NCBI RefSeq assembly: GCF_003991135.1
Contig: NZ_CP016379.1
Coordinates: 1,674,001 to 1,738,000 of the forward strand
Direction of reading: 5' to 3'
DNA: 64,000 bases
Origin: Anoxybacter fermentans
GTDB taxonomy: Bacteria > Bacillota > Halanaerobiia > DY22613
Under the pieces are notes generated by a model. The model was not told the origin of the DNA, searched no databases, and saw nothing but the letters and a program-made list of their open reading frames with translations. The stretch's first letter is position 1. The number at the start of each line of letters is the position of its first letter. Of the stretch, positions 1 to 64,000 are shown piece after piece. The position numbers were made by a program, and so were the translations under genes.

Positions 1-111
1 TTCGCTTCAGAAAAAATTTTTCAATTCATCTAAAGTTCGACTTCAATCTCGCTAAGATGGTTTAACGAAAAATTTCTATATCGCTCAAAATTAGCTTTTT
101 GCAGTATTATC
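1..111 (-). repeat. Interspersed palindromic repeat, copy A (partial at window edge)
   Basis: This is the right half of the repeat family described at 54984-55206. The segment carries the arm with ATCTCGCTAAGATGG followed by AAAATTAGC and the terminal TTTTTGCAGTATTATC. The central double-hairpin domain is absent, so either it was deleted or it lies before the window. No gene overlaps it. The stretch from 112 to 328 is very AT-rich and shows no convincing gene. Confidence 0.8.
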
Positions 112-328
112 ATTAAATTAGTTATGTTTATCTTCCTATTCCTCTTCTATACCTTCTTTACATCTGTGATAATTTTTTCTTTAAATTATCTTTTTTAAGG
201 AAGGAATTTGATAATGAATAAAGAATATGAAAAAGAAAAGAAATTATTATAATTATTATCGAATATTTCATAATATCTGATGCTATAAATAAATACATTT
301 AAATATTTTATCGATAAAATAAAATTAT

Positions 329-477
329 AATTTTACTGCAAAAAGCAAATTTTTCGTTTCAAAAGAAATTTTTCAAACCATCTAAAGTCAGATTTTAGTC
401 GAAATAAGACACACTAATCAATAAACCCTCCTGACCCTTGATTAGCTCATCACATCCTGTGTGGAGGGAGTTTAATC
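329..477 (-). repeat. Interspersed palindromic repeat, copy B (right arm deleted)
   Basis: The left arm starts AATTTTACTGCAAAAAGC and is followed by the central hairpin region (ATTAGCTCATCACATCCTG). The right arm is missing except for its last bases, AGTTTAATC, so this looks like an internally deleted copy. It ends about 70 bases before the DUF3311 gene and may lie in its 5' untranslated region. Confidence 0.75.
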
Positions 478-547
478 ATATATATAATTTTAAGAACCTT
501 TTATAAATTAATAAATTTAAAAATTTAAAAAAGGAGGTGAAATAATC

Positions 548-811
548 ATGTTGCAACCAGAAAAAAGAATAACTACCAATTTACTTATCTTCAAAAAAGA
601 CATTACTCCCGAAACAAAAAAACGAGGTATATTCTGGTTCTGCTATTTCCTGATTTGCCTGTTGGCTCAAATATGGCCCATCTATCTGATTGGTAACAGA
701 CTTTATCCCTTCGTATTGGGTATGCCCTTTAGCATGTTCTGGGTTGTACTCTGGATTGTAATTATCTTCATAGGCCTTCTTATCAAATTTAACCAAGAAT
801 ATCGGAGGTGA
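548..811 (+). CDS. Small DUF3311-like membrane protein, symporter partner
   Basis: An 87-residue protein with two membrane segments (about residues 28-48 and 57-80). Between them is LYPFVLGMPFSMFWVVLW, the kind of motif seen in DUF3311/YhdT-like proteins. Such proteins are usually encoded directly before a sodium:solute symporter, and here a symporter starts 7 bases after the stop. The ATG is preceded by a strong AAGGAGGTG at 531-539. The likely role is as an accessory subunit of the symporter, but no biochemical function can be read from the sequence. Confidence 0.8.
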   Translation: MLQPEKRITTNLLIFKKDITPETKKRGIFWFCYFLICLLAQIWPIYLIGNRLYPFVLGMPFSMFWVVLWIVIIFIGLLIKFNQEYRR

Positions 812-817
812 AATTAG

Positions 818-2275
818 ATGGTCCTGTTTATCGTCTTTTTATATTTAGTCATTGTGCTATTTATGGGCATCCGTGCAGGACTTAATAAAGAAAATAGTAT
901 TGAAGAGTATGTGGCTGCCAGCAGAAGTTTAAATCTCTTTGTTATGTATTTCTTAATGGGCGGTGCCATATTCAGCGCCTTCGCCTTTCTCGGTGGACCC
1001 GGTTGGGCATATTCAAAAGGTGCAGCTTCTTTTTACATTCTGGCCTATTGTGCAATGGGACTAGTTCCCTGGTTAATCTGGGGTCCACGTGCCTATCGAA
1101 TGGGCCATCGCTATAATTATGTAACTCAGGCCGAATTAATCTCCGATCGATTTGAATCTAAAACTCTTTCTGCTCTCATGGCAATTGTCAGTATCCTCGC
1201 CTTTATCCAATATATTGCACTCCAACTCAAAGGTATGGCTTATGTACTTAACGTAACAACTGATGGACTTATTCCATTCTGGTTAGGTGCATTGATCGCT
1301 TACGGTGTTGTATTAGTTTATGTATTGACCAGTGGAGTTAGAGGTGTAGCCTGGACCAACGTGTTACAGGGGCTATTTATGATGATTATGGCATGGACTT
1401 TGGGTCTTTGGCTTCCGTTTAAATTTCACGGTGGTATAGCTCCAATGTTCAAAAAAATCATTGAATCAAATCCTACCCATTTATTGGTGGGGAAACCGCA
1501 GATGTCCTGGGCCGCTTTCTCCTCTGCTATATTGGTCTCTGTACTTGGATTTACCATGTGGCCACATTTATTTATGAAAGCATATACCACCAAATCCGAA
1601 AAAACATTGAAACAAACCATTACTTTATATCCAACTTTTGCTATCTTTATGGTTCCAGTTCTTTTCATTGGATTTGCCGGAATCGGTGTAGTTTCTAAAG
1701 AAAGCCTTCAGACAGCCGACCAAATTCTCCCTATAATGTTAACCAAACTTGGCCTTCCTCCTGTAATCATGGGACTTGTAGCAGCAGCTACTCTGGCAGC
1801 AGCTATGTCTTCATCCGATACCATTACCCACGGTGCCGCTTCTGTCTATACACTGGACTTCCATAAAAAAGTAATTAACAGAAATTTAACAGACCGTCAG
1901 GCAGTTGTTGTTACAAGAATTGCGGTAATCGTCTTCTGTAGTGTAGCTTATTATATCGCCGTATTTGGTGCCAAATCTTTAGTAGCACTTCTTTTAGGAG
2001 CTTACGGTTCGATTGTTCAATTCTTCCCATTGGTTGCAGCAACCTTCTTCTGGCCCAGAGCAACAAAACAGGGTGCAATTCTAGGCCTTATCACCGGTGT
2101 AATTGTCAACTTCTATTTTTCTGCCGTTACTACTCCCCCATTTGAAATTCATGCAGGTATCTGGGGTCTTTTAGCAAATACAATCGTTCTAATTATAGTA
2201 AGCTTACTGACCAGTCCACATAATGAAGAACATGTCATGAAATTTGTCATAGAATCTCAGGTTCCTGTTGATTAG
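818..2275 (+). CDS. Sodium:solute symporter family (SSS) permease
   Basis: A 485-residue polytopic inner-membrane protein with about 13 hydrophobic segments, the usual size for the PanF/PutP-like SSS family, which couples solute uptake to sodium entry. Family-like signatures include the early glycine-rich GGPGWAYSKG and the LAAAMSSSDTITHGAAS segment, where SSS proteins place sodium-site serines and threonines. The start follows TCGGAGGTG. The substrate is unknown. An M20 amidohydrolase starts 25 bases downstream, suggesting uptake of an acylated amino acid or peptide-like compound that is then hydrolysed. This would use the sodium gradient that an Rnf complex, also encoded here, could generate. 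Confidence 0.9.
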   Translation: MVLFIVFLYLVIVLFMGIRAGLNKENSIEEYVAASRSLNLFVMYFLMGGAIFSAFAFLGGPGWAYSKGAASFYILAYCAMGLVPWLIWGPRAYRMGHRYNYVTQAELISDRFESKTLSALMAIVSILAFIQYIALQLKGMAYVLNVTTDGLIPFWLGALIAYGVVLVYVLTSGVRGVAWTNVLQGLFMMIMAWTLGLWLPFKFHGGIAPMFKKIIESNPTHLLVGKPQMSWAAFSSAILVSVLGFTMWPHLFMKAYTTKSEKTLKQTITLYPTFAIFMVPVLFIGFAGIGVVSKESLQTADQILPIMLTKLGLPPVIMGLVAAATLAAAMSSSDTITHGAASVYTLDFHKKVINRNLTDRQAVVVTRIAVIVFCSVAYYIAVFGAKSLVALLLGAYGSIVQFFPLVAATFFWPRATKQGAILGLITGVIVNFYFSAVTTPPFEIHAGIWGLLANTIVLIIVSLLTSPHNEEHVMKFVIESQVPVD

Positions 2276-2300
2276 AATTTAAAGATCGAGGTGTTCATAT

Positions 2301-3491
2301 ATGAAAGAAAGAATTCGACAGGAAATCAATAAAATCTTTGACGAATTAATTCAGATTAGGAGGTATTTTCATCGTTTTCCTGAACTAGGATTTCAGGAAG
2401 TGAAGACATCTGAAAAAATTGCCCAACTTTTAGAAAAATGGGGATTAGAAGTCCAGAAAGGTATAGCTAAAACCGGCGTAGTTGGCTTACTGAAAGGCTC
2501 ACGTCCAGGAAAAACTTTAGGAATCAGATCTGATATTGACGCTTTACCTATCGTTGAACAGACTGGATTAGAGTTTGCTTCCGAACATTCTGGCATAATG
2601 CATGCCTGTGGGCATGATGGCCATATCGCCATCGCCCTGGGAACTGCTAGAGTCCTCTCTGCCCTTAAAGATCAGATTGCAGGTAATGTAAAATTTATCT
2701 TCCAACCAGCAGAAGAGGGGCCAGGAGGAGCAGAAAAGATGATCGAAGAAGGAATTCTTGAAAATCCATCGGTTGATGCGATTATTGGCCTTCATATCTG
2801 GCCTGAAATTCCAAGCGGTTCTATTGGAATTAGTAAAGGTCCCATTATGGCTGCTGCAGATCGTTTTGATATCAAAATCATCGGAGTAGGCGGTCACGGA
2901 GCCGTTCCCCATAAAGCTGTTGATCCCGTTGTCATTGGCTCCGAAGTGGTTGTTGCCTTGCAGAACCTCATCAGTCGGGAAATCGATCCTCTTGATTCTG
3001 CAGTCATTTCCATTGGTACATTTCAGGCAGGTTCAGCCTTTAATATCATACCCAAAGAGGCAGAACTATCGGGAACAGTACGTACCTTTAATCCAAAATT
3101 AAGGGAATTACTACCCCAACGCATAGAGGAAATCGTTGCAGGAATCACTAAAGCTTTACGAGCAGAATATGAATATAAATATCACTATTACTATCCTGTT
3201 ACCATTAATGACCCTGAATTTACCGAGTTTTTCAGAAAAGTAGCTGTAGATTTAATTGGAGCCGACAGAGTTAGAGAAATACCACGGCCTTCCATGGGTG
3301 GAGAAGACTTCAGTTTTTATCTGCAAAAAGTACCAGGAACCTTTTTCTTCCTGGGAACCCGGAATGAAAAGAAAGGGTTAAATAAATCTGTACACCATCC
3401 AGAATACACCATCGATGAAGATATATTACCAATAGGTGTAGAACTCTTCTGTGGTACTGCCTTAACCTATTTAAAACCCGATTCTCAATAG
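2301..3491 (+). CDS. M20D-family amidohydrolase (hippurate / N-acyl amino acid hydrolase type)
   Basis: A 396-residue cytoplasmic metallohydrolase. The M20D metal-site motifs are present: HACGHDGH at residues 101-108, QPAEEG at 135-140 with the catalytic glutamate pair, GLHIWP near 162, and a C-terminal SMGGEDFSFYL. Members remove acyl groups from N-acyl amino acids or amino-acid conjugates. The order of domains (catalytic, dimerisation insert, catalytic) and the length are normal. It is co-directional with the DUF3311-SSS pair and ends at a clear terminator, so the three genes probably form one uptake-and-hydrolysis operon. The exact substrate cannot be told from sequence. Confidence 0.92.
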   Translation: MKERIRQEINKIFDELIQIRRYFHRFPELGFQEVKTSEKIAQLLEKWGLEVQKGIAKTGVVGLLKGSRPGKTLGIRSDIDALPIVEQTGLEFASEHSGIMHACGHDGHIAIALGTARVLSALKDQIAGNVKFIFQPAEEGPGGAEKMIEEGILENPSVDAIIGLHIWPEIPSGSIGISKGPIMAAADRFDIKIIGVGGHGAVPHKAVDPVVIGSEVVVALQNLISREIDPLDSAVISIGTFQAGSAFNIIPKEAELSGTVRTFNPKLRELLPQRIEEIVAGITKALRAEYEYKYHYYYPVTINDPEFTEFFRKVAVDLIGADRVREIPRPSMGGEDFSFYLQKVPGTFFFLGTRNEKKGLNKSVHHPEYTIDEDILPIGVELFCGTALTYLKPDSQ

Positions 3492-3498
3492 GCACCTT

Positions 3499-3535
3499 AC
3501 TGTGGTCAGTTATCTTTCTGACCACAGTCATTCTT
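3499..3535 (+). terminator. Rho-independent terminator after the amidohydrolase
   Basis: An 11-bp perfect stem (ACTGTGGTCAG with CTGACCACAGT) is followed by CATTCTTT. It lies 7 bases after the stop codon and probably ends the three-gene operon. Confidence 0.85.
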
Positions 3536-3582
3536 TCACTGCAAAAAGTTAATTTCTAAAGTTCGATTTCAGTCGAAATTCA
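3535..3582. repeat. Fragment of the interspersed palindromic repeat (copy C)
   Basis: CACTGCAAAAAGTTAATTT followed by CTAAAGTTCGATTTC matches the outer end and inner arm of the repeat family. The middle of the arm and the whole second half are missing. Confidence 0.6.
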
Positions 3583-3585
3583 GAA

Positions 3586-3615
3586 AACGTCCTTAAAGAA
3601 TAAGGACGTTTTTCT
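3586..3615 (+). terminator. Hairpin with T tail, possible second terminator
   Basis: A perfect 10-bp stem (AACGTCCTTA with TAAGGACGTT) is followed by TTTTCTTT. It sits between the repeat fragment and the partial tRNA-Sec copy. It may be a backup terminator or belong to the integrated element. Confidence 0.6.
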
Positions 3616-3620
3616 TTAAT

Positions 3621-3656
3621 TGGCAGGAGTATGTGGAAATCGAACCCAACCGGGAC
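3621..3656 (-). repeat. Partial tRNA-Sec 3' end, probable attachment-site remnant
   Basis: This 36-base stretch matches the CCA end, acceptor 3' strand and T-arm of the selC gene at 4160-4195 in 32 of 36 positions. The tRNA body is absent. Together with the integrase relic between the two copies it looks like the distal attachment site of an element that integrated into selC. Confidence 0.75.
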
Positions 3657-3701
3657 ACATCACGACTGAAAGAGTCTCAAAATTTGTTTTCGGTACGGCT
3701 T

Positions 3702-4019
3702 AATGCAGCAAGATGAACTATTAGAACAAGCACAAAATCACCTGCACTTAAGCAAAAATTATTCTGACCATAATTTAGTATTATACAATAATGACAGACT
3801 CCTATAGATCCGTTGACATTTTCGAAAAAATTTAAAAGGCTTATTAATAGAATCAGGCTAGATATTTGGTTTCATGATCCACGCCATACTCATATCACTC
3901 TCATGCTGGGGGCCGAAGTTAATTCGAAATTAAGGCATACCTTATCAATGGACACCTATTCCCATATTTTACCCAACATGCAAAGAGAAGCTATTAAAAA
4001 GCTGGATAAAAACCTCTAA
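3702..4019 (+). pseudogene. Tyrosine recombinase (integrase) relic, C-terminal part
   Basis: The readable part at 3813-4019 encodes HDPRHTHITLML, the His-x-x-Arg box of phage-type integrases, and SMDTYSHILPNMQ with the catalytic tyrosine. The stretch between the two boxes is shortened, and the usual LGH segment is altered. An earlier frame (3702-3800) reads like the preceding integrase segment (NLVLYNND...) and joins through stops and a frameshift. The N-terminal two thirds are gone. It points toward the 3' end of selC, the normal position for an integrase that uses a tRNA gene as its target. It is not expected to be active. Confidence 0.8.
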
Positions 4020-4104
4020 AGACTATCTAGTGTCAAATAGTTGTATCTAGTTCCATCTATTTTGCCCCAAAATGCCCCCAATTACCTCTAGATTTGTCCC
4101 TGCA

Positions 4105-4134
4105 AAAAGAAAAATAGCCTTCGCCATGAAGGCT
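4105..4134 (-). terminator. Terminator of selC
   Basis: On the minus strand a stem AGCCTTC/GAAGGCT is followed by ATTTTTC. It lies about 25 bases past the encoded CCA of the tRNA. Confidence 0.75.
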
Positions 4135-4159
4135 CTATAATCCTGGTTGTATCAACGTT

Positions 4160-4255
4160 TGGCGGGAGTATGTGGGAATCGAACCCACCGGGGACGCACC
4201 GCGCCCCCCACCGGATTTGAAGTCCGGGGGCAACACCAGTCAACCATCTACTCCC
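4160..4255 (-). tRNA. selC: tRNA-Sec (selenocysteine, anticodon TCA)
   Basis: The minus strand gives a 96-base gene that begins GGGAGTAGATGG and ends TACTCCCGCCA with an encoded CCA. The anticodon stem-loop contains GGACTTCAAATCC with anticodon TCA. The long variable arm (about 20 bases, GC-rich) and the extended acceptor are typical of bacterial selenocysteine tRNAs. Seven acceptor pairs are Watson-Crick; the eighth would be a G-A mismatch. The T-arm GTGGG-TTCGATT-CCCAC is perfect. Its presence implies that the organism makes selenoproteins, but no selA, selB or obvious in-frame TGA selenoprotein is seen in this window. Confidence 0.95.
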
Positions 4256-4261
4256 ACATTT

Positions 4262-4290
4262 ATTATAACCAACTACCGCTATATTTTCAA
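4262..4290 (-). promoter_or_regulatory. selC promoter
   Basis: On the minus strand TTGAAA (4285-4290) and TATAAT (4262-4267) are separated by exactly 17 bases. The -10 box is six bases before the mature tRNA 5' end. This is a near-consensus vegetative promoter. Confidence 0.85.
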
Positions 4291-4420
4291 CCCGAATTTC
4301 TCTCTTTATACAAAAAATCGTTGTCTATTTTTTTACTTTTTTCCTTTATTATGAAGGTATTTTTCCATAAATAACGAATAACTCTTGTATATTCATTGTT
4401 TTATAAAAGGAGGTATAAAA

Positions 4421-5527
4421 ATGCAAACCAACTATTTTGCTGAAGCACTGTATGAAAAAGCAGAAGCACTATATTTACATAAAGATTATACCGAAACTAT
4501 CCAACTACTAAAAAAAACACTGGAACATTTAGAGAATCAACAGCCTCCATTAAAAGGCCAAATTTATCTTCTTATGGCCAAAACCTACTTTGCCATGGCT
4601 CAATATCGTGATGCCCGGAAAACATGTGAAAAAGCTTTAGAATTCTTTCTTTCTCATGACCAGATACATAAAGCATCTCAAACCTATCAATTGATCGGTC
4701 AAATTTATTATCATCAGGGTTTATATAAAGATGCCATCCAGACCTATCAACAGGCCTTAAAAATTTTACCAATTCAACCACTTTCTTTTGAAGAAAAAGA
4801 ACTTAAAGCCCAAATTCATATATCTCTAGGACTGGCAGCCCAACAAATTCAAGCAGTAAATTTAGAACAAAAACATTTTTTAAGAAGTCTGTTTATTTCC
4901 CGAAGACTTCAAAATCATAAACTCACCTCCCAGGCTCTTTTAGGCCTTGGAATATGCTCTTTTCAGAAACAAAAATTCAATATGGCCCGGAAGATCTTGC
5001 TCAAAACAGTAAGATATTTCAACTATTTGAATGAAAGTCAGGGAATTGCGCTAGCTTTACATACTCTGGGCCAGATTTATGCTCAAACCGGTGAGTACCG
5101 CAGGGCAGTTAATGCATTAAAATATGCCTATTCCCTCTTTGAACAGCTCTCTGACCAGATTCACCAGGCCAGTTCTCTGGTTCATCTGGCCAGAATTTTT
5201 TTGAAAATTGATCACGGAATGTCCCAGCGCCTCTGTCAGGAAGCAACTGATCTTTTGATCAGTCAATCATCTATCCATTCTAAACGCGATTCGGAAATCA
5301 TTCTGGGTCAGATTTACGTTGTTATGGGTCTTTACTATAAGCAGCTAAATGAAATTGAATTGGCCCGTAACTTTTTAAAAGAAGGGCTGGAAATTTTTCA
5401 ACTCTATCATTTTGATAAAGAATATCAGAAAACCCTTCAGATTTATCAAAATCTGAAAGCACTCGAACCACCAACTAAACCTAAGAACAAAAACGTTTTG
5501 GCTTTCAAGCTGGGAATGATTTCATAA
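4421..5527 (+). CDS. Tetratricopeptide-repeat (TPR) protein
   Basis: A 368-residue soluble protein made almost wholly of TPR-like helical hairpins. Recurrent patterns include AxxxYxxAxxxxxKALxxF, GQIYYHQGLYKDAIQTYQQAL and LGQIYAQTGEYRRAVNAL. The ATG at 4421 is chosen because AAAGGAGG lies at 4406-4413; an upstream TTG at 4385 has no such site. No DNA-binding or catalytic domain is visible. Such proteins serve as protein-interaction scaffolds, for example next to transcription regulators or in peptide sensing, but there is no partner gene here to suggest a specific role. It stands alone on the plus strand. Confidence 0.8.
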   Translation: MQTNYFAEALYEKAEALYLHKDYTETIQLLKKTLEHLENQQPPLKGQIYLLMAKTYFAMAQYRDARKTCEKALEFFLSHDQIHKASQTYQLIGQIYYHQGLYKDAIQTYQQALKILPIQPLSFEEKELKAQIHISLGLAAQQIQAVNLEQKHFLRSLFISRRLQNHKLTSQALLGLGICSFQKQKFNMARKILLKTVRYFNYLNESQGIALALHTLGQIYAQTGEYRRAVNALKYAYSLFEQLSDQIHQASSLVHLARIFLKIDHGMSQRLCQEATDLLISQSSIHSKRDSEIILGQIYVVMGLYYKQLNEIELARNFLKEGLEIFQLYHFDKEYQKTLQIYQNLKALEPPTKPKNKNVLAFKLGMIS

Positions 5528-5610
5528 ATGTTAGGGTAATTTTTTTACATAATTTATTTATTCATCGAATATATTTTACCAAACCTAAAATTCATTGTGA
5601 GGTGGAAAAT

Positions 5611-6135
5611 ATGAGTTATACAACTGATAGGCAACCCCAGGGATATCCTTATTTTCCCACAAATAAAATAAGAGAGGCAATGATTGGAGAACTGGTAGCA
5701 ATAAATGATTATGCTTACCATATATCCCATTCCGATATCGAAGAGATCAATGAAATATGGCAACATATTATGGATGATGAAAAAAGACATTACGGAATGT
5801 TTTTAGATTTATTGAGAAAATACGATCCAGCTCAATATGAAATGTTTAAAAAAGTTAAAAAGCAAATACATATAAATAAAAAAATAAAAAACCCTACATG
5901 TTCATCTAAAAAATATAATCAAGATCTTATTTTAAATTACATTAGAAACGATATAAAGGGAGAGTTAGAAGCAATTATTCTCTACGAACAGCATATTACT
6001 GAGATTCCCTGTAAAGAGGTAAGGGAAGTTTTTCATAAAATTATAAATGATGAAAAGGAACATGTGGAGGAATTGACAATAGTGCTACTCAAATATGATA
6101 AAGATAAATATGGGCCAATCAGTATGAATAAATAA
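5611..6135 (+). CDS. Ferritin-like protein with two internal repeats
   Basis: A 174-residue protein built from two similar halves. Each half has a GELxAI...Y..H helix and a DEKxH helix: residues 26-37 and 55-60 in the first half, 117-128 and 147-151 in the second. These Glu and His residues are the di-iron ligands of the ferritin-like/rubrerythrin superfamily. Together the halves could form one four-helix bundle with a di-iron site. No rubredoxin domain is present, and a linker of about 30 lysine-rich residues separates the halves. It may act in oxidative stress or iron handling. The start at 5611 follows GAGGTGG; the gene ends at a strong bidirectional terminator. Confidence 0.75.
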   Translation: MSYTTDRQPQGYPYFPTNKIREAMIGELVAINDYAYHISHSDIEEINEIWQHIMDDEKRHYGMFLDLLRKYDPAQYEMFKKVKKQIHINKKIKNPTCSSKKYNQDLILNYIRNDIKGELEAIILYEQHITEIPCKEVREVFHKIINDEKEHVEELTIVLLKYDKDKYGPISMNK

Positions 6136-6167
6136 AAACGGGTTAAAAGTTATAACCCGTTTTTATT
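6134..6167. terminator. Bidirectional terminator between convergent genes
   Basis: The stem ACGGGTTA/TAACCCGT is flanked by A4-5 on one side and T5 on the other, so it can serve both the ferritin-like gene (plus) and resA (minus). The resA stop codon lies in the tail. Confidence 0.85.
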
Positions 6168-6771
6168 CTTCTGAAAGTAATATTTCTTTTATCTTATTCA
6201 AAATCTTATAGTTAATTGCCCCTCTAATCACATGAAGAATTCTTCCTTCTCTGTTTATAATATAAGTAGTTGGTACAGCACTAACTCTATATATATTTCC
6301 TCCAATATACTTGTCGGTATCCAGTACAATAGGGTACTGATATCCCCCTTTTTGAACGAACTCCCGTACGCTTTCTTCATTACTTCCCAGTTCTATACCC
6401 AGAATTACAAATTCTTCTTGATTCTCACGATAGAAACGATCTAAATCGGGCATTTCAGCCCGACATGGGGGACACCAGATAGCCCAGAAATTCAAAAGAA
6501 CATATTTACCCTGGAAATCAGAAAGAGAAACCTTTTCATTTTTAAGATTTTTCAGGGTAAAATCTGGAGCATAAAATCCCGGATAGATTCCATAAATTTT
6601 TTCATCCTGTTCTTTTTCTTCAGATGTTTTTTCAGTAGGTTCTTCTTCAGCCTCTATATTGGTTTCTGATTCTTTTGCTAATATCCATTGCTCATTATTT
6701 GAATAAATTAATAATGCTGCACTTACTAATACCAAAACCATTAAACCTAAAAATAATTGCTTAAACTTCAT
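6163..6771 (-). CDS. Membrane-anchored thioredoxin-like protein, ResA/TlpA type
   Basis: A 202-residue protein with an N-terminal membrane anchor (residues 5-23), an acidic linker (about 36-58) and a thioredoxin fold. The redox motif WCPPC has cysteines at 100 and 103, and the cis-proline segment is VSAVPTTYII. ResA/TlpA proteins reduce disulfides outside the cytoplasmic membrane using electrons passed on by CcdA. A ccdA gene lies upstream on the same strand, separated by a repeat element, which supports this pairing. The start has AGGAGG 8 bases upstream. No cytochrome c maturation genes are near, so the target may be other exported thiol proteins. Confidence 0.88.
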   Translation of the reverse strand: MKFKQLFLGLMVLVLVSAALLIYSNNEQWILAKESETNIEAEEEPTEKTSEEKEQDEKIYGIYPGFYAPDFTLKNLKNEKVSLSDFQGKYVLLNFWAIWCPPCRAEMPDLDRFYRENQEEFVILGIELGSNEESVREFVQKGGYQYPIVLDTDKYIGGNIYRVSAVPTTYIINREGRILHVIRGAINYKILNKIKEILLSEE

Positions 6772-6811
6772 AACATTATTCCTCCTTACATATTTATTAA
6801 AAATTACTAAT

Positions 6812-7016
6812 GATTTTACTGTAAAAAACTAATTTTTCACTTCAAAAGAAATTCTTCGAATCATCTAAAGTTCGATTTCAGGGTAATCCATGGGTCTTTG
6901 ACCCATGGATTGGTTTATCAATACTGTGATCAGGCCTTATTTCTCCTTTAACCTCACCAAAATGGTTAAAAGAAAAATTTCAATGTCATTTAAAATTGGC
7001 TTTTTGTAGTTTAATT
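6812..7016 (-). repeat. Interspersed palindromic repeat, copy D, between ccdA and resA
   Basis: The ends are GATTTTACTGTAAAAAAC and GGCTTTTTGTAGTTTAATT. The arms match the family, but the central domain has a different large hairpin, AATCCATGGGTC paired with GACCCATGGATT. The element touches the ccdA stop codon (7015-7017) and separates ccdA from resA, so it would be transcribed if the two genes share an mRNA. Confidence 0.85.
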
Positions 7017-7719
7017 ATTGATTAAATCTATAGAAAAACTCGGTTATAACCACCAAAAGGTCAAAGAAAATTAAAATACCCAAAAGAACCATAATTCCTC
7101 CACTTATCTTTGAAATATAAGGAGTATATTTGTTAAACCTGACCATTTTTAGACCAAACCAATGCATCAGCACCGCTGCTAAGATAAACGGTATTCCAAG
7201 GCCTAATGAGTAAGCTGTAAGGAGATATACTCCTTTAAATACAGTAGAAGCAGTCCCGGCATAGAGTAAAATAGAAGATAAAACCGGGCCAACACAGGGA
7301 GTCCAGCCTGAACCAAAAGCCATTCCTAAAAGAATGGAACCAAACAAACTGGTTGTTTTTTTCGGACCTTGAAAGCGGGCCTCACGATATAAAAAGGGAA
7401 TCTTTATAATTCCCATCATATGCAGTCCGAAGACAATTATCAAAAGTCCACTAATCCTCAAAAAAAGGATCTTATGTTGATAAAATAACCTTCCTATATA
7501 ACTGGCAGATGCCCCCATAATGATAAAAATGATGGAAAACCCAAGAACAAAAGTTACAGAACGGCTTAAAGTGTAAAAAAACGACCGTTCTCTCAAATTC
7601 ATAGTTCCTGTAATGTAACTGACATAAGCCGGGATCATAGGTAAAATACAGGGGGAAGCAAAGGAAACAAAACCTGCAGCAAAAGCAATTAGGAAAGATA
7701 TATCCTCGCCAAAAAACAT
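7015..7719 (-). CDS. ccdA: CcdA-like thiol:disulfide transporter
   Basis: A 234-residue protein with six predicted membrane helices, the standard CcdA/DsbD-beta size. The paired transport cysteines are visible at residue 24 (ASPCILPMIP) and residue 142 (GWTPCVGPVL), each followed by the family's proline. It passes reducing power from cytoplasmic thioredoxin to exported thioredoxin-like proteins such as the ResA homologue encoded next. A good AGGAGG precedes the ATG. The stop codon abuts a palindromic repeat, which may have replaced the original intergenic region. Confidence 0.92.
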   Translation of the reverse strand: MFFGEDISFLIAFAAGFVSFASPCILPMIPAYVSYITGTMNLRERSFFYTLSRSVTFVLGFSIIFIIMGASASYIGRLFYQHKILFLRISGLLIIVFGLHMMGIIKIPFLYREARFQGPKKTTSLFGSILLGMAFGSGWTPCVGPVLSSILLYAGTASTVFKGVYLLTAYSLGLGIPFILAAVLMHWFGLKMVRFNKYTPYISKISGGIMVLLGILIFFDLLVVITEFFYRFNQ

Positions 7720-7849
7720 CTTTTAAACCTCCTGGCAACAAAAGATTAGGTCTTATATTTATTGTACCAGAAAAATATCCATAAATCTAGATATTTGCAT
7801 ATAATTATTTAATTTAAAAATTAAAAACCACCTGGAAATACGTATTTAC

Positions 7850-9205
7850 TTATTCTTTTTTGAAACCCGCAAATCCCTTCCGTAACAAATCACCAAAACA
7901 ATCTATTAAAAAGTAAATTGCTGGAACTACAAGCAGGGTTAAAAATGTTAAAAAGATTAAGCCACCAATTACTACTACTGCAAATGGTACCAGAATCCCA
8001 GCACCTTCTCCTATTATCCCAACCAACATGATCATACTAATGATTGATAAAACTGAGAGGGTATAACTGCTAAAGAAAAGACTTGCTAATGCCCCAGTTA
8101 GCGCTAACGGTACAGTAAACATTATCGTTATCGTTAAAGGATGCCAGAGAGATTCAAACTGGACAGCAAAAACCATATATACCAATATAATTGATAGAAT
8201 GAAGGCAAAACCCAGACTATCAAAAGCTGACTTCATCTCCCGATATTGACCACCAAAGTCAATGGAATACTGATCAGGTAAGACAACATTTTTCTCTACT
8301 AACCCCTCAATTTCCAGATTGGTACTTTTAAGATCTCGATTGTATAAATCAGCACTTACTTCAATCATTCGCATACCATTACTCCGTTCGATAAAACCTG
8401 ATCCTTCTGTCATTATAATTTCTGCCACCTAACTTAGAGGAACCTGTGTACCAAGAGATGCAGTTAATAAAAGATTTTCTAAATTTCTATCATCCCATTT
8501 TAACTGAACCCGAAGATCATATTCTTTTCCATCTACTTTATAGCGGTTTGGAACTCCACCTTGAATTGCAGATCTTACGGTCATGGCAATCTGGGATGTC
8601 CGTAATCCCATCTGAGCTGCTCTCTTACGATCAATTTGAATTTGTAACTCTAGTCTACCTTCTTTCATTGAATGTTCAATTTCGCGGATCCCCTTCACCT
8701 TCTTTGCCTACTTAATTACTTTTTAGATATTTTTTTGTAAAACGTTCAAATCCAGGCCGAAAATCTGAATAGAGATTGGTCTGCTTAAGAAACTTTTCCC
8801 GCCCATAAATTCCTGTGCTTCAATTTCAATTTTTACATCTTTAATACCTTTTAAATCTCTACGTAATTCCTCCATAATTACAGTTGTTGATCTTTTTCTT
8901 TTCTTATAAAACAAAATCCATATCAGTCCCCCAAGTGAATTCCAGGATAATAATAGATCAGCCTGACCTGGAGATAAAAGAAATTTTTTTAAGATTACTT
9001 ACCGTACCCAAAATATTTTTATATTTTCTATCTTTTCAGATCCTACCTCTTCATAGCCTGTAATTACAACTGTTATAGGAAATGACATATTAGGAAAGAG
9101 GTTCAGATTCAAACAACTTAATGAGACCATACCTAAAAGTAAAATAAGTAATACCACCATTAAGGTGGCAATAAAACAGTCGATTACCAGATCAGACGAT
9201 TTCAC
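7850..9205 (-). pseudogene. RND-family (AcrB/HAE1-like) efflux transporter pseudogene
   Basis: Four successive fragments in different frames line up with one RND exporter. They are the first membrane helix with NLFPNMSFPIT (8999-9205), part of the porter domain (8723-8914), a second porter segment with RKRAAQMGLRTSQIAM (8429-8698), and the C-terminal membrane block with VFAVQFESLWHPLTI (7850-8428). RND pumps are about 1000 residues; fewer than 450 remain, with large internal deletions, frameshifts and an in-frame stop near 8428. The fourth fragment also lacks a stretch between GIIGEGAG and VPFAVVV. No membrane-fusion partner gene is nearby. Confidence 0.88.
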
Positions 9206-9446
9206 TTTCAGATCACCCCAAATTAATTATGCCCGATTCTAGTTTTAACCATCCTGGATTGGGATATACAATGAAAAAAACACAGTGAAAAAGAAAAACT
9301 AAATACAATTTCGTCCGCTATCGGACGCTCTGCCATCCTGGCTGCGCGTCCTAAAAAGTCAAGGTTTCCACCATCCTGGCTTTAACCTTGACTTATATAC
9401 TTCAGATTTTTCTGGCAGTGCACGGGCAAGTCTCTATCAACAATAA
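9206..9446. other. Non-coding spacer with hairpins and repeated CCATCCTGG
   Basis: There is no gene in this stretch. CCATCCTGG occurs three times (9249, 9333, 9371). Two inverted repeats are present: GTCCG-CTAT-CGGAC around 9313-9326, and an 11-bp stem AAGTCAAGGTT/AACCTTGACTT at 9356-9394 with one CCATCCTGG in its loop. It may be a remnant of a repetitive extragenic element. Confidence 0.5.
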
Positions 9447-9480
9447 AAGGCTGTTGACCTCCTAAGTTTGTCAACAGCCT
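9444..9480 (-). terminator. Terminator after tryptophanase
   Basis: On the minus strand the stem AGGCTGTTGAC/GTCAACAGCCT is followed by TTTTATTG. It lies 38 bases past the tnaA stop codon. Confidence 0.85.
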
Positions 9481-9517
9481 GAGATATTCTTTAAAAAAGA
9501 GTATCTTGGCACATGAA

Positions 9518-10903
9518 CTACCCAACCCATTCAAACTGAGCTGTAAAGTGACGTAAAATTTTGGGTTCATATACCATTTTTAATCCACGAATCTCATCTT
9601 TGCGGGCAGCAATCCGCGCCAGCCCCTCAGCTACCCAATCCATATGGTTATATGTGTAAACTCGCCGCGGAATGGTCAAACGTAAAAGATCTAATTCCGG
9701 ATAAATCTCTTCTCCTGTCTCAGGATCACGACCGGCAAGAAGGGTTCCAACTTCTACACCCCGGACTCCAGATTCTATATATAACTCAACACAAAGAGCT
9801 TGAGCCGGATATTGAGATTGTGGAATATGAGGCAAAAAACGCTTAGCATCTACAAAGACAGCATGACCTCCTACAGGTTCCTGAATTGGAATTCCGGCTT
9901 CTTTCAACTTCTCGCCCAGATACTGAACCTGATGAATCCGGCTTGCCAGGTATGCTTCATCTACAACCTCACGTAATCCCCGGGCCAATGCTTCCATATC
10001 CCGTCCGGAAAGACCACCATAAGTTGGAAAACCTTCAATGGGAACTACCATCTGACGAACTTTCTGATAGAGTTCATAATCCTCTTTAATTCCGATAAGG
10101 CCGCCCATATTGACAAGTCCATCTTTTTTCGCACTCATGGTGCAGCCATCACTATAAGAGAACATCTCCAAAACAATCTCAGGGATAGATTTGTTCTCAT
10201 AACCCTTTTCCCGTTTTTTGATAAAATATGCATTCTCCGCAAATCGGGCTGCATCAAGTAAAACAGGTAAATTATATTTCTTACCAATTTGATAAGCACC
10301 ACGAATATTTTCCATGGAAACAGGTTGACCACCAGCACTATTACAGGTAACAGTCATAAGAATAAAAGCAATATTTTCTGCACCATGTTCCACAATAAAT
10401 GCTTCCAATTTCTCTAAATCAATATTACCTTTGAAAGGATGCTCAACTGCTGTATCATAAGCACGCTCATGAATCAGGTTAACTGCCCGACCACCTTTCA
10501 GTTCAATATGAGCTTTGGTGGTATCAAAATGATAGTTTCCCAACACATATTGGCCCGGTTTTATCAAAAGCGGAAATAATACATTTTCTGCTCCCCGCCC
10601 CTGATGGGTAGGAACAAAATACTTATACCCAAAGATATCTTCAATAGATTTTTGAAGATTGTAAAAATTACGGCTACCAGCGTACGACTCGTCACCAATC
10701 ATAAGCCCGGCCCATTGGTCCTGGCTCATGGCCCCGGTCCCACTGTCTGTCAAAAGATCAATAAATACATCCTCTGCTTTTAAAAGAAATTGGTTAAGAC
10801 CTGCTTCTTTAATTGCTCTTTCCCTTTCTTTGCGCGGAATCAACCTGATGGGCTCCACTACTTTAATCTTATAAGGTTCCGGCATACATCTAAGTTCAGT
10901 CAT
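9518..10903 (-). CDS. tnaA: Tryptophanase (tryptophan indole-lyase)
   Basis: A 461-residue PLP enzyme of the beta-eliminating lyase family, which cleaves L-tryptophan to indole, pyruvate and ammonia. The PLP lysine is in CTMSAKKDG (Lys260), and PTHQGRGAE and SYGG-type cofactor segments are present. The close relative tyrosine phenol-lyase differs at two specificity positions. Here YHFDTT carries Asp127 where the phenol-lyase has Thr, and GVRGVEVG carries Val385 where it has Arg. Both favour tryptophan. No tnaB permease is adjacent, and no tnaC-like leader with a tryptophan codon was found in the 162 bases upstream. Its start follows a G-run (GGGGGG) instead of a typical Shine-Dalgarno. Confidence 0.93.
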
Positions 10904-11047
10904 ATAAAAACCCCCCTATTTAAAATTATTTTGACTGAACTCAGCTCTGCTTAAACTCATCCTCAACTCAACTATCTAATATTTTCTCTAAAACTTGAAA
11001 ATAACCTTCATTAACAAATACAAAATTTTTTAAATTACGCCAATAAA

Positions 11048-11065
11048 AAAACGGGCCGAAGCCCT
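11048..11065 (-). terminator. Terminator of hslO
   Basis: The short GC stem GGGC-TTCG-GCCC with a TTCG tetraloop is followed by GTTTTTTT on the minus strand, directly after the Hsp33 stop codon. Confidence 0.85.
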
Positions 11066-11947
11066 TTAATCTTTATTCTCAGCAAATAATTTATCTACAT
11101 CCTCCTCACCAAAGACATATTTTTCATTACAGAAATGACAGGTCAGTTCCAGCTTATTCTCTTTTTCTAAAATATCCCGGGCTTCATCTTCACCAAGATT
11201 AATCACCACCCGTTCCAACCGTTCCCGGTTACATTTACACTTAAACCTGACATTTCGTCTTTCTGTAATTTTATATTCAATTCCCTCAAGCAAAAGTGCG
11301 AGCAATTCCTCTGGCCCTTTTCCTGCATCAATCAAAGGTGTCACACCATTTGAGAATTTTTTCAAATTATTCTCCAACTTTTGAATCACTTCTTCTTCTG
11401 CATGTGGCAATAATTGTAAAATAAACCCCCCTGCTGCTTTTACAGTCAGGTCAGGATTAATTAAAACTCCCAATCCTACTGCTGAAGGAGTTTGTTCTGA
11501 TTTAGTAAAATAATATGTCAGATCCTCGCCTATCTCCCCAGAAACAAAAGGCACACTTCCTTTATATGGTTCTTTTAAGCCCAGATCTTTAAGTACATAA
11601 AGCATTCCTTTCCCCAAGCCTTTAGCCACATCCAATTTGCCCTTATCATTCAAATCCAGTTCCACTTCAGGATGGCGCACATAACCCCGTACATTTCCTT
11701 TTGAATCAGCAATAACAAAGATTGCTCCTAAAGGGCCATCTCCTATAAATTGAAGGCTTACTTCCTGCCCTTCCTTTAACATGGCTCCCATCAACGCACC
11801 AGCTGTTAAAACACGTCCTAATGCAGCGGTCGCTAACGGAGAGGTGTTATGCCGGCGCCTTGCCTCTTCTACCAATTCGGTTGTAACACCAACAAAAACT
11901 CTTACCTGGCCTTTTTCTCCTGAAGCTCGTAGAATAATATTCTCCAT
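11066..11947 (-). CDS. hslO: Redox-regulated chaperone Hsp33
   Basis: A 293-residue cytoplasmic chaperone of normal length. The N-terminal substrate-binding domain is followed by the C-terminal zinc redox switch: Cys237 and Cys239 (FKCKCN) with Cys270 and Cys273 (TCHFC), the four conserved zinc ligands. Oxidation releases zinc and activates holdase activity. In an anaerobe this would protect against bursts of oxidant. The start has AAAGGAGC upstream, and the gene has its own terminator, so it is probably a single-gene unit. Confidence 0.95.
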   Translation of the reverse strand: MENIILRASGEKGQVRVFVGVTTELVEEARRRHNTSPLATAALGRVLTAGALMGAMLKEGQEVSLQFIGDGPLGAIFVIADSKGNVRGYVRHPEVELDLNDKGKLDVAKGLGKGMLYVLKDLGLKEPYKGSVPFVSGEIGEDLTYYFTKSEQTPSAVGLGVLINPDLTVKAAGGFILQLLPHAEEEVIQKLENNLKKFSNGVTPLIDAGKGPEELLALLLEGIEYKITERRNVRFKCKCNRERLERVVINLGEDEARDILEKENKLELTCHFCNEKYVFGEEDVDKLFAENKD

Positions 11948-12049
11948 ATATCTCAGCTCCTTTATAAGGTAAGTTTATCTTCTTTTATACAACAATATTC
12001 ATTATACCATAAAGGATCTTAGAATCCTACTTTAAATAGGTAAATAAAG

Positions 12050-12083
12050 AAAAAAGGCCATTTAATCTAAGGATTAAATGACC
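12050..12083 (-). terminator. Rho-independent terminator, minus strand
   Basis: The long stem GGTCATTTAATC/GATTAAATGGCC with a 4-base loop is followed by TTTTTTCTTT. It lies between the M55 peptidase and hslO and probably catches read-through from the former; a palindromic repeat and a second repeat lie in between. Confidence 0.8.
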
Positions 12084-12107
12084 AACTTCAAATGAAAAAT
12101 TATATTT

Positions 12108-12242
12108 GATTAAACTACAAAAAGCTAATTTTGAGCACCATAGAAATTTTTCGTTTAACCATCTTAGTGAGATTTCGATCGAACCTTAGATGGTTCGAAA
12201 AATTTCTTTTGAAACGAAAAATTAGCTTTTTGCAGTAAAATC
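12108..12242 (+). repeat. Interspersed palindromic repeat, copy E (short form)
   Basis: 135 bases with both arms intact (GATTAAACTACAAAAAGC at the left, GCTTTTTGCAGTAAAATC at the right). The arms meet directly at GATTTCGATCGAA, so the central double-hairpin domain is missing. It would fold as one long imperfect hairpin. Confidence 0.9.
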
Positions 12243-12263
12243 ATACCTTAAAAAATTCTCTAT

Positions 12264-12425
12264 CTATTCTGAAAATAAACTTTGGCAAGCTGAAAGGTAA
12301 ATTAATCAAAAAAATAGTTAGTTTACCTAATTATTGAAACAGACTATCAAAATATTGAAAAAATAAGCAAAAACAAAGTTTAATTTTCATTCTCAGCTGG
12401 TGATGCGAAAGCATCATGAGGGTCT
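12264..12425. repeat. Second repeat family, copy 1 (ends in GATGCGAAAGCATC hairpin)
   Basis: Two blocks are shared with 50914-51247. One is CTATTCTGAAAATAAACT (12264-12281). The other, of about 80 bases, begins TATCAAAATATTG and ends in a GAAA-capped hairpin TGATGCGAAAGCATCA (12345-12425). It lies 3' of the M55 peptidase gene. In the second copy a palindromic repeat separates the two blocks. Confidence 0.7.
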
Positions 12426-12459
12426 ATATATAAAAACTTTTTCTTTAGACTAATTATTT

Positions 12460-13269
12460 TTAACTCATTGCAATGATTGCTCTAAAACACTTATAAGCAG
12501 TTATATAATCCGAATGAGTAAACCTTACAACCCGCGGTGCAATCCGCTCTACTCCGGGAATCAGTTCAGCCATATCAGCCATGCTGGTACACATAAGCTC
12601 AATCTCAATAGTGTATGGCCCTTCTAAAGTAAATGGCTTTATCTCACCAATCCGCTGTACTGCCTTTTTCGCTGCCTCTTCAATGAGAGTATGTGCTTTT
12701 TCAGGATGAAGAGTTTTAGCAGAATAGCGGGTTATACTATCCTTTACTGCAACAGTCTCAATATTACCCAGAAGTTCCCGTGCTTCCCGAGTCACCTGGG
12801 TATCCCCTGTCACTAATACTACAGGTACACCATAAGCACCAGCAATCAGTGCATTTTGACCGGTCTCACCTAATTTCATTCCATTAACCGTATACTCCGC
12901 CACACAACGACCTGAATAGGTGTGATCAAGTATTGCATTAGCTGTTCCCTTACGAGCATGATAACCAATGAAAAAAACTGCATCTACCGTTTCATCAATA
13001 CCCTGCATCATACTTAAGGGTTTGGGAGAACCGGTAATCAATTGAGCCTCGGGATGTAATTCTTCTAAAATAATGTTACGCATAGCAGCATGAGAATCGT
13101 TTACAATTACTTCTGTCGCCCCACCCGCTAAAGCACCCCGAATGGCAGCATTTACCTCCCTGGTCATCAATAGTCTGGCCCGTTCATAATCCTCTCCCTT
13201 CTGACTTACCTGATCAACACTTACAATTCCTGTAATTCCTTCCATGTCTGCTGAAATCAAGATTTTCAT
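12460..13269 (-). CDS. M55-family D-aminopeptidase (DppA-like)
   Basis: A 269-residue zinc peptidase of the DppA family. Metal-ligand motifs are at Asp8 and Glu10 (ISADMEG), His60 (NDSHAAMRN) and His104 (IGYHARKG), followed by HTYSG around 115 and the GETG segment near 134. B. subtilis DppA, the reference member, hydrolyses D-Ala-containing peptides. Here no dipeptide transporter is adjacent, so the substrate is open. AGGAGG precedes the ATG. About 450 bases without genes separate it from the MFS gene upstream. Confidence 0.9.
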   Translation of the reverse strand: MKILISADMEGITGIVSVDQVSQKGEDYERARLLMTREVNAAIRGALAGGATEVIVNDSHAAMRNIILEELHPEAQLITGSPKPLSMMQGIDETVDAVFFIGYHARKGTANAILDHTYSGRCVAEYTVNGMKLGETGQNALIAGAYGVPVVLVTGDTQVTREARELLGNIETVAVKDSITRYSAKTLHPEKAHTLIEEAAKKAVQRIGEIKPFTLEGPYTIEIELMCTSMADMAELIPGVERIAPRVVRFTHSDYITAYKCFRAIIAMS

Positions 13270-13715
13270 CTCTTTAAGCCTCCTTTGATATTTAATGTTC
13301 CGTCAAATTTTCCCCTTCTTTTTCTAAGTAACGAAAGCTTAATTTTTTCCTTGTAAGGTCGAAATTTTCCTTAAAAAAGAAAGAATCTCTCCCCCTGAGT
13401 AATAGGTAGTAGTTAACCATCTCACAACTTACTATACTCAGAATGGAAGGATTCGTAAGTTATAATTCGTCAACCACTACTTAATATCTTCTTAAAATCT
13501 TTATTAAATTTCCTTCTTTATCTCTTTTTAGTTCTCCCATAATATTTCCGTATTGATTTTAAACCATCTAACCAGATTGATGGCAACTACTCTAAACTAA
13601 ACAACCTTGATGATCCTACCTAAATAAAATAGTCTTAAACTACTACCTACTTCCATTTTCTAAGAAACTTCATATCTCATTTGAGAGATGGAAAATATAA
13701 GTGCTACTTTCAAAA
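13270..13715. other. Gene-free spacer with a long imperfect inverted repeat
   Basis: No coding region is convincing here. An imperfect inverted repeat spans 13405-13480 (GGTAGTAGTTAAC and ACAACTTAC against GTAAGTTAT and GTCAACCACTAC). A shorter one, ATCTC-ATTT-GAGAT, lies near 13672-13688, just past the MFS stop codon. A related phrase, ATTCGTCAACC, also occurs near 36819. Confidence 0.4.
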
Positions 13716-14960
13716 CTAGATCTCCTCCTTTCTTTTAAGAATTACATTTGATTCTGAAATTTTAACAGCCATAAAAAATCCTATAAAACCTATTATTATA
13801 ATCTCTATTCCTGCAATGAGACCTACAACTCTAGTACCCCACAAATCTGCCAAAGCCCCACCGCCTAATAACCCTATAAGCAATGGAACAGAAGATACCG
13901 TTTCATAAAAACTACTAATACGTCCTCTGAGCTCATCTTTAACTAATGTTTGTAATAATGAAGTATAAGATACCTGTTGAATTGCGTCAGATATACCTTG
14001 AATTGCAATAAATAATATAGCAAATACGATACTAGTGGATAAAATAAATGTGATATGCATGAAACCTGAAACGATTAATCCTAAAAAGAAAAGGATAATA
14101 AATGTCAAACGCCTTGATAATCCTGGTGTTAAAGCAGAACCAACCAGTATTCCTAAACCTAAACCAGACATTATTAAACCATATGCACCAGTTAGTTCAA
14201 ATTGTCTGGATGCAAAAATAGGTAAAAGAACATTGATCAATCCATACCCAGCAGTAGATAATCCTCCAACAATCATTATAAGTAAAAGTTTCGGTATTTC
14301 TTTAAGTACTTTTAGCGCTACTTTGATATCATTAGCGAAGATCGTCCATTTTCGAATAGACTTATCAGAAATTTCTTTTGAAGATTTTTTTGTAAATTTA
14401 ACATTCATGAAAATTAAAAGGAATGCAGATGTAAAAAAACTTAAAGCATTTAGCCAGAAAGCCCATTTTATTCCTATCGTGGTCATAAGACCTGTTCCAA
14501 TAAGGGGACCTAATAACATTGTAGAAGATGATACGATTTTTAAAGCACTATTAGCTGAAACAAGTTCTCCTTCCTCTTCAATTATATTCGGTACTATAGC
14601 TGTTCGAGCTGGCCCGAAAAAGAGACCACCAACCGTCTCAATAAAGGTTAAGAAGTATATCCAAATTATAGTATTTATAAATGGATATACAACAAAAATA
14701 ATTCCTCTAAGTATATCAGCAAAAATCATGACATACTTTCGGTTAATTCTATCTATAATAACTCCAATAAAGGGGCTTAAAAAAGTTGCTGGTAAAACTC
14801 TTAAAATTAAAACCAGACTTACTGCTAATCCTGCTCCTGTAAGTTTTAAAGCAAATAATGGAATAGCAATATAAGCAAGCCAGGTGCCTAATCCTGATAT
14901 AAATTGTGATAATACTAATAACCTTATATTTTTATTTAATTTAAGTAACTTCAACAACAC
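13716..14960 (-). CDS. MFS transporter, drug-exporter type
   Basis: A 414-residue protein with about 12 membrane helices. It has the MFS motif-A-like loop GVIIDRINRKYVMIFADI between helices 2 and 3 and a second copy-like loop later (GGALADLWGTR). It resembles macrolide/multidrug exporters of the MFS_3 group. The start codon is GTG at 14960, chosen because AAAGGAGC lies nine bases upstream. An ATG just before it in another frame runs into a stop. The substrate is unknown. It appears to be transcribed alone. Confidence 0.88.
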   Translation of the reverse strand: MLLKLLKLNKNIRLLVLSQFISGLGTWLAYIAIPLFALKLTGAGLAVSLVLILRVLPATFLSPFIGVIIDRINRKYVMIFADILRGIIFVVYPFINTIIWIYFLTFIETVGGLFFGPARTAIVPNIIEEEGELVSANSALKIVSSSTMLLGPLIGTGLMTTIGIKWAFWLNALSFFTSAFLLIFMNVKFTKKSSKEISDKSIRKWTIFANDIKVALKVLKEIPKLLLIMIVGGLSTAGYGLINVLLPIFASRQFELTGAYGLIMSGLGLGILVGSALTPGLSRRLTFIILFFLGLIVSGFMHITFILSTSIVFAILFIAIQGISDAIQQVSYTSLLQTLVKDELRGRISSFYETVSSVPLLIGLLGGGALADLWGTRVVGLIAGIEIIIIGFIGFFMAVKISESNVILKRKEEI

Positions 14961-15027
14961 ATCTTTCAGCTCCTTTTAAATTATCAGATATATTTAAATT
15001 TTTTCATGTTTGTTGTTTTTAATCAAT

Positions 15028-15806
15028 GATTAAACTGCAAAAATATAGATATTTGATCTCCTAAGTTTGAATAAACATAATAAAAATTTCACAACAATAT
15101 GAATATTAGGCTTAATTGATACTTTTGTTATCAACTGAATTGGATTATCTTTATTTGCTGTTTCAGTAATAGTAACAGTATAACTCAGACAGGATTTGTT
15201 TCCTATTTTACGATAAATAACATCTTCATCAATAAGGTTTTGAAGGTATCAGCTGGAACATCTTTACCTTCTTTTACTATTAATTGATTTTCATAAATTA
15301 TAGTCTGACTTTTAAGTACACAACATATATGCTCATAAGCTTTATTATGAAATTTCGGATTATTCTTTAAACAATTTGCAAATTCAAAAATTTTCCCAGC
15401 CAATATCTCTAAAACCTCTTCATATTCTTTACCTTGCATTTTTTCTAAAAATTATCTAACTTTTTCCTTATCAGCTAATTTATAAATATTTTTTTACCAT
15501 GAACCAGCAAACAATTAATGAAATCAGCAATAACATTAAGCATTAATTCTGTATGGGAAAGCTTCTTCATGTATTTTAAGAATACTTTTTTGTAGAAAAT
15601 ACCTGTCATCCTTTTTCAATTCTTTTCCGGGAGGTGCTTTCAAGATTATTAACAAAACTAAATATCTTAAGTTGCTTATGAGCATCATTTTCTCTAAGTA
15701 TAATCAATCACTCCTGGATATAAATTATGTTTAATACTATTATATCAAACATTTGGGTACCTCGAACAAATTTTATTAGTTCTATTGACCATTTTGCAGT
15801 ATAATC
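15028..15806. mobile_element. Decayed insertion sequence with the same ends as the palindromic repeats
   Basis: The left end GATTAAACTGCAAAAA (15028-15043) and right end TTTTGCAGTATAATC (15792-15806) are inverted copies of each other. They match the terminal repeats of the palindromic repeat family. Between them is the relic of a transposase on the minus strand. At 779 bases it is far shorter than a full insertion sequence of this type, so it has lost internal sequence. No clear target duplication is seen. Confidence 0.65.
15070..15703 (-). pseudogene. Transposase relic, IS1182-like
   Basis: Frames joined across several stops and shifts read as one protein. The 15203-15439 frame ends ...QTIIYENQLIVKEGKDVPADTF. 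A second frame continues from about 15238 with IDEDVIYRKIGNKS, then YTVTITETANKDNPIQLI and TKVSIKPN. This resembles the DPDATFRKKG...GYVVNVTETCD...NPIQLIT pattern of IS1182/ISNCY-type transposases. Upstream fragments reach about 15703. The family call is from remembered motif patterns. No intact reading frame is left, so it cannot be active. Confidence 0.6.
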
Positions 15807-15938
15807 ATTTATATAATTATCTAATTAAATTTTATCTTTTGTTTAGATGTTTGTCAACATAAAAATGACATTTTAATGAAAAAAATAAAAGTGCAGCTTC
15901 TATACGGAAACTTCTTTCAATTCTTACTTTTTATATAT

Positions 15939-16088
15939 GATCAAACTGCAAAAAGCTAATTTTGAACGACATAGAAATTTTTAGTTTAACCATCTTAGTG
16001 AGATTTCAGTCGAAATAATGAAATCGAACTTTAGATGGTTCGAAAAATTTCATTATAAAGCGAAAAATTAACTTTTTGCAGTAAAATC
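15939..16088 (+). repeat. Interspersed palindromic repeat, copy F (short form)
   Basis: 150 bases, GATCAAACTGCAAAAAGC to AACTTTTTGCAGTAAAATC. Both arms are present with a reduced centre (CAGTCGAAATAATGAAATCG). It lies only 133 bases from the decayed insertion sequence that shares its ends. Confidence 0.9.
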
Positions 16089-16290
16089 ATAAGATATAAT
16101 TCACTTATTAAAGCCATTGTTCGTGTTTTTCAATAGCCTGGTTTGCTATACCCTTTTTTAGGGTCAGAAAAAGTTATCTTTTTTAAAAACTATTATCTTC
16201 TACTAAATGATCTTAATTCAAATTTACTAAACTGTTCTAAATTCACTGTTATATCTCAATAATTATCTGTTATTTTCCTCCACCAAACTA

Positions 16291-16326
16291 AAAAAAAAAC
16301 GGCATACCTTATATTAAAGGCATGCC
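16291..16326 (-). terminator. Terminator of the obgE-yhbY unit
   Basis: The stem GGCATGCC...GGTATGCC is followed by GTTTTTTTTT on the minus strand, just past the yhbY stop codon. The 200 bases between this and repeat copy F hold no recognisable gene. Confidence 0.85.
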
Positions 16327-16333
16327 ACTTTAA

Positions 16334-16624
16334 CTACGGTAAAATATAAATTGGTTCCTCCCGATTCTGACGATAGAGAACAAATTTGTTTCCTATTACC
16401 TGAACCACTTCAGCTCCACAGGCTTCTGCCAACTGATCAGCAGCTTCTCTAGCACTCAATAGAGAATTCTTCAATACTTTGCCTTTGATCAATTCCCTGG
16501 CCTTTAGGGCTTCATCAGCCTGTTGGATCACATTTTCACTAATACCACCTTTGCCTACCTGTAAAATAGGCTCCATTGTGTTGGCTTTACCCCGTAAAAA
16601 TGCTCTCTGTTTGCTATTTAACAT
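16334..16624 (-). CDS. yhbY: YhbY family RNA-binding protein (CRM domain)
   Basis: A 96-residue single CRM-domain protein. The conserved pattern is LNSKQRAFLRGKAN, then QVGKGGISENV with the GxxG-type RNA-binding loop, and the late segment VVQVIGNKFVLYRQ. YhbY associates with the large ribosomal subunit precursor. It follows obgE, another 50S assembly factor, 22 bases downstream and shares its terminator, so the two are probably co-transcribed. GAGGTGAT precedes the ATG. Confidence 0.93.
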   Translation of the reverse strand: MLNSKQRAFLRGKANTMEPILQVGKGGISENVIQQADEALKARELIKGKVLKNSLLSAREAADQLAEACGAEVVQVIGNKFVLYRQNREEPIYILP

Positions 16625-16646
16625 TCAATTATCACCTCAACATTTT

Positions 16647-17948
<1,302 letters not shown>

Positions 17949-18046
17949 CTACCCTATCTTCAACTATTACTAGTTTAACCGAAAATAATCTCTTTTTTCC
18001 GACCAACTATTATTTAATTATACCACCGGTTAATTTATCCTGCAAT

Positions 18047-18082
18047 AAAAAAAAGCCCAATACTGCATCTGCAACATTGGGC
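18047..18082 (-). terminator. Terminator after rpmA
   Basis: The stem GCCCAATGTTGCA/TGCAGTATTGGGC (minus strand) is followed by TTTTTTTT. It separates the ribosomal protein genes from obgE. Confidence 0.9.
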
Positions 18083-18097
18083 GTTTTTAATCAACTA

Positions 18098-18403
18098 TTA
18101 GCTATTAACTACAGCCTGGAATTGCTCGGCAGGATAAACACTTACCTGACGCAACTTTTTACCTTTTCTTTCATACTTAACATAACCATCTATTTTAGCA
18201 AAGAGAGTATCATCTCCACCCCGGCCCACATTGTTACCTGGGTGAATTCTGGTACCTCTCTGACGAACAAGAATACTACCAGCAGTTACAAACTGACCAT
18301 CAAAACGCTTGCAACCAAGACGCTTGGATTCACTATCACGACCGTTTTTAGAACTACCTACCCCTTTTTTCTTAGCGAACAGTTGAAGGTTCATCTTGAA
18401 CAT
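18098..18403 (-). CDS. rpmA: 50S ribosomal protein L27 with cleavable N-terminal extension
   Basis: A 101-residue protein. The L27 core ([20 protein letters not shown], then [16 protein letters not shown]) is preceded by the extension MFKMNLQLF, the form found in Firmicutes. That extension is removed by the protease Prp to expose the L27 tail near the peptidyl-transfer centre. The prp gene lies immediately upstream in the same operon. The start follows GGAGGTGG. The order rplU-prp-rpmA is the classical one. Confidence 0.97.
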
Positions 18404-18745
18404 TTATTCCACCTCCTCTTCAACCCTGATACTGTTCGGGTATTCTGACTGAATCGATTTAAGCCCAATAACCATCGTTTCAATAATTGCGTCAGTTCTC
18501 ACCCGTTCCTCGTCCGTTAAATCAGGTGGAAGTTCACAATAAAGCCAACCATCTTCATCAATCTGGTAAGTGAGCCGCTTTTTAAGATTGAGGTACTCAC
18601 CCAATCCTAAAAGGGCCGTCTGCATAACCGCCGAAATGGCAGCACAGACTATATCAGAACCATACTCACCGGCTTCTGCATGGCCAGATGCATTGAAGAC
18701 GAAAATCTGTCCTTTTTGGTTACGTTTAATCTGCACTCTAACCAT
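18404..18745 (-). CDS. prp: Ribosomal-processing cysteine protease Prp
   Basis: A 113-residue protein of the Prp (YsxB) family. The catalytic pair is visible as His22 (SGHAEAGEYGSD) and Cys34 (IVCAAISA). It trims the N-terminal extension of L27, whose gene starts where prp ends. There is little Shine-Dalgarno sequence; the start overlaps the rplU end closely (2-base gap), suggesting translational coupling. Confidence 0.94.
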   Translation of the reverse strand: MVRVQIKRNQKGQIFVFNASGHAEAGEYGSDIVCAAISAVMQTALLGLGEYLNLKKRLTYQIDEDGWLYCELPPDLTDEERVRTDAIIETMVIGLKSIQSEYPNSIRVEEEVE

Positions 18746-18747
18746 AA

Positions 18748-19059
18748 TTATGCTTCAATTTTTTCAATCAATACTTTTGTGTACGGCTGACGATGACCCA
18801 TTTTCTTTCTATAACGCTTCTTTGGCTTATACTTAAAAACGATAATTTTCTTATCTTTGCCCTGTTCAATAACCTTACCGATAACTTTAGCACCTTCAAC
18901 TAAAGGCTTGCCAACCTTCAGATCATCATCAGTTGAAACCATCAGTACATCATTGAATTCAACGTTGGAACCTTCTTCTACATCCAACTTCTCAACTTTG
19001 ATGATCTGACCTTCTTCTACTCGATATTGCTTACCCCCAGTCTGGATAATTGCGTACAC
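18748..19059 (-). CDS. rplU: 50S ribosomal protein L21
   Basis: A 103-residue protein, full length for L21: [18 protein letters not shown] at the N-terminus and [18 protein letters not shown] near the C-terminus. The initiation codon is GTG at 19059, preceded by AAGGAGGTG. It is the first gene of the rplU-prp-rpmA operon and has a structured leader upstream. Confidence 0.97.
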
Positions 19060-19061
19060 TG

Positions 19062-19175
19062 TTTACACCTCCTTTAACCTCAGACTCGCCATAACCAGGC
19101 AGCTCGAATGAGCATTTTAAAGCCCGTTATGAGCGGTTTCGGTGTAGAAGGCAATGCCATCTACAACTATTGATT
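19062..19175 (-). promoter_or_regulatory. L21 leader-like structured 5' region
   Basis: The minus-strand stretch between rng and rplU holds GTTGTAGATGGCATTGCC and TTCTACACC, which can pair (TGTAGA with TCTACA), then GCTCATAACGGGC and GAGCTGCCTGG. It ends at the rplU ribosome-binding site. Position and features fit the L21 leader known from low-GC Firmicutes, thought to mediate feedback control by the ribosomal protein. The call rests on position and remembered motif; a covariance search would settle it. Confidence 0.65.
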
Positions 19176-19197
19176 TTATCACATAAAAAACTCCAAG

Positions 19198-20871
19198 TCA
19201 AGAGATAAGACTGGCCCTGGCATAAGTCCGATAAACATTTTCAATCCTGACCTTTACCTTTTTATTGACCAATTTACCTGCATACTGAATATCTAAAATA
19301 TATCCTTCAATTCGAGCTATACCATCATCAGGATTATTTTGATGGGCTTCTTCCACGACTACCATTAACTCCTGGCCTTCTTCAACAGGAACCGCCAACT
19401 TAGCCAGTTCCTGTTTACTACCTACTTTGATGATTTTAACCTCTTCCCGATGGAGGTCAGCACAACCTTTAACGTAAATTTCTTTTTTCAACTCCTGTTC
19501 CAGCTCAGCTAAATTTTGACCACCCAAACCAATTAATAGGGAAGCTACATCAGGATGTACACCCAAAAGTACTGCCTCAAATTCCTTTTCAGCCATCACT
19601 TTCTTAATCTTCCTGACTGCTTGCATAGCCACCGTCTCTTCAGAGAGAATCCTACCCTTACCACCACAATAGGGACATTTAGATTGGAGATATTCTTCTA
19701 ACCCCTGCTTGACCTTTTTCCGGGTCATTTCAACCAGACCTAAATGAGTCATTCCTAAAATGGTAGAACGGGTTTTATCTTTTTTAAGTTCTTCCTCAAA
19801 AACTTTTAAGACTAAATCCTGATCTTTTTGATTATCCATATCAATAAAATCTATAATTATAATTCCGCCGATATCCCGAAGTTTTAATTGACGGGCTATC
19901 TCTTTTGCTGCTTCTAAGTTGGTCTTCAAAACTGTATCTTCCAAATTAGTTTTGCCCACATATTTACCTGTATTAACATCAATAGAAGTCAAAGCTTCTG
20001 TTGGGTCAAAGACAATATATCCACCACAATCAAGCCATACTTTCCTCTGCAGGGCTTTATTAATCTCAGTCTCAATCCCATAAAAATCAAAGATTGGTTC
20101 AGGGCGATCATAAAGATAAATTCTGGATTTAAAATCAGGAACAATATGATTTACAAGCTCCATAATAGCTTTATACTCTTTTTCAGAATCAATAACCACT
20201 TTTGCTACATCTGGTGTCAAAAAATCCCGAACAACCTTAAGAACCAGATTTAAATCAGAATGGATAAGGCTTGCTACAGGAGCAGTTTTAAACTGTTCTT
20301 GAATCCGCTTCCAAAGCCTGCAGAGAAAGTCCAGATCTGCTTTTATCTCTTCATCACTTTTACCCTCAGCCACAGTTCTTACAATAAGTCCCATACCTTC
20401 AGGGCAAATCTCTTCGGCCAGTTTCTTTAAACGCTTCCGCTCTTCCTCTGATTCCACCCGCCGGGAAATTCCAATATGTTCTACTTTGGTCATTAAAACG
20501 AGATACCGCCCTGGCAGGGTAATGTTACAGGTAGCTCTGGCACCTTTACCACCCAAAGGTTCTTTGATAATCTGAACCATAATCTCCTGGCCCGGATGAA
20601 CTACATGATTGATGGCCGGTTCTTCTTCAGGAGGCTCATCTAACAGTGAAAGGGCATCACTAACATGGAGAAAAACATTTTTTCCCAGACCAACATCTAC
20701 AAAAGCAGCCTGCATACCTGGCAAAACATCAGCAACCCTGCCTTTATAAATATTTCCTACAATCCGTGCACTGTCATCCCGTTCATAATAAATTTCTTCG
20801 AGCCGACGGTCCTCAAGAACCGCCACCCGGGTTTCCTTACTCTCAACATTAATAATAATTTCTTTCGACAT
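19198..20871 (-). CDS. rng: Ribonuclease G/E
   Basis: A 557-residue endoribonuclease. The S1 domain is at residues 35-130 (GNIYKGRVADVLPGMQAAFV). The catalytic DNase I-like region has VDVNTGKYVG and IIIDFIDMDN, carrying the Mg-binding aspartates. The Zn-link CPYCGGKGR lies near 405. No E. coli-type degradosome scaffold is present; about 80 extra residues with a beta-rich (TRAM-like) end, IARIEGYILDIQYAGKLV, follow instead. It processes rRNA and decays mRNA. It is co-directional with the DUF2344 and radical SAM genes and with rplU. Confidence 0.93.
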   Translation of the reverse strand: MSKEIIINVESKETRVAVLEDRRLEEIYYERDDSARIVGNIYKGRVADVLPGMQAAFVDVGLGKNVFLHVSDALSLLDEPPEEEPAINHVVHPGQEIMVQIIKEPLGGKGARATCNITLPGRYLVLMTKVEHIGISRRVESEEERKRLKKLAEEICPEGMGLIVRTVAEGKSDEEIKADLDFLCRLWKRIQEQFKTAPVASLIHSDLNLVLKVVRDFLTPDVAKVVIDSEKEYKAIMELVNHIVPDFKSRIYLYDRPEPIFDFYGIETEINKALQRKVWLDCGGYIVFDPTEALTSIDVNTGKYVGKTNLEDTVLKTNLEAAKEIARQLKLRDIGGIIIIDFIDMDNQKDQDLVLKVFEEELKKDKTRSTILGMTHLGLVEMTRKKVKQGLEEYLQSKCPYCGGKGRILSEETVAMQAVRKIKKVMAEKEFEAVLLGVHPDVASLLIGLGGQNLAELEQELKKEIYVKGCADLHREEVKIIKVGSKQELAKLAVPVEEGQELMVVVEEAHQNNPDDGIARIEGYILDIQYAGKLVNKKVKVRIENVYRTYARASLIS

Positions 20872-20898
20872 ACCTACTCAACTCCCAACCAATTAACT

Positions 20899-21591
20899 TC
20901 AAATTCTGGCTGCTTCAAATGGTGTAAGTAGCTTATTTTCTGTTTCAACATAAAGACCCTTACGGTGCATCCAGGTTAATGGTACTTCTTCTATTCCTTC
21001 ATACTGTGCTAATACAGCCATAACCTCTTCTGGACGAACATTTCCCTTACTCCCAGTCTGAATCCTCATCTGTAAAAAGGGTTGATCATCAATCTCCAGG
21101 ACTTTTAATTCCCGTATTAGAGGTTTTATATCCACGTTCCTGACTTTTCCCTTCCTTTTCCTTTTAATCAAAATCTTTTTCTGATTACTAAATTCTCTAA
21201 CAGCCTGTTCTATTCCTTTTTTTGAATTCATTTTTAAACGTACCAGATAAACAGCACTATTAATTTGAGCCATCAACGAATCAACTTGCGGAGAAATAAA
21301 TTCACCTTTGATAAGTTCCAATCCTTTCGGCAGTTGAGGTTTCATCTTCTTAAAAAATTCATTTACACTAATCTCTTCTTGAAACTCCAGATCCATATAC
21401 TCCCCTGTACTGGTAAGCCCCACTGGTAAAGCCGGGCCCATAGAAATTAAGTGATGGGGATTAAAGCCCTGAGAAAAGGCAATTGGCACTTTTGCCCGTC
21501 TAATGGCCCGTGAAATCGTTCTTAAAAGATCCAGGTGTGAAATAAATCTTATCTCGTCTGATTTGCTAAATTGTACTCTCATTCGTTTCAT
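20899..21591 (-). CDS. DUF2344 / TIGR03936 family protein
   Basis: A 230-residue protein starting MKRMRVQFSKSDEIRFISHL and containing the typical SRAIRRAKVPIAFSQGFNPH. In many clostridia this family directly follows the TIGR03960 radical SAM gene, and in some genomes the two are fused. The gap here is one base. It is probably the functional partner of that enzyme, possibly in RNA modification, but no activity is established from sequence. Confidence 0.9.
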   Translation of the reverse strand: MKRMRVQFSKSDEIRFISHLDLLRTISRAIRRAKVPIAFSQGFNPHHLISMGPALPVGLTSTGEYMDLEFQEEISVNEFFKKMKPQLPKGLELIKGEFISPQVDSLMAQINSAVYLVRLKMNSKKGIEQAVREFSNQKKILIKRKRKGKVRNVDIKPLIRELKVLEIDDQPFLQMRIQTGSKGNVRPEEVMAVLAQYEGIEEVPLTWMHRKGLYVETENKLLTPFEAARI

Positions 21592-21592
21592 C

Positions 21593-23449
21593 TTACTCAG
21601 CCCCCAACAGTTTAATTGCTACATTCAGGTTCATACAGCAGTCACATTTAGTACAGTATTCAAAACGGCAGTCCACTGTATTCTCCCCAAAGATAGCTTT
21701 CTGATATTCATCCCAGAGGTATTCTTGGCTGACGCCAGTATGAATATGCCCCCATGGTAAAATATCATCACGTCCATAGGGAAACTCAAGATAAAATTCA
21801 AAATCTAAATCACATTGATCAAAGGCCTCCATCCAGATATCGTAATTAAAATGTTCCGACCAACCGTCAAATTTAGCTCCTTTCTTCCAGGCAGTGTATA
21901 ACACCTGTCCCAATCTCCTATCACCCCTGGAAAAAATTCCTTCCATTATACTTAACTTTGCATCATGCCAGCTCAATGAAAGACCTCTTCCTCTCACTTC
22001 CCGTTTTAAAAGGGCCTGTTTGCGCTCAATCTCTTCTAAAGAATTCATTGGCTCCCACTGAAATGGAGTATGGGGTTTGGGAACAAAATTAGATACACTG
22101 ACAGTAATTTTAACAGGCCTTGTACCATTACGGCGTCTAATCTGATCACACTTAGCCAAAACTTTTTTAGCCAGTTCAGCGATTCCAACCAGATCTTCAT
22201 CTTTCTCTGTTGGCAGCCCCAGCATAAAATAAAGTTTAATAGAAGACCAACCTTCCTCCACAGCTGCAGAAGCTGCCTCTATTAAATCCTTTTCAGTTAC
22301 ACCTTTATTGATCACATTCCGCATCCTCTGAGTACCTGCTTCTGGCGCAAAGGTCAAACCCGTTTTACGCACTCTTTGCACCTCTTTAGCAAGTCCAACA
22401 GAAAAACTATCGATCCTTAAAGATGGAAGAGAGATTCCCACACCCAGTCCCTCATATTCATCTAGCAATTCCTTTGTCAGACGCTCAATTCCGCTATAGT
22501 CACTAGTACTTAAGGATACCAGGGATATTTCATCATATCCAGTATTATCCAGAAGTTTTTTTGCCTGTTCCTTTAAAGTTTTTATACTCCGTTCCCTGAC
22601 AGGTCGATAGATCATCCCAGCCTGGCAGAATCGACAACCTCTGGTACAACCCCGGGCAATCTCCAGAACAACCCGATCATGAACTGTTTCCAGAAAAGGA
22701 ACTATGAATTTATCTGGATAAAAAGTTTTATCTAAGTCAGCAACAACCTGTTTTTGGACATATTCCGGAACTCCAGCTTCTTTTGGTTTAACTTCAACAA
22801 CTTTCCCATTCTTATCATATTTTACGCCATAAAGGGATGGTACATAGATTCCCGGCATTGTAGCCAGATGAAAAAGAAGCTCTTTTCGCTTCCATCCCTG
22901 GCTTCTAGCCTTTTCCACCACTTCAAGAATCGATTCAATCATCTCTTCTGCTTCTCCAATATAGAAAAAGTCTATAAAATCAGCCAGCGGTTCTGGATTA
23001 TATGCACAGGGACCACCAGCAACAATCAAAGGATCTGAATCGTTCCGATCCTTTTGAAAAAGAGGAATACCAGCTAAATCCAGCATATTTAAGATATTGG
23101 TATACGACATCTCATATTGGAGAGTAAAACCAACCAGATCAAATTCTTTAATTGGCCGCTGGCTCTCCATTGCATAAAGTGGAATATTATATTCCCGCAT
23201 TTTAGCTTCCATATCCATCCACGGTGCAAAAACTCTCTCTGCCACCCAGCTATCACGCTGGTTTATAAGATGGTAAAGGATTTTTATTCCGAGATGAGAC
23301 ATTCCAACTTCATATGTATCAGGAAAAGCCAGTGCAACTTTTAAACTGACTTTTGAATGATCTTTATGTACCGAATTCCACTCATTTCCTAGATATCTTG
23401 CCGGTTTTTCTACCTCTGGTAAAATAGACAACAATAACTCTTTATCCAT
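21593..23449 (-). CDS. TIGR03960 B12-binding-type radical SAM protein
   Basis: A 618-residue enzyme. The N-terminal half has a cobalamin-binding-like fold (FPDTYEVGMSHLGIKILYHL). The radical SAM cluster motif CTRGCRFCQAG follows near residue 265, and a C-terminal cysteine-rich tail (CRFEYCTKCDCC) may hold another cluster. The family is widespread in Firmicutes; substrate not established. It pairs with the DUF2344 gene immediately downstream and may work on RNA or protein. Confidence 0.9.
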   Translation of the reverse strand: MDKELLLSILPEVEKPARYLGNEWNSVHKDHSKVSLKVALAFPDTYEVGMSHLGIKILYHLINQRDSWVAERVFAPWMDMEAKMREYNIPLYAMESQRPIKEFDLVGFTLQYEMSYTNILNMLDLAGIPLFQKDRNDSDPLIVAGGPCAYNPEPLADFIDFFYIGEAEEMIESILEVVEKARSQGWKRKELLFHLATMPGIYVPSLYGVKYDKNGKVVEVKPKEAGVPEYVQKQVVADLDKTFYPDKFIVPFLETVHDRVVLEIARGCTRGCRFCQAGMIYRPVRERSIKTLKEQAKKLLDNTGYDEISLVSLSTSDYSGIERLTKELLDEYEGLGVGISLPSLRIDSFSVGLAKEVQRVRKTGLTFAPEAGTQRMRNVINKGVTEKDLIEAASAAVEEGWSSIKLYFMLGLPTEKDEDLVGIAELAKKVLAKCDQIRRRNGTRPVKITVSVSNFVPKPHTPFQWEPMNSLEEIERKQALLKREVRGRGLSLSWHDAKLSIMEGIFSRGDRRLGQVLYTAWKKGAKFDGWSEHFNYDIWMEAFDQCDLDFEFYLEFPYGRDDILPWGHIHTGVSQEYLWDEYQKAIFGENTVDCRFEYCTKCDCCMNLNVAIKLLGAE

Positions 23450-23523
23450 TGATGTACCTCCTTTAACAGAGCCTGCAGATTTTAAAATTCTACAAATGTT
23501 AGCTAAATTCCTTTTTTAAAGCC

Positions 23524-24402
23524 CTATTTAGTGATTAATAGTTCTTTTATTGGCACATTCTTTCCCTCTTCAAAAAAAGCATCTATCACTTCAACCTCTG
23601 TTAGTGTACCCAAAAAATTATAATCTTTATCATAAATTAAAAATTGGGTAAAGGTTTTGGGATTTATTACTTTTAACACTTTGGCAGTCATAGTATCTCC
23701 CAATACCAGGTATTGTTGCCCCGGCACCAATTCTGATTCCAAAAGAAGAGTATTTTTTTGGATCAGATATTTCATCAACACATAGATAGATTGCTCCTCT
23801 TCTTTCATAGCAGCAAAATAGACAAAAAAAGCAGCAAGTAAAGAAATGAGACCTACTTTTCCTGTTATCCAACTAAAAAAAGCCCAGACTCCAATTATAA
23901 GTGCTAGCACTCTAGTTATTTGTAAGACCCAATGTGTAGCCTTCCAATACCCGTAAAAAGATTCAAAAACAGCTCTAAGAATCCGTCCCCCATCCAAAGG
24001 TAAAGCAGGAACCAGATTAAAAATCCCAATACTTAAGTTATAAGAAATAAAAAAAAGGGCCAACTCTGGATTGAGGCAGCCATAACGTATCAAGATGGTT
24101 AAAAGAAGAACCAGACCGAAATTGACCAGAGGTCCTGCTAATGCCACATTCCGCTCTACCTTAGGATCTATCTCCAGCATATCTTCAAAAATCGCTACAC
24201 CCCCAAAGGGCAGTAATTCAATCTCTTTAATCTTTAGTCCATAATAACAGGCAGTCATAACATGCCCCAATTCATGCAGAAGAACAGCAGTAAAAACTGT
24301 TACTACTCTGAACAGATCACCAACAAGGGCAAAAAGAAAACAGACCACAAAAAAAAGCCAGTTAATCTTTAATCTGACTCTCAATACTTTCAAAATCGTC
24401 AT
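23524..24402 (-). CDS. M50 site-2-type membrane metalloprotease (SpoIVFB-like)
   Basis: A 292-residue membrane protease. HELGH at residues 43-47 and VPALPLDGGRILR near 131-143 supply the zinc ligands and catalytic glutamate. About six membrane helices are followed by a C-terminal cytosolic CBS-like part (YLVLGDTMTAKVLKV, then FLGTLTEVEVIDAFF). SpoIVFB uses this layout to sense ATP and cut pro-sigma K, but here no sporulation genes surround it. ATG 24402 overlaps the stop of the preceding frame (ATGA), indicating translational coupling. GAGGTGG precedes it. Confidence 0.9.
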   Translation of the reverse strand: MTILKVLRVRLKINWLFFVVCFLFALVGDLFRVVTVFTAVLLHELGHVMTACYYGLKIKEIELLPFGGVAIFEDMLEIDPKVERNVALAGPLVNFGLVLLLTILIRYGCLNPELALFFISYNLSIGIFNLVPALPLDGGRILRAVFESFYGYWKATHWVLQITRVLALIIGVWAFFSWITGKVGLISLLAAFFVYFAAMKEEEQSIYVLMKYLIQKNTLLLESELVPGQQYLVLGDTMTAKVLKVINPKTFTQFLIYDKDYNFLGTLTEVEVIDAFFEEGKNVPIKELLITK

Positions 24403-24705
24403 TCTTTCCACCTCGTAATCAGTTCATTCATCCGGTACTTGAGCATTTCAGAAAAACGATCCAATCCATCTTGCAAAGTCCGTGAGGCCTGTTCTCTCCA
24501 CTCATTTACATTGACAGTCAGATTTAATTCATTAATTCCAACCTTTTTTAAAACATCGTAATCCCAGTCAGATTCATCCGATAATATATATTTTAAATAG
24601 AAAAAAAAAACTTTGACTCCAGGGTGTTTTAAATTCATCAATTAAAGCTATACAAAGAAATATAATAAGCGCCAGAGCCATCTGTCGCCAGAAAATTGGA
24701 TAAGA
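24399..24705 (-). pseudogene. Short membrane-anchored protein with a frameshift in a T10 run (SpoIVFA-like position)
   Basis: Two frames make one plausible protein. The first (from about 24705) encodes an N-terminal anchor, VSYPIFWRQMALALIIF and LCIALIDEFKTPW. The second encodes YLKYILSDESDWDYDVLKK through NELITRWKE and overlaps the M50 start. The frames meet at a run of ten T (minus strand, 24601-24610). Nine T would join them exactly. In clostridia an M23-type SpoIVFA-like gene often sits here; no M23 domain remains, so this could be a truncated relic. Transcriptional slippage or a sequencing error at the homopolymer are alternatives. Confidence 0.5.
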
Positions 24706-24736
24706 CACAAAAAAATCCCCCTTAATCATATACTTT

Positions 24737-24959
24737 AATTAAACTGCAAAAAGCTAATTTTGAGTGCCATAGAAATTTTTCGTTTAACCATCTTAGTGAG
24801 AATTCAGTCGAAATAAGGTCTCATATGAGGATTGATGAACTAATCAAGAGTCAGGAGAACCCATTGATTAGGGTGCCTTACTTCGACTGAAATCGAACCT
24901 TAGATGGTTCGAAAAATTTCTTTATGAAGTGAGGAAAATTAGCTTTTTGCAGTAAAATC
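24737..24959 (+). repeat. Interspersed palindromic repeat, copy G, with perfect 7-bp target duplication
   Basis: A 223-base full-length copy, AATTAAACTGCAAAAAGC to GCTTTTTGCAGTAAAATC. It is flanked on both sides by ATACTTT (24730-24736 and 24960-24966). The centre holds the variant hairpins ATGAGGATTGATGAACTAATC and CCCATTGATTAGGG. It lies between rodA and the frameshifted gene upstream of the M50 protease. Confidence 0.93.
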
Positions 24960-25001
24960 ATACTTTATATAATAATATTAAAACACAAGGGTAATTATGC
25001 T

Positions 25002-26144
25002 CTAAAATAAGATCTTATGTTTTCGCATTCTTATATTCATAATCATTCCAACAGCAATCATATTGGTAACCATAGAACTTCCTCCATAACTCAAAAAGGG
25101 CAGAGGAATACCGGTAATCGGCATGATTCCCATAGTCATCCCTACATTCTCTAAAATGTGAAAAACCCACATGGCGATTATCCCGACTACCACTAAAGTT
25201 CCAAAGGAATCCCTGGCTTCCCGTGCAATCACTAAAGACCTTAACAATAATGCCAGATATAAACATAGAACAATAATGGCACCTATAAAACCAAACTCTT
25301 CTCCAATAACCGGGAATATAAAATCAGTATGCTTCTCTGGTAAAAATTGTAATTTATTTTGAGTCCCTTTAAAAAGCCCTTTACCCCACATCCGACCAGA
25401 ACCAATGGCAATCTCTGACTGAATAATATTGTAACCATATCCAAAGGGATCTAGATAGGGGTCAATTAAAACCTGTAAACGCTTTAGCTGATAAGACTTT
25501 AATAAGGGCAAGTTAAAATCAAAATGAATACTTAATATCACCAATATCATAACACAAGTAACGCTGACGACTAAGACAATAGTTATAAGTTTTGCATTTC
25601 CGCCTCCCACATAAAGCATCCCGATAAGAATCCCGATAAAAACTAAAGCAGTACCTAAGTCATTCTGCGCAAGAATTAAAAGTACCGGAAATGCCGTCAA
25701 CATACATGCCTTTAACATCCCAAAAAGGTATTTCATCTCATCTTCTCTATCAGCGATAAAAGCAGCCAGAACAATAATTATTGCCAATTTTGCCAACTCA
25801 GATGGTTGAAATCTGACAGGACCAAAAAAAATCCAGCTTTTTGAACCAGAGACGGTTCGCCCTAAAACCAGAGTTATTCCAAGAACTACTAAGGTTCCAA
25901 AATAAATAAAACCTGCGTACTCTTTCAACCACCGATAGTCGATCAACATCACACCTATAATCATAAGTAAGCCCAAAATTGTTGCAGTTATCTGTGTTCT
26001 TAAAAATGTTATACTATAACTTCCCTGGAGACCAAAATTTGTAGCACTGGTAATGGCAATAAGCCCAACTCCTATCAATAAAAGTGTTAATAATAATACT
26101 GATAAATCTATATTTCGCAATAATTTTCGGTTAAAGTCAATCAT
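25002..26144 (-). CDS. rodA: Rod-shape peptidoglycan glycosyltransferase RodA
   Basis: A 380-residue SEDS-family membrane protein with about 10 helices. Typical segments are GRTVSGSKSWIFFGPVRFQP SEL near residues 99-117, QNDLGTALVF near 160, and GIPLPFLSYGGSSMV near 350, where SEDS proteins place functional residues. It polymerises glycan strands for cell elongation with PBP2 (mrdA), encoded 2 kb upstream. The order mreB-mreC-mreD-mrdA-minC-minD-minE-rodA is common in Firmicutes and suggests one transcription unit interrupted by repeat H. Confidence 0.95.
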   Translation of the reverse strand: MIDFNRKLLRNIDLSVLLLTLLLIGVGLIAITSATNFGLQGSYSITFLRTQITATILGLLMIIGVMLIDYRWLKEYAGFIYFGTLVVLGITLVLGRTVSGSKSWIFFGPVRFQPSELAKLAIIIVLAAFIADREDEMKYLFGMLKACMLTAFPVLLILAQNDLGTALVFIGILIGMLYVGGGNAKLITIVLVVSVTCVMILVILSIHFDFNLPLLKSYQLKRLQVLIDPYLDPFGYGYNIIQSEIAIGSGRMWGKGLFKGTQNKLQFLPEKHTDFIFPVIGEEFGFIGAIIVLCLYLALLLRSLVIAREARDSFGTLVVVGIIAMWVFHILENVGMTMGIMPITGIPLPFLSYGGSSMVTNMIAVGMIMNIRMRKHKILF

Positions 26145-26240
26145 TTTTTTAATCCCTCCACATTCAATTATACAGCATCTGAAAAGACAAGTCCAGTTAC
26201 GAGGGATAGAAAAGAATTTAGCAGGACTAATGTCCTGCTA

Positions 26241-26498
26241 TTAGCTCCGCTTCGACCGAATAGGAATATTAGCATGCAATGCCATTGTCTCCTCTCTACG
26301 CTTTAAACTCATCTCCAATTCATTTTCTTCAACTTCCACATATTTTGATACAACTGCAATAATATCTTTTTTCATCTCCTCCAATTCCCGGGGTGAAAGT
26401 TGAATACGATCATGGATGAGGATAAATTGAAGTCTCTCTTTAGCAATATCTTTACTGTTTTCCCGGGGTGATAATTTTTTAATAAATTCGATCACCAT
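26241..26498 (-). CDS. minE: Cell division topological specificity factor MinE
   Basis: An 85-residue protein of usual MinE length. The N-terminal MinD-interacting part has AKERLQFILIHDRIQLSP, and the C-terminal dimerisation part ends MALHANIPIRSK. It drives MinD release from the membrane and so positions the division site. Presence of MinE instead of DivIVA alone indicates an oscillating or gradient-type Min system. The gene follows minD by 11 bases. Confidence 0.95.
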   Translation of the reverse strand: MVIEFIKKLSPRENSKDIAKERLQFILIHDRIQLSPRELEEMKKDIIAVVSKYVEVEENELEMSLKRREETMALHANIPIRSKRS

Positions 26499-26509
26499 AC
26501 GTCCTCCTC

Positions 26510-27304
26510 TCAGGATAAGCCAATGATTCGCTTGACTCGATCCATAAGTTTTTCTTTTTCAAGATTCATCAATGGTACATCCTGACCCAGAATTCGGAGG
26601 GCGATATTATGAAAAGCCTTCCCGGAACGAGAATTAGGATTTAAAACCACAGGCTCTCCACGATTAGTTGAAACCACAATATCCTCATCCTCTGGAACAA
26701 CTCCCAAAAGACCGATGGCCAGGATTTCAATCATATCTTCTAGGTCCATCATATCACCACGTCTAACCATATCCATTCTAATCCGGTTAACAATCACTCT
26801 AGGATCCTTTAAACCTTCTACTTCTAAAAGACCTATAATCCGGTCAGCATCACGGACTGCAGAAACTTCAGGAGTAGTCACAATTATAGCTTCATCAGCA
26901 CCTGCAATAGCATTCTTAAACCCCTGTTCAATACCGGCCGGACAATCTACTAAAACATAGTCAAATTCTTTTTTAAGTTCACTGGTTAAAGCTCTCATCT
27001 GTGCTGGATTTACTGCATTTTTATCTCTAGTTTGTGCTGCCGGTAATAGATATAAGTTTTTAGTTCGCTTGTCCTTAATTAAAGCCTGTTCAAGCCTACA
27101 GGCCTCTTCAACCACATCTACAATATCATAAACAATTCGATTTTCAAGACCCATCACCACATCCAAATTTCTAAGACCAATATCAGCATCAATTAAAACT
27201 ACTTTCTTTCCTTCCATAGCCAGGGCAGTACCCAGATTTGCTGTGGCAGTGGTTTTACCCACTCCACCCTTACCAGATGTAATTACAATAACTTTTCCAC
27301 CCAT
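26510..27304 (-). CDS. minD: Septum site-determining ATPase MinD
   Basis: A 264-residue deviant-Walker ATPase. KGGVGKTT near residues 11-18 carries the signature lysine, followed by DADIGLRNLDVVMGLENR and VDCPAGIEQGF. The C-terminal amphipathic helix EKLMDRVKRIIGL is the membrane-targeting sequence. It recruits MinC to block FtsZ assembly away from midcell. It lies between minC and minE. Confidence 0.97.
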   Translation of the reverse strand: MGGKVIVITSGKGGVGKTTATANLGTALAMEGKKVVLIDADIGLRNLDVVMGLENRIVYDIVDVVEEACRLEQALIKDKRTKNLYLLPAAQTRDKNAVNPAQMRALTSELKKEFDYVLVDCPAGIEQGFKNAIAGADEAIIVTTPEVSAVRDADRIIGLLEVEGLKDPRVIVNRIRMDMVRRGDMMDLEDMIEILAIGLLGVVPEDEDIVVSTNRGEPVVLNPNSRSGKAFHNIALRILGQDVPLMNLEKEKLMDRVKRIIGLS

Positions 27305-27321
27305 GCCTTGACCTCCTCTTT

Positions 27322-27954
27322 TTAATCTTCAATACCCTCAATGACAATAAAACCATCTCTTATCCTTGCTTTTTCAGGTTCAGCCTTACCCTTTTTTTTA
27401 AATAAATATCCATCAGGTGACCGGGCAATACAATGGGCAATCCTGAGTTGAGTTGGCTGGAGTAGAAGAGCAAAAACTTCTGCGTCCGTATCGCCTTGAG
27501 CTCCGGCATGGACAACTCCCCGTAAGCTACCCATAACCACTACATCTCCCTGTGCAATTACTTCAGCACCGGGATTAACATCACCAATGATAACTACATT
27601 CCCTTTATATGAGATCCGCTGTCCTGATCGAATCGTCCTTTTTAAAATTAAAGTATTACCTTCTGTCGCGCTTAAATCTCTTTTCTTTTTCTCAGGAGTT
27701 ACCATTGGTGTGGTCTCAAATTTAATTCCAGCCAATTCAAACTCCTGACAGAGATTAATCAATGCCATCTTTTCTTCAGGAGAAATGATACGCTTACCTG
27801 GATTAATGGTAACGGAGGCTCCTTTAAAAAAATCATAGGCATTGGTAAACTTTTCTTTAAGTTCATCTAAAATTACTGCAAATTCAATCTGCTCATTGAG
27901 ATAGATAATTATTCCATCATTATTGCCCTTGATTAATACCCCCTGTTGCGTCAT
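27322..27954 (-). CDS. minC: Septum formation inhibitor MinC
   Basis: A 210-residue protein. The N-terminal half is the FtsZ-interacting domain. The C-terminal beta-helix begins at RTIRSGQRISYKGNVVIIGDVNPGAEVIAQGDVVVMG and contains the RSPDGY-type MinD contact region near the end. I start it at ATG 27954 (MTQQGVLIKG) because GGGAGG lies seven bases before it. An in-frame upstream ATG (28029) would add 25 residues with no family similarity. It is followed by minD. Confidence 0.94.
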   Translation of the reverse strand: MTQQGVLIKGNNDGIIIYLNEQIEFAVILDELKEKFTNAYDFFKGASVTINPGKRIISPEEKMALINLCQEFELAGIKFETTPMVTPEKKKRDLSATEGNTLILKRTIRSGQRISYKGNVVIIGDVNPGAEVIAQGDVVVMGSLRGVVHAGAQGDTDAEVFALLLQPTQLRIAHCIARSPDGYLFKKKGKAEPEKARIRDGFIVIEGIED

Positions 27955-28047
27955 CTCTCTTCCTCCCTGGTTAACAGCGAAATACTGGTTTATATAATTC
28001 TGCAAAACCCGAGAAAAGTCCTTCATCAAACTGGAAAATTATAATTA

Positions 28048-30285
28048 TTATAAAGAAAAGACTTCATTAAAGAATTTTTTGAGTTTATCAGAAAAGCCTG
28101 GTTCTTTTTCTTTCTCCTTTTGATTAACCAGTTCTTCATTTTCATGTAATTCCTCTGATAAAGCTGCATCATCTGATTCTGTTTTCTCTTCTTCTAATGG
28201 ATCAGGGATTTTAAAGTAATATTTTAAAAGATCACGAGCAATAGACAAAGTTCTGGAACTGGAGACTCCGTGTTCAATATAAACCAGGATAGCAATTTCT
28301 GGATTATCAGCTGGCGCAAAACCTGCAAACCAGCCATGATTGGCATTACCTGCACCAGTCTGGGCAGTTCCAGTTTTACCTGCCACAGTAATGGGGAAAT
28401 CAGCAAAGGCTTTCCGGGCCGTACCATAAGTAGTCGCACCTATCATCCCCTTTTTTATAATCTCTAGATTCTTTTTACTCACCGGGAGTCTCCCTATCAC
28501 TTTGGGCTCAAACTGCTTAATTATCTTTCCATCATAACTCTCGATCCGATCTACTATATATGGGCGATAAAGTTTACCACCATTACCGATAGCACTGACC
28601 AGATTAATCAGTTGTAAGGGAGTTGTTTGTAAATACCCCTGACCGATAGATAAATGGAGAGATTCCCCAGGCAGCCATATTTGTCCATAGGTTTTCTCTT
28701 TCCACTCCCGGTCAGGAACTAAACCTTTTTCTTCCCGTGGGAGATCAATTCCGGTTAATTGGCCTAAACCGAAAGCCCTGGCATATTGTGGGATAGTTAT
28801 TCCTCCCTTGCCCATCTTATAAAGCTGATGAGCTACATTATAGAAGAAAATATTGTTTGAATATGCAATGGCATCAACAACATTCAAAGGCCCATAACCG
28901 CGTTTGGCCCAGTTATTATAAGTCCACTCTCCTATCTGATAAGTTCCATTTGCATCATAAATGATAGTATTCTCATCAATAACCTTTTCTTCAAGAACCG
29001 CAGCCGCTGTCACCAATTTAAAAATAGAACCGGCCGGTTGGGGTGTGATAGTTCTATTTATAAAGGGTAGGAGTGGGTCATTGTTCAGCTTCTGCAAATC
29101 TTCAGGACTGATTCCACCAGCAAAGAGATTCAGATTAAAATTAGGTTTACTTGTCATGGCTAAAATTTTACCATTTTGTGGATTCATTATAATTACTGCC
29201 CCACCAGTAGGGCCACCCATCATCTCAGGATCATCTTTTGCTTCTTCTCTAAGCTCGGCAAGTTTCTTTTCCAACAGTTCTTCGGCTTTTTGCTGCAATT
29301 TAAGATCCAGATTAATAAAAAGATTGGCTCCAGGTAAAGGTGTATTCACCCCCAGAGTTCGTATTTTCCGATTACGGCTATCTACTTCAAACCGTTCCAA
29401 TCCATTTTGCCCACGTAAATAACTTTCATAATATCTCTCAAGTCCTGCTTTACCAATGTAATCATCGCCGCGATATCCCTTGTCTTTAAGCATCTGTAAT
29501 TCTTCTGGAGAAATGGCTCCCATATAACCTAAGACATGAGATGCTAAAGAACCGTACACATAGTCACGGACAGAAATTTTTTCAATTACTACACCCGGAA
29601 GATCATTTAAATGTTCCTCCAAAATTACCATTTCTTCCTGAGTAAGATTCCGTTTTATTCTAAGAATATCTCGATCTTTTAAACCTTTAACAATAATTTT
29701 AATTAACAGATCCTCATATTTAAGAGAAAAGAGTTCAGATAAAGTTTTACAGGCATTCAAAAGATTAGAAGTACTCACTGCTCTTAAATTGACCTGTAGA
29801 TACTCTTTTTGAAGATTTCCTTTTCCATCTACTTTTTGTTCTATACTCATCCCTGGCAATTTTTTGATATTCTCCAATAACAACATCTTCTCTTCGGGTG
29901 TTAATTTATCCATCAAGATTACCTTTCCGTCTATAACATTTTGGACCAACTGCCGAATTATTTCCATCCCATCCAGCTTCAATAGAGTACTAAGACCATC
30001 TATTGTCCTTTTTACATCCTCTTCAGTATTTAGTTCTTTCTCCTTAATTGATACAGAATAGGCCATTTTATTTGAAACTAAAATTTTTCCATCAACAGTA
30101 TAAATCTTTCCACGTGGTGCACCAATGGTTTGAAAATTAATCCTGTTGTTCTCAGCTAATTGATAGAATTTTTCCCCCTGCACTAATTGAAGGTAAGCTA
30201 AACGTAAAACCAGGACAAAAAAAATCATCACAATAATAGATCCAAAAATGAAAATTCGCCTTTCCATTTTTTGTGAAATAGCCAT
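28048..30285 (-). CDS. mrdA: Penicillin-binding protein 2 (peptidoglycan transpeptidase)
   Basis: A 745-residue elongation-specific class B PBP. A single N-terminal membrane helix (residues 11-33) is followed by the pedestal domain and transpeptidase domain. Catalytic motifs are SIFK (after PQPAG), SNN (AYSNNIFF) and KTG (VAGKTGTAQTG). The C-terminal tail is acidic and lysine-rich (about 60 residues). It crosslinks glycan made by RodA. The 3' neighbour is minC and the 5' neighbour mreD, separated from it by repeat H. Confidence 0.95.
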   Translation of the reverse strand: MAISQKMERRIFIFGSIIVMIFFVLVLRLAYLQLVQGEKFYQLAENNRINFQTIGAPRGKIYTVDGKILVSNKMAYSVSIKEKELNTEEDVKRTIDGLSTLLKLDGMEIIRQLVQNVIDGKVILMDKLTPEEKMLLLENIKKLPGMSIEQKVDGKGNLQKEYLQVNLRAVSTSNLLNACKTLSELFSLKYEDLLIKIIVKGLKDRDILRIKRNLTQEEMVILEEHLNDLPGVVIEKISVRDYVYGSLASHVLGYMGAISPEELQMLKDKGYRGDDYIGKAGLERYYESYLRGQNGLERFEVDSRNRKIRTLGVNTPLPGANLFINLDLKLQQKAEELLEKKLAELREEAKDDPEMMGGPTGGAVIIMNPQNGKILAMTSKPNFNLNLFAGGISPEDLQKLNNDPLLPFINRTITPQPAGSIFKLVTAAAVLEEKVIDENTIIYDANGTYQIGEWTYNNWAKRGYGPLNVVDAIAYSNNIFFYNVAHQLYKMGKGGITIPQYARAFGLGQLTGIDLPREEKGLVPDREWKEKTYGQIWLPGESLHLSIGQGYLQTTPLQLINLVSAIGNGGKLYRPYIVDRIESYDGKIIKQFEPKVIGRLPVSKKNLEIIKKGMIGATTYGTARKAFADFPITVAGKTGTAQTGAGNANHGWFAGFAPADNPEIAILVYIEHGVSSSRTLSIARDLLKYYFKIPDPLEEEKTESDDAALSEELHENEELVNQKEKEKEPGFSDKLKKFFNEVFSL

Positions 30286-30331
30286 TGGTTATCACCACCC
30301 ATCTTAAACCTTACCTTCAATTAGATAATAC

Positions 30332-30552
30332 GATTATACTACAAAAAGGTAATTTTGAGCGATATAGAAATTTTTCGTCAAATAATCTTAGCGAGATTTC
30401 CGACGAAATAAGGCCTCATCACAAGAGGTGATGAGCTAATCAAGGGCCAAGGAGGGCCCTTTGATTAGGAAGCCTTATTTCGGCAGAAATCGAGCTTTAG
30501 ATGATTCGAAAAATTTCTCAAGAAGCGAAAAATTAACTTTTTGCAGTAAATC
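30332..30552 (+). repeat. Interspersed palindromic repeat, copy H, inside the mre-mrd operon
   Basis: A 221-base full-length copy, GATTATACTACAAAAAGG to AACTTTTTGCAGTAAATC. It contains both central hairpins (CTCATCACAAGAGGTGATGAG and a stem AATCAAGGGCC/GGGCCCTTTGATT). The flanks ATAATAC and ATAATAT look like a target duplication with one change; the right one ends where the mreD stop begins. It lies between mreD and mrdA and would be part of their shared transcript. Confidence 0.92.
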
Positions 30553-30559
30553 ATAATAT

Positions 30560-31045
30560 TTAATAATTATTAAACTTCCTTTCTAATAAGTATATACCGG
30601 GGTAAATGAGAATGGTAAATAGAGAATTTACAAGGGCCAGTGGGAAGATTTTGGCTTTTAAAGCCCATACAAACGGGATGGAAAAGATCAACTGCTCTGA
30701 TAGGAATAAAAAGATAAATTCATGGACAAAAGTTATTAAAAATACAACTAAAATCGGAATCAGTATCTGCTGTTTAAAAACTTTTCCTTCTAAAGTTCCT
30801 ACCAGATATCCAACAAAAACCTTAATAATAATATTAGTTCCAAAACTGCCAAGGATTAGGTCAAGTAAAATACCAGCAGTAAATCCCAACTGAACACCAA
30901 ATTTAGAACCTCTAAGTAAAGCTCCGCTAACGACAAGAATCAATAATAAATCAGGAATTACACCAAAAGGTTGGTATTGAATTAGAAGTGTTGATTGGAT
31001 TAAAAGAATAAATAATAAAATTCCGAAATAAATTAACTTCCGCAT
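30560..31045 (-). CDS. mreD: Rod shape-determining protein MreD
   Basis: A 161-residue integral membrane protein with five to six helices and no catalytic motif, normal for MreD. It starts MRKLIYFGILLF and has the conserved-type segment QPFGVIPDLLLI. It links MreC and the elongasome to the membrane. A GGAGAT site precedes its start, 12 bases after mreC ends. Confidence 0.9.
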   Translation of the reverse strand: MRKLIYFGILLFILLIQSTLLIQYQPFGVIPDLLLILVVSGALLRGSKFGVQLGFTAGILLDLILGSFGTNIIIKVFVGYLVGTLEGKVFKQQILIPILVVFLITFVHEFIFLFLSEQLIFSIPFVWALKAKIFPLALVNSLFTILIYPGIYLLERKFNNY

Positions 31046-31057
31046 AATCTATCTCCT

Positions 31058-31888
31058 TTAAAAATCAGTAATTACCAGTACCTCTTCAATAGGGGTCAAA
31101 CTCATAAAGAGTTCAATCTCAGCCTGCTGAATCAAACCAAAATTCTCCTGTTTAACCCGGGTGACCCGGCCAATAGGGATTCCCATGGGAAAATTACTGG
31201 TCAAACCGGAAGTAATGACCAGATCACCCTCTTTAATCTCAGCATCCCAGGCAATTTGATCCATAATCGCAAAATTTTTTTTATCAGCCTGACCTCTAAT
31301 AATTCCGATGGCCCGGGAGTCTTCACGTTGAACCCTTCCACCCACGACAAAATTTACATCAGTTAATAAAGTAACTCTGGCAGTATTAGCTGTAACCTGA
31401 GAAATCTGTCCTACTAATGCACCATTATAAGTGATAACAGGCATTTTATTTTTAATTCCATCCTTTGAACCTCGATCAATGATTAAATCTTGAATCCAGT
31501 TGTTAGGAGTAATCCCAATCACCTTGGCTCCGACCATTTTAAAAGGAACCAGTTCTTTAAAAGCCAAAAGCTTACGTAACCTTTCATTTTCCAGACGAAT
31601 CTTATTATATTCTGCCAATTTAAATTCCAGTTCTTGAATCCGATGGGTTAGTCTCTCATTTTCCTCTTTGATCTCTTTTAAGTTGGTTATCAAAATCCAA
31701 TAGTCATTTACTGAATTATGAACGTTAGCCACAATTTTTTGAAAGGGTCGGAGTAGTTGATAGAGAAAACTTTCTAAAAAACTTGTCTCCTTTATTTTAT
31801 AACCTTTCCAACTTAGAGCTTCAAAACCAAAAAGAATAATTATAACTACCAAAATAATCCAGAACTTTTTTTCGCCAGGAAACTTCAT
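31058..31888 (-). CDS. mreC: Rod shape-determining protein MreC
   Basis: A 276-residue protein. A short cytoplasmic start and membrane helix (residues 9-25) are followed by a coiled coil (about 68-105, LKEIKEENERLTHRIQELEF) and a double beta-barrel domain with VIGITPNNWIQDLIIDRGS. It scaffolds the elongasome outside the membrane. It lies between mreB and mreD. Confidence 0.94.
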   Translation of the reverse strand: MKFPGEKKFWIILVVIIILFGFEALSWKGYKIKETSFLESFLYQLLRPFQKIVANVHNSVNDYWILITNLKEIKEENERLTHRIQELEFKLAEYNKIRLENERLRKLLAFKELVPFKMVGAKVIGITPNNWIQDLIIDRGSKDGIKNKMPVITYNGALVGQISQVTANTARVTLLTDVNFVVGGRVQREDSRAIGIIRGQADKKNFAIMDQIAWDAEIKEGDLVITSGLTSNFPMGIPIGRVTRVKQENFGLIQQAEIELFMSLTPIEEVLVITDF

Positions 31889-31922
31889 CTTAAAACCCCA
31901 CCTTTATAAATTCTTACCTAAA

Positions 31923-32963
31923 CTATGAGATTTTTTTAGGAGTAATCAAAACCCTCCTTAAAACATTAAGTTCATCCAATACTCTACCGGTCCCAATAGC
32001 TACACAATCCAGTGGGTCATCTGCAATATGCACAGGCATACCAGTCTCCTGGCTAATCAGTCGATCTAAACCCTTAAGAAGAGACCCCCCACCGGTCATA
32101 ATAATACCTTTATCCATAACATCAGAAGCTAATTCGGGTGGAGTCTGTTCCAGTGTCCGTTTAACAGCACTGATAATTCGAGAAATAGGTTCTTTTAAGG
32201 CTTCTTTGATCTCTTCAGCAGAAATTTCGATAGTTTTGGGTAAACCGCTTACCAGATCCCGACCCCGTACTTCTCTTATTTCATTCTCTCCTGGTTCAAC
32301 AATAGCTGCTCCAATCTCTACTTTTACCTGTTCAGCAGTCCGTTCGCCTATCATCAGGTTGTAATTTTGTTTTACATACTGAACAATAGCAGAATCCATT
32401 TCATCACCACCAACGCGGATCGATTCACTGGTTACAATTCCTCCCAGGGATATAATAGCAACTTCTGTCGTACCACCTCCGATATCAACAACCATATTAC
32501 CTGCAGGTTCATGTACTGGCAGTCCAGCACCAATAGCAGCAGCCATCGGTTCTTCAATTAAATAAGCTTCACGGGCACCAGCATGAATAGCTGCATCATG
32601 AACTGCCCGTTTCTCAACTTCAGTTACACCGGACGGTACGCAAATAACAATCCGCGGATGGACCAGACGAATTCGTTTGTGAGCTTTTTTTATAAAATGA
32701 CGTAACATAGCTTCAGTTACATCAAAATCGGCAATAACACCATCTTTCATCGGACGAATGGCCACAATATTACCTGGAGTTCGACCGATCATTCGCTTAG
32801 CTTCTTCACCTACTGCCAAAATCTCTCCTGTATCCTGTTGTTTAGCAACAACTGAAGGTTCCCGAATAGTAATACCCTTACCCTTAATATATACCAACGT
32901 ATTAGCAGTTCCCAGGTCAATTCCCATATCACGGGAAAATGGAGCACTAATAAATTTGAACAT
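31923..32963 (-). CDS. mreB: Rod shape-determining actin homologue MreB
   Basis: A 346-residue actin-fold ATPase. Phosphate-1 is at [17 protein letters not shown], phosphate-2 at [18 protein letters not shown], and the adenosine motif at [14 protein letters not shown]. The ATG at 32963 (MFKFISAPF) is chosen because AGGTGG lies eight bases upstream; a GTG four codons earlier has no proper site. It directs elongation of the cell wall. It heads the mreBCD-mrdA group. Confidence 0.96.
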
Positions 32964-33021
32964 ATTTATTTCCACCTTTCCTACTTTAATATAGTAATAG
33001 CAAATTATTTTTATATCAACT

Positions 33022-33711
33022 TCAAATTATACCGCGTTCTTTCAAACTGACATATCGACCATCTCCTAAAACCAGATGGTCTAAAATCTGAATACCCAAC
33101 AGTTGACCTCCTTTATACAACCGTCGGGTAATTTTTAAATCCTCCAGACTGGGTTCCGGATTCCCACCAGGATGATTATGAGCCAATATTATCGCAGAAC
33201 AGCTTCTACGAATTGCTTCCCGGAAAACTTCCCGGGGATGAACAATAGTCTCATTGAGACTTCCCTTAGAGATTTCTTCAATTCCGAGAATCTGATTCTG
33301 ACTATTTAAAAGAACCACTAAAAAAACCTCTTTCATCAAAAACCGCATCCGCGGCATGAGAATTTCCACCAGGTCATTTGCTGATTGGATGGTCTTTTTA
33401 TCATATTGGGCAGCATGAACCCTCTTGGTTAGTTCTCCCAGAGCAACAAGTTGGACAGCTTTAACCTGTCCAATTCCCCGGATGCTTAATAATTCTTCAA
33501 CACTCACATCCAAAATACCTTTTAAACCATTTATATAACCCAACAATTCTTCAGCTAGCCCGGTGGCAGTTTTATTTCGTGAACCAGTCCGTAAAATAAT
33601 AGCAAGCAATTCAGCATTAGAGAGAGATTCAGGTCCCCATTTAATAAGTTTTTCACGGGGACGTTCATCAATTGGAAGATCTGTCATTCGAAAATGCTTA
33701 CTTTCGACCAT
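33022..33711 (-). CDS. radC: RadC family JAB/MPN domain protein
   Basis: A 229-residue protein. A helix-hairpin-helix-like region ([21 protein letters not shown]) is followed by the JAMM metal motif [16 protein letters not shown]. Despite its name, a direct repair role is doubtful. In Firmicutes it usually lies between maf and mreB, as here. It overlaps the maf unit closely (12-base gap). Confidence 0.93.
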
Positions 33712-33723
33712 CTTCCACCTCTT

Positions 33724-34302
33724 TTAGATATATTTTTTAATTTCCGCATCTGCTTTCTTAAGTATCTGAACCGTTTTTAATAAAGGCAGACCTACCACAT
33801 TGAAAAAACAGCCTTCAATCTTTTCTACAAAGAGGGCCCCTTTTCCCTGAATTGCGTAAGCTCCTGCCTTATCCATCGGTTCTCCACTTGCCACATATCT
33901 TTCTATCTCTGCATCGGACAAATCACGAAAATATACCTGAGTGATCTCAACATCCACCCACTCATTATTATTTTCGCTATCAACGACAGCAACCCCTGTC
34001 ATCACTTGATGCTTTCGCCCACTTAAACTTTTAAGCATTTGAAATGCTTCTTTTTTTGAACCTGGTTTACCAAGTACAGTTTGTCCATCAACAACAATTG
34101 TATCTGCGCCAATTACCAATCCATTGGCCCGCTGAGCTACATCTTTAGCTTTTAAAAGTGCCAGCTTTTTAACCAATTGGACCGGATCAGATTCTTTAAT
34201 AGTTTCATCTACATTACTGGGAATAATATCAAATTCCAGACCAATCTGTTTTAGTAAATCTCTCCTTCTTGGAGATGCTGAAGCTAAAATAAGTTTTTTC
34301 AT
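33724..34302 (-). CDS. maf: Maf-like nucleotide pyrophosphatase
   Basis: A 192-residue house-cleaning NTPase. SASPRRRDLLKQIGL at the N-terminus is the phosphate-binding Maf motif, followed by NVDE, GADTIVV and GAYAIQGKGA. It hydrolyses non-canonical or modified nucleoside triphosphates such as dTTP/UTP analogues. It is the first gene of the maf-radC-mre group. Confidence 0.95.
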   Translation of the reverse strand: MKKLILASASPRRRDLLKQIGLEFDIIPSNVDETIKESDPVQLVKKLALLKAKDVAQRANGLVIGADTIVVDGQTVLGKPGSKKEAFQMLKSLSGRKHQVMTGVAVVDSENNNEWVDVEITQVYFRDLSDAEIERYVASGEPMDKAGAYAIQGKGALFVEKIEGCFFNVVGLPLLKTVQILKKADAEIKKYI

Positions 34303-34329
34303 CTTCCAATGCCTCCAATACTCCTCTTT

Positions 34330-34342
34330 ATATTATAACACA
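34330..34342 (-). promoter_or_regulatory. Candidate extended -10 promoter of maf-radC
   Basis: On the minus strand TGTTATAAT (TGn-TATAAT) lies about 30 bases before the maf start. No convincing -35 box is seen 17 bases upstream, but an extended -10 can work without one. Confidence 0.45.
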
Positions 34343-34380
34343 AAATGATAAACACGCTACATCAATTTCTTTTCCAATTT

Positions 34381-35352
34381 TTATCCACCAATACTGGACA
34401 TCAAACGCATTATCCCTTTTCTACCGAACTGATGTCCTTGTGGTTTCTCCTGTAGTGCATTATTGATAAGATCAATTAATTCTTCATCAGAGATTCCATG
34501 CCTCAACGGAGTTTTTAAGTCCAGGTACCGATCAGAACCCAGACAGAGAAGCAATTTTCCTTCTGCTGTTAAACGAATCCTATTACACGAAGCACAGAAT
34601 TGATGACTGATGGGACTTATAAGGCCAATTTTGCCCTTAGCTCCTTTGTATTGAAAATATCTGGCAGGTCCTGCTCCAAATTCTTTGCTAATTTTTTCAA
34701 GAGGCGCCAGCTCTTTTAAAATCTTAAGAGTTTCATTATTGGAAAAAAATAAAGATTCACTTGCCGCCTCTTTAGACATAAACTCGATAAAGCGCACATG
34801 TATTGATTGCTCAAAAGTTAATCTGGCAAAATCTAAAATCTCATCAGTGTTAAAACCTCTTTGCACCACCACATTGAGCTTAACGGGATTCAAGCCTGTC
34901 TGGATAGCAGCCTGAATCCCTGCCCAACATTTACTGAAATCACCACCCCGGGTTATTTCTCTATACTTCTCAGGTTTGAGAGTATCCAGACTTATATTCA
35001 CCCGGTTTAATCCAGCATCCTTTAGATGCAGAGCTAATTTATCCAGAAGAGTCCCATTAGTAGTCATAGCTAAATCCTCAATGCCCGGCAGATGGTGCAA
35101 AGCCCTAATAAACCCAACAATCCCTTTCCGGACAGTGGGTTCACCTCCAGTAATCCGTATTTTACGGATCCCAAGCTGAATCAACACTCCAATAATTCTC
35201 AAATACTCTTCATAGCGCAAAATCTCATCATGTGGGATACTCTTTACACCTTCAGCAGGCATGCAATATTTACACCGCAAATTACAGCGGTCGGTAATAG
35301 ACAGGCGAAGATATTCAATTTTACGTCCAAATTGATCTTTAAGCTTTCTCAT
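34381..35352 (-). CDS. moaA: GTP 3',8-cyclase MoaA (molybdopterin synthesis)
   Basis: A 323-residue radical SAM enzyme that starts molybdenum cofactor synthesis from GTP. The N-terminal cluster motif is CNLRCKYCMP (residues 22-31). The second cluster is held by CASCNRIRLTAEGKLLLC, and the essential C-terminal Gly-Gly is present (SSIGG). No other mo-genes are adjacent. Its position between maf and hemL is unusual, so it may be transcribed alone or with hemL. Confidence 0.96.
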   Translation of the reverse strand: MRKLKDQFGRKIEYLRLSITDRCNLRCKYCMPAEGVKSIPHDEILRYEEYLRIIGVLIQLGIRKIRITGGEPTVRKGIVGFIRALHHLPGIEDLAMTTNGTLLDKLALHLKDAGLNRVNISLDTLKPEKYREITRGGDFSKCWAGIQAAIQTGLNPVKLNVVVQRGFNTDEILDFARLTFEQSIHVRFIEFMSKEAASESLFFSNNETLKILKELAPLEKISKEFGAGPARYFQYKGAKGKIGLISPISHQFCASCNRIRLTAEGKLLLCLGSDRYLDLKTPLRHGISDEELIDLINNALQEKPQGHQFGRKGIMRLMSSIGG

Positions 35353-35410
35353 AAAGCTCCATCCTCCAATAAATATTAATTCAATAACCGGTGTAAAATC
35401 TCCTCCAGTA

Positions 35411-36712
35411 TTAAATATCCTTTTTTAATTTAAGTTCATATAATACTTTATAGTTAGCTTCAATAGTCTGGTCAATCTCAGACTCAGTATGTGCAAGAGA
35501 AATAAACCCGGCTTCAAACTGGGATGGAGCCAGATAAATACCCTCTTTTAACATACCACTAAAATATTTAGCATATAACTCAGTATTACTGCTTAAGGCA
35601 GTCTGATAATCATAAACCTCTTTATCGGTAAAAAAGAGAGTAAACATAGAACCACACCGGTTAAAATAAGCTGGAATCTCCAATTCAGCCAGGTTTTGTT
35701 TAATTCCATCTTCCAACCGTTTACCCATCAACCAGAGGTGATCATAAACACCCGGGTTTTTGAGTAAGCGCAAAGTGGCAATTCCCGCAGCCATTGCCAA
35801 CGGATTACCTGAAAGGGTACCTGCCTGATAGACAGGTCCTTCCGGTGCCACCTGTGCCATAATCTCTTCTTTGCCACCGTATGCCCCAACTGGCAGTCCG
35901 CCTCCGATAATCTTTCCAAGACATGTTATATCAGGATCAATTCCGTAAAGTTCCTGGGCACCTCCATAAGCAACTCGAAAACCAGTTATCACTTCATCAA
36001 AAATGAGAAGCGCTCCATATTCCTTAGTTAATTCCCTAAGCCCGGTCAGATACCCTTCTTTAGGTAAGACCACTCCCATATTACCAGGAATCGGTTCAAG
36101 AATTACTGCTGCAATCTCTTCACCCCGTTCAGCAAAGACCTGGCGTAAAATTTCAAGATCATTATAGGGTACAGAGATGGTATTACGGGCAAAATCTTGA
36201 GGAACCCCTGGACTTGTCGGTACCCCCAGAGTGGTAGCACCAGACCCTGCTTTAATTAATAATGAATCAGCATGACCGTGATAACACCCCTCCATTTTAA
36301 CAATCAAATCCCGATCGGTATAAGCCCGGGCCAGCCTGATTGCGCTCATGGTTGCTTCTGTACCCGAATTTACCATCCTGACCTTATCCATTGATGGAAA
36401 AGCTTCCAAAACCATCTGAGCAAGCATTGTCTCAAGTTCGGTAGGTGCGCCAAAACTTGTCCCCAGACTAATCACTTCTTCTAAAGCTGCTACAACATCC
36501 GGGTGGGCATGACCTACAATCATAGGGCCCCAGGAACCAATATAATCTATAAACTGATTTCCATCAATATCATATAACCATGCACCTTTAGCCCGACTTA
36601 TGAAAACAGGATCACAGCCTACAGCTTTCAAAGCCCGAACAGGGCTATTCACTCCCCCAGGAATCACTTTTTTTGCTTCTTCGAAAGCCCGTCTGGATTT
36701 AGTAAATTCCAT
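35411..36712 (-). CDS. hemL: Glutamate-1-semialdehyde 2,1-aminomutase
   Basis: A 433-residue PLP enzyme that makes 5-aminolevulinate. Signature segments are [15 protein letters not shown] (around 122) and [17 protein letters not shown] with the PLP lysine, and GCYHGHAD near 147. It acts with HemA, encoded 4.6 kb upstream in the same direction. A gap of 201 bases, with no gene, separates it from cobA-hemD; many clostridia have hemB in that place. Confidence 0.96.
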
Positions 36713-36913
36713 TTATAGTCACCCCCATGTATTGAATAACAATAACGTCAAAACTATATGTAACAGTTCTTTAAACCAGGTTTACTACACCCAAAATGAA
36801 AAGATTTTAAAATATGATTCGTCAACCGTGGTATGATTTCCTGTTAAAATTTTTATTTAATTTCAGAGTCAAAATCTTTTCCTTTAGGGACAATCTCTTC
36901 TAAAATTAACCTG

Positions 36914-38434
36914 TTAAGCAAAATATCGGACAAGACTCTCAACTAAACCGGTAATTGTATGTTCCATTGCAATCAAATCCACATGACCACCCAACTCTTT
37001 TACTGTATTAGCAGTAATTGGACCAATACAGGCGACTATCACATTTTTAAGCATTTGACCAAAAGATTGTGGGTATAAAAATTCCGCTAAATTTCGCACC
37101 GTAGAAGAACTAGTAAAAGTGACTACCTGAATTTTTCCTTTCTTAAATAACATTGGTAATTCTTTTAGACCATCTCCTAGAACCGTCTGATAAGTTGCTA
37201 CTTCATCTACCTTAGCCCCTGCTTCTTTTAATTTTTCAACCAGAAGAACTCTTGCTGAAGCTGCACGAGGTATAAGAATTTTTGCACCTTTTAAATCAGT
37301 TATCTCTGCAAGACCAGATGCCAATTCTTCAGCGATAAACTTATCAGGAATAAAATCAGCTATTAATCCATAATCTTTAAGTTTTTTAGCTGTTGCTGAT
37401 CCTATGGTCGCAATTCGTACATTACCCAATGCCCGAACATCCAGGCCATTGGCAAAAAGTCTATGCATAAAATACTCTACTCCATTAACACTGGTAAATA
37501 TTACCCACTGATATTCTGATAATCTTTTGATTCTTTCATCCAGAGGTTTCCAATCTTTAGGGGGAGTAATTTTAATGGTAGGACATTCTATTACCTTTGC
37601 CCCCAGATTCTGAAGCAGACAGGAAAGTTCACCAGCTTGATGTCGGGCACGGGTAATAAGAATCCGCTTTTTAAAAAGAGGTTTCGTTTCAAACCAGTTA
37701 AGATTTTCTCTGAGCCTTACAACCTCTCCAACTACAATTATAGCAGGTGGGGTAATTCTTGCCTCACGGACTTTTTCAACGATATTGGTCAACTTTCCTG
37801 TAACAGTTCTCTGTTCCGGCCGTGTCCCCCACTGGATTAAAGCAACAGGTGTTTCAGGAGAATGACCGTATTTTAAAAGCTGCTTTACAATCTTAGGTAG
37901 GTTTCCTACACCCATAAGAAAGACCAGAGTTCCTTTTTCTTTAGCCAGATGTTCCCAATCAACTGCCGTTTCTTCTTTTAAAGGGTCTTCATGACCAGTT
38001 ATAAAAGTTACAGTCGAATTTATCTCCCGGTGAGTAAGGGGTATCCCACCATAGGCTGGTACTGCAATAGCTGAAGTTATTCCGGGAACAACTTCAAAAT
38101 CAATTCCCGCTTTAGCTAATTCTTCTGCCTCTTCACCGCCCCGGCCAAAAATGAAAGGATCTCCGCATTTTAACCGGGTAACAATTTTACCTTTTAAAGC
38201 TTCGTTGACCAGCAAACGGTTAATCTCATTTTGTGATAATGTATGATGGTTAACCGATTTACCTACATATTTTAACTCTGCTCCATCTTTTACTTCCCTT
38301 AATAAAAGAGGATTTACTAACCGATCATAAACAATCATATCCGCTTCACGAATACAGTTTAATCCTTTCACTGTAATAAGCCCGGGATCACCGGGCCCTG
38401 CTCCTACAAGATAAACTTTTCCTTTCTTTTTCAT
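36914..38434 (-). CDS. Fused uroporphyrinogen-III methyltransferase / uroporphyrinogen-III synthase
   Basis: A 506-residue fusion. Residues 1-245 are CobA/SUMT (GAGPGDPGLITVKG, PGITSAIAVPAYGGIPLTHR). Residues 255-506 are HemD (KRILITRARHQAGELS, then FTSVNGVEYFM and FTSSSTVRNL). It closes the tetrapyrrole ring and then methylates it to precorrin-2 for siroheme or cobalamin. This fusion is common in clostridia. The stop overlaps the hemC frame region by four bases, so translation is coupled. Confidence 0.95.
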   Translation of the reverse strand: MKKKGKVYLVGAGPGDPGLITVKGLNCIREADMIVYDRLVNPLLLREVKDGAELKYVGKSVNHHTLSQNEINRLLVNEALKGKIVTRLKCGDPFIFGRGGEEAEELAKAGIDFEVVPGITSAIAVPAYGGIPLTHREINSTVTFITGHEDPLKEETAVDWEHLAKEKGTLVFLMGVGNLPKIVKQLLKYGHSPETPVALIQWGTRPEQRTVTGKLTNIVEKVREARITPPAIIVVGEVVRLRENLNWFETKPLFKKRILITRARHQAGELSCLLQNLGAKVIECPTIKITPPKDWKPLDERIKRLSEYQWVIFTSVNGVEYFMHRLFANGLDVRALGNVRIATIGSATAKKLKDYGLIADFIPDKFIAEELASGLAEITDLKGAKILIPRAASARVLLVEKLKEAGAKVDEVATYQTVLGDGLKELPMLFKKGKIQVVTFTSSSTVRNLAEFLYPQSFGQMLKNVIVACIGPITANTVKELGGHVDLIAMEHTITGLVESLVRYFA

Positions 38435-39366
38435 TTCTTTTTCAACTCCTGTTTAATTTCAGTTAAAAGTTCTGTACCACCTTCTGCAAGAATTATTTCT
38501 GCCAACTCTATTCCTAATTTATGAGCGTCCCCTTTTAAACTCTGTTTTGTCCGACGAATTACTCGACTACCTGTCAAATCCGCCACAAATCCCGTCAGTG
38601 TTACTATCTGACCCTGGCAGCGGCCATAAGCTCCTACGGGAATCTGACAGCTTCCTTCCAACCGTTCTAATAAACCCCGTTCAGCCGTTACTGCAGCTCT
38701 GGTCTCAGAATGATCCAGACCAGCCACCAACTGAGAAATATATGTATCATCTTCACGAATCTCAATGGCCAATGCCCCCTGGCCAACAGCAGGAATAAAG
38801 AAATCAGGATCTAAATATTGACTTACTCTATCTCGCCAACCCATCCGGTTTAAACCGGCTGCGGCTAATATAATTCCATCCAGATTTTCTTCCTCAAGCT
38901 TTCGTAAGCGCGTATGTATATTACCCCTTATTGGCACAATTATAAGGTCCTGACGATAGGCTAGAAGTAGTGCCTTTCGTCTTAAACTACTGGTTCCAAT
39001 TCGTGCTTTTAAAGGAAGTTCACTTAAAGTAACTCCCGTTTTTGTGATCAACACATCCCGTGGATCTTCCCGATTGGTTATGGCCCCTATCTTTAAACCT
39101 TCCGGAACTCTTGCAGGCATATCCTTTAAGCTATGCACCGCCAGGTCGATCTGACCATCCAATAAGGCCTGCTCAATTTCCTTTATAAAAAGCCCTTTCC
39201 CACCTACTTTTGCTAAGGAACGATCTAAGATCTGATCTCCTCTGGTCTTTATCTTTACAATTTCAAAATGACAATCCGGGTTAGCTTCTTTTAACCTCTC
39301 TTTTACCCAATTAGTCTGGGTCAGCGCCAGAAGGCTACCACGGCTACCGATTCTGATGGTCTTCAC
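38431..39366 (-). CDS. hemC: Hydroxymethylbilane synthase
   Basis: A 311-residue enzyme joining four porphobilinogens. RIGSRGSLLALTQTNWV at the N-terminus and the dipyrromethane-cofactor cysteine in LEGSCQIPVGAYG are present. Length is normal. It overlaps the precorrin-2 dehydrogenase gene by 23 bases and the cobA-hemD gene by four, showing tight operon packing. Confidence 0.97.
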   Translation of the reverse strand: MKTIRIGSRGSLLALTQTNWVKERLKEANPDCHFEIVKIKTRGDQILDRSLAKVGGKGLFIKEIEQALLDGQIDLAVHSLKDMPARVPEGLKIGAITNREDPRDVLITKTGVTLSELPLKARIGTSSLRRKALLLAYRQDLIIVPIRGNIHTRLRKLEEENLDGIILAAAGLNRMGWRDRVSQYLDPDFFIPAVGQGALAIEIREDDTYISQLVAGLDHSETRAAVTAERGLLERLEGSCQIPVGAYGRCQGQIVTLTGFVADLTGSRVIRRTKQSLKGDAHKLGIELAEIILAEGGTELLTEIKQELKKK

Positions 39367-40066
39367 TATAATCCCTCATTTCCAACCATTCCTTATTTTT
39401 AGACATAAGTTCTTTTATAAATTTCTCACTTTCAGGTATATCAGCTAAAGATAATTGCACCCTCTCTAGGGCCTGATGAATCTGGCCTTTTTTTAACAAT
39501 TCAACCAGATCAGAAGCAAGACTAATTAAAATTTTTCGTCGACTTCTTTGATCAGATAGATGAGTCTGGACAAAGGATCTTATCTCTCCTAACCAATCCA
39601 GAGCAAGCCCGTAGACTTCCGGATAATATTTAGCCAATTCCCGTCTGATCTTTCCCGCAAGTGCAGGACTTTTTCCTTCAGTAGTAATAGCAATGGTTAA
39701 AGCTCCAGTCCGATGTATAGCTGGGACAATAAAATTACAATCCTCAGGTTGATCCACAATATTGACCAAAAGATTTCTTTTTTGAGCTAACTCCCCAATT
39801 CGGCTATTGACTTGACGATCATCGGTTGCACCGATAACCAGAAAAACCCCATCCAGATCTTTTTCAGTAAATTTTCTCTGAAAATAAATAACTTTCCCTT
39901 TTTCCACCAGTTGCCTAAGTTCTTCTATCAACTGGGGACTCACCAGCTTTACTTTTGTACCACATTCCAAAAGTGATAGTACCTTTCGATAGGCTACCTG
40001 CCCTCCGCCGACTACCAGACATACCTTCCCCTTTAACCGCAAAGCAACAGGATAATGATAATACAT
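39344..40066 (-). CDS. Precorrin-2 dehydrogenase / sirohydrochlorin ferrochelatase-like protein
   Basis: A 240-residue protein with an N-terminal NAD-binding fold (LVVGGGQVAYRKVLSLLECG) like the CysG N-terminal half, Met8 and SirC. It oxidises precorrin-2 to sirohydrochlorin. Whether it also inserts metal cannot be told. The C-terminal part is longer than in minimal SirC, as in Met8-like forms. It sits between hemA and hemC. Confidence 0.92.
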   Translation of the reverse strand: MYYHYPVALRLKGKVCLVVGGGQVAYRKVLSLLECGTKVKLVSPQLIEELRQLVEKGKVIYFQRKFTEKDLDGVFLVIGATDDRQVNSRIGELAQKRNLLVNIVDQPEDCNFIVPAIHRTGALTIAITTEGKSPALAGKIRRELAKYYPEVYGLALDWLGEIRSFVQTHLSDQRSRRKILISLASDLVELLKKGQIHQALERVQLSLADIPESEKFIKELMSKNKEWLEMRDYSEDHQNR

Positions 40067-40067
40067 A

Positions 40068-41354
40068 TTATCTTACCTGCTTCTTTTCGGGAATCTTAAG
40101 GTTATAGAGCTGGCAGACCATCGAAAGGTAAGATTCCGAATCTTCTTGAATAGCCAGTTTCTTTAATTGGACTGTAGGTTCGTGTAAAAGTTTAGCAATA
40201 ATTTTATGTGTCAGGTCCATTACAACTTCCTGACCATTTTCACCGAGGGCTTCTAACCGGCTTTTCATCTTATTCATCTCCTGCCGGCGAATCTCTTCAG
40301 CCCTTTCTCTTAAAGCCTTTATAATAGGATGGACCTTTCTAATTTCAAGCCAGCGGGCAAATTTTTCCTCTTCTTTTTTAATCATTTCTTCAGCAGTTTG
40401 TATCTCATTATGACCAGTGAAACTTAAAATGTACGCTACCTGCTGTAAGTCATCAATATTAAAAACCTTTATACCTTGAAGTTCTTCTACTCCAGGTTCC
40501 ACATCCCGCGGTACTGCTATATCAATAAGAACCAGTGGATGCTTTTCATCTCTTAACTGTTCCTTTAAATCCTCTACTTTAACCACATAATGGGGTGCAC
40601 TGGTGGAAGAGATGACCAGGTCTACAAAAGTAAGGGCGGCCCGCTTCTCTTCCCAGGAGAAAGGAGTTCCTCCAAAACGCTGGGCCAGTTCATACCGCTT
40701 TTTTTTACTGCGATTGACAATCACAAGATCCTTTACACCAGCGTTATAGAGTAATTCAAGGGCCAGCTGACCCATCTCCCCAGCTCCTAATACCATTGCT
40801 TTTATCCTACTCAAATCGGGGAATATCTTTTTCACCAATTCCACCGCTGCCACAGGAATTGATACCCCATTTCGAGCAATCTTCGTCTCCGACCGGATCT
40901 TCTTGCCAACCCTTAGTGCTTCATTCAATAGTTGATAAAAAATAGTTGAAATTCCCCCTGCCTCGGCAGCAAGTTGATATGCCTCACGTACCTGGGACAG
41001 AATCTGGCCTTCACCCAAGACCATAGAATCTAACCCACAAGCTACTTTAAAAAGATGGTTTACCACATAACGATCTAGATAAGTATACGTAAACTCTTTA
41101 AGCTTATCACTGGATAAACCTGTCCGTTTCACAAGCCAGTCCCATATAAAATCCTGGGCACTGAGGTCATTGATCAAAAAATAAAACTCAGTCCGGTTAC
41201 AAGTAGTAAGAATAAATCCTTCATCTATTCGTTCATCGTTGAGAAAATATTGGATTAGTTCCCCTATCTCCCGTCTGGTAAGAGCCATCTTCTCTCTAAG
41301 CTCAAGGGGTGCTGTTTTATAATTTGCTCCCAATAGGAAAAATCTCACCGTCAT
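40068..41354 (-). CDS. hemA: Glutamyl-tRNA reductase
   Basis: A 428-residue enzyme. The catalytic cysteine is Cys52 in TTCNRTEFY. The NADPH domain has VLGAGEMGQLALELL, and the C-terminal dimerisation helix region is full length. It converts Glu-tRNA to glutamate-1-semialdehyde, the substrate of HemL. As the first gene of the cluster it is the likely control point. A broken menaquinone methyltransferase gene lies just upstream. Confidence 0.96.
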   Translation of the reverse strand: MTVRFFLLGANYKTAPLELREKMALTRREIGELIQYFLNDERIDEGFILTTCNRTEFYFLINDLSAQDFIWDWLVKRTGLSSDKLKEFTYTYLDRYVVNHLFKVACGLDSMVLGEGQILSQVREAYQLAAEAGGISTIFYQLLNEALRVGKKIRSETKIARNGVSIPVAAVELVKKIFPDLSRIKAMVLGAGEMGQLALELLYNAGVKDLVIVNRSKKKRYELAQRFGGTPFSWEEKRAALTFVDLVISSTSAPHYVVKVEDLKEQLRDEKHPLVLIDIAVPRDVEPGVEELQGIKVFNIDDLQQVAYILSFTGHNEIQTAEEMIKKEEEKFARWLEIRKVHPIIKALRERAEEIRRQEMNKMKSRLEALGENGQEVVMDLTHKIIAKLLHEPTVQLKKLAIQEDSESYLSMVCQLYNLKIPEKKQVR

Positions 41355-41424
41355 GTCCTCCTCTAACTCTTAATATAAAATTCAACTTTAATAATAACAT
41401 ATAATACACAGTTTTTCCAGATTA

Positions 41425-42131
41425 CTAACTCCTCTTCTCTCCTACATGAACAGCAACAACTCCTCCAATAAGAGGAAAACTTCTTACATTAGTAAACCCA
41501 ATCTCTCTATAAATTTCTTCTAATTGAAGACGGTTAGGAAAATTAATAAGAGAGTTGGCAGATAATTATAAGGACCTTTCTGACCGGAAATCATTTTTCT
41601 AACCCTGGGAACCAGATGATAAAAATAATAATATAGTTGAAAGAAAAACGGATACTCAGGTTTGGAAATATCCGATGTAATAACTATTCCATCAGGACTT
41701 ACCACCCGTTTTATCTCTTTAAGTACATGGGAAATATCGTCAACATTGCGGAGACTAAAAGCTAAAACTGCACAATCAAAAAAATCATCTGCAAAATTTA
41801 AATCCATAGCGTTACCATACTGAAGGTGAATTCGCTTACCTTCCGGGTATTTAACAAGATTTATCCTACTGAGTTTTAACATCTCTTCACTGAAATCAAT
41901 TCCAATAACCCAACATCTTTTTATTTCCTGGGCAATAGCTAAAGACATCATCCCCGTTCCCGTACAGACATCCAGTACTTTCCTCACTCCATATTATTTG
42001 ATAAGCTGAGCAGTAAATTGGCGCCAATACCTGTCACGACTAAAAGAAAGAATTGAATTGAGTCGATCATAGCAATCGGCGATGGAGTTAAAAAGTTGTT
42101 GAATATAGGTTTCTTTTGAAAACCTGGACAA
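41425..42131 (-). pseudogene. Broken MenG/UbiE demethylmenaquinone methyltransferase
   Basis: Three parts align with one UbiE/MenG protein. The N-terminal part is FSKETYIQQLFNSIADCYDR followed by LNSILSFSRDRYWR. An in-frame TAA then falls just before VRKVLDVCTGTGMMSLAIAQ. The middle part carries SAM-binding LDVCTGTG and FSLRNVDD. A frameshift near 41530 leads to the C-terminal part LEEIYREIGFTNVRSFPLIG and GVVAVHVG. The start is taken as TTG 42131 behind AAGGAG. Two independent lesions make it a pseudogene, unless both are sequence errors. Confidence 0.85.
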
Positions 42132-42285
42132 AACTCCTTAAACAGCATTCCTATGCCTAGTTATAAATTTTCTTAAGAATAGGTTTACCAGTTTCGGAGA
42201 AAAAATTGCATAGAAAGACAAAAACAAACCGTGCCCTCTAAATAAATCAGGCCCAGTGTTAAATTTTTTTATATATCTAACAGAT

Positions 42286-42469
42286 GATTAAACTGCAAAA
42301 AGCTAACATTGAAATTTTTCGTTTAACCATTTTGGTGAGATTAAAGAAGAAATAAGACTTCATCACAGTATCTGATGAATCAATCCATGAGACGAAAACC
42401 CATGGATTACTTTAGATGGTTAGAAAAATTTCTTTATGAAGTGAAAAATTAGCTTTTTGCAGCTTAATC
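42286..42469 (+). repeat. Interspersed palindromic repeat, copy I, with 6-bp target duplication
   Basis: 184 bases, GATTAAACTGCAAAAAGC to GCTTTTTGCAGCTTAATC. It is flanked by ACAGAT on both sides (42280-42285 and 42470-42475). The arms are shortened. The second central hairpin is of the AATCCATG.../CCCATGGATT type, as in copy D. Confidence 0.92.
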
Positions 42470-42479
42470 ACAGATAAAT

Positions 42480-42521
42480 AAAAAATATAAAGGTGCTGAA
42501 AGCATAAAGCAATCAGCACCT
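42480..42521 (-). terminator. Terminator of the rnf operon
   Basis: On the minus strand AGGTGCTGA/TCAGCACCT forms the stem and TTATATTTTTTAT follows. It lies 10 bases after the rnfB stop codon. Confidence 0.85.
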
Positions 42522-42530
42522 TAGCAAAGC

Positions 42531-43517
42531 TTACTTTTTATATTTCACATCAATGGCATCTTTTTTACACTTAGTGTAGCAGAGACCGCATTTGATACAG
42601 GTTTCTGGGTCGATTTCGTGTTTCTGCTTGACTTCACCCTTGATGGCAGAGACCGGGCAGACCCGTGCACATAACGTGCAGCCAATACACTTATCATTAA
42701 TTTTAATCTCTTCTACCTTTTTACCGTAGAAATCAATGGTACCCATTGGACATTTCTCAGCACAAATACCGCAGTTAATACACTTTTCATAAATCATAAC
42801 CGCCAGATTATCTTTCATCTCAATTGCACCAACCGGGCAATTTTTAGCACAGATACCACAGCCGATACATCCCACCTTACAAACCTGACGTACTTCTTTC
42901 CCGCTAAGATAGGCAGAACAACGGATGTGGTTTTTACGGGATTCGCCTACCAGAGTGATAATTGATTTAGGACATGCCCCTACACATTTACCACAACCCG
43001 TACAGAGTTCAGGGTCAATAACAGGCAGATTATCATCACTCATGGTAATGGCTCCAAATGGGCAGGCAGCAGCACAATCACCAAATCCTAAACAACCGTA
43101 TTCACAACCCTTACTGCCTCCACCAACAGCAGTAGCAGCACGACAGCTCTGAATACCGCGGTACTCGGAACGCTGCGTAGCAACAGAACTACCACCTTTA
43201 CAGAGTACCTGAGCTATTTTTCTCTCGCCTGCATCTGCAGAAACACCCATAATCTCAGCAATTTTTTCAGCAACTTCAGAACCGCCTACAGGACAACCGT
43301 TGATTTCTGCATTTCCAGCCACAACAGCATCAGCAAAACTGCTGCAACCTGGATGACCACATCCACCACAGTTGGCCCCCGGTAAAACAGCTTCAATTTG
43401 TTCAATTCGTGGATCTACTTCGACAGCAAATTTCTTTGATGCAATTGCAAGCCCGGTAGCAAAGAATGCCCCTAGAGCACCCATGCTAAGCAGGGCTGAT
43501 ATATATAAATTAGCCAC
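42531..43517 (-). CDS. rnfB: Rnf complex subunit RnfB, multi-cluster ferredoxin form
   Basis: A 328-residue subunit that takes electrons from ferredoxin. After an N-terminal membrane helix, CGGCGHPGC holds the first [4Fe-4S] cluster. Next come an unusual CEYGCLGFGDCAAACP and then five CxxCxxCxxxC sets (from CTGCGKC at about 170 to CIKCGLC near 312). Well-studied proteobacterial RnfB has two ferredoxin sets after the first motif, so this is an extended electron wire, as in some clostridia and acetogens. It is the last gene of the operon. Confidence 0.96.
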   Translation of the reverse strand: MANLYISALLSMGALGAFFATGLAIASKKFAVEVDPRIEQIEAVLPGANCGGCGHPGCSSFADAVVAGNAEINGCPVGGSEVAEKIAEIMGVSADAGERKIAQVLCKGGSSVATQRSEYRGIQSCRAATAVGGGSKGCEYGCLGFGDCAAACPFGAITMSDDNLPVIDPELCTGCGKCVGACPKSIITLVGESRKNHIRCSAYLSGKEVRQVCKVGCIGCGICAKNCPVGAIEMKDNLAVMIYEKCINCGICAEKCPMGTIDFYGKKVEEIKINDKCIGCTLCARVCPVSAIKGEVKQKHEIDPETCIKCGLCYTKCKKDAIDVKYKK

Positions 43518-43552
43518 TTAAAATCACCTCCAATTATCGGAAACTATTTTCC

Positions 43553-44143
43553 TTACATTGGAATCAGCCCGGAGAAGCCCATAAATGCCAGAGCCATAAG
43601 ACCTGCAACAATCAGGGTAATAGGAACACCTTTCAAAGCCTCCGGAATATCAGCAAACTGTAAGGTCTCCCGGATTCCAGCAATAAGAACGATAGCCAGA
43701 GTAAAACCTGCCCCAGCACCCAGTCCAAAAACAGTACTTTGCATAAAACCATAACCTTTCAATGGTATAAGGAGTGCCAGACCCAAAATCGCACAGTTAG
43801 TAGTAATCAGCGGTAAAAAAATTCCTAAAGCTTTATAAAGTACAGGACTTACCTTTTTTATAAACATCTCTACCAACTGTACCAATGAAGCAATAACCAA
43901 AATAAATGATACATACTGTAAATATTCTAGATTTAATGGAACCAGAATATAGTTTTGAATAAAGTAAGCACACATAGCTGTTATAGTCATAACAAAAGTT
44001 GTAGCCATCCCCATACTAAATGCTGTCTCAACCTGTTTAGAAACACCCAGGAAGGGACATATCCCTAAGAATCTGGACAAAACAAAATTGTTAACCAAAA
44101 CTGACGCAACAAAAATTAGCAACAGATCAGTAATAAATTCCAC
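43553..44143 (-). CDS. rnfA: Rnf complex subunit RnfA
   Basis: A 196-residue six-helix membrane protein. The start is [36 protein letters not shown] with the conserved cysteine of the RnfA/RnfE intramembrane iron-sulfur site. A second one is in TTNCAILG. It pairs with RnfE to carry electrons across the membrane. Complete, and 18 bases after rnfE. Confidence 0.97.
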
Positions 44144-44161
44144 TTACTTCCCCTCCCTTCA

Positions 44162-44785
44162 TTATTTCGACCTGGTCATGTAATTCATGATACCGAGGAG
44201 TACTCCTAAGGTCAAGAAAGCACCAGCTGGCAGAACCATAATAGTCCAGGGTTCCCACCAGGTTGTGAAGAATGGAATAGCTTTACCAAAAATAGTACCC
44301 ATACCTAAAATTTCACGAATAGCTCCTAACAAAGTCAATGCCCAGGTAAAACCAAGACCCATACCAACAGCATCCATAATTGAGTTAACTACCGAATTCT
44401 TTGAAGCAAAAGCTTCATTCCGGCCAAGGATCAGACAGTTAACAACAATCAATGGGATAAAGAGTCCCAATACTTCCGCTAAATCAGGATAAAAAGCTTT
44501 CATACCATAATCAGCAATGGTAACAAAAGTTGCAATAACGATAATATAACTTGGAATCCGTACTTTAGACGGAATAAGATTCTTGGCCAGGGAGATGATA
44601 ATCTCAGAAAAAATCAATACAAAGGAGGTGGCTAAACCCATTGCCAGACCATTTAAAGCGGCATTGGTTACAGCCAGAGTAGGGCACATACCTAAAACCA
44701 GGCGGAAAACCGGGTTTTCATTCCATAACCCATTAGTCAAATCCCGCCACAAGTTATTAACATTTTCGCGGGAAGGCATTACCAT
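44162..44785 (-). CDS. rnfE: Rnf complex subunit RnfE
   Basis: A 207-residue membrane subunit, paralogous to RnfA. NPVFRLVLGMCPTLAVTNAALNG and VVNCLILGRNEAFAS carry the two conserved cysteines. It overlaps the end of rnfG by seven bases. Length and motifs are standard. Confidence 0.96.
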   Translation of the reverse strand: MVMPSRENVNNLWRDLTNGLWNENPVFRLVLGMCPTLAVTNAALNGLAMGLATSFVLIFSEIIISLAKNLIPSKVRIPSYIIVIATFVTIADYGMKAFYPDLAEVLGLFIPLIVVNCLILGRNEAFASKNSVVNSIMDAVGMGLGFTWALTLLGAIREILGMGTIFGKAIPFFTTWWEPWTIMVLPAGAFLTLGVLLGIMNYMTRSK

Positions 44786-45333
44786 TCACCTCCAAACGCT
44801 TCTTTTACAGCTTCAAGGGTATTCTCAACAATAGATGTTACTGCCTCAGATGAAATAGTCGCACCGGAAATAGCTTCCACCTCATATTTATTCCGGGCAG
44901 GACGCTTAACTACAGTATAGTCACCAAAAGGTTTATCTTTAAAATTGGACTTAAAACTTTCTTCTGTAATCCTTGCGCCTAAACCAGGAGTTTCTAAATG
45001 GCTTAAAACTTTGATAGCAGAGATCTTCTTTTCATCAGGAATCAATCCGATCATCAGTTTAATCTCGCCCTGGAATCCGCCACCATAAGCCTCAATAGCA
45101 ATACCAATAGGATTCCCATTGGTATCATAACCCTGATAATAAGATAGGGAACCTTTTTGCTTAACTTCATAAGACGCAAGACCTGGCAATACATCTCTAA
45201 TAGCAGCTTTTCTTTTAATTTCTGCATTACGAATAATCTTCTCATTGGTAACATTAAAAGTAAAAGTCAGTACCAAACCAGAAAGAATGGCAATTACCGT
45301 TAAAACAATAACCAGTCTGGGCATTTCTTTCAT
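44779..45333 (-). CDS. rnfG: Rnf complex subunit RnfG (covalent FMN)
   Basis: A 184-residue protein with one N-terminal membrane helix (residues 7-26). An FMN-binding domain ends in SGATISSEAVTSIVENTLE, where a threonine of the S(G)AT motif binds FMN covalently. The FMN faces outward. Start and stop overlap with rnfD and rnfE (ATGA-type junctions), so translation is coupled. Confidence 0.96.
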   Translation of the reverse strand: MKEMPRLVIVLTVIAILSGLVLTFTFNVTNEKIIRNAEIKRKAAIRDVLPGLASYEVKQKGSLSYYQGYDTNGNPIGIAIEAYGGGFQGEIKLMIGLIPDEKKISAIKVLSHLETPGLGARITEESFKSNFKDKPFGDYTVVKRPARNKYEVEAISGATISSEAVTSIVENTLEAVKEAFGGEW

Positions 45334-46280
45334 TACTGCTTCACCTCCCCATAAGTGCGGGGCCGTGTATATCTATTCAATAAAGGCACAGTCATGTTCA
45401 TTAACAGAATGGAATAGAGTACACCTTCAGGATAACCACCCCAGAGACGAATGACCACTAAAATGACCCCTGCACCAATACCGTAAATCCAGCGACCCAA
45501 TTTAGTAATAGGACTGGTTACCATATCAGTTAACATATAAAATCCACCCAACACCAAACCACCTGATAAGAGATGAAAGATAGGATCTTGACCAAATACT
45601 GCAGTCAATACAGCTACTGTACCCAGATAACCAATGGTAATCCGATAATCAACATATCCTTTATAAATCAGATATGCACCACCAAGAATAATAGCAAGTG
45701 CAGAAGTTTCACCCAAAGAACCACCAATATTACCAATAAACAAATCCCAATAGCTAGTAGGCTGACCACTCATTTTCATCAATGCCAACGGAGTAGCAGT
45801 TGAAGTTGCATCAACACCTGCTCCCGGTAAATACCAGGTGGTCATTTCAACTGAAAAAGCTGCTAATAAAAATGCACGACCTACAAGTGCGGGATTAAAA
45901 GGATTATAACCAAGACCGCCAAAAACCTGTTTACCAATTGAAATAGCAACAATCGCACCCAAAGCTGCCATCCAGAGAGGTAATCTTGGCGGTAGCGTCA
46001 AAGCCAAAAGAAGTCCAGTCAAAATTGCACTACCGTCAGAAATAGTTATCTCCTTTCCTCTCAGTTTCTGCCAGATTGCTTCAGTGAGAACACTAAAGAT
46101 AACACAAGTCAAAATAATCATCAATGCATAAAATCCAAAATAATAAACCGCCATCAACACAGCTGGTAACAATGACAGATTTACCGTATGCATAATTCGT
46201 GGAATTGTATCTACATCCCGGATATGCGGTGAAGAGCTTACAATCAGTTTAGGATTACTCATTCTTATATCCCCCCTCAA
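45333..46280 (-). CDS. rnfD: Rnf complex subunit RnfD
   Basis: A 315-residue membrane subunit with about nine helices. DATSTATPL near residue 155 is the covalent FMN site, with threonine as the attachment residue. RnfD is thought to couple electron flow to sodium or proton movement. It is the second gene, two bases after rnfC. Confidence 0.96.
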   Translation of the reverse strand: MRGDIRMSNPKLIVSSSPHIRDVDTIPRIMHTVNLSLLPAVLMAVYYFGFYALMIILTCVIFSVLTEAIWQKLRGKEITISDGSAILTGLLLALTLPPRLPLWMAALGAIVAISIGKQVFGGLGYNPFNPALVGRAFLLAAFSVEMTTWYLPGAGVDATSTATPLALMKMSGQPTSYWDLFIGNIGGSLGETSALAIILGGAYLIYKGYVDYRITIGYLGTVAVLTAVFGQDPIFHLLSGGLVLGGFYMLTDMVTSPITKLGRWIYGIGAGVILVVIRLWGGYPEGVLYSILLMNMTVPLLNRYTRPRTYGEVKQ

Positions 46281-46282
46281 CT

Positions 46283-47614
46283 TTATTTCTTCCTACGTTG
46301 AGCCAATACTTCAGCTTTACCCAGGCGGATATAGTGAAGGAGCGGTCTTTTCGCAGGACAGATATATGAACAAGAACCGCATTCGATACAATCCAAAACA
46401 TTATAGTTTTCAAGTTCAGCAAACATATCATGCTGTGCATAATTTGCAAGAGTAACCGGCATCAAAAATACAGGACAAACATCTACACAGCGAGCACAGC
46501 GAATACAGGGTCTTGGCTCAAAATCTTCCACCTCGTCAGCTGTAAGAACCAATATACCAGAGGTGCCTTTTAGAACTGGAACATCAATGTTATGAGCAGA
46601 TATACCCATCATTGGACCGCCCAGGATTACTTTACCCGGTTTTCCTTTAAATCCACCGGCTTGCTCAATCAATTCAGCTACAGAAGTACCAATCTTAACC
46701 ATCAAATTCTTTGGCTCTTTGATACCCCGACCGGTAATAGTTACAGGTCTCTCAATTAATGGCATACCTGTTTTAATAGCCTTAGCAATGGCATAAGCAG
46801 TTGTTACATTATTCACTACACAACCCGCATCAGCAGGCAGTCCCCCAGAAGGAACTTCTCGCCCGGTAACAGCGGTAATCAACATCTTTTCGCCGCCCTG
46901 CGGGTATTTGGTCTCTAAAGGAACAACTTCAATCTCTGGTTCATTTTCAGTAGCTTTGATCATAGCCTCAATAGCATCAGATTTATTATCTTCAATTCCA
47001 ATATAACCTTTATTAACATTCAAAACTTTCATCAATGCCTTTAAACCATATACCACTTCTTCCGGATGTTCTATCATAATCCGGTGGTCAACAGTAAGAT
47101 ATGGTTCACATTCAGCACCATTCAAAATAACAGTATCTACAGTTTTTCCCTCAGGAACAGAAAGTTTAACATGGGTAGGAAACATAGCACCACCCATACC
47201 AACAATTCCTGCTTCTCGAATAATCTCCCTAATCTCATCACCAGATAAAGAATCTAAATCTCCTTTAGGCTTTACATCCTCATGGAGAGTATTTTGACCA
47301 TCAGATTCAATGATCACAGCCAGAGTCTTTCTACCTGTTCCAACCTCTACTTCTCGAATTGCTTTTACTACCCCTGAAATACTGGAATGAATGGGGGCAG
47401 AAACAAAGCTCTGACTCTCACCAATTTTTTGACCCACTTTGACCTGGTCACCGACCTTGACAAGTGGTTCACAGGGTGCGCCTATATTTTGCTGCAAAGG
47501 AATAACAACCTGAGCTGGGTCTTTAGCTTTTTGCAAGGCTTTTCCAGCAGTCAATTCTTTGTTATAGGCTGGATGAATTCCCTGCTTAAAAGTCTTGACT
47601 TTCATGATTTTCAC
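46283..47614 (-). CDS. rnfC: Rnf complex subunit RnfC (NADH site)
   Basis: A 443-residue peripheral subunit. IVGMGGAMFPTHVKL and NGAECEPYLTVDHRIM mark the flavin/NAD-binding region. Two [4Fe-4S] sites follow: CIRCARCVDVCP and CIECGSCSYICP. It exchanges electrons with NADH. The gene order C-D-G-E-A-B is that of clostridial Rnf complexes, which couple ferredoxin:NAD oxidation to sodium or proton export. Confidence 0.97.
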   Translation of the reverse strand: MKIMKVKTFKQGIHPAYNKELTAGKALQKAKDPAQVVIPLQQNIGAPCEPLVKVGDQVKVGQKIGESQSFVSAPIHSSISGVVKAIREVEVGTGRKTLAVIIESDGQNTLHEDVKPKGDLDSLSGDEIREIIREAGIVGMGGAMFPTHVKLSVPEGKTVDTVILNGAECEPYLTVDHRIMIEHPEEVVYGLKALMKVLNVNKGYIGIEDNKSDAIEAMIKATENEPEIEVVPLETKYPQGGEKMLITAVTGREVPSGGLPADAGCVVNNVTTAYAIAKAIKTGMPLIERPVTITGRGIKEPKNLMVKIGTSVAELIEQAGGFKGKPGKVILGGPMMGISAHNIDVPVLKGTSGILVLTADEVEDFEPRPCIRCARCVDVCPVFLMPVTLANYAQHDMFAELENYNVLDCIECGSCSYICPAKRPLLHYIRLGKAEVLAQRRKK

Positions 47615-47790
47615 CCCTTTTGCTAAATTGTAAACAACCCAAAAACTAACTTAACCAGACTCGCCACCTTAACTTATTCGGGATAAAGGTGAAAAATCCT
47701 CTATTACGGTCTCAAGTTTTGATAAAGTTCTAAAATTAAAAACATAAAAAAAGTTAATTTTAATTTTATTATATCAGTAATTGTTCTTAA
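47615..47790 (-). promoter_or_regulatory. rnf upstream region with candidate extended -10
   Basis: On the minus strand TGATATAAT (TGn-TATAAT, near 47769-47777) could be an extended -10 box about 155 bases upstream of rnfC. The long untranslated stretch contains AAGGTGGCGAGTCTGG, whose GGCGAGTCTG also occurs in the L21 leader of this window; this may be chance. A palindromic repeat is inserted just upstream of the -10. Confidence 0.4.
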
Positions 47791-47797
47791 ATAGAAT

Positions 47798-47871
47798 GAT
47801 TTTACTGCAAAAAGCTAATTTTTCAAACCATCTAAAGCTCGATTTCAAAATTAGCTTTTTGTAGTTTAATT
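47798..47871. repeat. Interspersed palindromic repeat, copy J (minimal form) with perfect 7-bp duplication
   Basis: Only 74 bases: GATTTTACTGCAAAAAGC, a piece of one inner arm (AACCATCTAAAGCTCGATTTC), then AAAATTAGCTTTTTGTAG and TTTAATT. It is flanked by ATAGAAT at 47791-47797 and 47872-47878. This shows that very short derivatives keep both ends. Confidence 0.92.
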
Positions 47872-47956
47872 ATAGAATAGAAAATAACAAAATACAAAGG
47901 TAAATTATAGATACAGAGATATTATTCCCTGAATTGATTTATTTAAATATAAATAT

Positions 47957-47982
47957 AAAAAAGAGCAGATTTTTTCTGCTCT
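47957..47982 (-). terminator. Terminator after the mrp pseudogene
   Basis: AGAGCAGA/TCTGCTCT with an A-rich loop is followed by TTTTTTATATT on the minus strand. Confidence 0.8.
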
Positions 47983-47992
47983 ATGTTAATTC

Positions 47993-48695
47993 CTAATTTA
48001 GATTTTTCAGCCAATCAAATTTAATATTGCTATATTCTTCTATCCTTCCCTCATCACTTAGTTTAACTAACTCAGGGTCAATGGGAAGTCTGGCTAAAAA
48101 AGGAATGTTAATTTTTCTGGCAATCTGTTTCCCACTACTCGGGCCAAATAAATCAATTTTTTTCTACATTCCGGGCAAATAAGATAACTCATATTCTCTA
48201 TCGATCCCAATACCGGTATCTGCAAAATATTAGCCATTTTAAGAGATTTTTTTACCTCCATGTAAACTAAATCCTGGGGCGTAGAGACCAGTATAAGTCC
48301 ATTAATAGGAATTGACTGCATTACAGTCAATGGTACATCTCCCGTACCTGGAGGCAAATCCAAAATAAAATAATCCAATTTATTCCAGATAACTTCGCTC
48401 CAGAATTGGCGTACAGCCTGCCTCATCAAAGGTCCTCGCCAGATGACAGGATCGTCTTCATGTTCTAATAATAAATTTAGAGACATAATCTCAATCCTTT
48501 TTGACTCATTAAATAAAACATGCCAAACTCAGATTGTTTTGGTTTTCCTTTTAATCCAAACATTCTTGGGATACTAAGTCCAGTAATATCTACATCCAGT
48601 AATCCGACTTTATAATCCAGGCGATTTAATCCAACAGTTATTAAAGCCAATACCAAAAATTTACCAACTCCTCCTTGTTATAACTTTGATGCTTA
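47993..48695 (-). pseudogene. Mrp/NBP35-type iron-sulfur carrier ATPase pseudogene
   Basis: Pieces in three frames line up with one Mrp/ApbC protein. A decayed P-loop region reads QGGVGKFLVLALI and continues to GLLDVDITGLSIPRMFGLKG (48490-48695). The middle is MSLNLLLEHEDDPVIWRG, then DLPPGTGDVPLTVMQ and ENMSYLICPEC (48094-48486). The end, IDLFGPSSGKQIARKI then FLARLPIDPELVKL, reaches the TAG at 47993. At least two frameshifts separate them, the P-loop Lys-Ser/Thr is changed and the true N-terminus is missing. It belongs to the decayed cluster that continues to 50490. Confidence 0.85.
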
Positions 48696-48766
48696 AGTAA
48701 TTACTCAGGGCATCAAAAATTTAAACTAAGTTAACCAGATGTTTTACAACTTTTTATAAATTTCTA

Positions 48767-49382
48767 TTATAGGGCCTGTACTAATGCTTTTTTTATATTC
48801 AACTGGAGGTATTCACAAACTAATAGCCACGGCATTTTTTTATCAAAGGGAATTTGCCCCACTACCATAACGTCCTTTTCTTCGCAAAATGTAAGAATCT
48901 TTTTTGACATTTCATCATCCAAATCAGCCTTATTAAATACAGACCATACTTGCAATCTGAAAGTTATCAGCAAGTTTCAAAATCCTTTTAAGGTCATGTA
49001 AACCCGATATCGTCGGTTCGGTAACTATCAAGGCCAGGTCAGTCCCAGAAAAAGAGGAAATGACTGGACAACCAATCTCTGGAGGGCCATCCACGAGATT
49101 TAACCTAACTTCTGCTAATTCTATATTAATCTCAATAGCCTGAAAATTACAGTTTTTCACACACTGCAAACACCTTTTGCATCTGGCTTGATTAATTTCA
49201 GCAATCTTTCCACTGTAAAAATCATGTCTCTCTAAAACTTCAGGTTTCAAAACCAGACGTAAATCAGCTGCATCTACATCACAATCTGCTAAAATAAGAT
49301 TATCTCCTAAAGCTGCAAAAGATACAGTTAAAGTTGTCTTGCCTGTACCTCCTTTTCCACTAATTATCAGAAGTTGTTTCAT
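48767..49382 (-). pseudogene. MinD-superfamily ATPase with ferredoxin insert, frameshifted
   Basis: The 49382-48933 frame has SGKGGTGKTTLTVSFAALG, a ferredoxin motif CKRCLQCVKNC, and GPPEIGCPVISSFSGTDLAL with VTEPTISGLHDL. A frameshift near 48950 leads to FNKADLDDEMSKKIL and VVGQIPFDKKMP, the normal C-terminal part. This fits the COG1149 group. The usual second [4Fe-4S] motif is absent, suggesting an internal deletion, and the last residues look altered. The function of intact members, often beside NifX-like proteins, is thought to be iron-sulfur related but is not well established. Confidence 0.82.
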
Positions 49383-50144
49383 ACGACAATCGCCTCACAA
49401 TCTTATTAAAAAGTTGCTGAAACTCTTCTTTTAACTCTGCATATTTTTGACTAGTTAAGTTACCTCTAGCATAGCACTCTGCAAATTCTCTTTTAAAAGA
49501 AATTTTCATTAATTAGATTGACAATAATCTTCAACCTCTTTTTTACCTAAATAGCCCTGTTAATAATAACACCAAAAGGCAAATGCAATTTTCGCACAAC
49601 TTCTAAAGCTAACTTAAGATCATGTAATCCAAAGGGAGTTGGCTCTGTTACTAAAAGAACATAATCAACATCATATAATGATACCACAACAGGACAGGAA
49701 GTACCTGGGAGAGCATCAATAATAGTTATTCGTTCTTTTGATACTTTTTGTTTTAACTCTTTAATAAATCGGCGGAACTAAAGGAGTACCCACTTTTAAC
49801 CTTCCATGTATATATACTTACAACCTCCACACCCATGACAGAGTTCATTAAAAGTCATAACCTCTTTGCCAATGAAAGTTATAACATTAAAAACACAGAA
49901 ATCACTACACCATCCACAGGCTATACATATTATTTTTATTAACCATCAAAATTCGAATTACTACTTCTTTTCGACTATAAAAAAAAAGGATTTAGAAAAA
50001 GGTGGGAATTGGGCTCTTCAACATCACGGTCAATTAATTGAACTTTTTTATTTCTTTGAGAGAGTAAGATAAATTGATAGCAACTGTGGTCTTCCCGGTC
50101 CCACCTTTTCCACTGGCAATTGCAATAGTCAAATTATATTTCAC
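49380..50144 (-). pseudogene. Second MinD-superfamily ATPase, heavily decayed
   Basis: The start at GTG 50144 overlaps the NifX stop. It gives TIAIASGKGGTGKTTVAINL, then breaks. Other frames supply QLIDRDVEEPNSHLFLNP, the ferredoxin part FIGKEVMTFNELCHGCGGC, LVRKLHLPFGVIIN-type sequence, and the end FKREFAECYARGNLTSQKYA. Several stops and deletions separate these. It is the tandem partner of the ATPase gene at 48767-49382; such pairs are common. Confidence 0.8.
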
Positions 50145-50490
50145 ATTTCATCTTCTCCTTCAGTAAATTCCTCTAACTCTCCCTTTTTAAACTTTTCAAT
50201 GGCTTCCGATATTTTCCCTGAGACATTATAACAAATTTTTACATTCCCCGCTTTAAGACCACGTAAAGCTTTTGGCCCTACTCTACCTGTCAACACAACC
50301 TCTACTCCCTCATCAAAAACAATACTCGCACTCTGTACACCAGCACCTAAAGCAGCATCTGATGCCTCATTTTCAATTACCTGATAATCCATTGTATCTA
50401 AATCAAAAATAATGAAATAACACATCTTCCAAACCTTGGATCAACCTCTGAATCTAAAGTTTTACCCAGTGATGAAATTGCAATTTTCAT
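50141..50490 (-). pseudogene. NifX/NifB-type iron-molybdenum cofactor domain protein, frameshifted
   Basis: ATG 50490 behind AGGAGG gives MKIAISSLGKTLDSEVDPRF then GRC, after which the frame shifts. The other frame continues YFIIFDLDTMDYQVIEN and VVLTGRVGPKALRGLKAG. Together they cover a whole dinitrogenase Fe-Mo cofactor domain of about 115 residues. One lesion near 50425 breaks it. Intact relatives stand next to COG1149 ATPases and Mrp, as here. A true nitrogenase link is unlikely. Confidence 0.82.
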
Positions 50491-50492
50491 AA

Positions 50493-50795
50493 TCAATCCT
50501 CCTGATTATCCCCTTTATCAAGCTGGTCAAGTCTTTCAGAGATTAACTTTAATTGTTCTTTCAAAATTCGAGCCTGATTTTGTAAAAAATTCTTTTCATC
50601 TTCAACCTGCCATTTAAAGTCACCTATCCAACTATAACGCCAACCAAATCCCGGGCACCGACCTCGACCAAATCCCAACCCCAAACCTTTTCTGCCTTGT
50701 ACCATCCCTCTTTGATAATTTACTATACAATAACCTCTACCACGTCCAGACATCGGACCATAACCCAGTGGACCAGTACCATCATAACAAGGCAT
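50493..50795 (-). CDS. DUF5320-type small protein
   Basis: A 100-residue protein. The N-terminus MPCYDGTGPLGYGPMSGRGR is the typical start of this family (PxxDGTGPxGxGPxTGRxxG). It is followed by a glycine/arginine-rich part and a C-terminal coiled coil (about 64-95). The family is usually found with Mrp, NifX-like and COG1149 genes; its role is unknown. It is first in the decayed cluster, is itself intact, and is driven by a strong promoter with palindromic operators. Confidence 0.85.
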   Translation of the reverse strand: MPCYDGTGPLGYGPMSGRGRGYCIVNYQRGMVQGRKGLGLGFGRGRCPGFGWRYSWIGDFKWQVEDEKNFLQNQARILKEQLKLISERLDQLDKGDNQED

Positions 50796-50823
50796 TAAAA
50801 ATCCCTCCTTAAATTTTTTATTT

Positions 50824-50871
50824 TGAGCATATGCTCATTATTATTATAAAATTATTTTGAGCATATGTCAA
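50824..50871 (-). promoter_or_regulatory. Promoter with two palindromic operators (TGAGCATATGCTCA)
   Basis: On the minus strand TTGACA (50866-50871), a 17-base spacer and TATAAT (50843-50848) form a near-perfect promoter for the DUF5320 gene. A perfect palindrome, TGAGCATATGCTCA (50824-50837), lies just past the -10. A second copy, TTGAGCATATGTCAA (50857-50871), covers the -35. Spacing between the palindrome centres is about 33 bases, three helical turns. A repressor bound to both would block RNA polymerase. The DUF134 protein encoded nearby is a candidate regulator. Confidence 0.85.
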
Positions 50872-50913
50872 TAATAATTCAAAAAAAAATTCGCTGGTTT
50901 AAGAAAAACTATT

Positions 50914-51247
50914 CTATTCTGAAAATAAACTCTAATGAATTGTTTTTTGCTGCAAAAAGCTAATTTTTCGCTTTTTCAAGAAATTTTTCGAATCATCTAG
51001 AGTTCGTTTTCAGCCGAAATAAGGCTTTCTAATCAAAGGGCCATCCCTGGCCCTTGATTAGCTCATCACGTCCTGTGATGAGGCCTTATTTCGTCTGAAA
51101 TCTCACTAAGGTGGTTTGGCGAAAAATTTCTATAACGCTCAAAATTAGCTTTTTGCAGTAAAAAGTAATATCAAAATGTTGGAAAACAAGCAAAAACAAA
51201 GTTTAATTTTCATTGTCTGATGGTGATGCGAAACATCATGACGGTCT
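50914..51247. repeat. Second repeat family, copy 2, split by a palindromic repeat
   Basis: CTATTCTGAAAATAAACT (50914-50931) and the 79-base block 51169-51247 (TATCAAAATGTTG to GATGGTGATGCGAAACATCA) match 12264-12425. Copy K of the palindromic repeat lies between them. The same blocks are separated by 63 unrelated bases in copy 1. Confidence 0.65.
50942..51165 (-). repeat. Interspersed palindromic repeat, copy K (full length)
   Basis: About 224 bases, TTTTTTGCTGCAAAAAGC to GCTTTTTGCAGTAAAAA. It is in the orientation opposite to copies G, H and L: the large hairpin (AATCAAAGGGCC) comes first and the CTCATCAC...GTGATGAG hairpin second. Both arms are complete. Confidence 0.92.
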
Positions 51248-51287
51248 TGTTAAAGATCACCACGTCAGTTATAGTGGTAATTTTTAA
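51246..51287 (-). terminator. Inverted repeat after the DUF134 gene, possible terminator
   Basis: GTTAAA-GATCACCAC pairs imperfectly with GTGGTAATT-TTTAAC. It lies about 45 bases past the DUF134 stop. No strong T-run follows on the minus strand, so the assignment is weak. Confidence 0.4.
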
Positions 51288-51330
51288 CATACATACCCTT
51301 ATGTTTTTTAAACTGGTTTATTTTTTTAAT

Positions 51331-51774
51331 TTAAGATTTTCCAAATCGGTGTCGATGTCTATGAGAATGGTCTATCTCTAGACGGCTATTACATTCTGGA
51401 CAAACTTTCTGCTCCTCTCTTCTGTATTCTTCTAACGTATATTTAAAAACCTTATCACATTTGCGGCAGCGGAATTTTTTTACTGCCAGGCGATAATCTC
51501 CTCCCTGAACTCGAATTGCTTTTCCTTCAATAAGCGCATCGGCTATTTTTTTTCGAGCTTCCATTAAAACCCGCTGAAAGGTGGCCCGGGAAACCTGCAT
51601 TCTATCAGCACATTCTTCTTGCATAAGTCCTTCCTTATCTTTTAAACGAATTGCCTCAACCTCTTCTATTGTTAAAACAACTTCCTCAAGATCTCGCACT
51701 GGAACTCCAGCAGGTTTAAAATATTTTACTTCTGGAATGAATTCTACTCTTCGTTCTTTTGGAGGTCTTGGCAT
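51331..51774 (-). CDS. DUF134 family DNA-binding protein
   Basis: A 147-residue protein. It starts [12 protein letters not shown] (ATG 51774, eight bases after GGAG). A helix-turn-helix follows ([16 protein letters not shown] and [18 protein letters not shown], residues 36-75), like sigma-70 region 4. A C-terminal zinc ribbon has CRKC and CPEC, then a His-rich tail. In many anaerobes it sits beside DUF5320/NifX/Mrp clusters. I infer it may bind the TGAGCATATGCTCA operators 460 bases away. Confidence 0.88.
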
Positions 51775-51851
51775 CTGGTTCACTCCTATCTATCCCAATT
51801 TCACTGTTAATGTCACCATTATAACAATACTGGCTTTAAGAGTCAATCAAA

Positions 51852-52400
51852 TCAGACCTCCATAGGCATACCATTCAACCCTAGAGATATATCTTTAGCA
51901 ATAAATTCCAGTACTTCTGGGTGGTTCAAAGGTATTCCTTCTAATTCCCGACGCAGCATCCTGGTTGATAAACAATACTCCTGATCATCATATCGATGCC
52001 TGTAAATAAAATCTATCTCAGGATTTCCCTGAATCAAAGTTACAATTGTTCCAGCAATATCTCCTAATGGTGCCCGATCAATATGACTTAGTTTGAATCT
52101 GGCACGAACCAAAGTTCCCTTTCCTTCCTCAGATTGAAGTTCCAATTCACCATCACACCGCTCAGCAGCAGCTTTAAATAATGGTAACCCTAACCCTACC
52201 CGACGTGTCGTCCGGGTTGTCATAAATGGGTCTAACGCTTTTTCAGCCATCTCTTTTGACATGCCACATCCATTGTCCTCAATCTCAATTATAAGTTCAT
52301 CTTTCATAGTACTAATATCAATCCGTATCTGAATTTCTGTTGCTCCAGCTCTAATAGAATTTTGTGCAATATCTAAAATATGCAATGATAATTCCCTCAT
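51852..52400 (-). CDS. GHKL-type ATP-binding protein (anti-sigma/histidine-kinase-like)
   Basis: A 182-residue protein with a HATPase_c domain: N box HILDIAQNSIRAGA, G1 box EDNGCGM, and GLGLPLFKAAAE. It has no histidine phosphorylation domain. About 70 residues follow the ATPase (DRAPLGDIAGTIVTLIQGNP...). Similar proteins are encoded beside NADH-dependent [FeFe]-hydrogenase genes in clostridia; here no hydrogenase gene is present. It overlaps the PHP gene by four bases, so the five genes up to 54797 form one unit. Confidence 0.82.
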   Translation of the reverse strand: MRELSLHILDIAQNSIRAGATEIQIRIDISTMKDELIIEIEDNGCGMSKEMAEKALDPFMTTRTTRRVGLGLPLFKAAAERCDGELELQSEEGKGTLVRARFKLSHIDRAPLGDIAGTIVTLIQGNPEIDFIYRHRYDDQEYCLSTRMLRRELEGIPLNHPEVLEFIAKDISLGLNGMPMEV

Positions 52401-53140
52401 TTACTGCCCCTCCAATAATAATTTCGTCCATCTTCTCTTAAAAGAGCTTTTTTAATTTCTGCCACTTTTGGACTCTCTATCTTAAAAATCACCGAACCCT
52501 GTAGACTATCAATAAAATGCACATCGGCAGCTGGAATTAGTGGATAATTTTTAAAAAGCGGATTAAATTCTCCCCTCTCAAAATATCTATTGGATACTTC
52601 TAGAGCTAAAAAAGCAGGTTCAGAAGGAATAAATCCCAATTGGGTCAAAATACTATTCCGTTGCCGATCTACATGAGCCGGATAGACCAGACCGCCCAAT
52701 CTTTCCACATGAGCCACAACCTCATCCAACGATAGGGATATGGATACAGCCAGCAATCTGGATACCCGATCTACAAAGTTATCTTTTAAATCAGTCAAAA
52801 GCTGAGGACCAAAATGATTTTCATCATTTTCCAATAGCGGCAAATGGCGATAAACCAGTTCCTGTAAGGCCAATACCTGTTCCAAAGTATCAAACAAGAC
52901 TACAAGATGTACCTCTTCTTTAGTTTCCACTTCCATTCCAGGTAGGATATATACACCTGAACCTTTAGCCAACTCAAAAAGTACCTCTATATTTTCCGCA
53001 GAATTATGATCGGTTACCGCAAGAATCTCAATTCCACGCCTCTGGGCTATTTTAAGGATATTTGCCGGTGTCATTAATAAATCACTACAGGGGGAGAGTA
53101 CCGTGTGGACATGCAATTCAGCCAGATATTCCCTAAGCAT
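52397..53140 (-). CDS. PHP domain phosphoesterase
   Basis: A 247-residue metallo-phosphoesterase. Motif I is ELHVHTVLSPCSD and motif II AVTDHNSAEN; later histidines are in YPAHVDRQ and PAADVHF. This is the minimal PHP layout, without polymerase or kinase parts. The substrate is unknown. It starts one base before the preceding DRTGG gene ends its spacer, and co-occurs with DRTGG and HATPase genes in a conserved cluster. Confidence 0.88.
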   Translation of the reverse strand: MLREYLAELHVHTVLSPCSDLLMTPANILKIAQRRGIEILAVTDHNSAENIEVLFELAKGSGVYILPGMEVETKEEVHLVVLFDTLEQVLALQELVYRHLPLLENDENHFGPQLLTDLKDNFVDRVSRLLAVSISLSLDEVVAHVERLGGLVYPAHVDRQRNSILTQLGFIPSEPAFLALEVSNRYFERGEFNPLFKNYPLIPAADVHFIDSLQGSVIFKIESPKVAEIKKALLREDGRNYYWRGSK

Positions 53141-53141
53141 T

Positions 53142-53483
53142 TTAAATTCCCAGAGAATAAAGTTTTCCAGCCACCTGGTAGATATCCTCGTCTATTGTTA
53201 AAATATTAATTCCTTCTTTTTTTGCTTTTTCAATGGTTTTGTCATCTATTTCTACTCCACCGGCAACAATAATGGCGGAAAAATTTAAAAGAGAAGCTAC
53301 TGCAACAATATTCTGATGGGACTGGATAGTAATCCATACATTACCATCTTTCCCTCTTGCCATCACATGACTCAAAAGATCCGAAACACACCCACCGGTA
53401 ATCTCCCGTTCTAAGTCTCCGTTGACGACTACTTTAAGAGGAAGCAGATCCAACAAATCTTTAATCTTCATTAATTCTTTCAC
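53142..53483 (-). CDS. DRTGG domain protein (second copy)
   Basis: A 113-residue protein made only of a DRTGG domain (named after its conserved motif; here ITGGCVSDLLSHVMARGK). Conserved segments are shared with the DRTGG protein at 54429-54797, including INILTIDEDIYQVAGKLYSLGI. Such domains occur in phosphotransacetylases and regulatory proteins. It overlaps the CBS-HATPase gene by four bases. Confidence 0.88.
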   Translation of the reverse strand: MKELMKIKDLLDLLPLKVVVNGDLEREITGGCVSDLLSHVMARGKDGNVWITIQSHQNIVAVASLLNFSAIIVAGGVEIDDKTIEKAKKEGINILTIDEDIYQVAGKLYSLGI

Positions 53484-54454
53484 CCCTCACCTTTACGGTT
53501 ATAAATAATAGCAGTTATAATTGTCCCTTTACCGGGAACAGATTCAATCATCAAATCATCAGCCCAGCGCTTCATGTTATAAAGCCCCATCCCAGCCCCA
53601 AACCCCAATTCCCGCACCTGCTCAGATGCAGTAGACCAGCCGGGTTGAAGAGCCAGTTCAATATCTACTATTCCCGGACCTTCATCGGCTACTACTATTT
53701 TGACAAAATCAGGAGAAATAAAGGCCGTCATAACTCCTCTATAGGCATGGATTACAACATTTACTTCTGCTTCATAACTTACAATCGCCACTTTCCGCAA
53801 AAAATCATCTGAATAGCGGCCTGATTTAGCCAGAATACTTTTTAATTGACTGGAGGCCTCTCCTGCCTGGCTTAAGTCTCCTCCCTCAATCTCAAAACTT
53901 AATTTTACAAGTTTACGATTATCAAACTTTAAATCTTTTTCAAAACCCTTAACTTTTTTCCTAACCAGTTCCGGTGAACGTGAAGACATATGTTCTTCAA
54001 GAATATGTAAAAACTTGATCAATACATCACCAGGGGTAATAATACCGGTCAAGACATTTTCATTATTAACCACAGGAAAACGTCCGTATTTATAGCGTTT
54101 GAACATTTTTAAAATTTCAATTATAAGCTGATCTTCGCGGACCGTGACCACATTCCGGGTCATATACCGACCAATTTCCCCTTCCGGGTCCTGCTCTTCC
54201 AACCACCGTATAATATCATCAATACTAATAATTCCGACAACCCGGTTTTTCTCATCAATAATAGGGAGACCAGAAATTTTTTTTAACCTCATAATTTCTT
54301 TAGCCTGTTTAACCTTTTGATCAACAGCTAATGTAATTACATTATATGTCATAACATCTTTAGCCTTTAAATCACTGGCAAGTTTCTGAACAAAAGGTGA
54401 TTCAACCTGAAAAAAACGTTCCCGATTATCAATCCTTCCTGTTCCTCCAATCAT
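53480..54454 (-). CDS. CBS-pair protein with RsbW-like ATPase domain
   Basis: A 324-residue two-domain protein. Residues 30-150 are two CBS repeats (VMTYNVITLAVDQKVKQAKE and RYMTRNVVTVREDQ), which usually bind adenosine nucleotides. Residues 175-324 are an anti-sigma-type HATPase (VNVVIHAYRGVMTAFI, VADEGPGIVDIE, GFGAGMGLYNMKRW). It may sense energy state and act on a partner switch. It overlaps both neighbours (26 and 4 bases), so the operon is tightly coupled. Confidence 0.88.
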   Translation of the reverse strand: MIGGTGRIDNRERFFQVESPFVQKLASDLKAKDVMTYNVITLAVDQKVKQAKEIMRLKKISGLPIIDEKNRVVGIISIDDIIRWLEEQDPEGEIGRYMTRNVVTVREDQLIIEILKMFKRYKYGRFPVVNNENVLTGIITPGDVLIKFLHILEEHMSSRSPELVRKKVKGFEKDLKFDNRKLVKLSFEIEGGDLSQAGEASSQLKSILAKSGRYSDDFLRKVAIVSYEAEVNVVIHAYRGVMTAFISPDFVKIVVADEGPGIVDIELALQPGWSTASEQVRELGFGAGMGLYNMKRWADDLMIESVPGKGTIITAIIYNRKGEG

Positions 54455-54797
54455 AACAACCTCTTACCCCCTTTGAGTAAAGGAGCCCACAGGCTTCAAA
54501 TAAAGGTAATTGAGTCATCAAAAGCGGAATATTTTTTTCTTTCGCCAGTTGAATAGTAACTTGCTCAGGTCTTTTTCCCCGAACAAAGATCACAGCATTC
54601 AAATCCATTACCTCAGCAGTCCGGATTACCTGGGGTTGTGTTAAACCTGTCAAAAGCAGAGTTTTCTCTTTTGTATAGGCCAGAACATCACTCATTAAAT
54701 CAGACCCACAGGCAATAGTTATCTCTAATTCCAGGGCTTTTTCGTCTCCTACCAAAACCTCAGCATTCAATAGTTCTGCTATTTCTTTCAATTTCAT
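54429..54797 (-). CDS. DRTGG domain protein (first copy)
   Basis: A 122-residue single-domain DRTGG protein. MKLKEIAELLNAEVLVGDEK starts it and ITIACGSDLMSDVLAYTK is the family motif region. ATG 54797 is chosen because GGAGG lies seven bases upstream. It is the first gene of the five-gene cluster. Confidence 0.87.
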   Translation of the reverse strand: MKLKEIAELLNAEVLVGDEKALELEITIACGSDLMSDVLAYTKEKTLLLTGLTQPQVIRTAEVMDLNAVIFVRGKRPEQVTIQLAKEKNIPLLMTQLPLFEACGLLYSKGVRGCYDWRNRKD

Positions 54798-54983
54798 TGG
54801 TATCCCTCCTGTCATATATCATACATTCAAGCACATAGATCCTTCCTACTATAATTTGTATAAAATATCTTAAAGTTATCCAGACCATATTTTAAGTTAA
54901 TTCGGCAACTTTTTATACAATTCCTTCTTTTTTACTATCCAGAATTGTCGGGAACAGAACAAAATACCCTTCTACCAAAATAT

Positions 54984-55206
54984 GATTATACTGCAAAAAG
55001 CTAATTTTGAGCGACATAGAAATTTTTCGCCAAATCATCTTAGCGAGATTTCCGACAAAATAAGGCCTCATCACAGGAGGTAATGAGCTAGTTCTAAGGG
55101 CCAGGAGGGCCCTTTGTTTAGGAAGCCTTATTTCGGTGGAAATCGAGCTTTAGATGATTCGAAAAATTTCTCAAAAAGCGAAAAATTAGCTTTTTGCAGT
55201 TTAACC
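54984..55206 (+). repeat. Interspersed palindromic repeat, copy L (full length, reference copy)
   Basis: 223 bases, GATTATACTGCAAAAAGC to GCTTTTTGCAGTTTAACC. The flanks AAATAT (54978-54983 and 55207-55212) form a 6-bp duplication. Predicted structure: a long outer stem interrupted by internal loops, closed by AAATAAGGC/GCCTTATTT around two hairpins, CTCATCACAGGAGGTAATGAG and a GGGCC/GGCCC stem. It is co-linear with copy H and inverted relative to copies K and M. Confidence 0.94.
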
Positions 55207-55218
55207 AAATATCATTTT

Positions 55219-55247
55219 AAAAAAAAACGCCCACTTTTTCAGTGGAC
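55219..55247 (-). terminator. Terminator overlapping the SPOR gene stop
   Basis: GTCCACT-GAAAA-AGTGGGC is followed by GTTTTTTTTT on the minus strand. The stop codon of the SPOR protein (TGA) lies within the stem-loop. Confidence 0.85.
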
Positions 55248-55715
55248 AATAAATACATCAACATATCCATCCTGTTTTACCTGTTTTTTTAATTCCTCAG
55301 CCTCTTTTTTAGTCTTTGAGGCTCTTAATTGTACCTTATAAGGGGGGCCTTCTGTAATAATAACACTTGTATAACCTTTCTCTAACAGCTCATTACGTAA
55401 ACGCTCTGCATTTGCATAATTATTAAATGCACCAAGCTGGACTATATACAATCCTTCCTGTTCTAAATTGGGAGTATATCTGTTTTCAGGAATGTTAATT
55501 GTGGCAGGTTCTTCACCTTCTAATTCATCCTGATTATTTATCACTACTTCATTTTTAATGGGCCCAGATGTTACCGGATCAATTTCAGATCCTGTAACAA
55601 ATTGAATCATCCAGCTCCCTAAAAGATATCCCAGGGCCACAGCAGTAACGGCCATGACAATAACCCCTACCATTAAAGAGATATTTGTGTTACCATAACG
55701 CCGACTGCGGTTCAT
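55239..55715 (-). CDS. SPOR domain protein, membrane anchored
   Basis: A 158-residue protein. A short basic cytoplasmic start and one membrane helix (residues 12-35, SLMVGVIVMAVTAVALGYLL) are followed by a linker. A C-terminal SPOR domain comes last (YIVQLGAFNNYANAERLRNE, then PPYKVQLRASKTKKEAEEL). SPOR domains bind denuded peptidoglycan glycans at septa. ATG 55715 (MNRSRRYG) is preferred because GGAAGTGGTGAG precedes it. It follows folC, with a terminator in between. Confidence 0.85.
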   Translation of the reverse strand: MNRSRRYGNTNISLMVGVIVMAVTAVALGYLLGSWMIQFVTGSEIDPVTSGPIKNEVVINNQDELEGEEPATINIPENRYTPNLEQEGLYIVQLGAFNNYANAERLRNELLEKGYTSVIITEGPPYKVQLRASKTKKEAEELKKQVKQDGYVDVFIVH

Positions 55716-55784
55716 CTCACCACTTCCTTTTTGTAAAGTTATCCTGAAAAATATATATGCGTCTATTACAGAGAATATACCCAA

Positions 55785-55815
55785 TAAAAAAAGACGGTAG
55801 TTATTTCTACCGTCT
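55785..55815 (-). terminator. Terminator of folC
   Basis: The stem AGACGGTAG/CTACCGTCT is followed by TTTTTTTATTGG on the minus strand, right after the folC stop codon. Confidence 0.88.
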
Positions 55816-55817
55816 TA

Positions 55818-57137
55818 CTATAAAATTCCCTGATCACCGGGGAGTAAAATCTCCCTGGCTTCTGCTATAGTATATAATGAACCTGTTATACAGACCAGAT
55901 CCGAGCTTTTTGCCTCTATTATCGCCTTATGAATAGCAGTAGCAAAATCGGGAATAACTTTTATATCTACCTCTTCTCCTTCAAGAATACGGGCCAAATC
56001 TTCACCAGAACTGGCTCTTAAATTATGATTCTGGGTAAAGATAATTCCGCTTGCCAAAGGAGCTATCCGCCGTACCATAGGATCTACATCTTTATCTTTT
56101 AAAATACTCATTACCAAATATAAATGGTCAAAATTGTTCTTAACCCGTTCTAAGAAGAGCGCTAATGCTTCGATTCCTTCAATATTATGCGCACCATCAA
56201 GTAAAACTGAAGGATTTTCCCTGATCAATTCCAATCGACCGGGCCATTTAACCTCCTTAAATCCTCTTCTGATTGCTTGTTCATCAACAGCCGGAAAATG
56301 TTCTTTTAAAAGCAGAATTGTCTTTAATGCTACAATAGCATTACGAATCTGATGTTCACCTAAAAGACCAATTTCCAGATCATGATAAAACTGACTTTCG
56401 AGAGTTAAATCTATCTTTTGCTTAATAAGGTTTTCTTCCTTTTTTGTCCACTCTGCTTCCCTTAAAGGTGCATATAGGGGAGCATTTTTATCCTTTGCCA
56501 CTTTTTCAATCGTAGCAAAGGCTTCTTTATCCTGTACTCCAGTAACTACAGCTACATTCTCTTTTATAATCCCTGCCTTTTCAAAGGCAATCTCACTCAG
56601 AGTAGTACCTAGATATTCGGTATGATCATGACCAATACTTGTAATCACCGAGATCAGCGGATAAACTACATTAGTTGCATCAAGACGCCCTCCAAGGCCC
56701 ACCTCTAAAACCAAAGCATCAACCTTTTTATAAGCAAAATAAACAAAAGCTATAACTGTTACCACTTCAAAAAAACTTGGCCGTCCCAACTTGGGGTCTT
56801 TTGAAATCTCTTCTATTACAGGTTTAACTTTTTTAACCATCAATTCCAGCTCTTCTTTAGAGATGGGAACTCCATTTATCCGGAACCTTTCGCGAAAATG
56901 ATGTAAATGAGGAGAAGAATAAAAACCAACTCGATATCCCGCCTGTTTTAAAATCGAAGCCATCATTGCTGAAGTAGAACCTTTACCATTAGTTCCAGCT
57001 ACATGGATTATTTTAACCTCTCTTTCCGGGTTTCCCAGCTCTTTTAATGCAGCTTTGACCCGTTCAAGACCAGGCCGGTATCCTCCACCCATTTTGAATT
57101 TACTAAAGCTATTAATATAATCCATATAATTCATCAT
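55818..57137 (-). CDS. folC: Folylpolyglutamate synthase / dihydrofolate synthase
   Basis: A 439-residue ligase adding glutamate to folates. The ATP P-loop is HVAGTNGKGSTSAM near residues 45-58. EVGLGGRLDATNV, GLLGEHQIRNA and LLDGAHN are the other Mur-ligase-type motifs. Length is normal. It is downstream of the amidohydrolase gene by 25 bases on the same strand. Confidence 0.95.
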   Translation of the reverse strand: MMNYMDYINSFSKFKMGGGYRPGLERVKAALKELGNPEREVKIIHVAGTNGKGSTSAMMASILKQAGYRVGFYSSPHLHHFRERFRINGVPISKEELELMVKKVKPVIEEISKDPKLGRPSFFEVVTVIAFVYFAYKKVDALVLEVGLGGRLDATNVVYPLISVITSIGHDHTEYLGTTLSEIAFEKAGIIKENVAVVTGVQDKEAFATIEKVAKDKNAPLYAPLREAEWTKKEENLIKQKIDLTLESQFYHDLEIGLLGEHQIRNAIVALKTILLLKEHFPAVDEQAIRRGFKEVKWPGRLELIRENPSVLLDGAHNIEGIEALALFLERVKNNFDHLYLVMSILKDKDVDPMVRRIAPLASGIIFTQNHNLRASSGEDLARILEGEEVDIKVIPDFATAIHKAIIEAKSSDLVCITGSLYTIAEAREILLPGDQGIL

Positions 57138-57162
57138 AATTCACTCCATTTTCACTATCTAA

Positions 57163-58740
57163 CTATTTATTATCCCTCTGATAAACAACTTTTCCATCCA
57201 TTATGGTCATATCAATCTTAATATCCTTAATCTCATCTAAGGAAATACGATCAATAGGTCGGTCTAATACTACAAGATCAGCAACCTTTCCAACCGTCAA
57301 AGAACCCGCATCCCCTTCTTCACCTCCTGCGTAAGCACCGCAGGATGTAAAAAGTTGCAATGCCTGTTCTAAAGATAAAGCTTCCTTAGAATACCAGCCT
57401 TCCTCTGGCTTACCGTTAAGATCTTTGCGAGTAACTGCTGAATAGATTCCCAAAAGCGGATTAACCGGTTCTACAGGACAGTCAGAACTTCCAGTCAGTC
57501 GGATTCCTTTTTGCCACATTGTTTGCCAGTTATAGGACGTATGAATACGTTCTCCAACCCTGTTCTCTGCCCAGTGTAAATCTGTATTTATAAAGATGGG
57601 CTGTATCTCTCCAATAACCCCATATTCCACCATCTGCTCCATAATCTCATCATTCAAAATTTGAGCATGTATCAATCGATGACGTAAATATGGCCTAGGA
57701 TCTTCTTTTTGAACCTGTCCAATAACCCGCAAAGCCTGGGATGAAGCAGCATCTCCAATTCCATGAATGGCAACAGCAAAATCGGCACTATGGGCATCTT
57801 TAACCATCTGATAGAGTTCCTCATCACTGTAAATTAAAATTCCTTTCTCTCCAGGAGCATCACTATAATCTTCTAAGAGAGCAGCAGTCCTGGCTCCCAG
57901 AGAACCATCAGCAAAGATTTTAACCGCTCCTATGGTAATCCCATCCAGCTTTGTCCCGGTTTCTAACCCCAATGCTTTAGCTTGATCAAGGTGTTTACTG
58001 CGTATATGGAGATGGGTCCTGGGAATCTTACCTTCCTGCCAAAGCTTTCTATAAAGTTCAAAAAGCGGTTCTATATCATCAAATTCAGCCAGGTCATCAG
58101 TATGTACAGTAGTAATACCATAGGAAAGAATCGATTGACCTGCTTTAATTAAAGCTTTTTCAACCTCTTTAAGACTCTTTTTAGGTAAACGATCAAATAC
58201 CAGTTCCATAGCCTTTTCACGGAAAATTCCACTTAACCGTCCTGATTGATCCCGATCTATAGCTCCCCCTTCAGGGACAGGAGTACTCTCATCAATGCCA
58301 AGTAATTCTAATGCAAGAGAATTAAGCACAAGTAAATGACCACAGACCCTGCTTAAGACTACCGGATTTTCAGGAGCAACCTTATCTAAGTCATCTCTGG
58401 TCGGAAAAATCCCGTTATAACGGTTTTCATCCCACCCTCTCCCAAAGATCCAGGCCCCTTTAGTCTCCGATTGAACACGTTCTTTAACCCGATCTATAAG
58501 TTCTGTTATCGAATTACAGTCCCGCAGATTAACAGCCTTAAGCATCAGTCCATAGTTTAACATATGGAGATGGGTATCAAAAAATCCAGGAAGAAGAGTT
58601 TTTTCCTCAAGATTTATACCATCTTTACTAGAAATCTTCCCGTTCCCTACCTGAGTAATCCGATTCCCTTTTATCTCTAAATAATCAGCTTCTTTAGTTT
58701 GAGGATCCAAAGTTAAAATTCGACCATTGTAAAAAAACAT
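57163..58740 (-). CDS. YtcJ-like amidohydrolase
   Basis: A 525-residue metal-dependent amidohydrolase of the amidohydrolase_3 group. Metal-site segments are FFDTHLHMLNYG near residue 58, AVAIHGIGDAAS, HRLIHAQIL and TGSSDCPVEPVNP. The C-terminal VADLVVLDRP closes the composite beta domain. Members act on N-substituted formamides and related amides; substrate here unknown. ATG 58740 follows GGGGTGGGCG. The frame is open further upstream, but only because it runs into repeat copy M. Confidence 0.88.
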   Translation of the reverse strand: MFFYNGRILTLDPQTKEADYLEIKGNRITQVGNGKISSKDGINLEEKTLLPGFFDTHLHMLNYGLMLKAVNLRDCNSITELIDRVKERVQSETKGAWIFGRGWDENRYNGIFPTRDDLDKVAPENPVVLSRVCGHLLVLNSLALELLGIDESTPVPEGGAIDRDQSGRLSGIFREKAMELVFDRLPKKSLKEVEKALIKAGQSILSYGITTVHTDDLAEFDDIEPLFELYRKLWQEGKIPRTHLHIRSKHLDQAKALGLETGTKLDGITIGAVKIFADGSLGARTAALLEDYSDAPGEKGILIYSDEELYQMVKDAHSADFAVAIHGIGDAASSQALRVIGQVQKEDPRPYLRHRLIHAQILNDEIMEQMVEYGVIGEIQPIFINTDLHWAENRVGERIHTSYNWQTMWQKGIRLTGSSDCPVEPVNPLLGIYSAVTRKDLNGKPEEGWYSKEALSLEQALQLFTSCGAYAGGEEGDAGSLTVGKVADLVVLDRPIDRISLDEIKDIKIDMTIMDGKVVYQRDNK

Positions 58741-58761
58741 CTCGCCCACCCCTTTAATAAA

Positions 58762-58984
58762 GGTTAAACTGCAAAAAGCTAATTTTTCGCTTCTTGAGAA
58801 ATTTTTCGAATCATCTAAAGCTCGATTTCCGCCAAAATAAGGCTTCCTAATCAAAGGGCCCTCCTGGCCCTCAGAACTAGCTCATCACCTCCTATGATGA
58901 GGCCTTATTTCGTCGGAAATCTCGCTAAGATGATTTGGCGAAAAATTTTTATGTCGCTCAAAATTAGCTTTTTGCAGTATAATC
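58762..58984 (-). repeat. Interspersed palindromic repeat, copy M (full length)
   Basis: 223 bases, GGTTAAACTGCAAAAAGC to GCTTTTTGCAGTATAATC. It is nearly the reverse complement of copy L, so it is inserted in the other direction. It lies 21 bases upstream of the amidohydrolase start, between that gene and the ubiA relic, and may affect expression. Confidence 0.94.
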
Positions 58985-59004
58985 ATTTATATTAGTATTC
59001 TACT

Positions 59005-59441
59005 TAAATTTTAATAACCCTTTATTTTTATCCCTCCCATCGGGAAAGCCAGATTAACCTTAGAAGGATCATGGGGTGAGACAATTCGATTTTCCAGGTA
59101 GAGTAAAAAAACAACTAACCAGAGAGCTATCAGATAATACCAACCCAATCTTGCAACAAATTTAACTATATGTAAACAAACCAAAAGCAATGAAATGTAG
59201 AATTAGACTAATCTGAAGAAATTTTTTAACCCAAACTGGACAGGAATTGAGTACAGACCAGTGCCAATTCCAGACATAAATCCAGAAAAGATGGAAAAAC
59301 GGCCATTCCCGCACTCATGGCACTAATAACCGCCAGAGTAATAAAAACCATTTCTAGTACAGTAGGCATACCCCTCGCTGCTAAAATTCCTCCCACATAT
59401 GCAAAAGGTAGAGAAAAGAGAGTATGCTCAATTTTAATCAA
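59005..59441 (-). pseudogene. UbiA-family prenyltransferase pseudogene
   Basis: The N-terminal frame (59226-59441) reads MIKIEHTLFSLPFAYVGGIL, AARGMPTVLEM and ends at a stop. It matches the start of 4-hydroxybenzoate/menaquinone-type prenyltransferases, in which the FAYVGA region leads toward the first catalytic NRxxD. That motif is absent. Other frames further on carry the C-terminal end, VKFVARLGWYYLIALWLV, then LENRIVSPHDPSKVNLAF. Most of the roughly 290-residue protein is missing. With the broken menG/ubiE it suggests loss of quinone synthesis. Confidence 0.8.
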
Positions 59442-59785
59442 TTCAGCAAAGATTTTAATTTTTCTTTACACCTACCTAACCATTCTTTCTTTTTAGTTTA
59501 TCCCGTCATTTAAAAATTACCAGAACCGCTTTATATCTTTTTTTCTCAGAGTTCTACATAAACACCATATCTTTTCTGACCTAAATGAGCAAAAAAAAAT
59601 AGGGAAAGTAGCCATTATGGCCTTTTGCATTTATCGCAAGTACCCATTATACCAATCAATAGACTAATCTGCAAATCAAGGTACAGCACTTTGCCACGCC
59701 ACAGTTTTATTAACATGGAACTGGTTTGCCAAATTATATCTTCTAATCATTTAAGGAACTATAAAAGAATATATCCCCGAGCAAA
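59442..59785. other. Gene-free spacer before the chemotaxis operon end
   Basis: No gene is recognised in this 344-base stretch. A weak hairpin (GCC-ATAAT-GGC, near 59610-59625), with a T-run about 10 bases further on the minus strand, could end transcription of the chemotaxis genes. Confidence 0.35.
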
Positions 59786-60769
59786 TCAATAGACTCTATC
59801 ATATTTCTTTTTCATGACCAGCTCAGGTTCAACTCCACCGCACCCGATGTTTTCACCAAATCCTAAAAGTTCCAGAAACTTTTTTCGAAAAGGATGTCGG
59901 GGCAGTATAAACTCAACTCCGGTTAGATTGCGAGCCCAAAGGAGCCGGCTCAATCCGGCTGGGCTGAGTTCACATAGATCAGTTAAATCTATAACCACCC
60001 GACTGGTATACCTTTCTCTTAAACGTTCTTCTAAAGCCTGCGGGTCCAGGCGCGCACCCACCTCAATGCTCAGCGCCATCTCTTTTTCTTTTTTAATTTC
60101 ACCACAGAATAGTTCTACTTCCTTAACCTCGGGAATAGCCTGAACGGCTTCCTTTACAATATCCAGGCTCTCTCTGGTAAAAAACCGAACCTTTATTTCT
60201 GTGCCCTCAAAACCATATTCCTTGATTTCATCAAATGAAGGTTGGACATCAATAATTCTCACTAGCTCTTCCAGTGACTTTAGCACCACGAAAGCGCGTG
60301 CTGCCTTCATACAACAACTATCCTCAAGTTTGATCAAAAGTTCGTTTTCTTTCGAATCTATGAGGGCATTTGTATCATGTCCACCGTAAGTTAAATACTC
60401 AAGTCTATTTATCAGGTTCCCCAACTCAAAAATGCCCTCACCCTTTCCACAGGCCTTGTCAGTCAGTCCTTTTAGCGCATCAAGAGCATCTAATAATGTA
60501 TCGATAATTTCACCGGAGGGGTAAACTCTACTCTTTCTCATACTATCCAGAAGATCTTCCATATGGTGAGCCAGGGTAGTCATTTCTTGAAAGCCAACTG
60601 TTGCCGCATTGCCTTTGAGATTATGGGCAATTCTGAAAATGTCATCTAAACAGGTACGGTTGGAGGGGTCCTTTTCCAGGAATACTAGCTTACCTTCCAA
60701 TTCCTGGAGTTGTTCAGTAGTTTCTTCTAAAAAAACCTCTATATAGGGAAGGGATTCTTCATTAAACAT
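59786..60769 (-). CDS. Hpt (CheA P1)-P2-STAS-like chemotaxis phosphotransfer protein
   Basis: A 327-residue protein with no kinase domain. Residues 1-100 are an intact P1/Hpt domain: IFRIAHNLKGNAATVGF carries the phosphorylatable histidine, His49. Residues about 155-225 resemble the CheA P2 domain (ARAFVVLKSLEELVRII, IKVRFFTRESLDIVKEAV). Residues about 232-310 resemble a STAS domain (VVIDLTDLCELSPAGL). The ATG at 60769 (MFNEESLP) follows GAGGTG nine bases upstream; an earlier ATG overlapping the cheA stop is possible. It directly follows a cheA that lacks the P1 histidine, so it is probably the phosphate acceptor in trans. Confidence 0.82.
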   Translation of the reverse strand: MFNEESLPYIEVFLEETTEQLQELEGKLVFLEKDPSNRTCLDDIFRIAHNLKGNAATVGFQEMTTLAHHMEDLLDSMRKSRVYPSGEIIDTLLDALDALKGLTDKACGKGEGIFELGNLINRLEYLTYGGHDTNALIDSKENELLIKLEDSCCMKAARAFVVLKSLEELVRIIDVQPSFDEIKEYGFEGTEIKVRFFTRESLDIVKEAVQAIPEVKEVELFCGEIKKEKEMALSIEVGARLDPQALEERLRERYTSRVVIDLTDLCELSPAGLSRLLWARNLTGVEFILPRHPFRKKFLELLGFGENIGCGGVEPELVMKKKYDRVY

Positions 60770-60782
60770 CGTCTCTAACACC

Positions 60783-63098
60783 TCACTTATTGACATTTGT
60801 TTGCTGAAGCTGTCTCCACATGCGGTACGGATCCAACACCAGTAGGATACTCCCATCTCCCAGTATGGCTGCCCCAGCAAAACAGGAATCAGAACCAAAA
60901 TCTGCTGGAAGAGGTTTAAGCACAATATCCTCTTGACCCAGAAAATCATCTACAGCCAGCGCAAAGCCATTCGTCAAGATCACCAGACACAACTCTTCGT
61001 CACCGGTCTCTTTTTTGTCATCGTCAAAAAACTCACCTAAGAAAAACACCGGCACCAACTCGCCGCGAATAACCACAATCCTTTTTCCTTGCATGCTGGC
61101 AAGCTCACTAGAATGCACTTTAACCATCTCTCTAACATCTGCTATCGGCAATCCATATTTCCTGCCGTTCTGCACCACCAACAGAACGCGGGAAGTAGCC
61201 AAAGTAAGTGGAAGCTCCATTCTCACTCTGGTACCGGCTCCAGGACTCGTTTTTATCTTTATACTCCCTCCCAGACTGCGGACCGCTGCTCTAACCGCAT
61301 CCATGCCTACCCCTCTACCCGAAACCTCTGTCACTTCTTCTGCCGTGCTGAACCCGGAAACAAAAAGAAACTCAAGTACCTGCTCCTCAGTCAAGGCCCC
61401 TGCTTCTTCCGCTGAAATAAGTCCTACCGAAATCGCTTTCTGTCGCACGTGCTCTACATCAATACCACGGCCGTCATCCTCTACCTCCAGTACTATTTTG
61501 TTTCCCTCCCTGAGAGCCCGGAGAGTTATTGTACCCTCGGCTCTTTTTCCCCGGTCCAACCTTTCTTCAGGAGGTTCAAGACCATGATCTATGGCATTGC
61601 GTACCAGGTGGACCATGGGCTCACCAATCGTCTCCATAACGGTCTTATCAATTTCCGTATCCTCTCCTTCCAACCGCAGTTCCACCTTTTTACCCAACTC
61701 CCTGGCCAGGTCACGCACCATCCGTGGGAACTTCTGAAAGATATAGCTGGCCGGAAGAAGTCTCATATTCATCACAGCATCTTGCAATTCACGGACTAAC
61801 CTATCCAGCCCTGAATGCTGCTCTTTTAGCTCACTGGCTACTTCAGCCAGGCCGTATTCTTCCTCCACTTTCCTTGCTACATAAAGAAAAGCATTACACT
61901 TTACCACCAGTTCACCTGCCAGCGCCATCAGGTGGTCTATCTTAGTTTCATCCACCCGGATGCTTTTACTCGAGGTAGCAGGAATAGAAATTTTCATTCC
62001 TTCAGGTTTTTTAGGAGCAGGTACAAATGAAGTGCCTTCTTTTGCAACTAAACTCCTGGCCATTTTTTCTGCTGTATCCAGAAGTGAAAAAAGTTCCCTT
62101 TGCCATTCAGAATTTGGCTTTTTGAAAATTTCCTCAGCTTTCTTTAGCTCAAGTCTGTTAAAGTACATACCAATCCCCGCCAAAATTCTGGCTACTGAAA
62201 TACAGTACCGTGAAAAATCTTCCCGACTACACACTTGCCCGAGGTATTCTCTTAACTGAGCTAGAATCAACTGTAAAACTTTCGTTTCCTCTTGATTTAA
62301 CTGGATATCAAGAGAAAAAGCCGATTTTTCTTCCAACTGGAACGTCTTTTCTTCTTCATTGGAGATCCCTGGGCTGACATCTTCTAATCCAAAGCCAGGC
62401 TCACCTGTTTCCAAAAAGGCCGGACAAATAGTCAGACGTAGATCAGTCAAATCTCCTAAAACTTCAGCAAGCATATTTTCCAAAGCATCTGTGCTTAAAT
62501 CAGAGCCAAGGTAAAAATGCATGGATAAGAAAGAGGGCATCTCAGTCTCTGAATCAACATCGTTTACCACAACGCGAATTACCTCTCCGCAGGAAGCCAG
62601 CTTTTCATAAATCGCTAGCAGATCAGGTGATTCAGCCGAAGCCTTCATCTCCAGGCTCACTTCATAAACACGCTTCCCAATTTCCATTTGATTAGCTGTT
62701 TCTGATATATGGGAAACATTGGTATGAGTGGTTTTGTGAAACAACTCTCCCAACTGCTCAATCTTTTTCCGACATGCTTCTTCGTCCACCTGTAGCCCCC
62801 CTTCTGCTTCTGCTTTTTCCACGACCTCCAGCAAAAACTCAAGAGTACTGATGACAATTTCGGCAAGCTGTTCCGATGCGGCAATCTCCCCTGTTTTTAC
62901 CAGGTTTAGAACTCCCAACAGCCGTTCTGCCAATTCATTTAGTACCCCATATCCTTTGGTAATTTCTCCTAGAACTTTTATTTTTTCTAAAAGTTGCTCT
63001 AATGCCTGGCTGTCGGGATTATGAACCAGGGAAAGAGCTAAAAATCCAGTTTTGTCAAGAACTTCTTTGATTTTTTCTAAAATCTTATTCATCTTCAC
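60783..63098 (-). CDS. cheA: CheA-type histidine kinase core with degenerate P1
   Basis: A 771-residue protein. Residues 1-100 have a P1-like helical pattern, but the AHxLKG histidine motif is missing (the equivalent stretch reads KIKVLGEITKGYGVL). A P2-like region follows (about 145-215). P3 is at about 375-440 (RVDETKIDHLMALAGELVV). The P4 ATPase has VHLVRNAIDHGLEPPEER (N box), EDDGRGID (G1) and GRGVGMDAVRAAV (G2). The CheW-like P5 is about 635-771. The kinase parts look functional; autophosphorylation in cis does not. The gene next downstream has an intact P1. Base composition is richer in GC than the genes around 55-58 kb. Confidence 0.9.
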   Translation of the reverse strand: MKMNKILEKIKEVLDKTGFLALSLVHNPDSQALEQLLEKIKVLGEITKGYGVLNELAERLLGVLNLVKTGEIAASEQLAEIVISTLEFLLEVVEKAEAEGGLQVDEEACRKKIEQLGELFHKTTHTNVSHISETANQMEIGKRVYEVSLEMKASAESPDLLAIYEKLASCGEVIRVVVNDVDSETEMPSFLSMHFYLGSDLSTDALENMLAEVLGDLTDLRLTICPAFLETGEPGFGLEDVSPGISNEEEKTFQLEEKSAFSLDIQLNQEETKVLQLILAQLREYLGQVCSREDFSRYCISVARILAGIGMYFNRLELKKAEEIFKKPNSEWQRELFSLLDTAEKMARSLVAKEGTSFVPAPKKPEGMKISIPATSSKSIRVDETKIDHLMALAGELVVKCNAFLYVARKVEEEYGLAEVASELKEQHSGLDRLVRELQDAVMNMRLLPASYIFQKFPRMVRDLARELGKKVELRLEGEDTEIDKTVMETIGEPMVHLVRNAIDHGLEPPEERLDRGKRAEGTITLRALREGNKIVLEVEDDGRGIDVEHVRQKAISVGLISAEEAGALTEEQVLEFLFVSGFSTAEEVTEVSGRGVGMDAVRAAVRSLGGSIKIKTSPGAGTRVRMELPLTLATSRVLLVVQNGRKYGLPIADVREMVKVHSSELASMQGKRIVVIRGELVPVFFLGEFFDDDKKETGDEELCLVILTNGFALAVDDFLGQEDIVLKPLPADFGSDSCFAGAAILGDGSILLVLDPYRMWRQLQQTNVNK

Positions 63099-63101
63099 TT
63101 A

Positions 63102-63473
63102 TTACCTCACTCCAGTAATAATCTTAGTTAGAAAAAGAAGCTTTTCTGGCTTTACTGGCTTTACTAAAAAGAGGTTAGCCCCAGCCCGGTAGCCTTGCAG
63201 ACGGTCGCTGTCCTTTGCTTCCGTTGAGATGATTACCACCGGAACCCTAACTCCTCTTTCATCCTCTCTAAGCTGCCGCACCAGTTCGTAGCCGGACATC
63301 TTGGGCATGTTTATATCCACAATGAAAAGGTCATAATCGAACTTTACCGCCTTTTCCAATGCTTCGTAACCGTTGGCTGCATGATCTACAGTAAAACCGG
63401 CTTTGCTTAAGATTGAAGTGTAATAACTACAAACTGTAGACGAATCATCTGCCACCAGTACCCGTACGGACAT
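63102..63473 (-). CDS. cheY: CheY-type response regulator
   Basis: A 123-residue stand-alone receiver domain. Acidic pocket Asp9-Asp10 (VADDSS), phosphorylation site Asp53 (IVDINMPKMSG), Thr84 (IISTE) and Lys105 (LVKPVKP) are all present. It is placed between cheR and cheA with gaps of 11 and 3 bases. It may bind flagellar motors or feed adaptation. Confidence 0.92.
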   Translation of the reverse strand: MSVRVLVADDSSTVCSYYTSILSKAGFTVDHAANGYEALEKAVKFDYDLFIVDINMPKMSGYELVRQLREDERGVRVPVVIISTEAKDSDRLQGYRAGANLFLVKPVKPEKLLFLTKIITGVR

Positions 63474-63484
63474 TCTCCTTCACC

Positions 63485-64000
63485 TCACTTCTGATATATA
63501 ATTGCATTCTTAAATTTCCTTAACCTAAAGATAGGAGTAATGCGACTCATGGATTCTGAGTGCCCTAGAAAGATGAAACCGCCTTTCCTCAGGGCTTCAT
63601 AAAAGTAAAGGGCCACTTCTCTGCGCGAAGCATCGTCAAAGTAGATGAGAACATTGCGGCAGAAAATAACATCAAAGTCCGCCATCTTCCGCATATTTTC
63701 CCGATCTAGAAGGTTAAGCTGATAAAAGAATATCCGGCGGCGCAATTCGGAACATACCTCGAAATGTTCCCCTACCCGGTTAAAATAACGGGCAAGGTAA
63801 ACCTCTGGAACATCTTTGATGGCACGTTTACCGTAAAGTCCTTTTTTTGCTTGTACCAGCACATCAGTATTTAAATCTGTAGCGTGAATTTCCCAGGTAA
63901 CAGGCAACCCCCTGGTCATTTCTAGCATGATGATGGCTAAAGTGTAAGCTTCTTCTCCCGTGGAACAACCGGCAGACCAGATGCGCATTTTTTTAGGATT
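63485..64000 (-). CDS. cheR: CheR methyltransferase (partial at window end)
   Basis: The C-terminal 170 or so residues of a chemoreceptor glutamate methyltransferase. SAGCSTGEEAYTLAI is the SAM-binding loop, followed by ATDLNTDVL, DVIFCRNVLIYFDD and GGFIFLGHSES. The N-terminal domain lies beyond position 64000. It heads the visible chemotaxis operon cheR-cheY-cheA-Hpt/STAS. Confidence 0.95.
   Translation of the reverse strand, partial: NPKKMRIWSAGCSTGEEAYTLAIIMLEMTRGLPVTWEIHATDLNTDVLVQAKKGLYGKRAIKDVPEVYLARYFNRVGEHFEVCSELRRRIFFYQLNLLDRENMRKMADFDVIFCRNVLIYFDDASRREVALYFYEALRKGGFIFLGHSESMSRITPIFRLRKFKNAIIYQK

Follow-up and report, generated by a model that had tools for sequence, protein, structure and literature searches.

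The segment at positions 15028–15806 of the window (the whole 64-kb stretch of Anoxybacter fermentans DNA analysed here, G000:C1:1674001-1738000 of a one-contig, 3.56-Mb genome) is a defunct copy of an IS1182-like insertion sequence (IS) that has suffered internal deletions and has GATTNNACTGCRAAAA ends. Judging from the sequences compared here, we consider it quite probable that the transposase clade to which this relic belongs was once active in the lineage and spread the MITEs of the genome in trans, acting on the ends that the two have in common.

The ends of the element lie exactly where the first-pass annotation had placed the inverted ends of a repeat family, at 15028 and 15806, and they also flank a longer copy elsewhere in the genome. 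The left terminal inverted repeat, GATTAAACTGCAAAAA (15028–15043, plus strand), is located past the 3′ end of the transposase gene and matches position 1163 of the locus holding that longer copy (L007), while the right one, TTTTGCAGTATAATC (15792–15806, minus strand), is located upstream of the gene and ends at 15806; the arms at 15022–15042 and 15792–15812 are 90% complementary. Across the 64-kb window, 23 matches to the end motif were detected with up to three mismatches, compared to 2.3 expected, and none of 100 shuffles reached 23. The longer copy (G000:1188660-1190316, L007:1161-2817) carries the same inverted ends in the same relative orientation (18 bp, 94% complementary). The window element, which reads on the minus strand, aligns to it in three colinear blocks, a left block of 72 bp (94% identity), a block of 505 bp (86%) and a right block of 240 bp (85%), so that the window segment is an L007-type element that has lost internal stretches of ~640 and ~210 bp. 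Its length of 779 bp compares with 1,657 bp for the L007 copy, the longest in the genome, and with 1,870 bp for intact relatives. Three more fragments of the clade, at 1641059, 3302925 and 1429864-1430140, bring the genome to five copies, every one of them decayed. No target duplication could be recognised at the window relic or at L007, which is unsurprising given the age and decay of these copies.

Within the element, the first-pass annotation had reported a reading-frame relic, and both of its peptides are exactly present on the minus strand, IDEDVIYRKIGNKS at 15192–15233 and YTVTITETANKDNPIQLI at 15129–15182. Together (15129–15233) they fall in the part of the DDE domain that separates its two catalytic Asp regions and show 53% identity to residues 278–332 of a Halanaerobium saccharolyticum transposase. 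Fragments of the L007 copy score above the Pfam gathering cut-offs for DUF772, DDE_Tnp_1 and DDE_Tnp_1_6 (27.9, 23.1 and 28.8 bits), as does the intact relative L054 (33.6, 24.9 and 72.1 bits), and this domain order is the one found in the IS1182 family (NF033551). That family is also the best NCBIfam match of the main L007 fragment (E 8e-20) and of L054, in which residues 46–518 align to positions 35–487 of the 488 in the profile (E 1.3e-50), ahead of IS5_1 in second place (E 2.8e-18); with 71 and 172.7 bits, respectively, both remain under the curated IS1182 cut-off of 270 bits. A weaker, secondary match of L054 to ISNCY_1 (NF033593) covers the DDE domain with 63.1 bits (E 1.9e-17), under that family's cut-off of 325. 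The profile matches thus support an IS1182-like transposase, whose subgroup we leave unnamed, and uphold the earlier IS1182/ISNCY-type assignment, with IS1182 as the best, though sub-cut-off, match. In the ISNCY group, ISDol1 also makes 6–7 bp duplications.

Compared with intact relatives, the window copy has lost both catalytic Asp regions, MDST (first) and VDGAY (second), as well as the Glu region (AAVEGTFSALKR), these putative catalytic residues being assigned by motif; lacking all three regions, it cannot itself be an active driver. The L007 copy likewise lacks the first Asp region, and stops and frame changes break the rest. No solved structures similar in sequence to the transposase were found.

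Relatives of the relic were searched for in 60 related genomes, among which the best matches were two copies in H. saccharolyticum MA284_T2 (G045). These 1,870-bp elements are 90% identical to each other, contain 530-aa open frames whose product shares ~42% amino-acid identity with the relic, and are bounded by perfectly inverted GATTGCACTGCGAAAA ends and by direct repeats in the 6–8 bp range, ATAGAT and ATTTTAAT. Similar ends were seen in a frame-broken copy from an uncultured Halanaerobiales genome (L056 and L157, which represent one insertion), flanked by the 6-bp repeat AACTAT/ATAGTT; in G044, a copy is bounded by GATTCTACTGAAAAAA/GATTGCACTGAAAAAA and flanked by ATTATT, again 6 bp. More distant relatives, at 27–32% identity, have different ends, such as GATTGTACCACAAAAA and GGTTTGGTCCCAAAAA. 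In a tree built without unalignable copies, the relic grouped with the GATTNNACTGC-ended copies with 100/100 support, a grouping to be read with caution because the relic branch is long; a tree including L102 and the 521/551-aa elements described below was left unresolved by their overlong branches. A search of named genomes with the relic fragment alone returned nothing. Ends of the H. saccharolyticum type were also observed ~100 bp or less from contig ends in G035 (for example, L150:2365 and L151:2288) and in contigs C3, C57 and C61 of G045, suggesting that additional IS copies are collapsed in these assemblies.

The repeats sharing these ends are short (under about 500 bp), have terminal inverted repeats, lack a transposase and exist in many copies, the properties by which MITEs are recognised. 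Genome-wide, the extended MITE end was matched with up to three mismatches at 516 sites on one strand and at 538 on the other, with no match to a reversed control pattern; these ~1,050 ends suggest roughly 500 elements, one per 7 kb, as estimated from end counts. The main classes, of 135 bp and 221 bp, are near-complete hairpins whose copies share, on average over all pairs, 90% and 87% identity, respectively. A direct repeat of 6 bp or longer, starting exactly at GATT/AATC, flanks 46 of 94 copies, compared to at most four copies when the boundary was moved by one base or more, and shuffled flank pairs yielded ~1.4 such cases on average and six at the maximum (1,000 shuffles). The duplications are 6–7 bp long and A+T-rich, usually with AT at the end. 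None of the 60 related genomes yielded a match to the MITE body.

In the window, MITEs with the same ends as the relic include a hairpin-type element of 150 bp in its neighbourhood (15939–16088); four with target duplications, of 223 bp (24737–24959, ATACTTT), 184 bp (42286–42469, ACAGAT), 74 bp (47798–47871, ATAGAAT) and 223 bp (54984–55206, AAATAT); and two without an intact duplication, of 223 bp (58762–58984) and 205 bp (6812–7016). The dinucleotide at the two variable positions of the MITE ends (GATTNN) is AA, TT or AT in most cases, in the window as in L113–L142, and the two ends of a single copy are often unlike, with AA on one and TT on the other. Elements of 213–220 bp with ends like GATTCTACTGCRAAAAG and 6–7 bp direct repeats were also observed in G012 and G017, which belong to other genera of the same class (L145:2561-2779, L146:2401-2620, L147:2377-2589); no relic-transposase matches were found in these two genomes. 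Co-location of relics with MITEs was dropped as evidence because MITE density is too high, and fragment L101 was rejected as an IS–MITE intermediate, because the MITE end beside it is in the wrong orientation and seems to belong to another, decayed MITE.

MITEs and intact IS copies agree in end sequence, in boundary and in the length of the duplication. The proposal that the non-autonomous repeats are tied to a specific transposase type is supported by shared ends, by intact relatives that carry them and by matching 6–8 bp duplications. No intact transposase of the relic clade was found in the genome, so that mobilisation of the MITEs would belong to the past; the search for an intact same-ended IS1182-like element in this genome, proposed beforehand as a check, turned up decayed copies only, with intact relatives in other species. 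When MITEs were compared with the relic copies by BLAST, only short terminal matches of up to 29 bp were obtained, and nothing was visible beyond the terminal ~16 bp. Since the ends are common to MITEs and IS and the interiors are not, shared transposase specificity is supported and a simple deletion origin is not. The parent-and-derivative relationship put forward in the first-pass annotation thus stands in part: the end comparison supports the relic clade as the ancestral driver of the MITE ends, but the MITE interior does not visibly derive from the IS, and the MITEs are not supported as internal-deletion derivatives of it.

The genome also contains ~17 intact IS1182-type elements of about 1,780 bp, encoding 521 or 551 aa (for example, L081:1379-3161 and L096:1352-3131), and the 16 with paired ends carry GGGGCTGTCCCAAAAGT or a close variant. 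A palindrome, CCCAAAAGTAATTGATTACTTTTGGG, was noted near one end of the intact element, and the L096 copy has the 20-bp direct repeat TTTTTAACAGAGTTAAAGAA on its flanks. That these elements, rather than the relic clade, move the MITEs might be suggested by the fact that no other IS1182-type transposase in the genome is both abundant and intact; however, their ends differ from those of the MITEs, their copies are mostly without 6–7 bp direct repeats, and their transposase has no significant alignment to the relic (E 5.6), which marks them as another clade with its own ends and makes this explanation very unlikely. Intact elements of the same type with different ends had been named beforehand as evidence against the proposed link; taken literally, they are present in at least 16 copies, but these belong to the different clade.

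Given that MITEs with these ends are dense locally, one of them only ~130 bp away, and that the relic lacks a target duplication, it could be asked whether two separate MITE fragments at 15028 and 15806 flank an unrelated transposase remnant by chance. We regard this as improbable in the extreme: intact relatives in other genera bear such ends, and the second copy, at L007, joins both ends to the same interior in the same order, which rules it out. Less easily dismissed, though still unlikely, is a history in which MITEs and the IS clade share ends by common descent and the MITEs owe their amplification to another autonomous element that has since disappeared and whose ends were closely related, such as one with the extended end ACTGCAAAAAGCTAATTTT. 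The match between MITE and relic ends for ~16 bp followed by divergence would fit such a history, as would the similar-ended short elements in genera whose genomes gave no relic-transposase match; against it, no such element was found, and among the end pairs examined in this genome, no clade other than the relic's was seen to combine such ends with the size of an IS.

Under the preferred reading, in which the relic clade was the driver, its DDE transposase would recognise GATTNNACTGCRAAAA ends and excise the element, presumably by cut-and-paste, and insertion would duplicate 6–8 bp of an A+T-rich target, usually ending in AT. While active, this transposase most likely mobilised the 135- and 221-bp hairpin MITEs in trans through putative recognition of their ends, bringing them to their present abundance. 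With the clade known in the genome only as its five decayed copies, the MITEs are now probably stranded, and presumably immobile. Somewhat more tentatively, we favour the broader picture of a separate, unnamed IS1182-like subgroup, defined by GATTNNACTGCRAAAA ends and true 6–8 bp duplications and present in several Halanaerobia, which here would have undergone a lineage-specific burst to ~500 hairpin MITEs followed by decay, leaving the MITEs orphaned.

Pairings of this kind are already known. In Methanosarcina acetivorans, MITEs of 160–169 bp share ends with the IS1182-family element ISMac2 (PMC3852290), but these number 7–14 copies and have direct repeats of 0–4 bp (PMC3852290), compared to roughly 500 copies and 6–7 bp here. 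High copy numbers are likewise familiar from the bacterial MITEs ERIC and Correia, ERIC reaching up to 711 copies in Photorhabdus luminescens (PMC10969869); these too are dispersed palindromic elements in many copies, but they are different repeats, and in the present case a decayed candidate parent clade has been identified. The points of interest are accordingly the pairing itself, the copy number for this type of partner and the fact that the driver seems to have been lost. Published descriptions present the IS1182 family as a heterogeneous one in which some members target palindromes; IS1272 is among these and reportedly replaces them (PMC5678879). The direct 6–8 bp duplications of the relic-clade IS contrast with this palindrome replacement within one family. 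A very abundant bacterial repeat family would thereby be tied to a specific clade of transposases, whose intact relatives are amenable to laboratory tests, and the genome may offer a case of MITEs outlasting their driver, useful for understanding how MITE amplification proceeds and stops.
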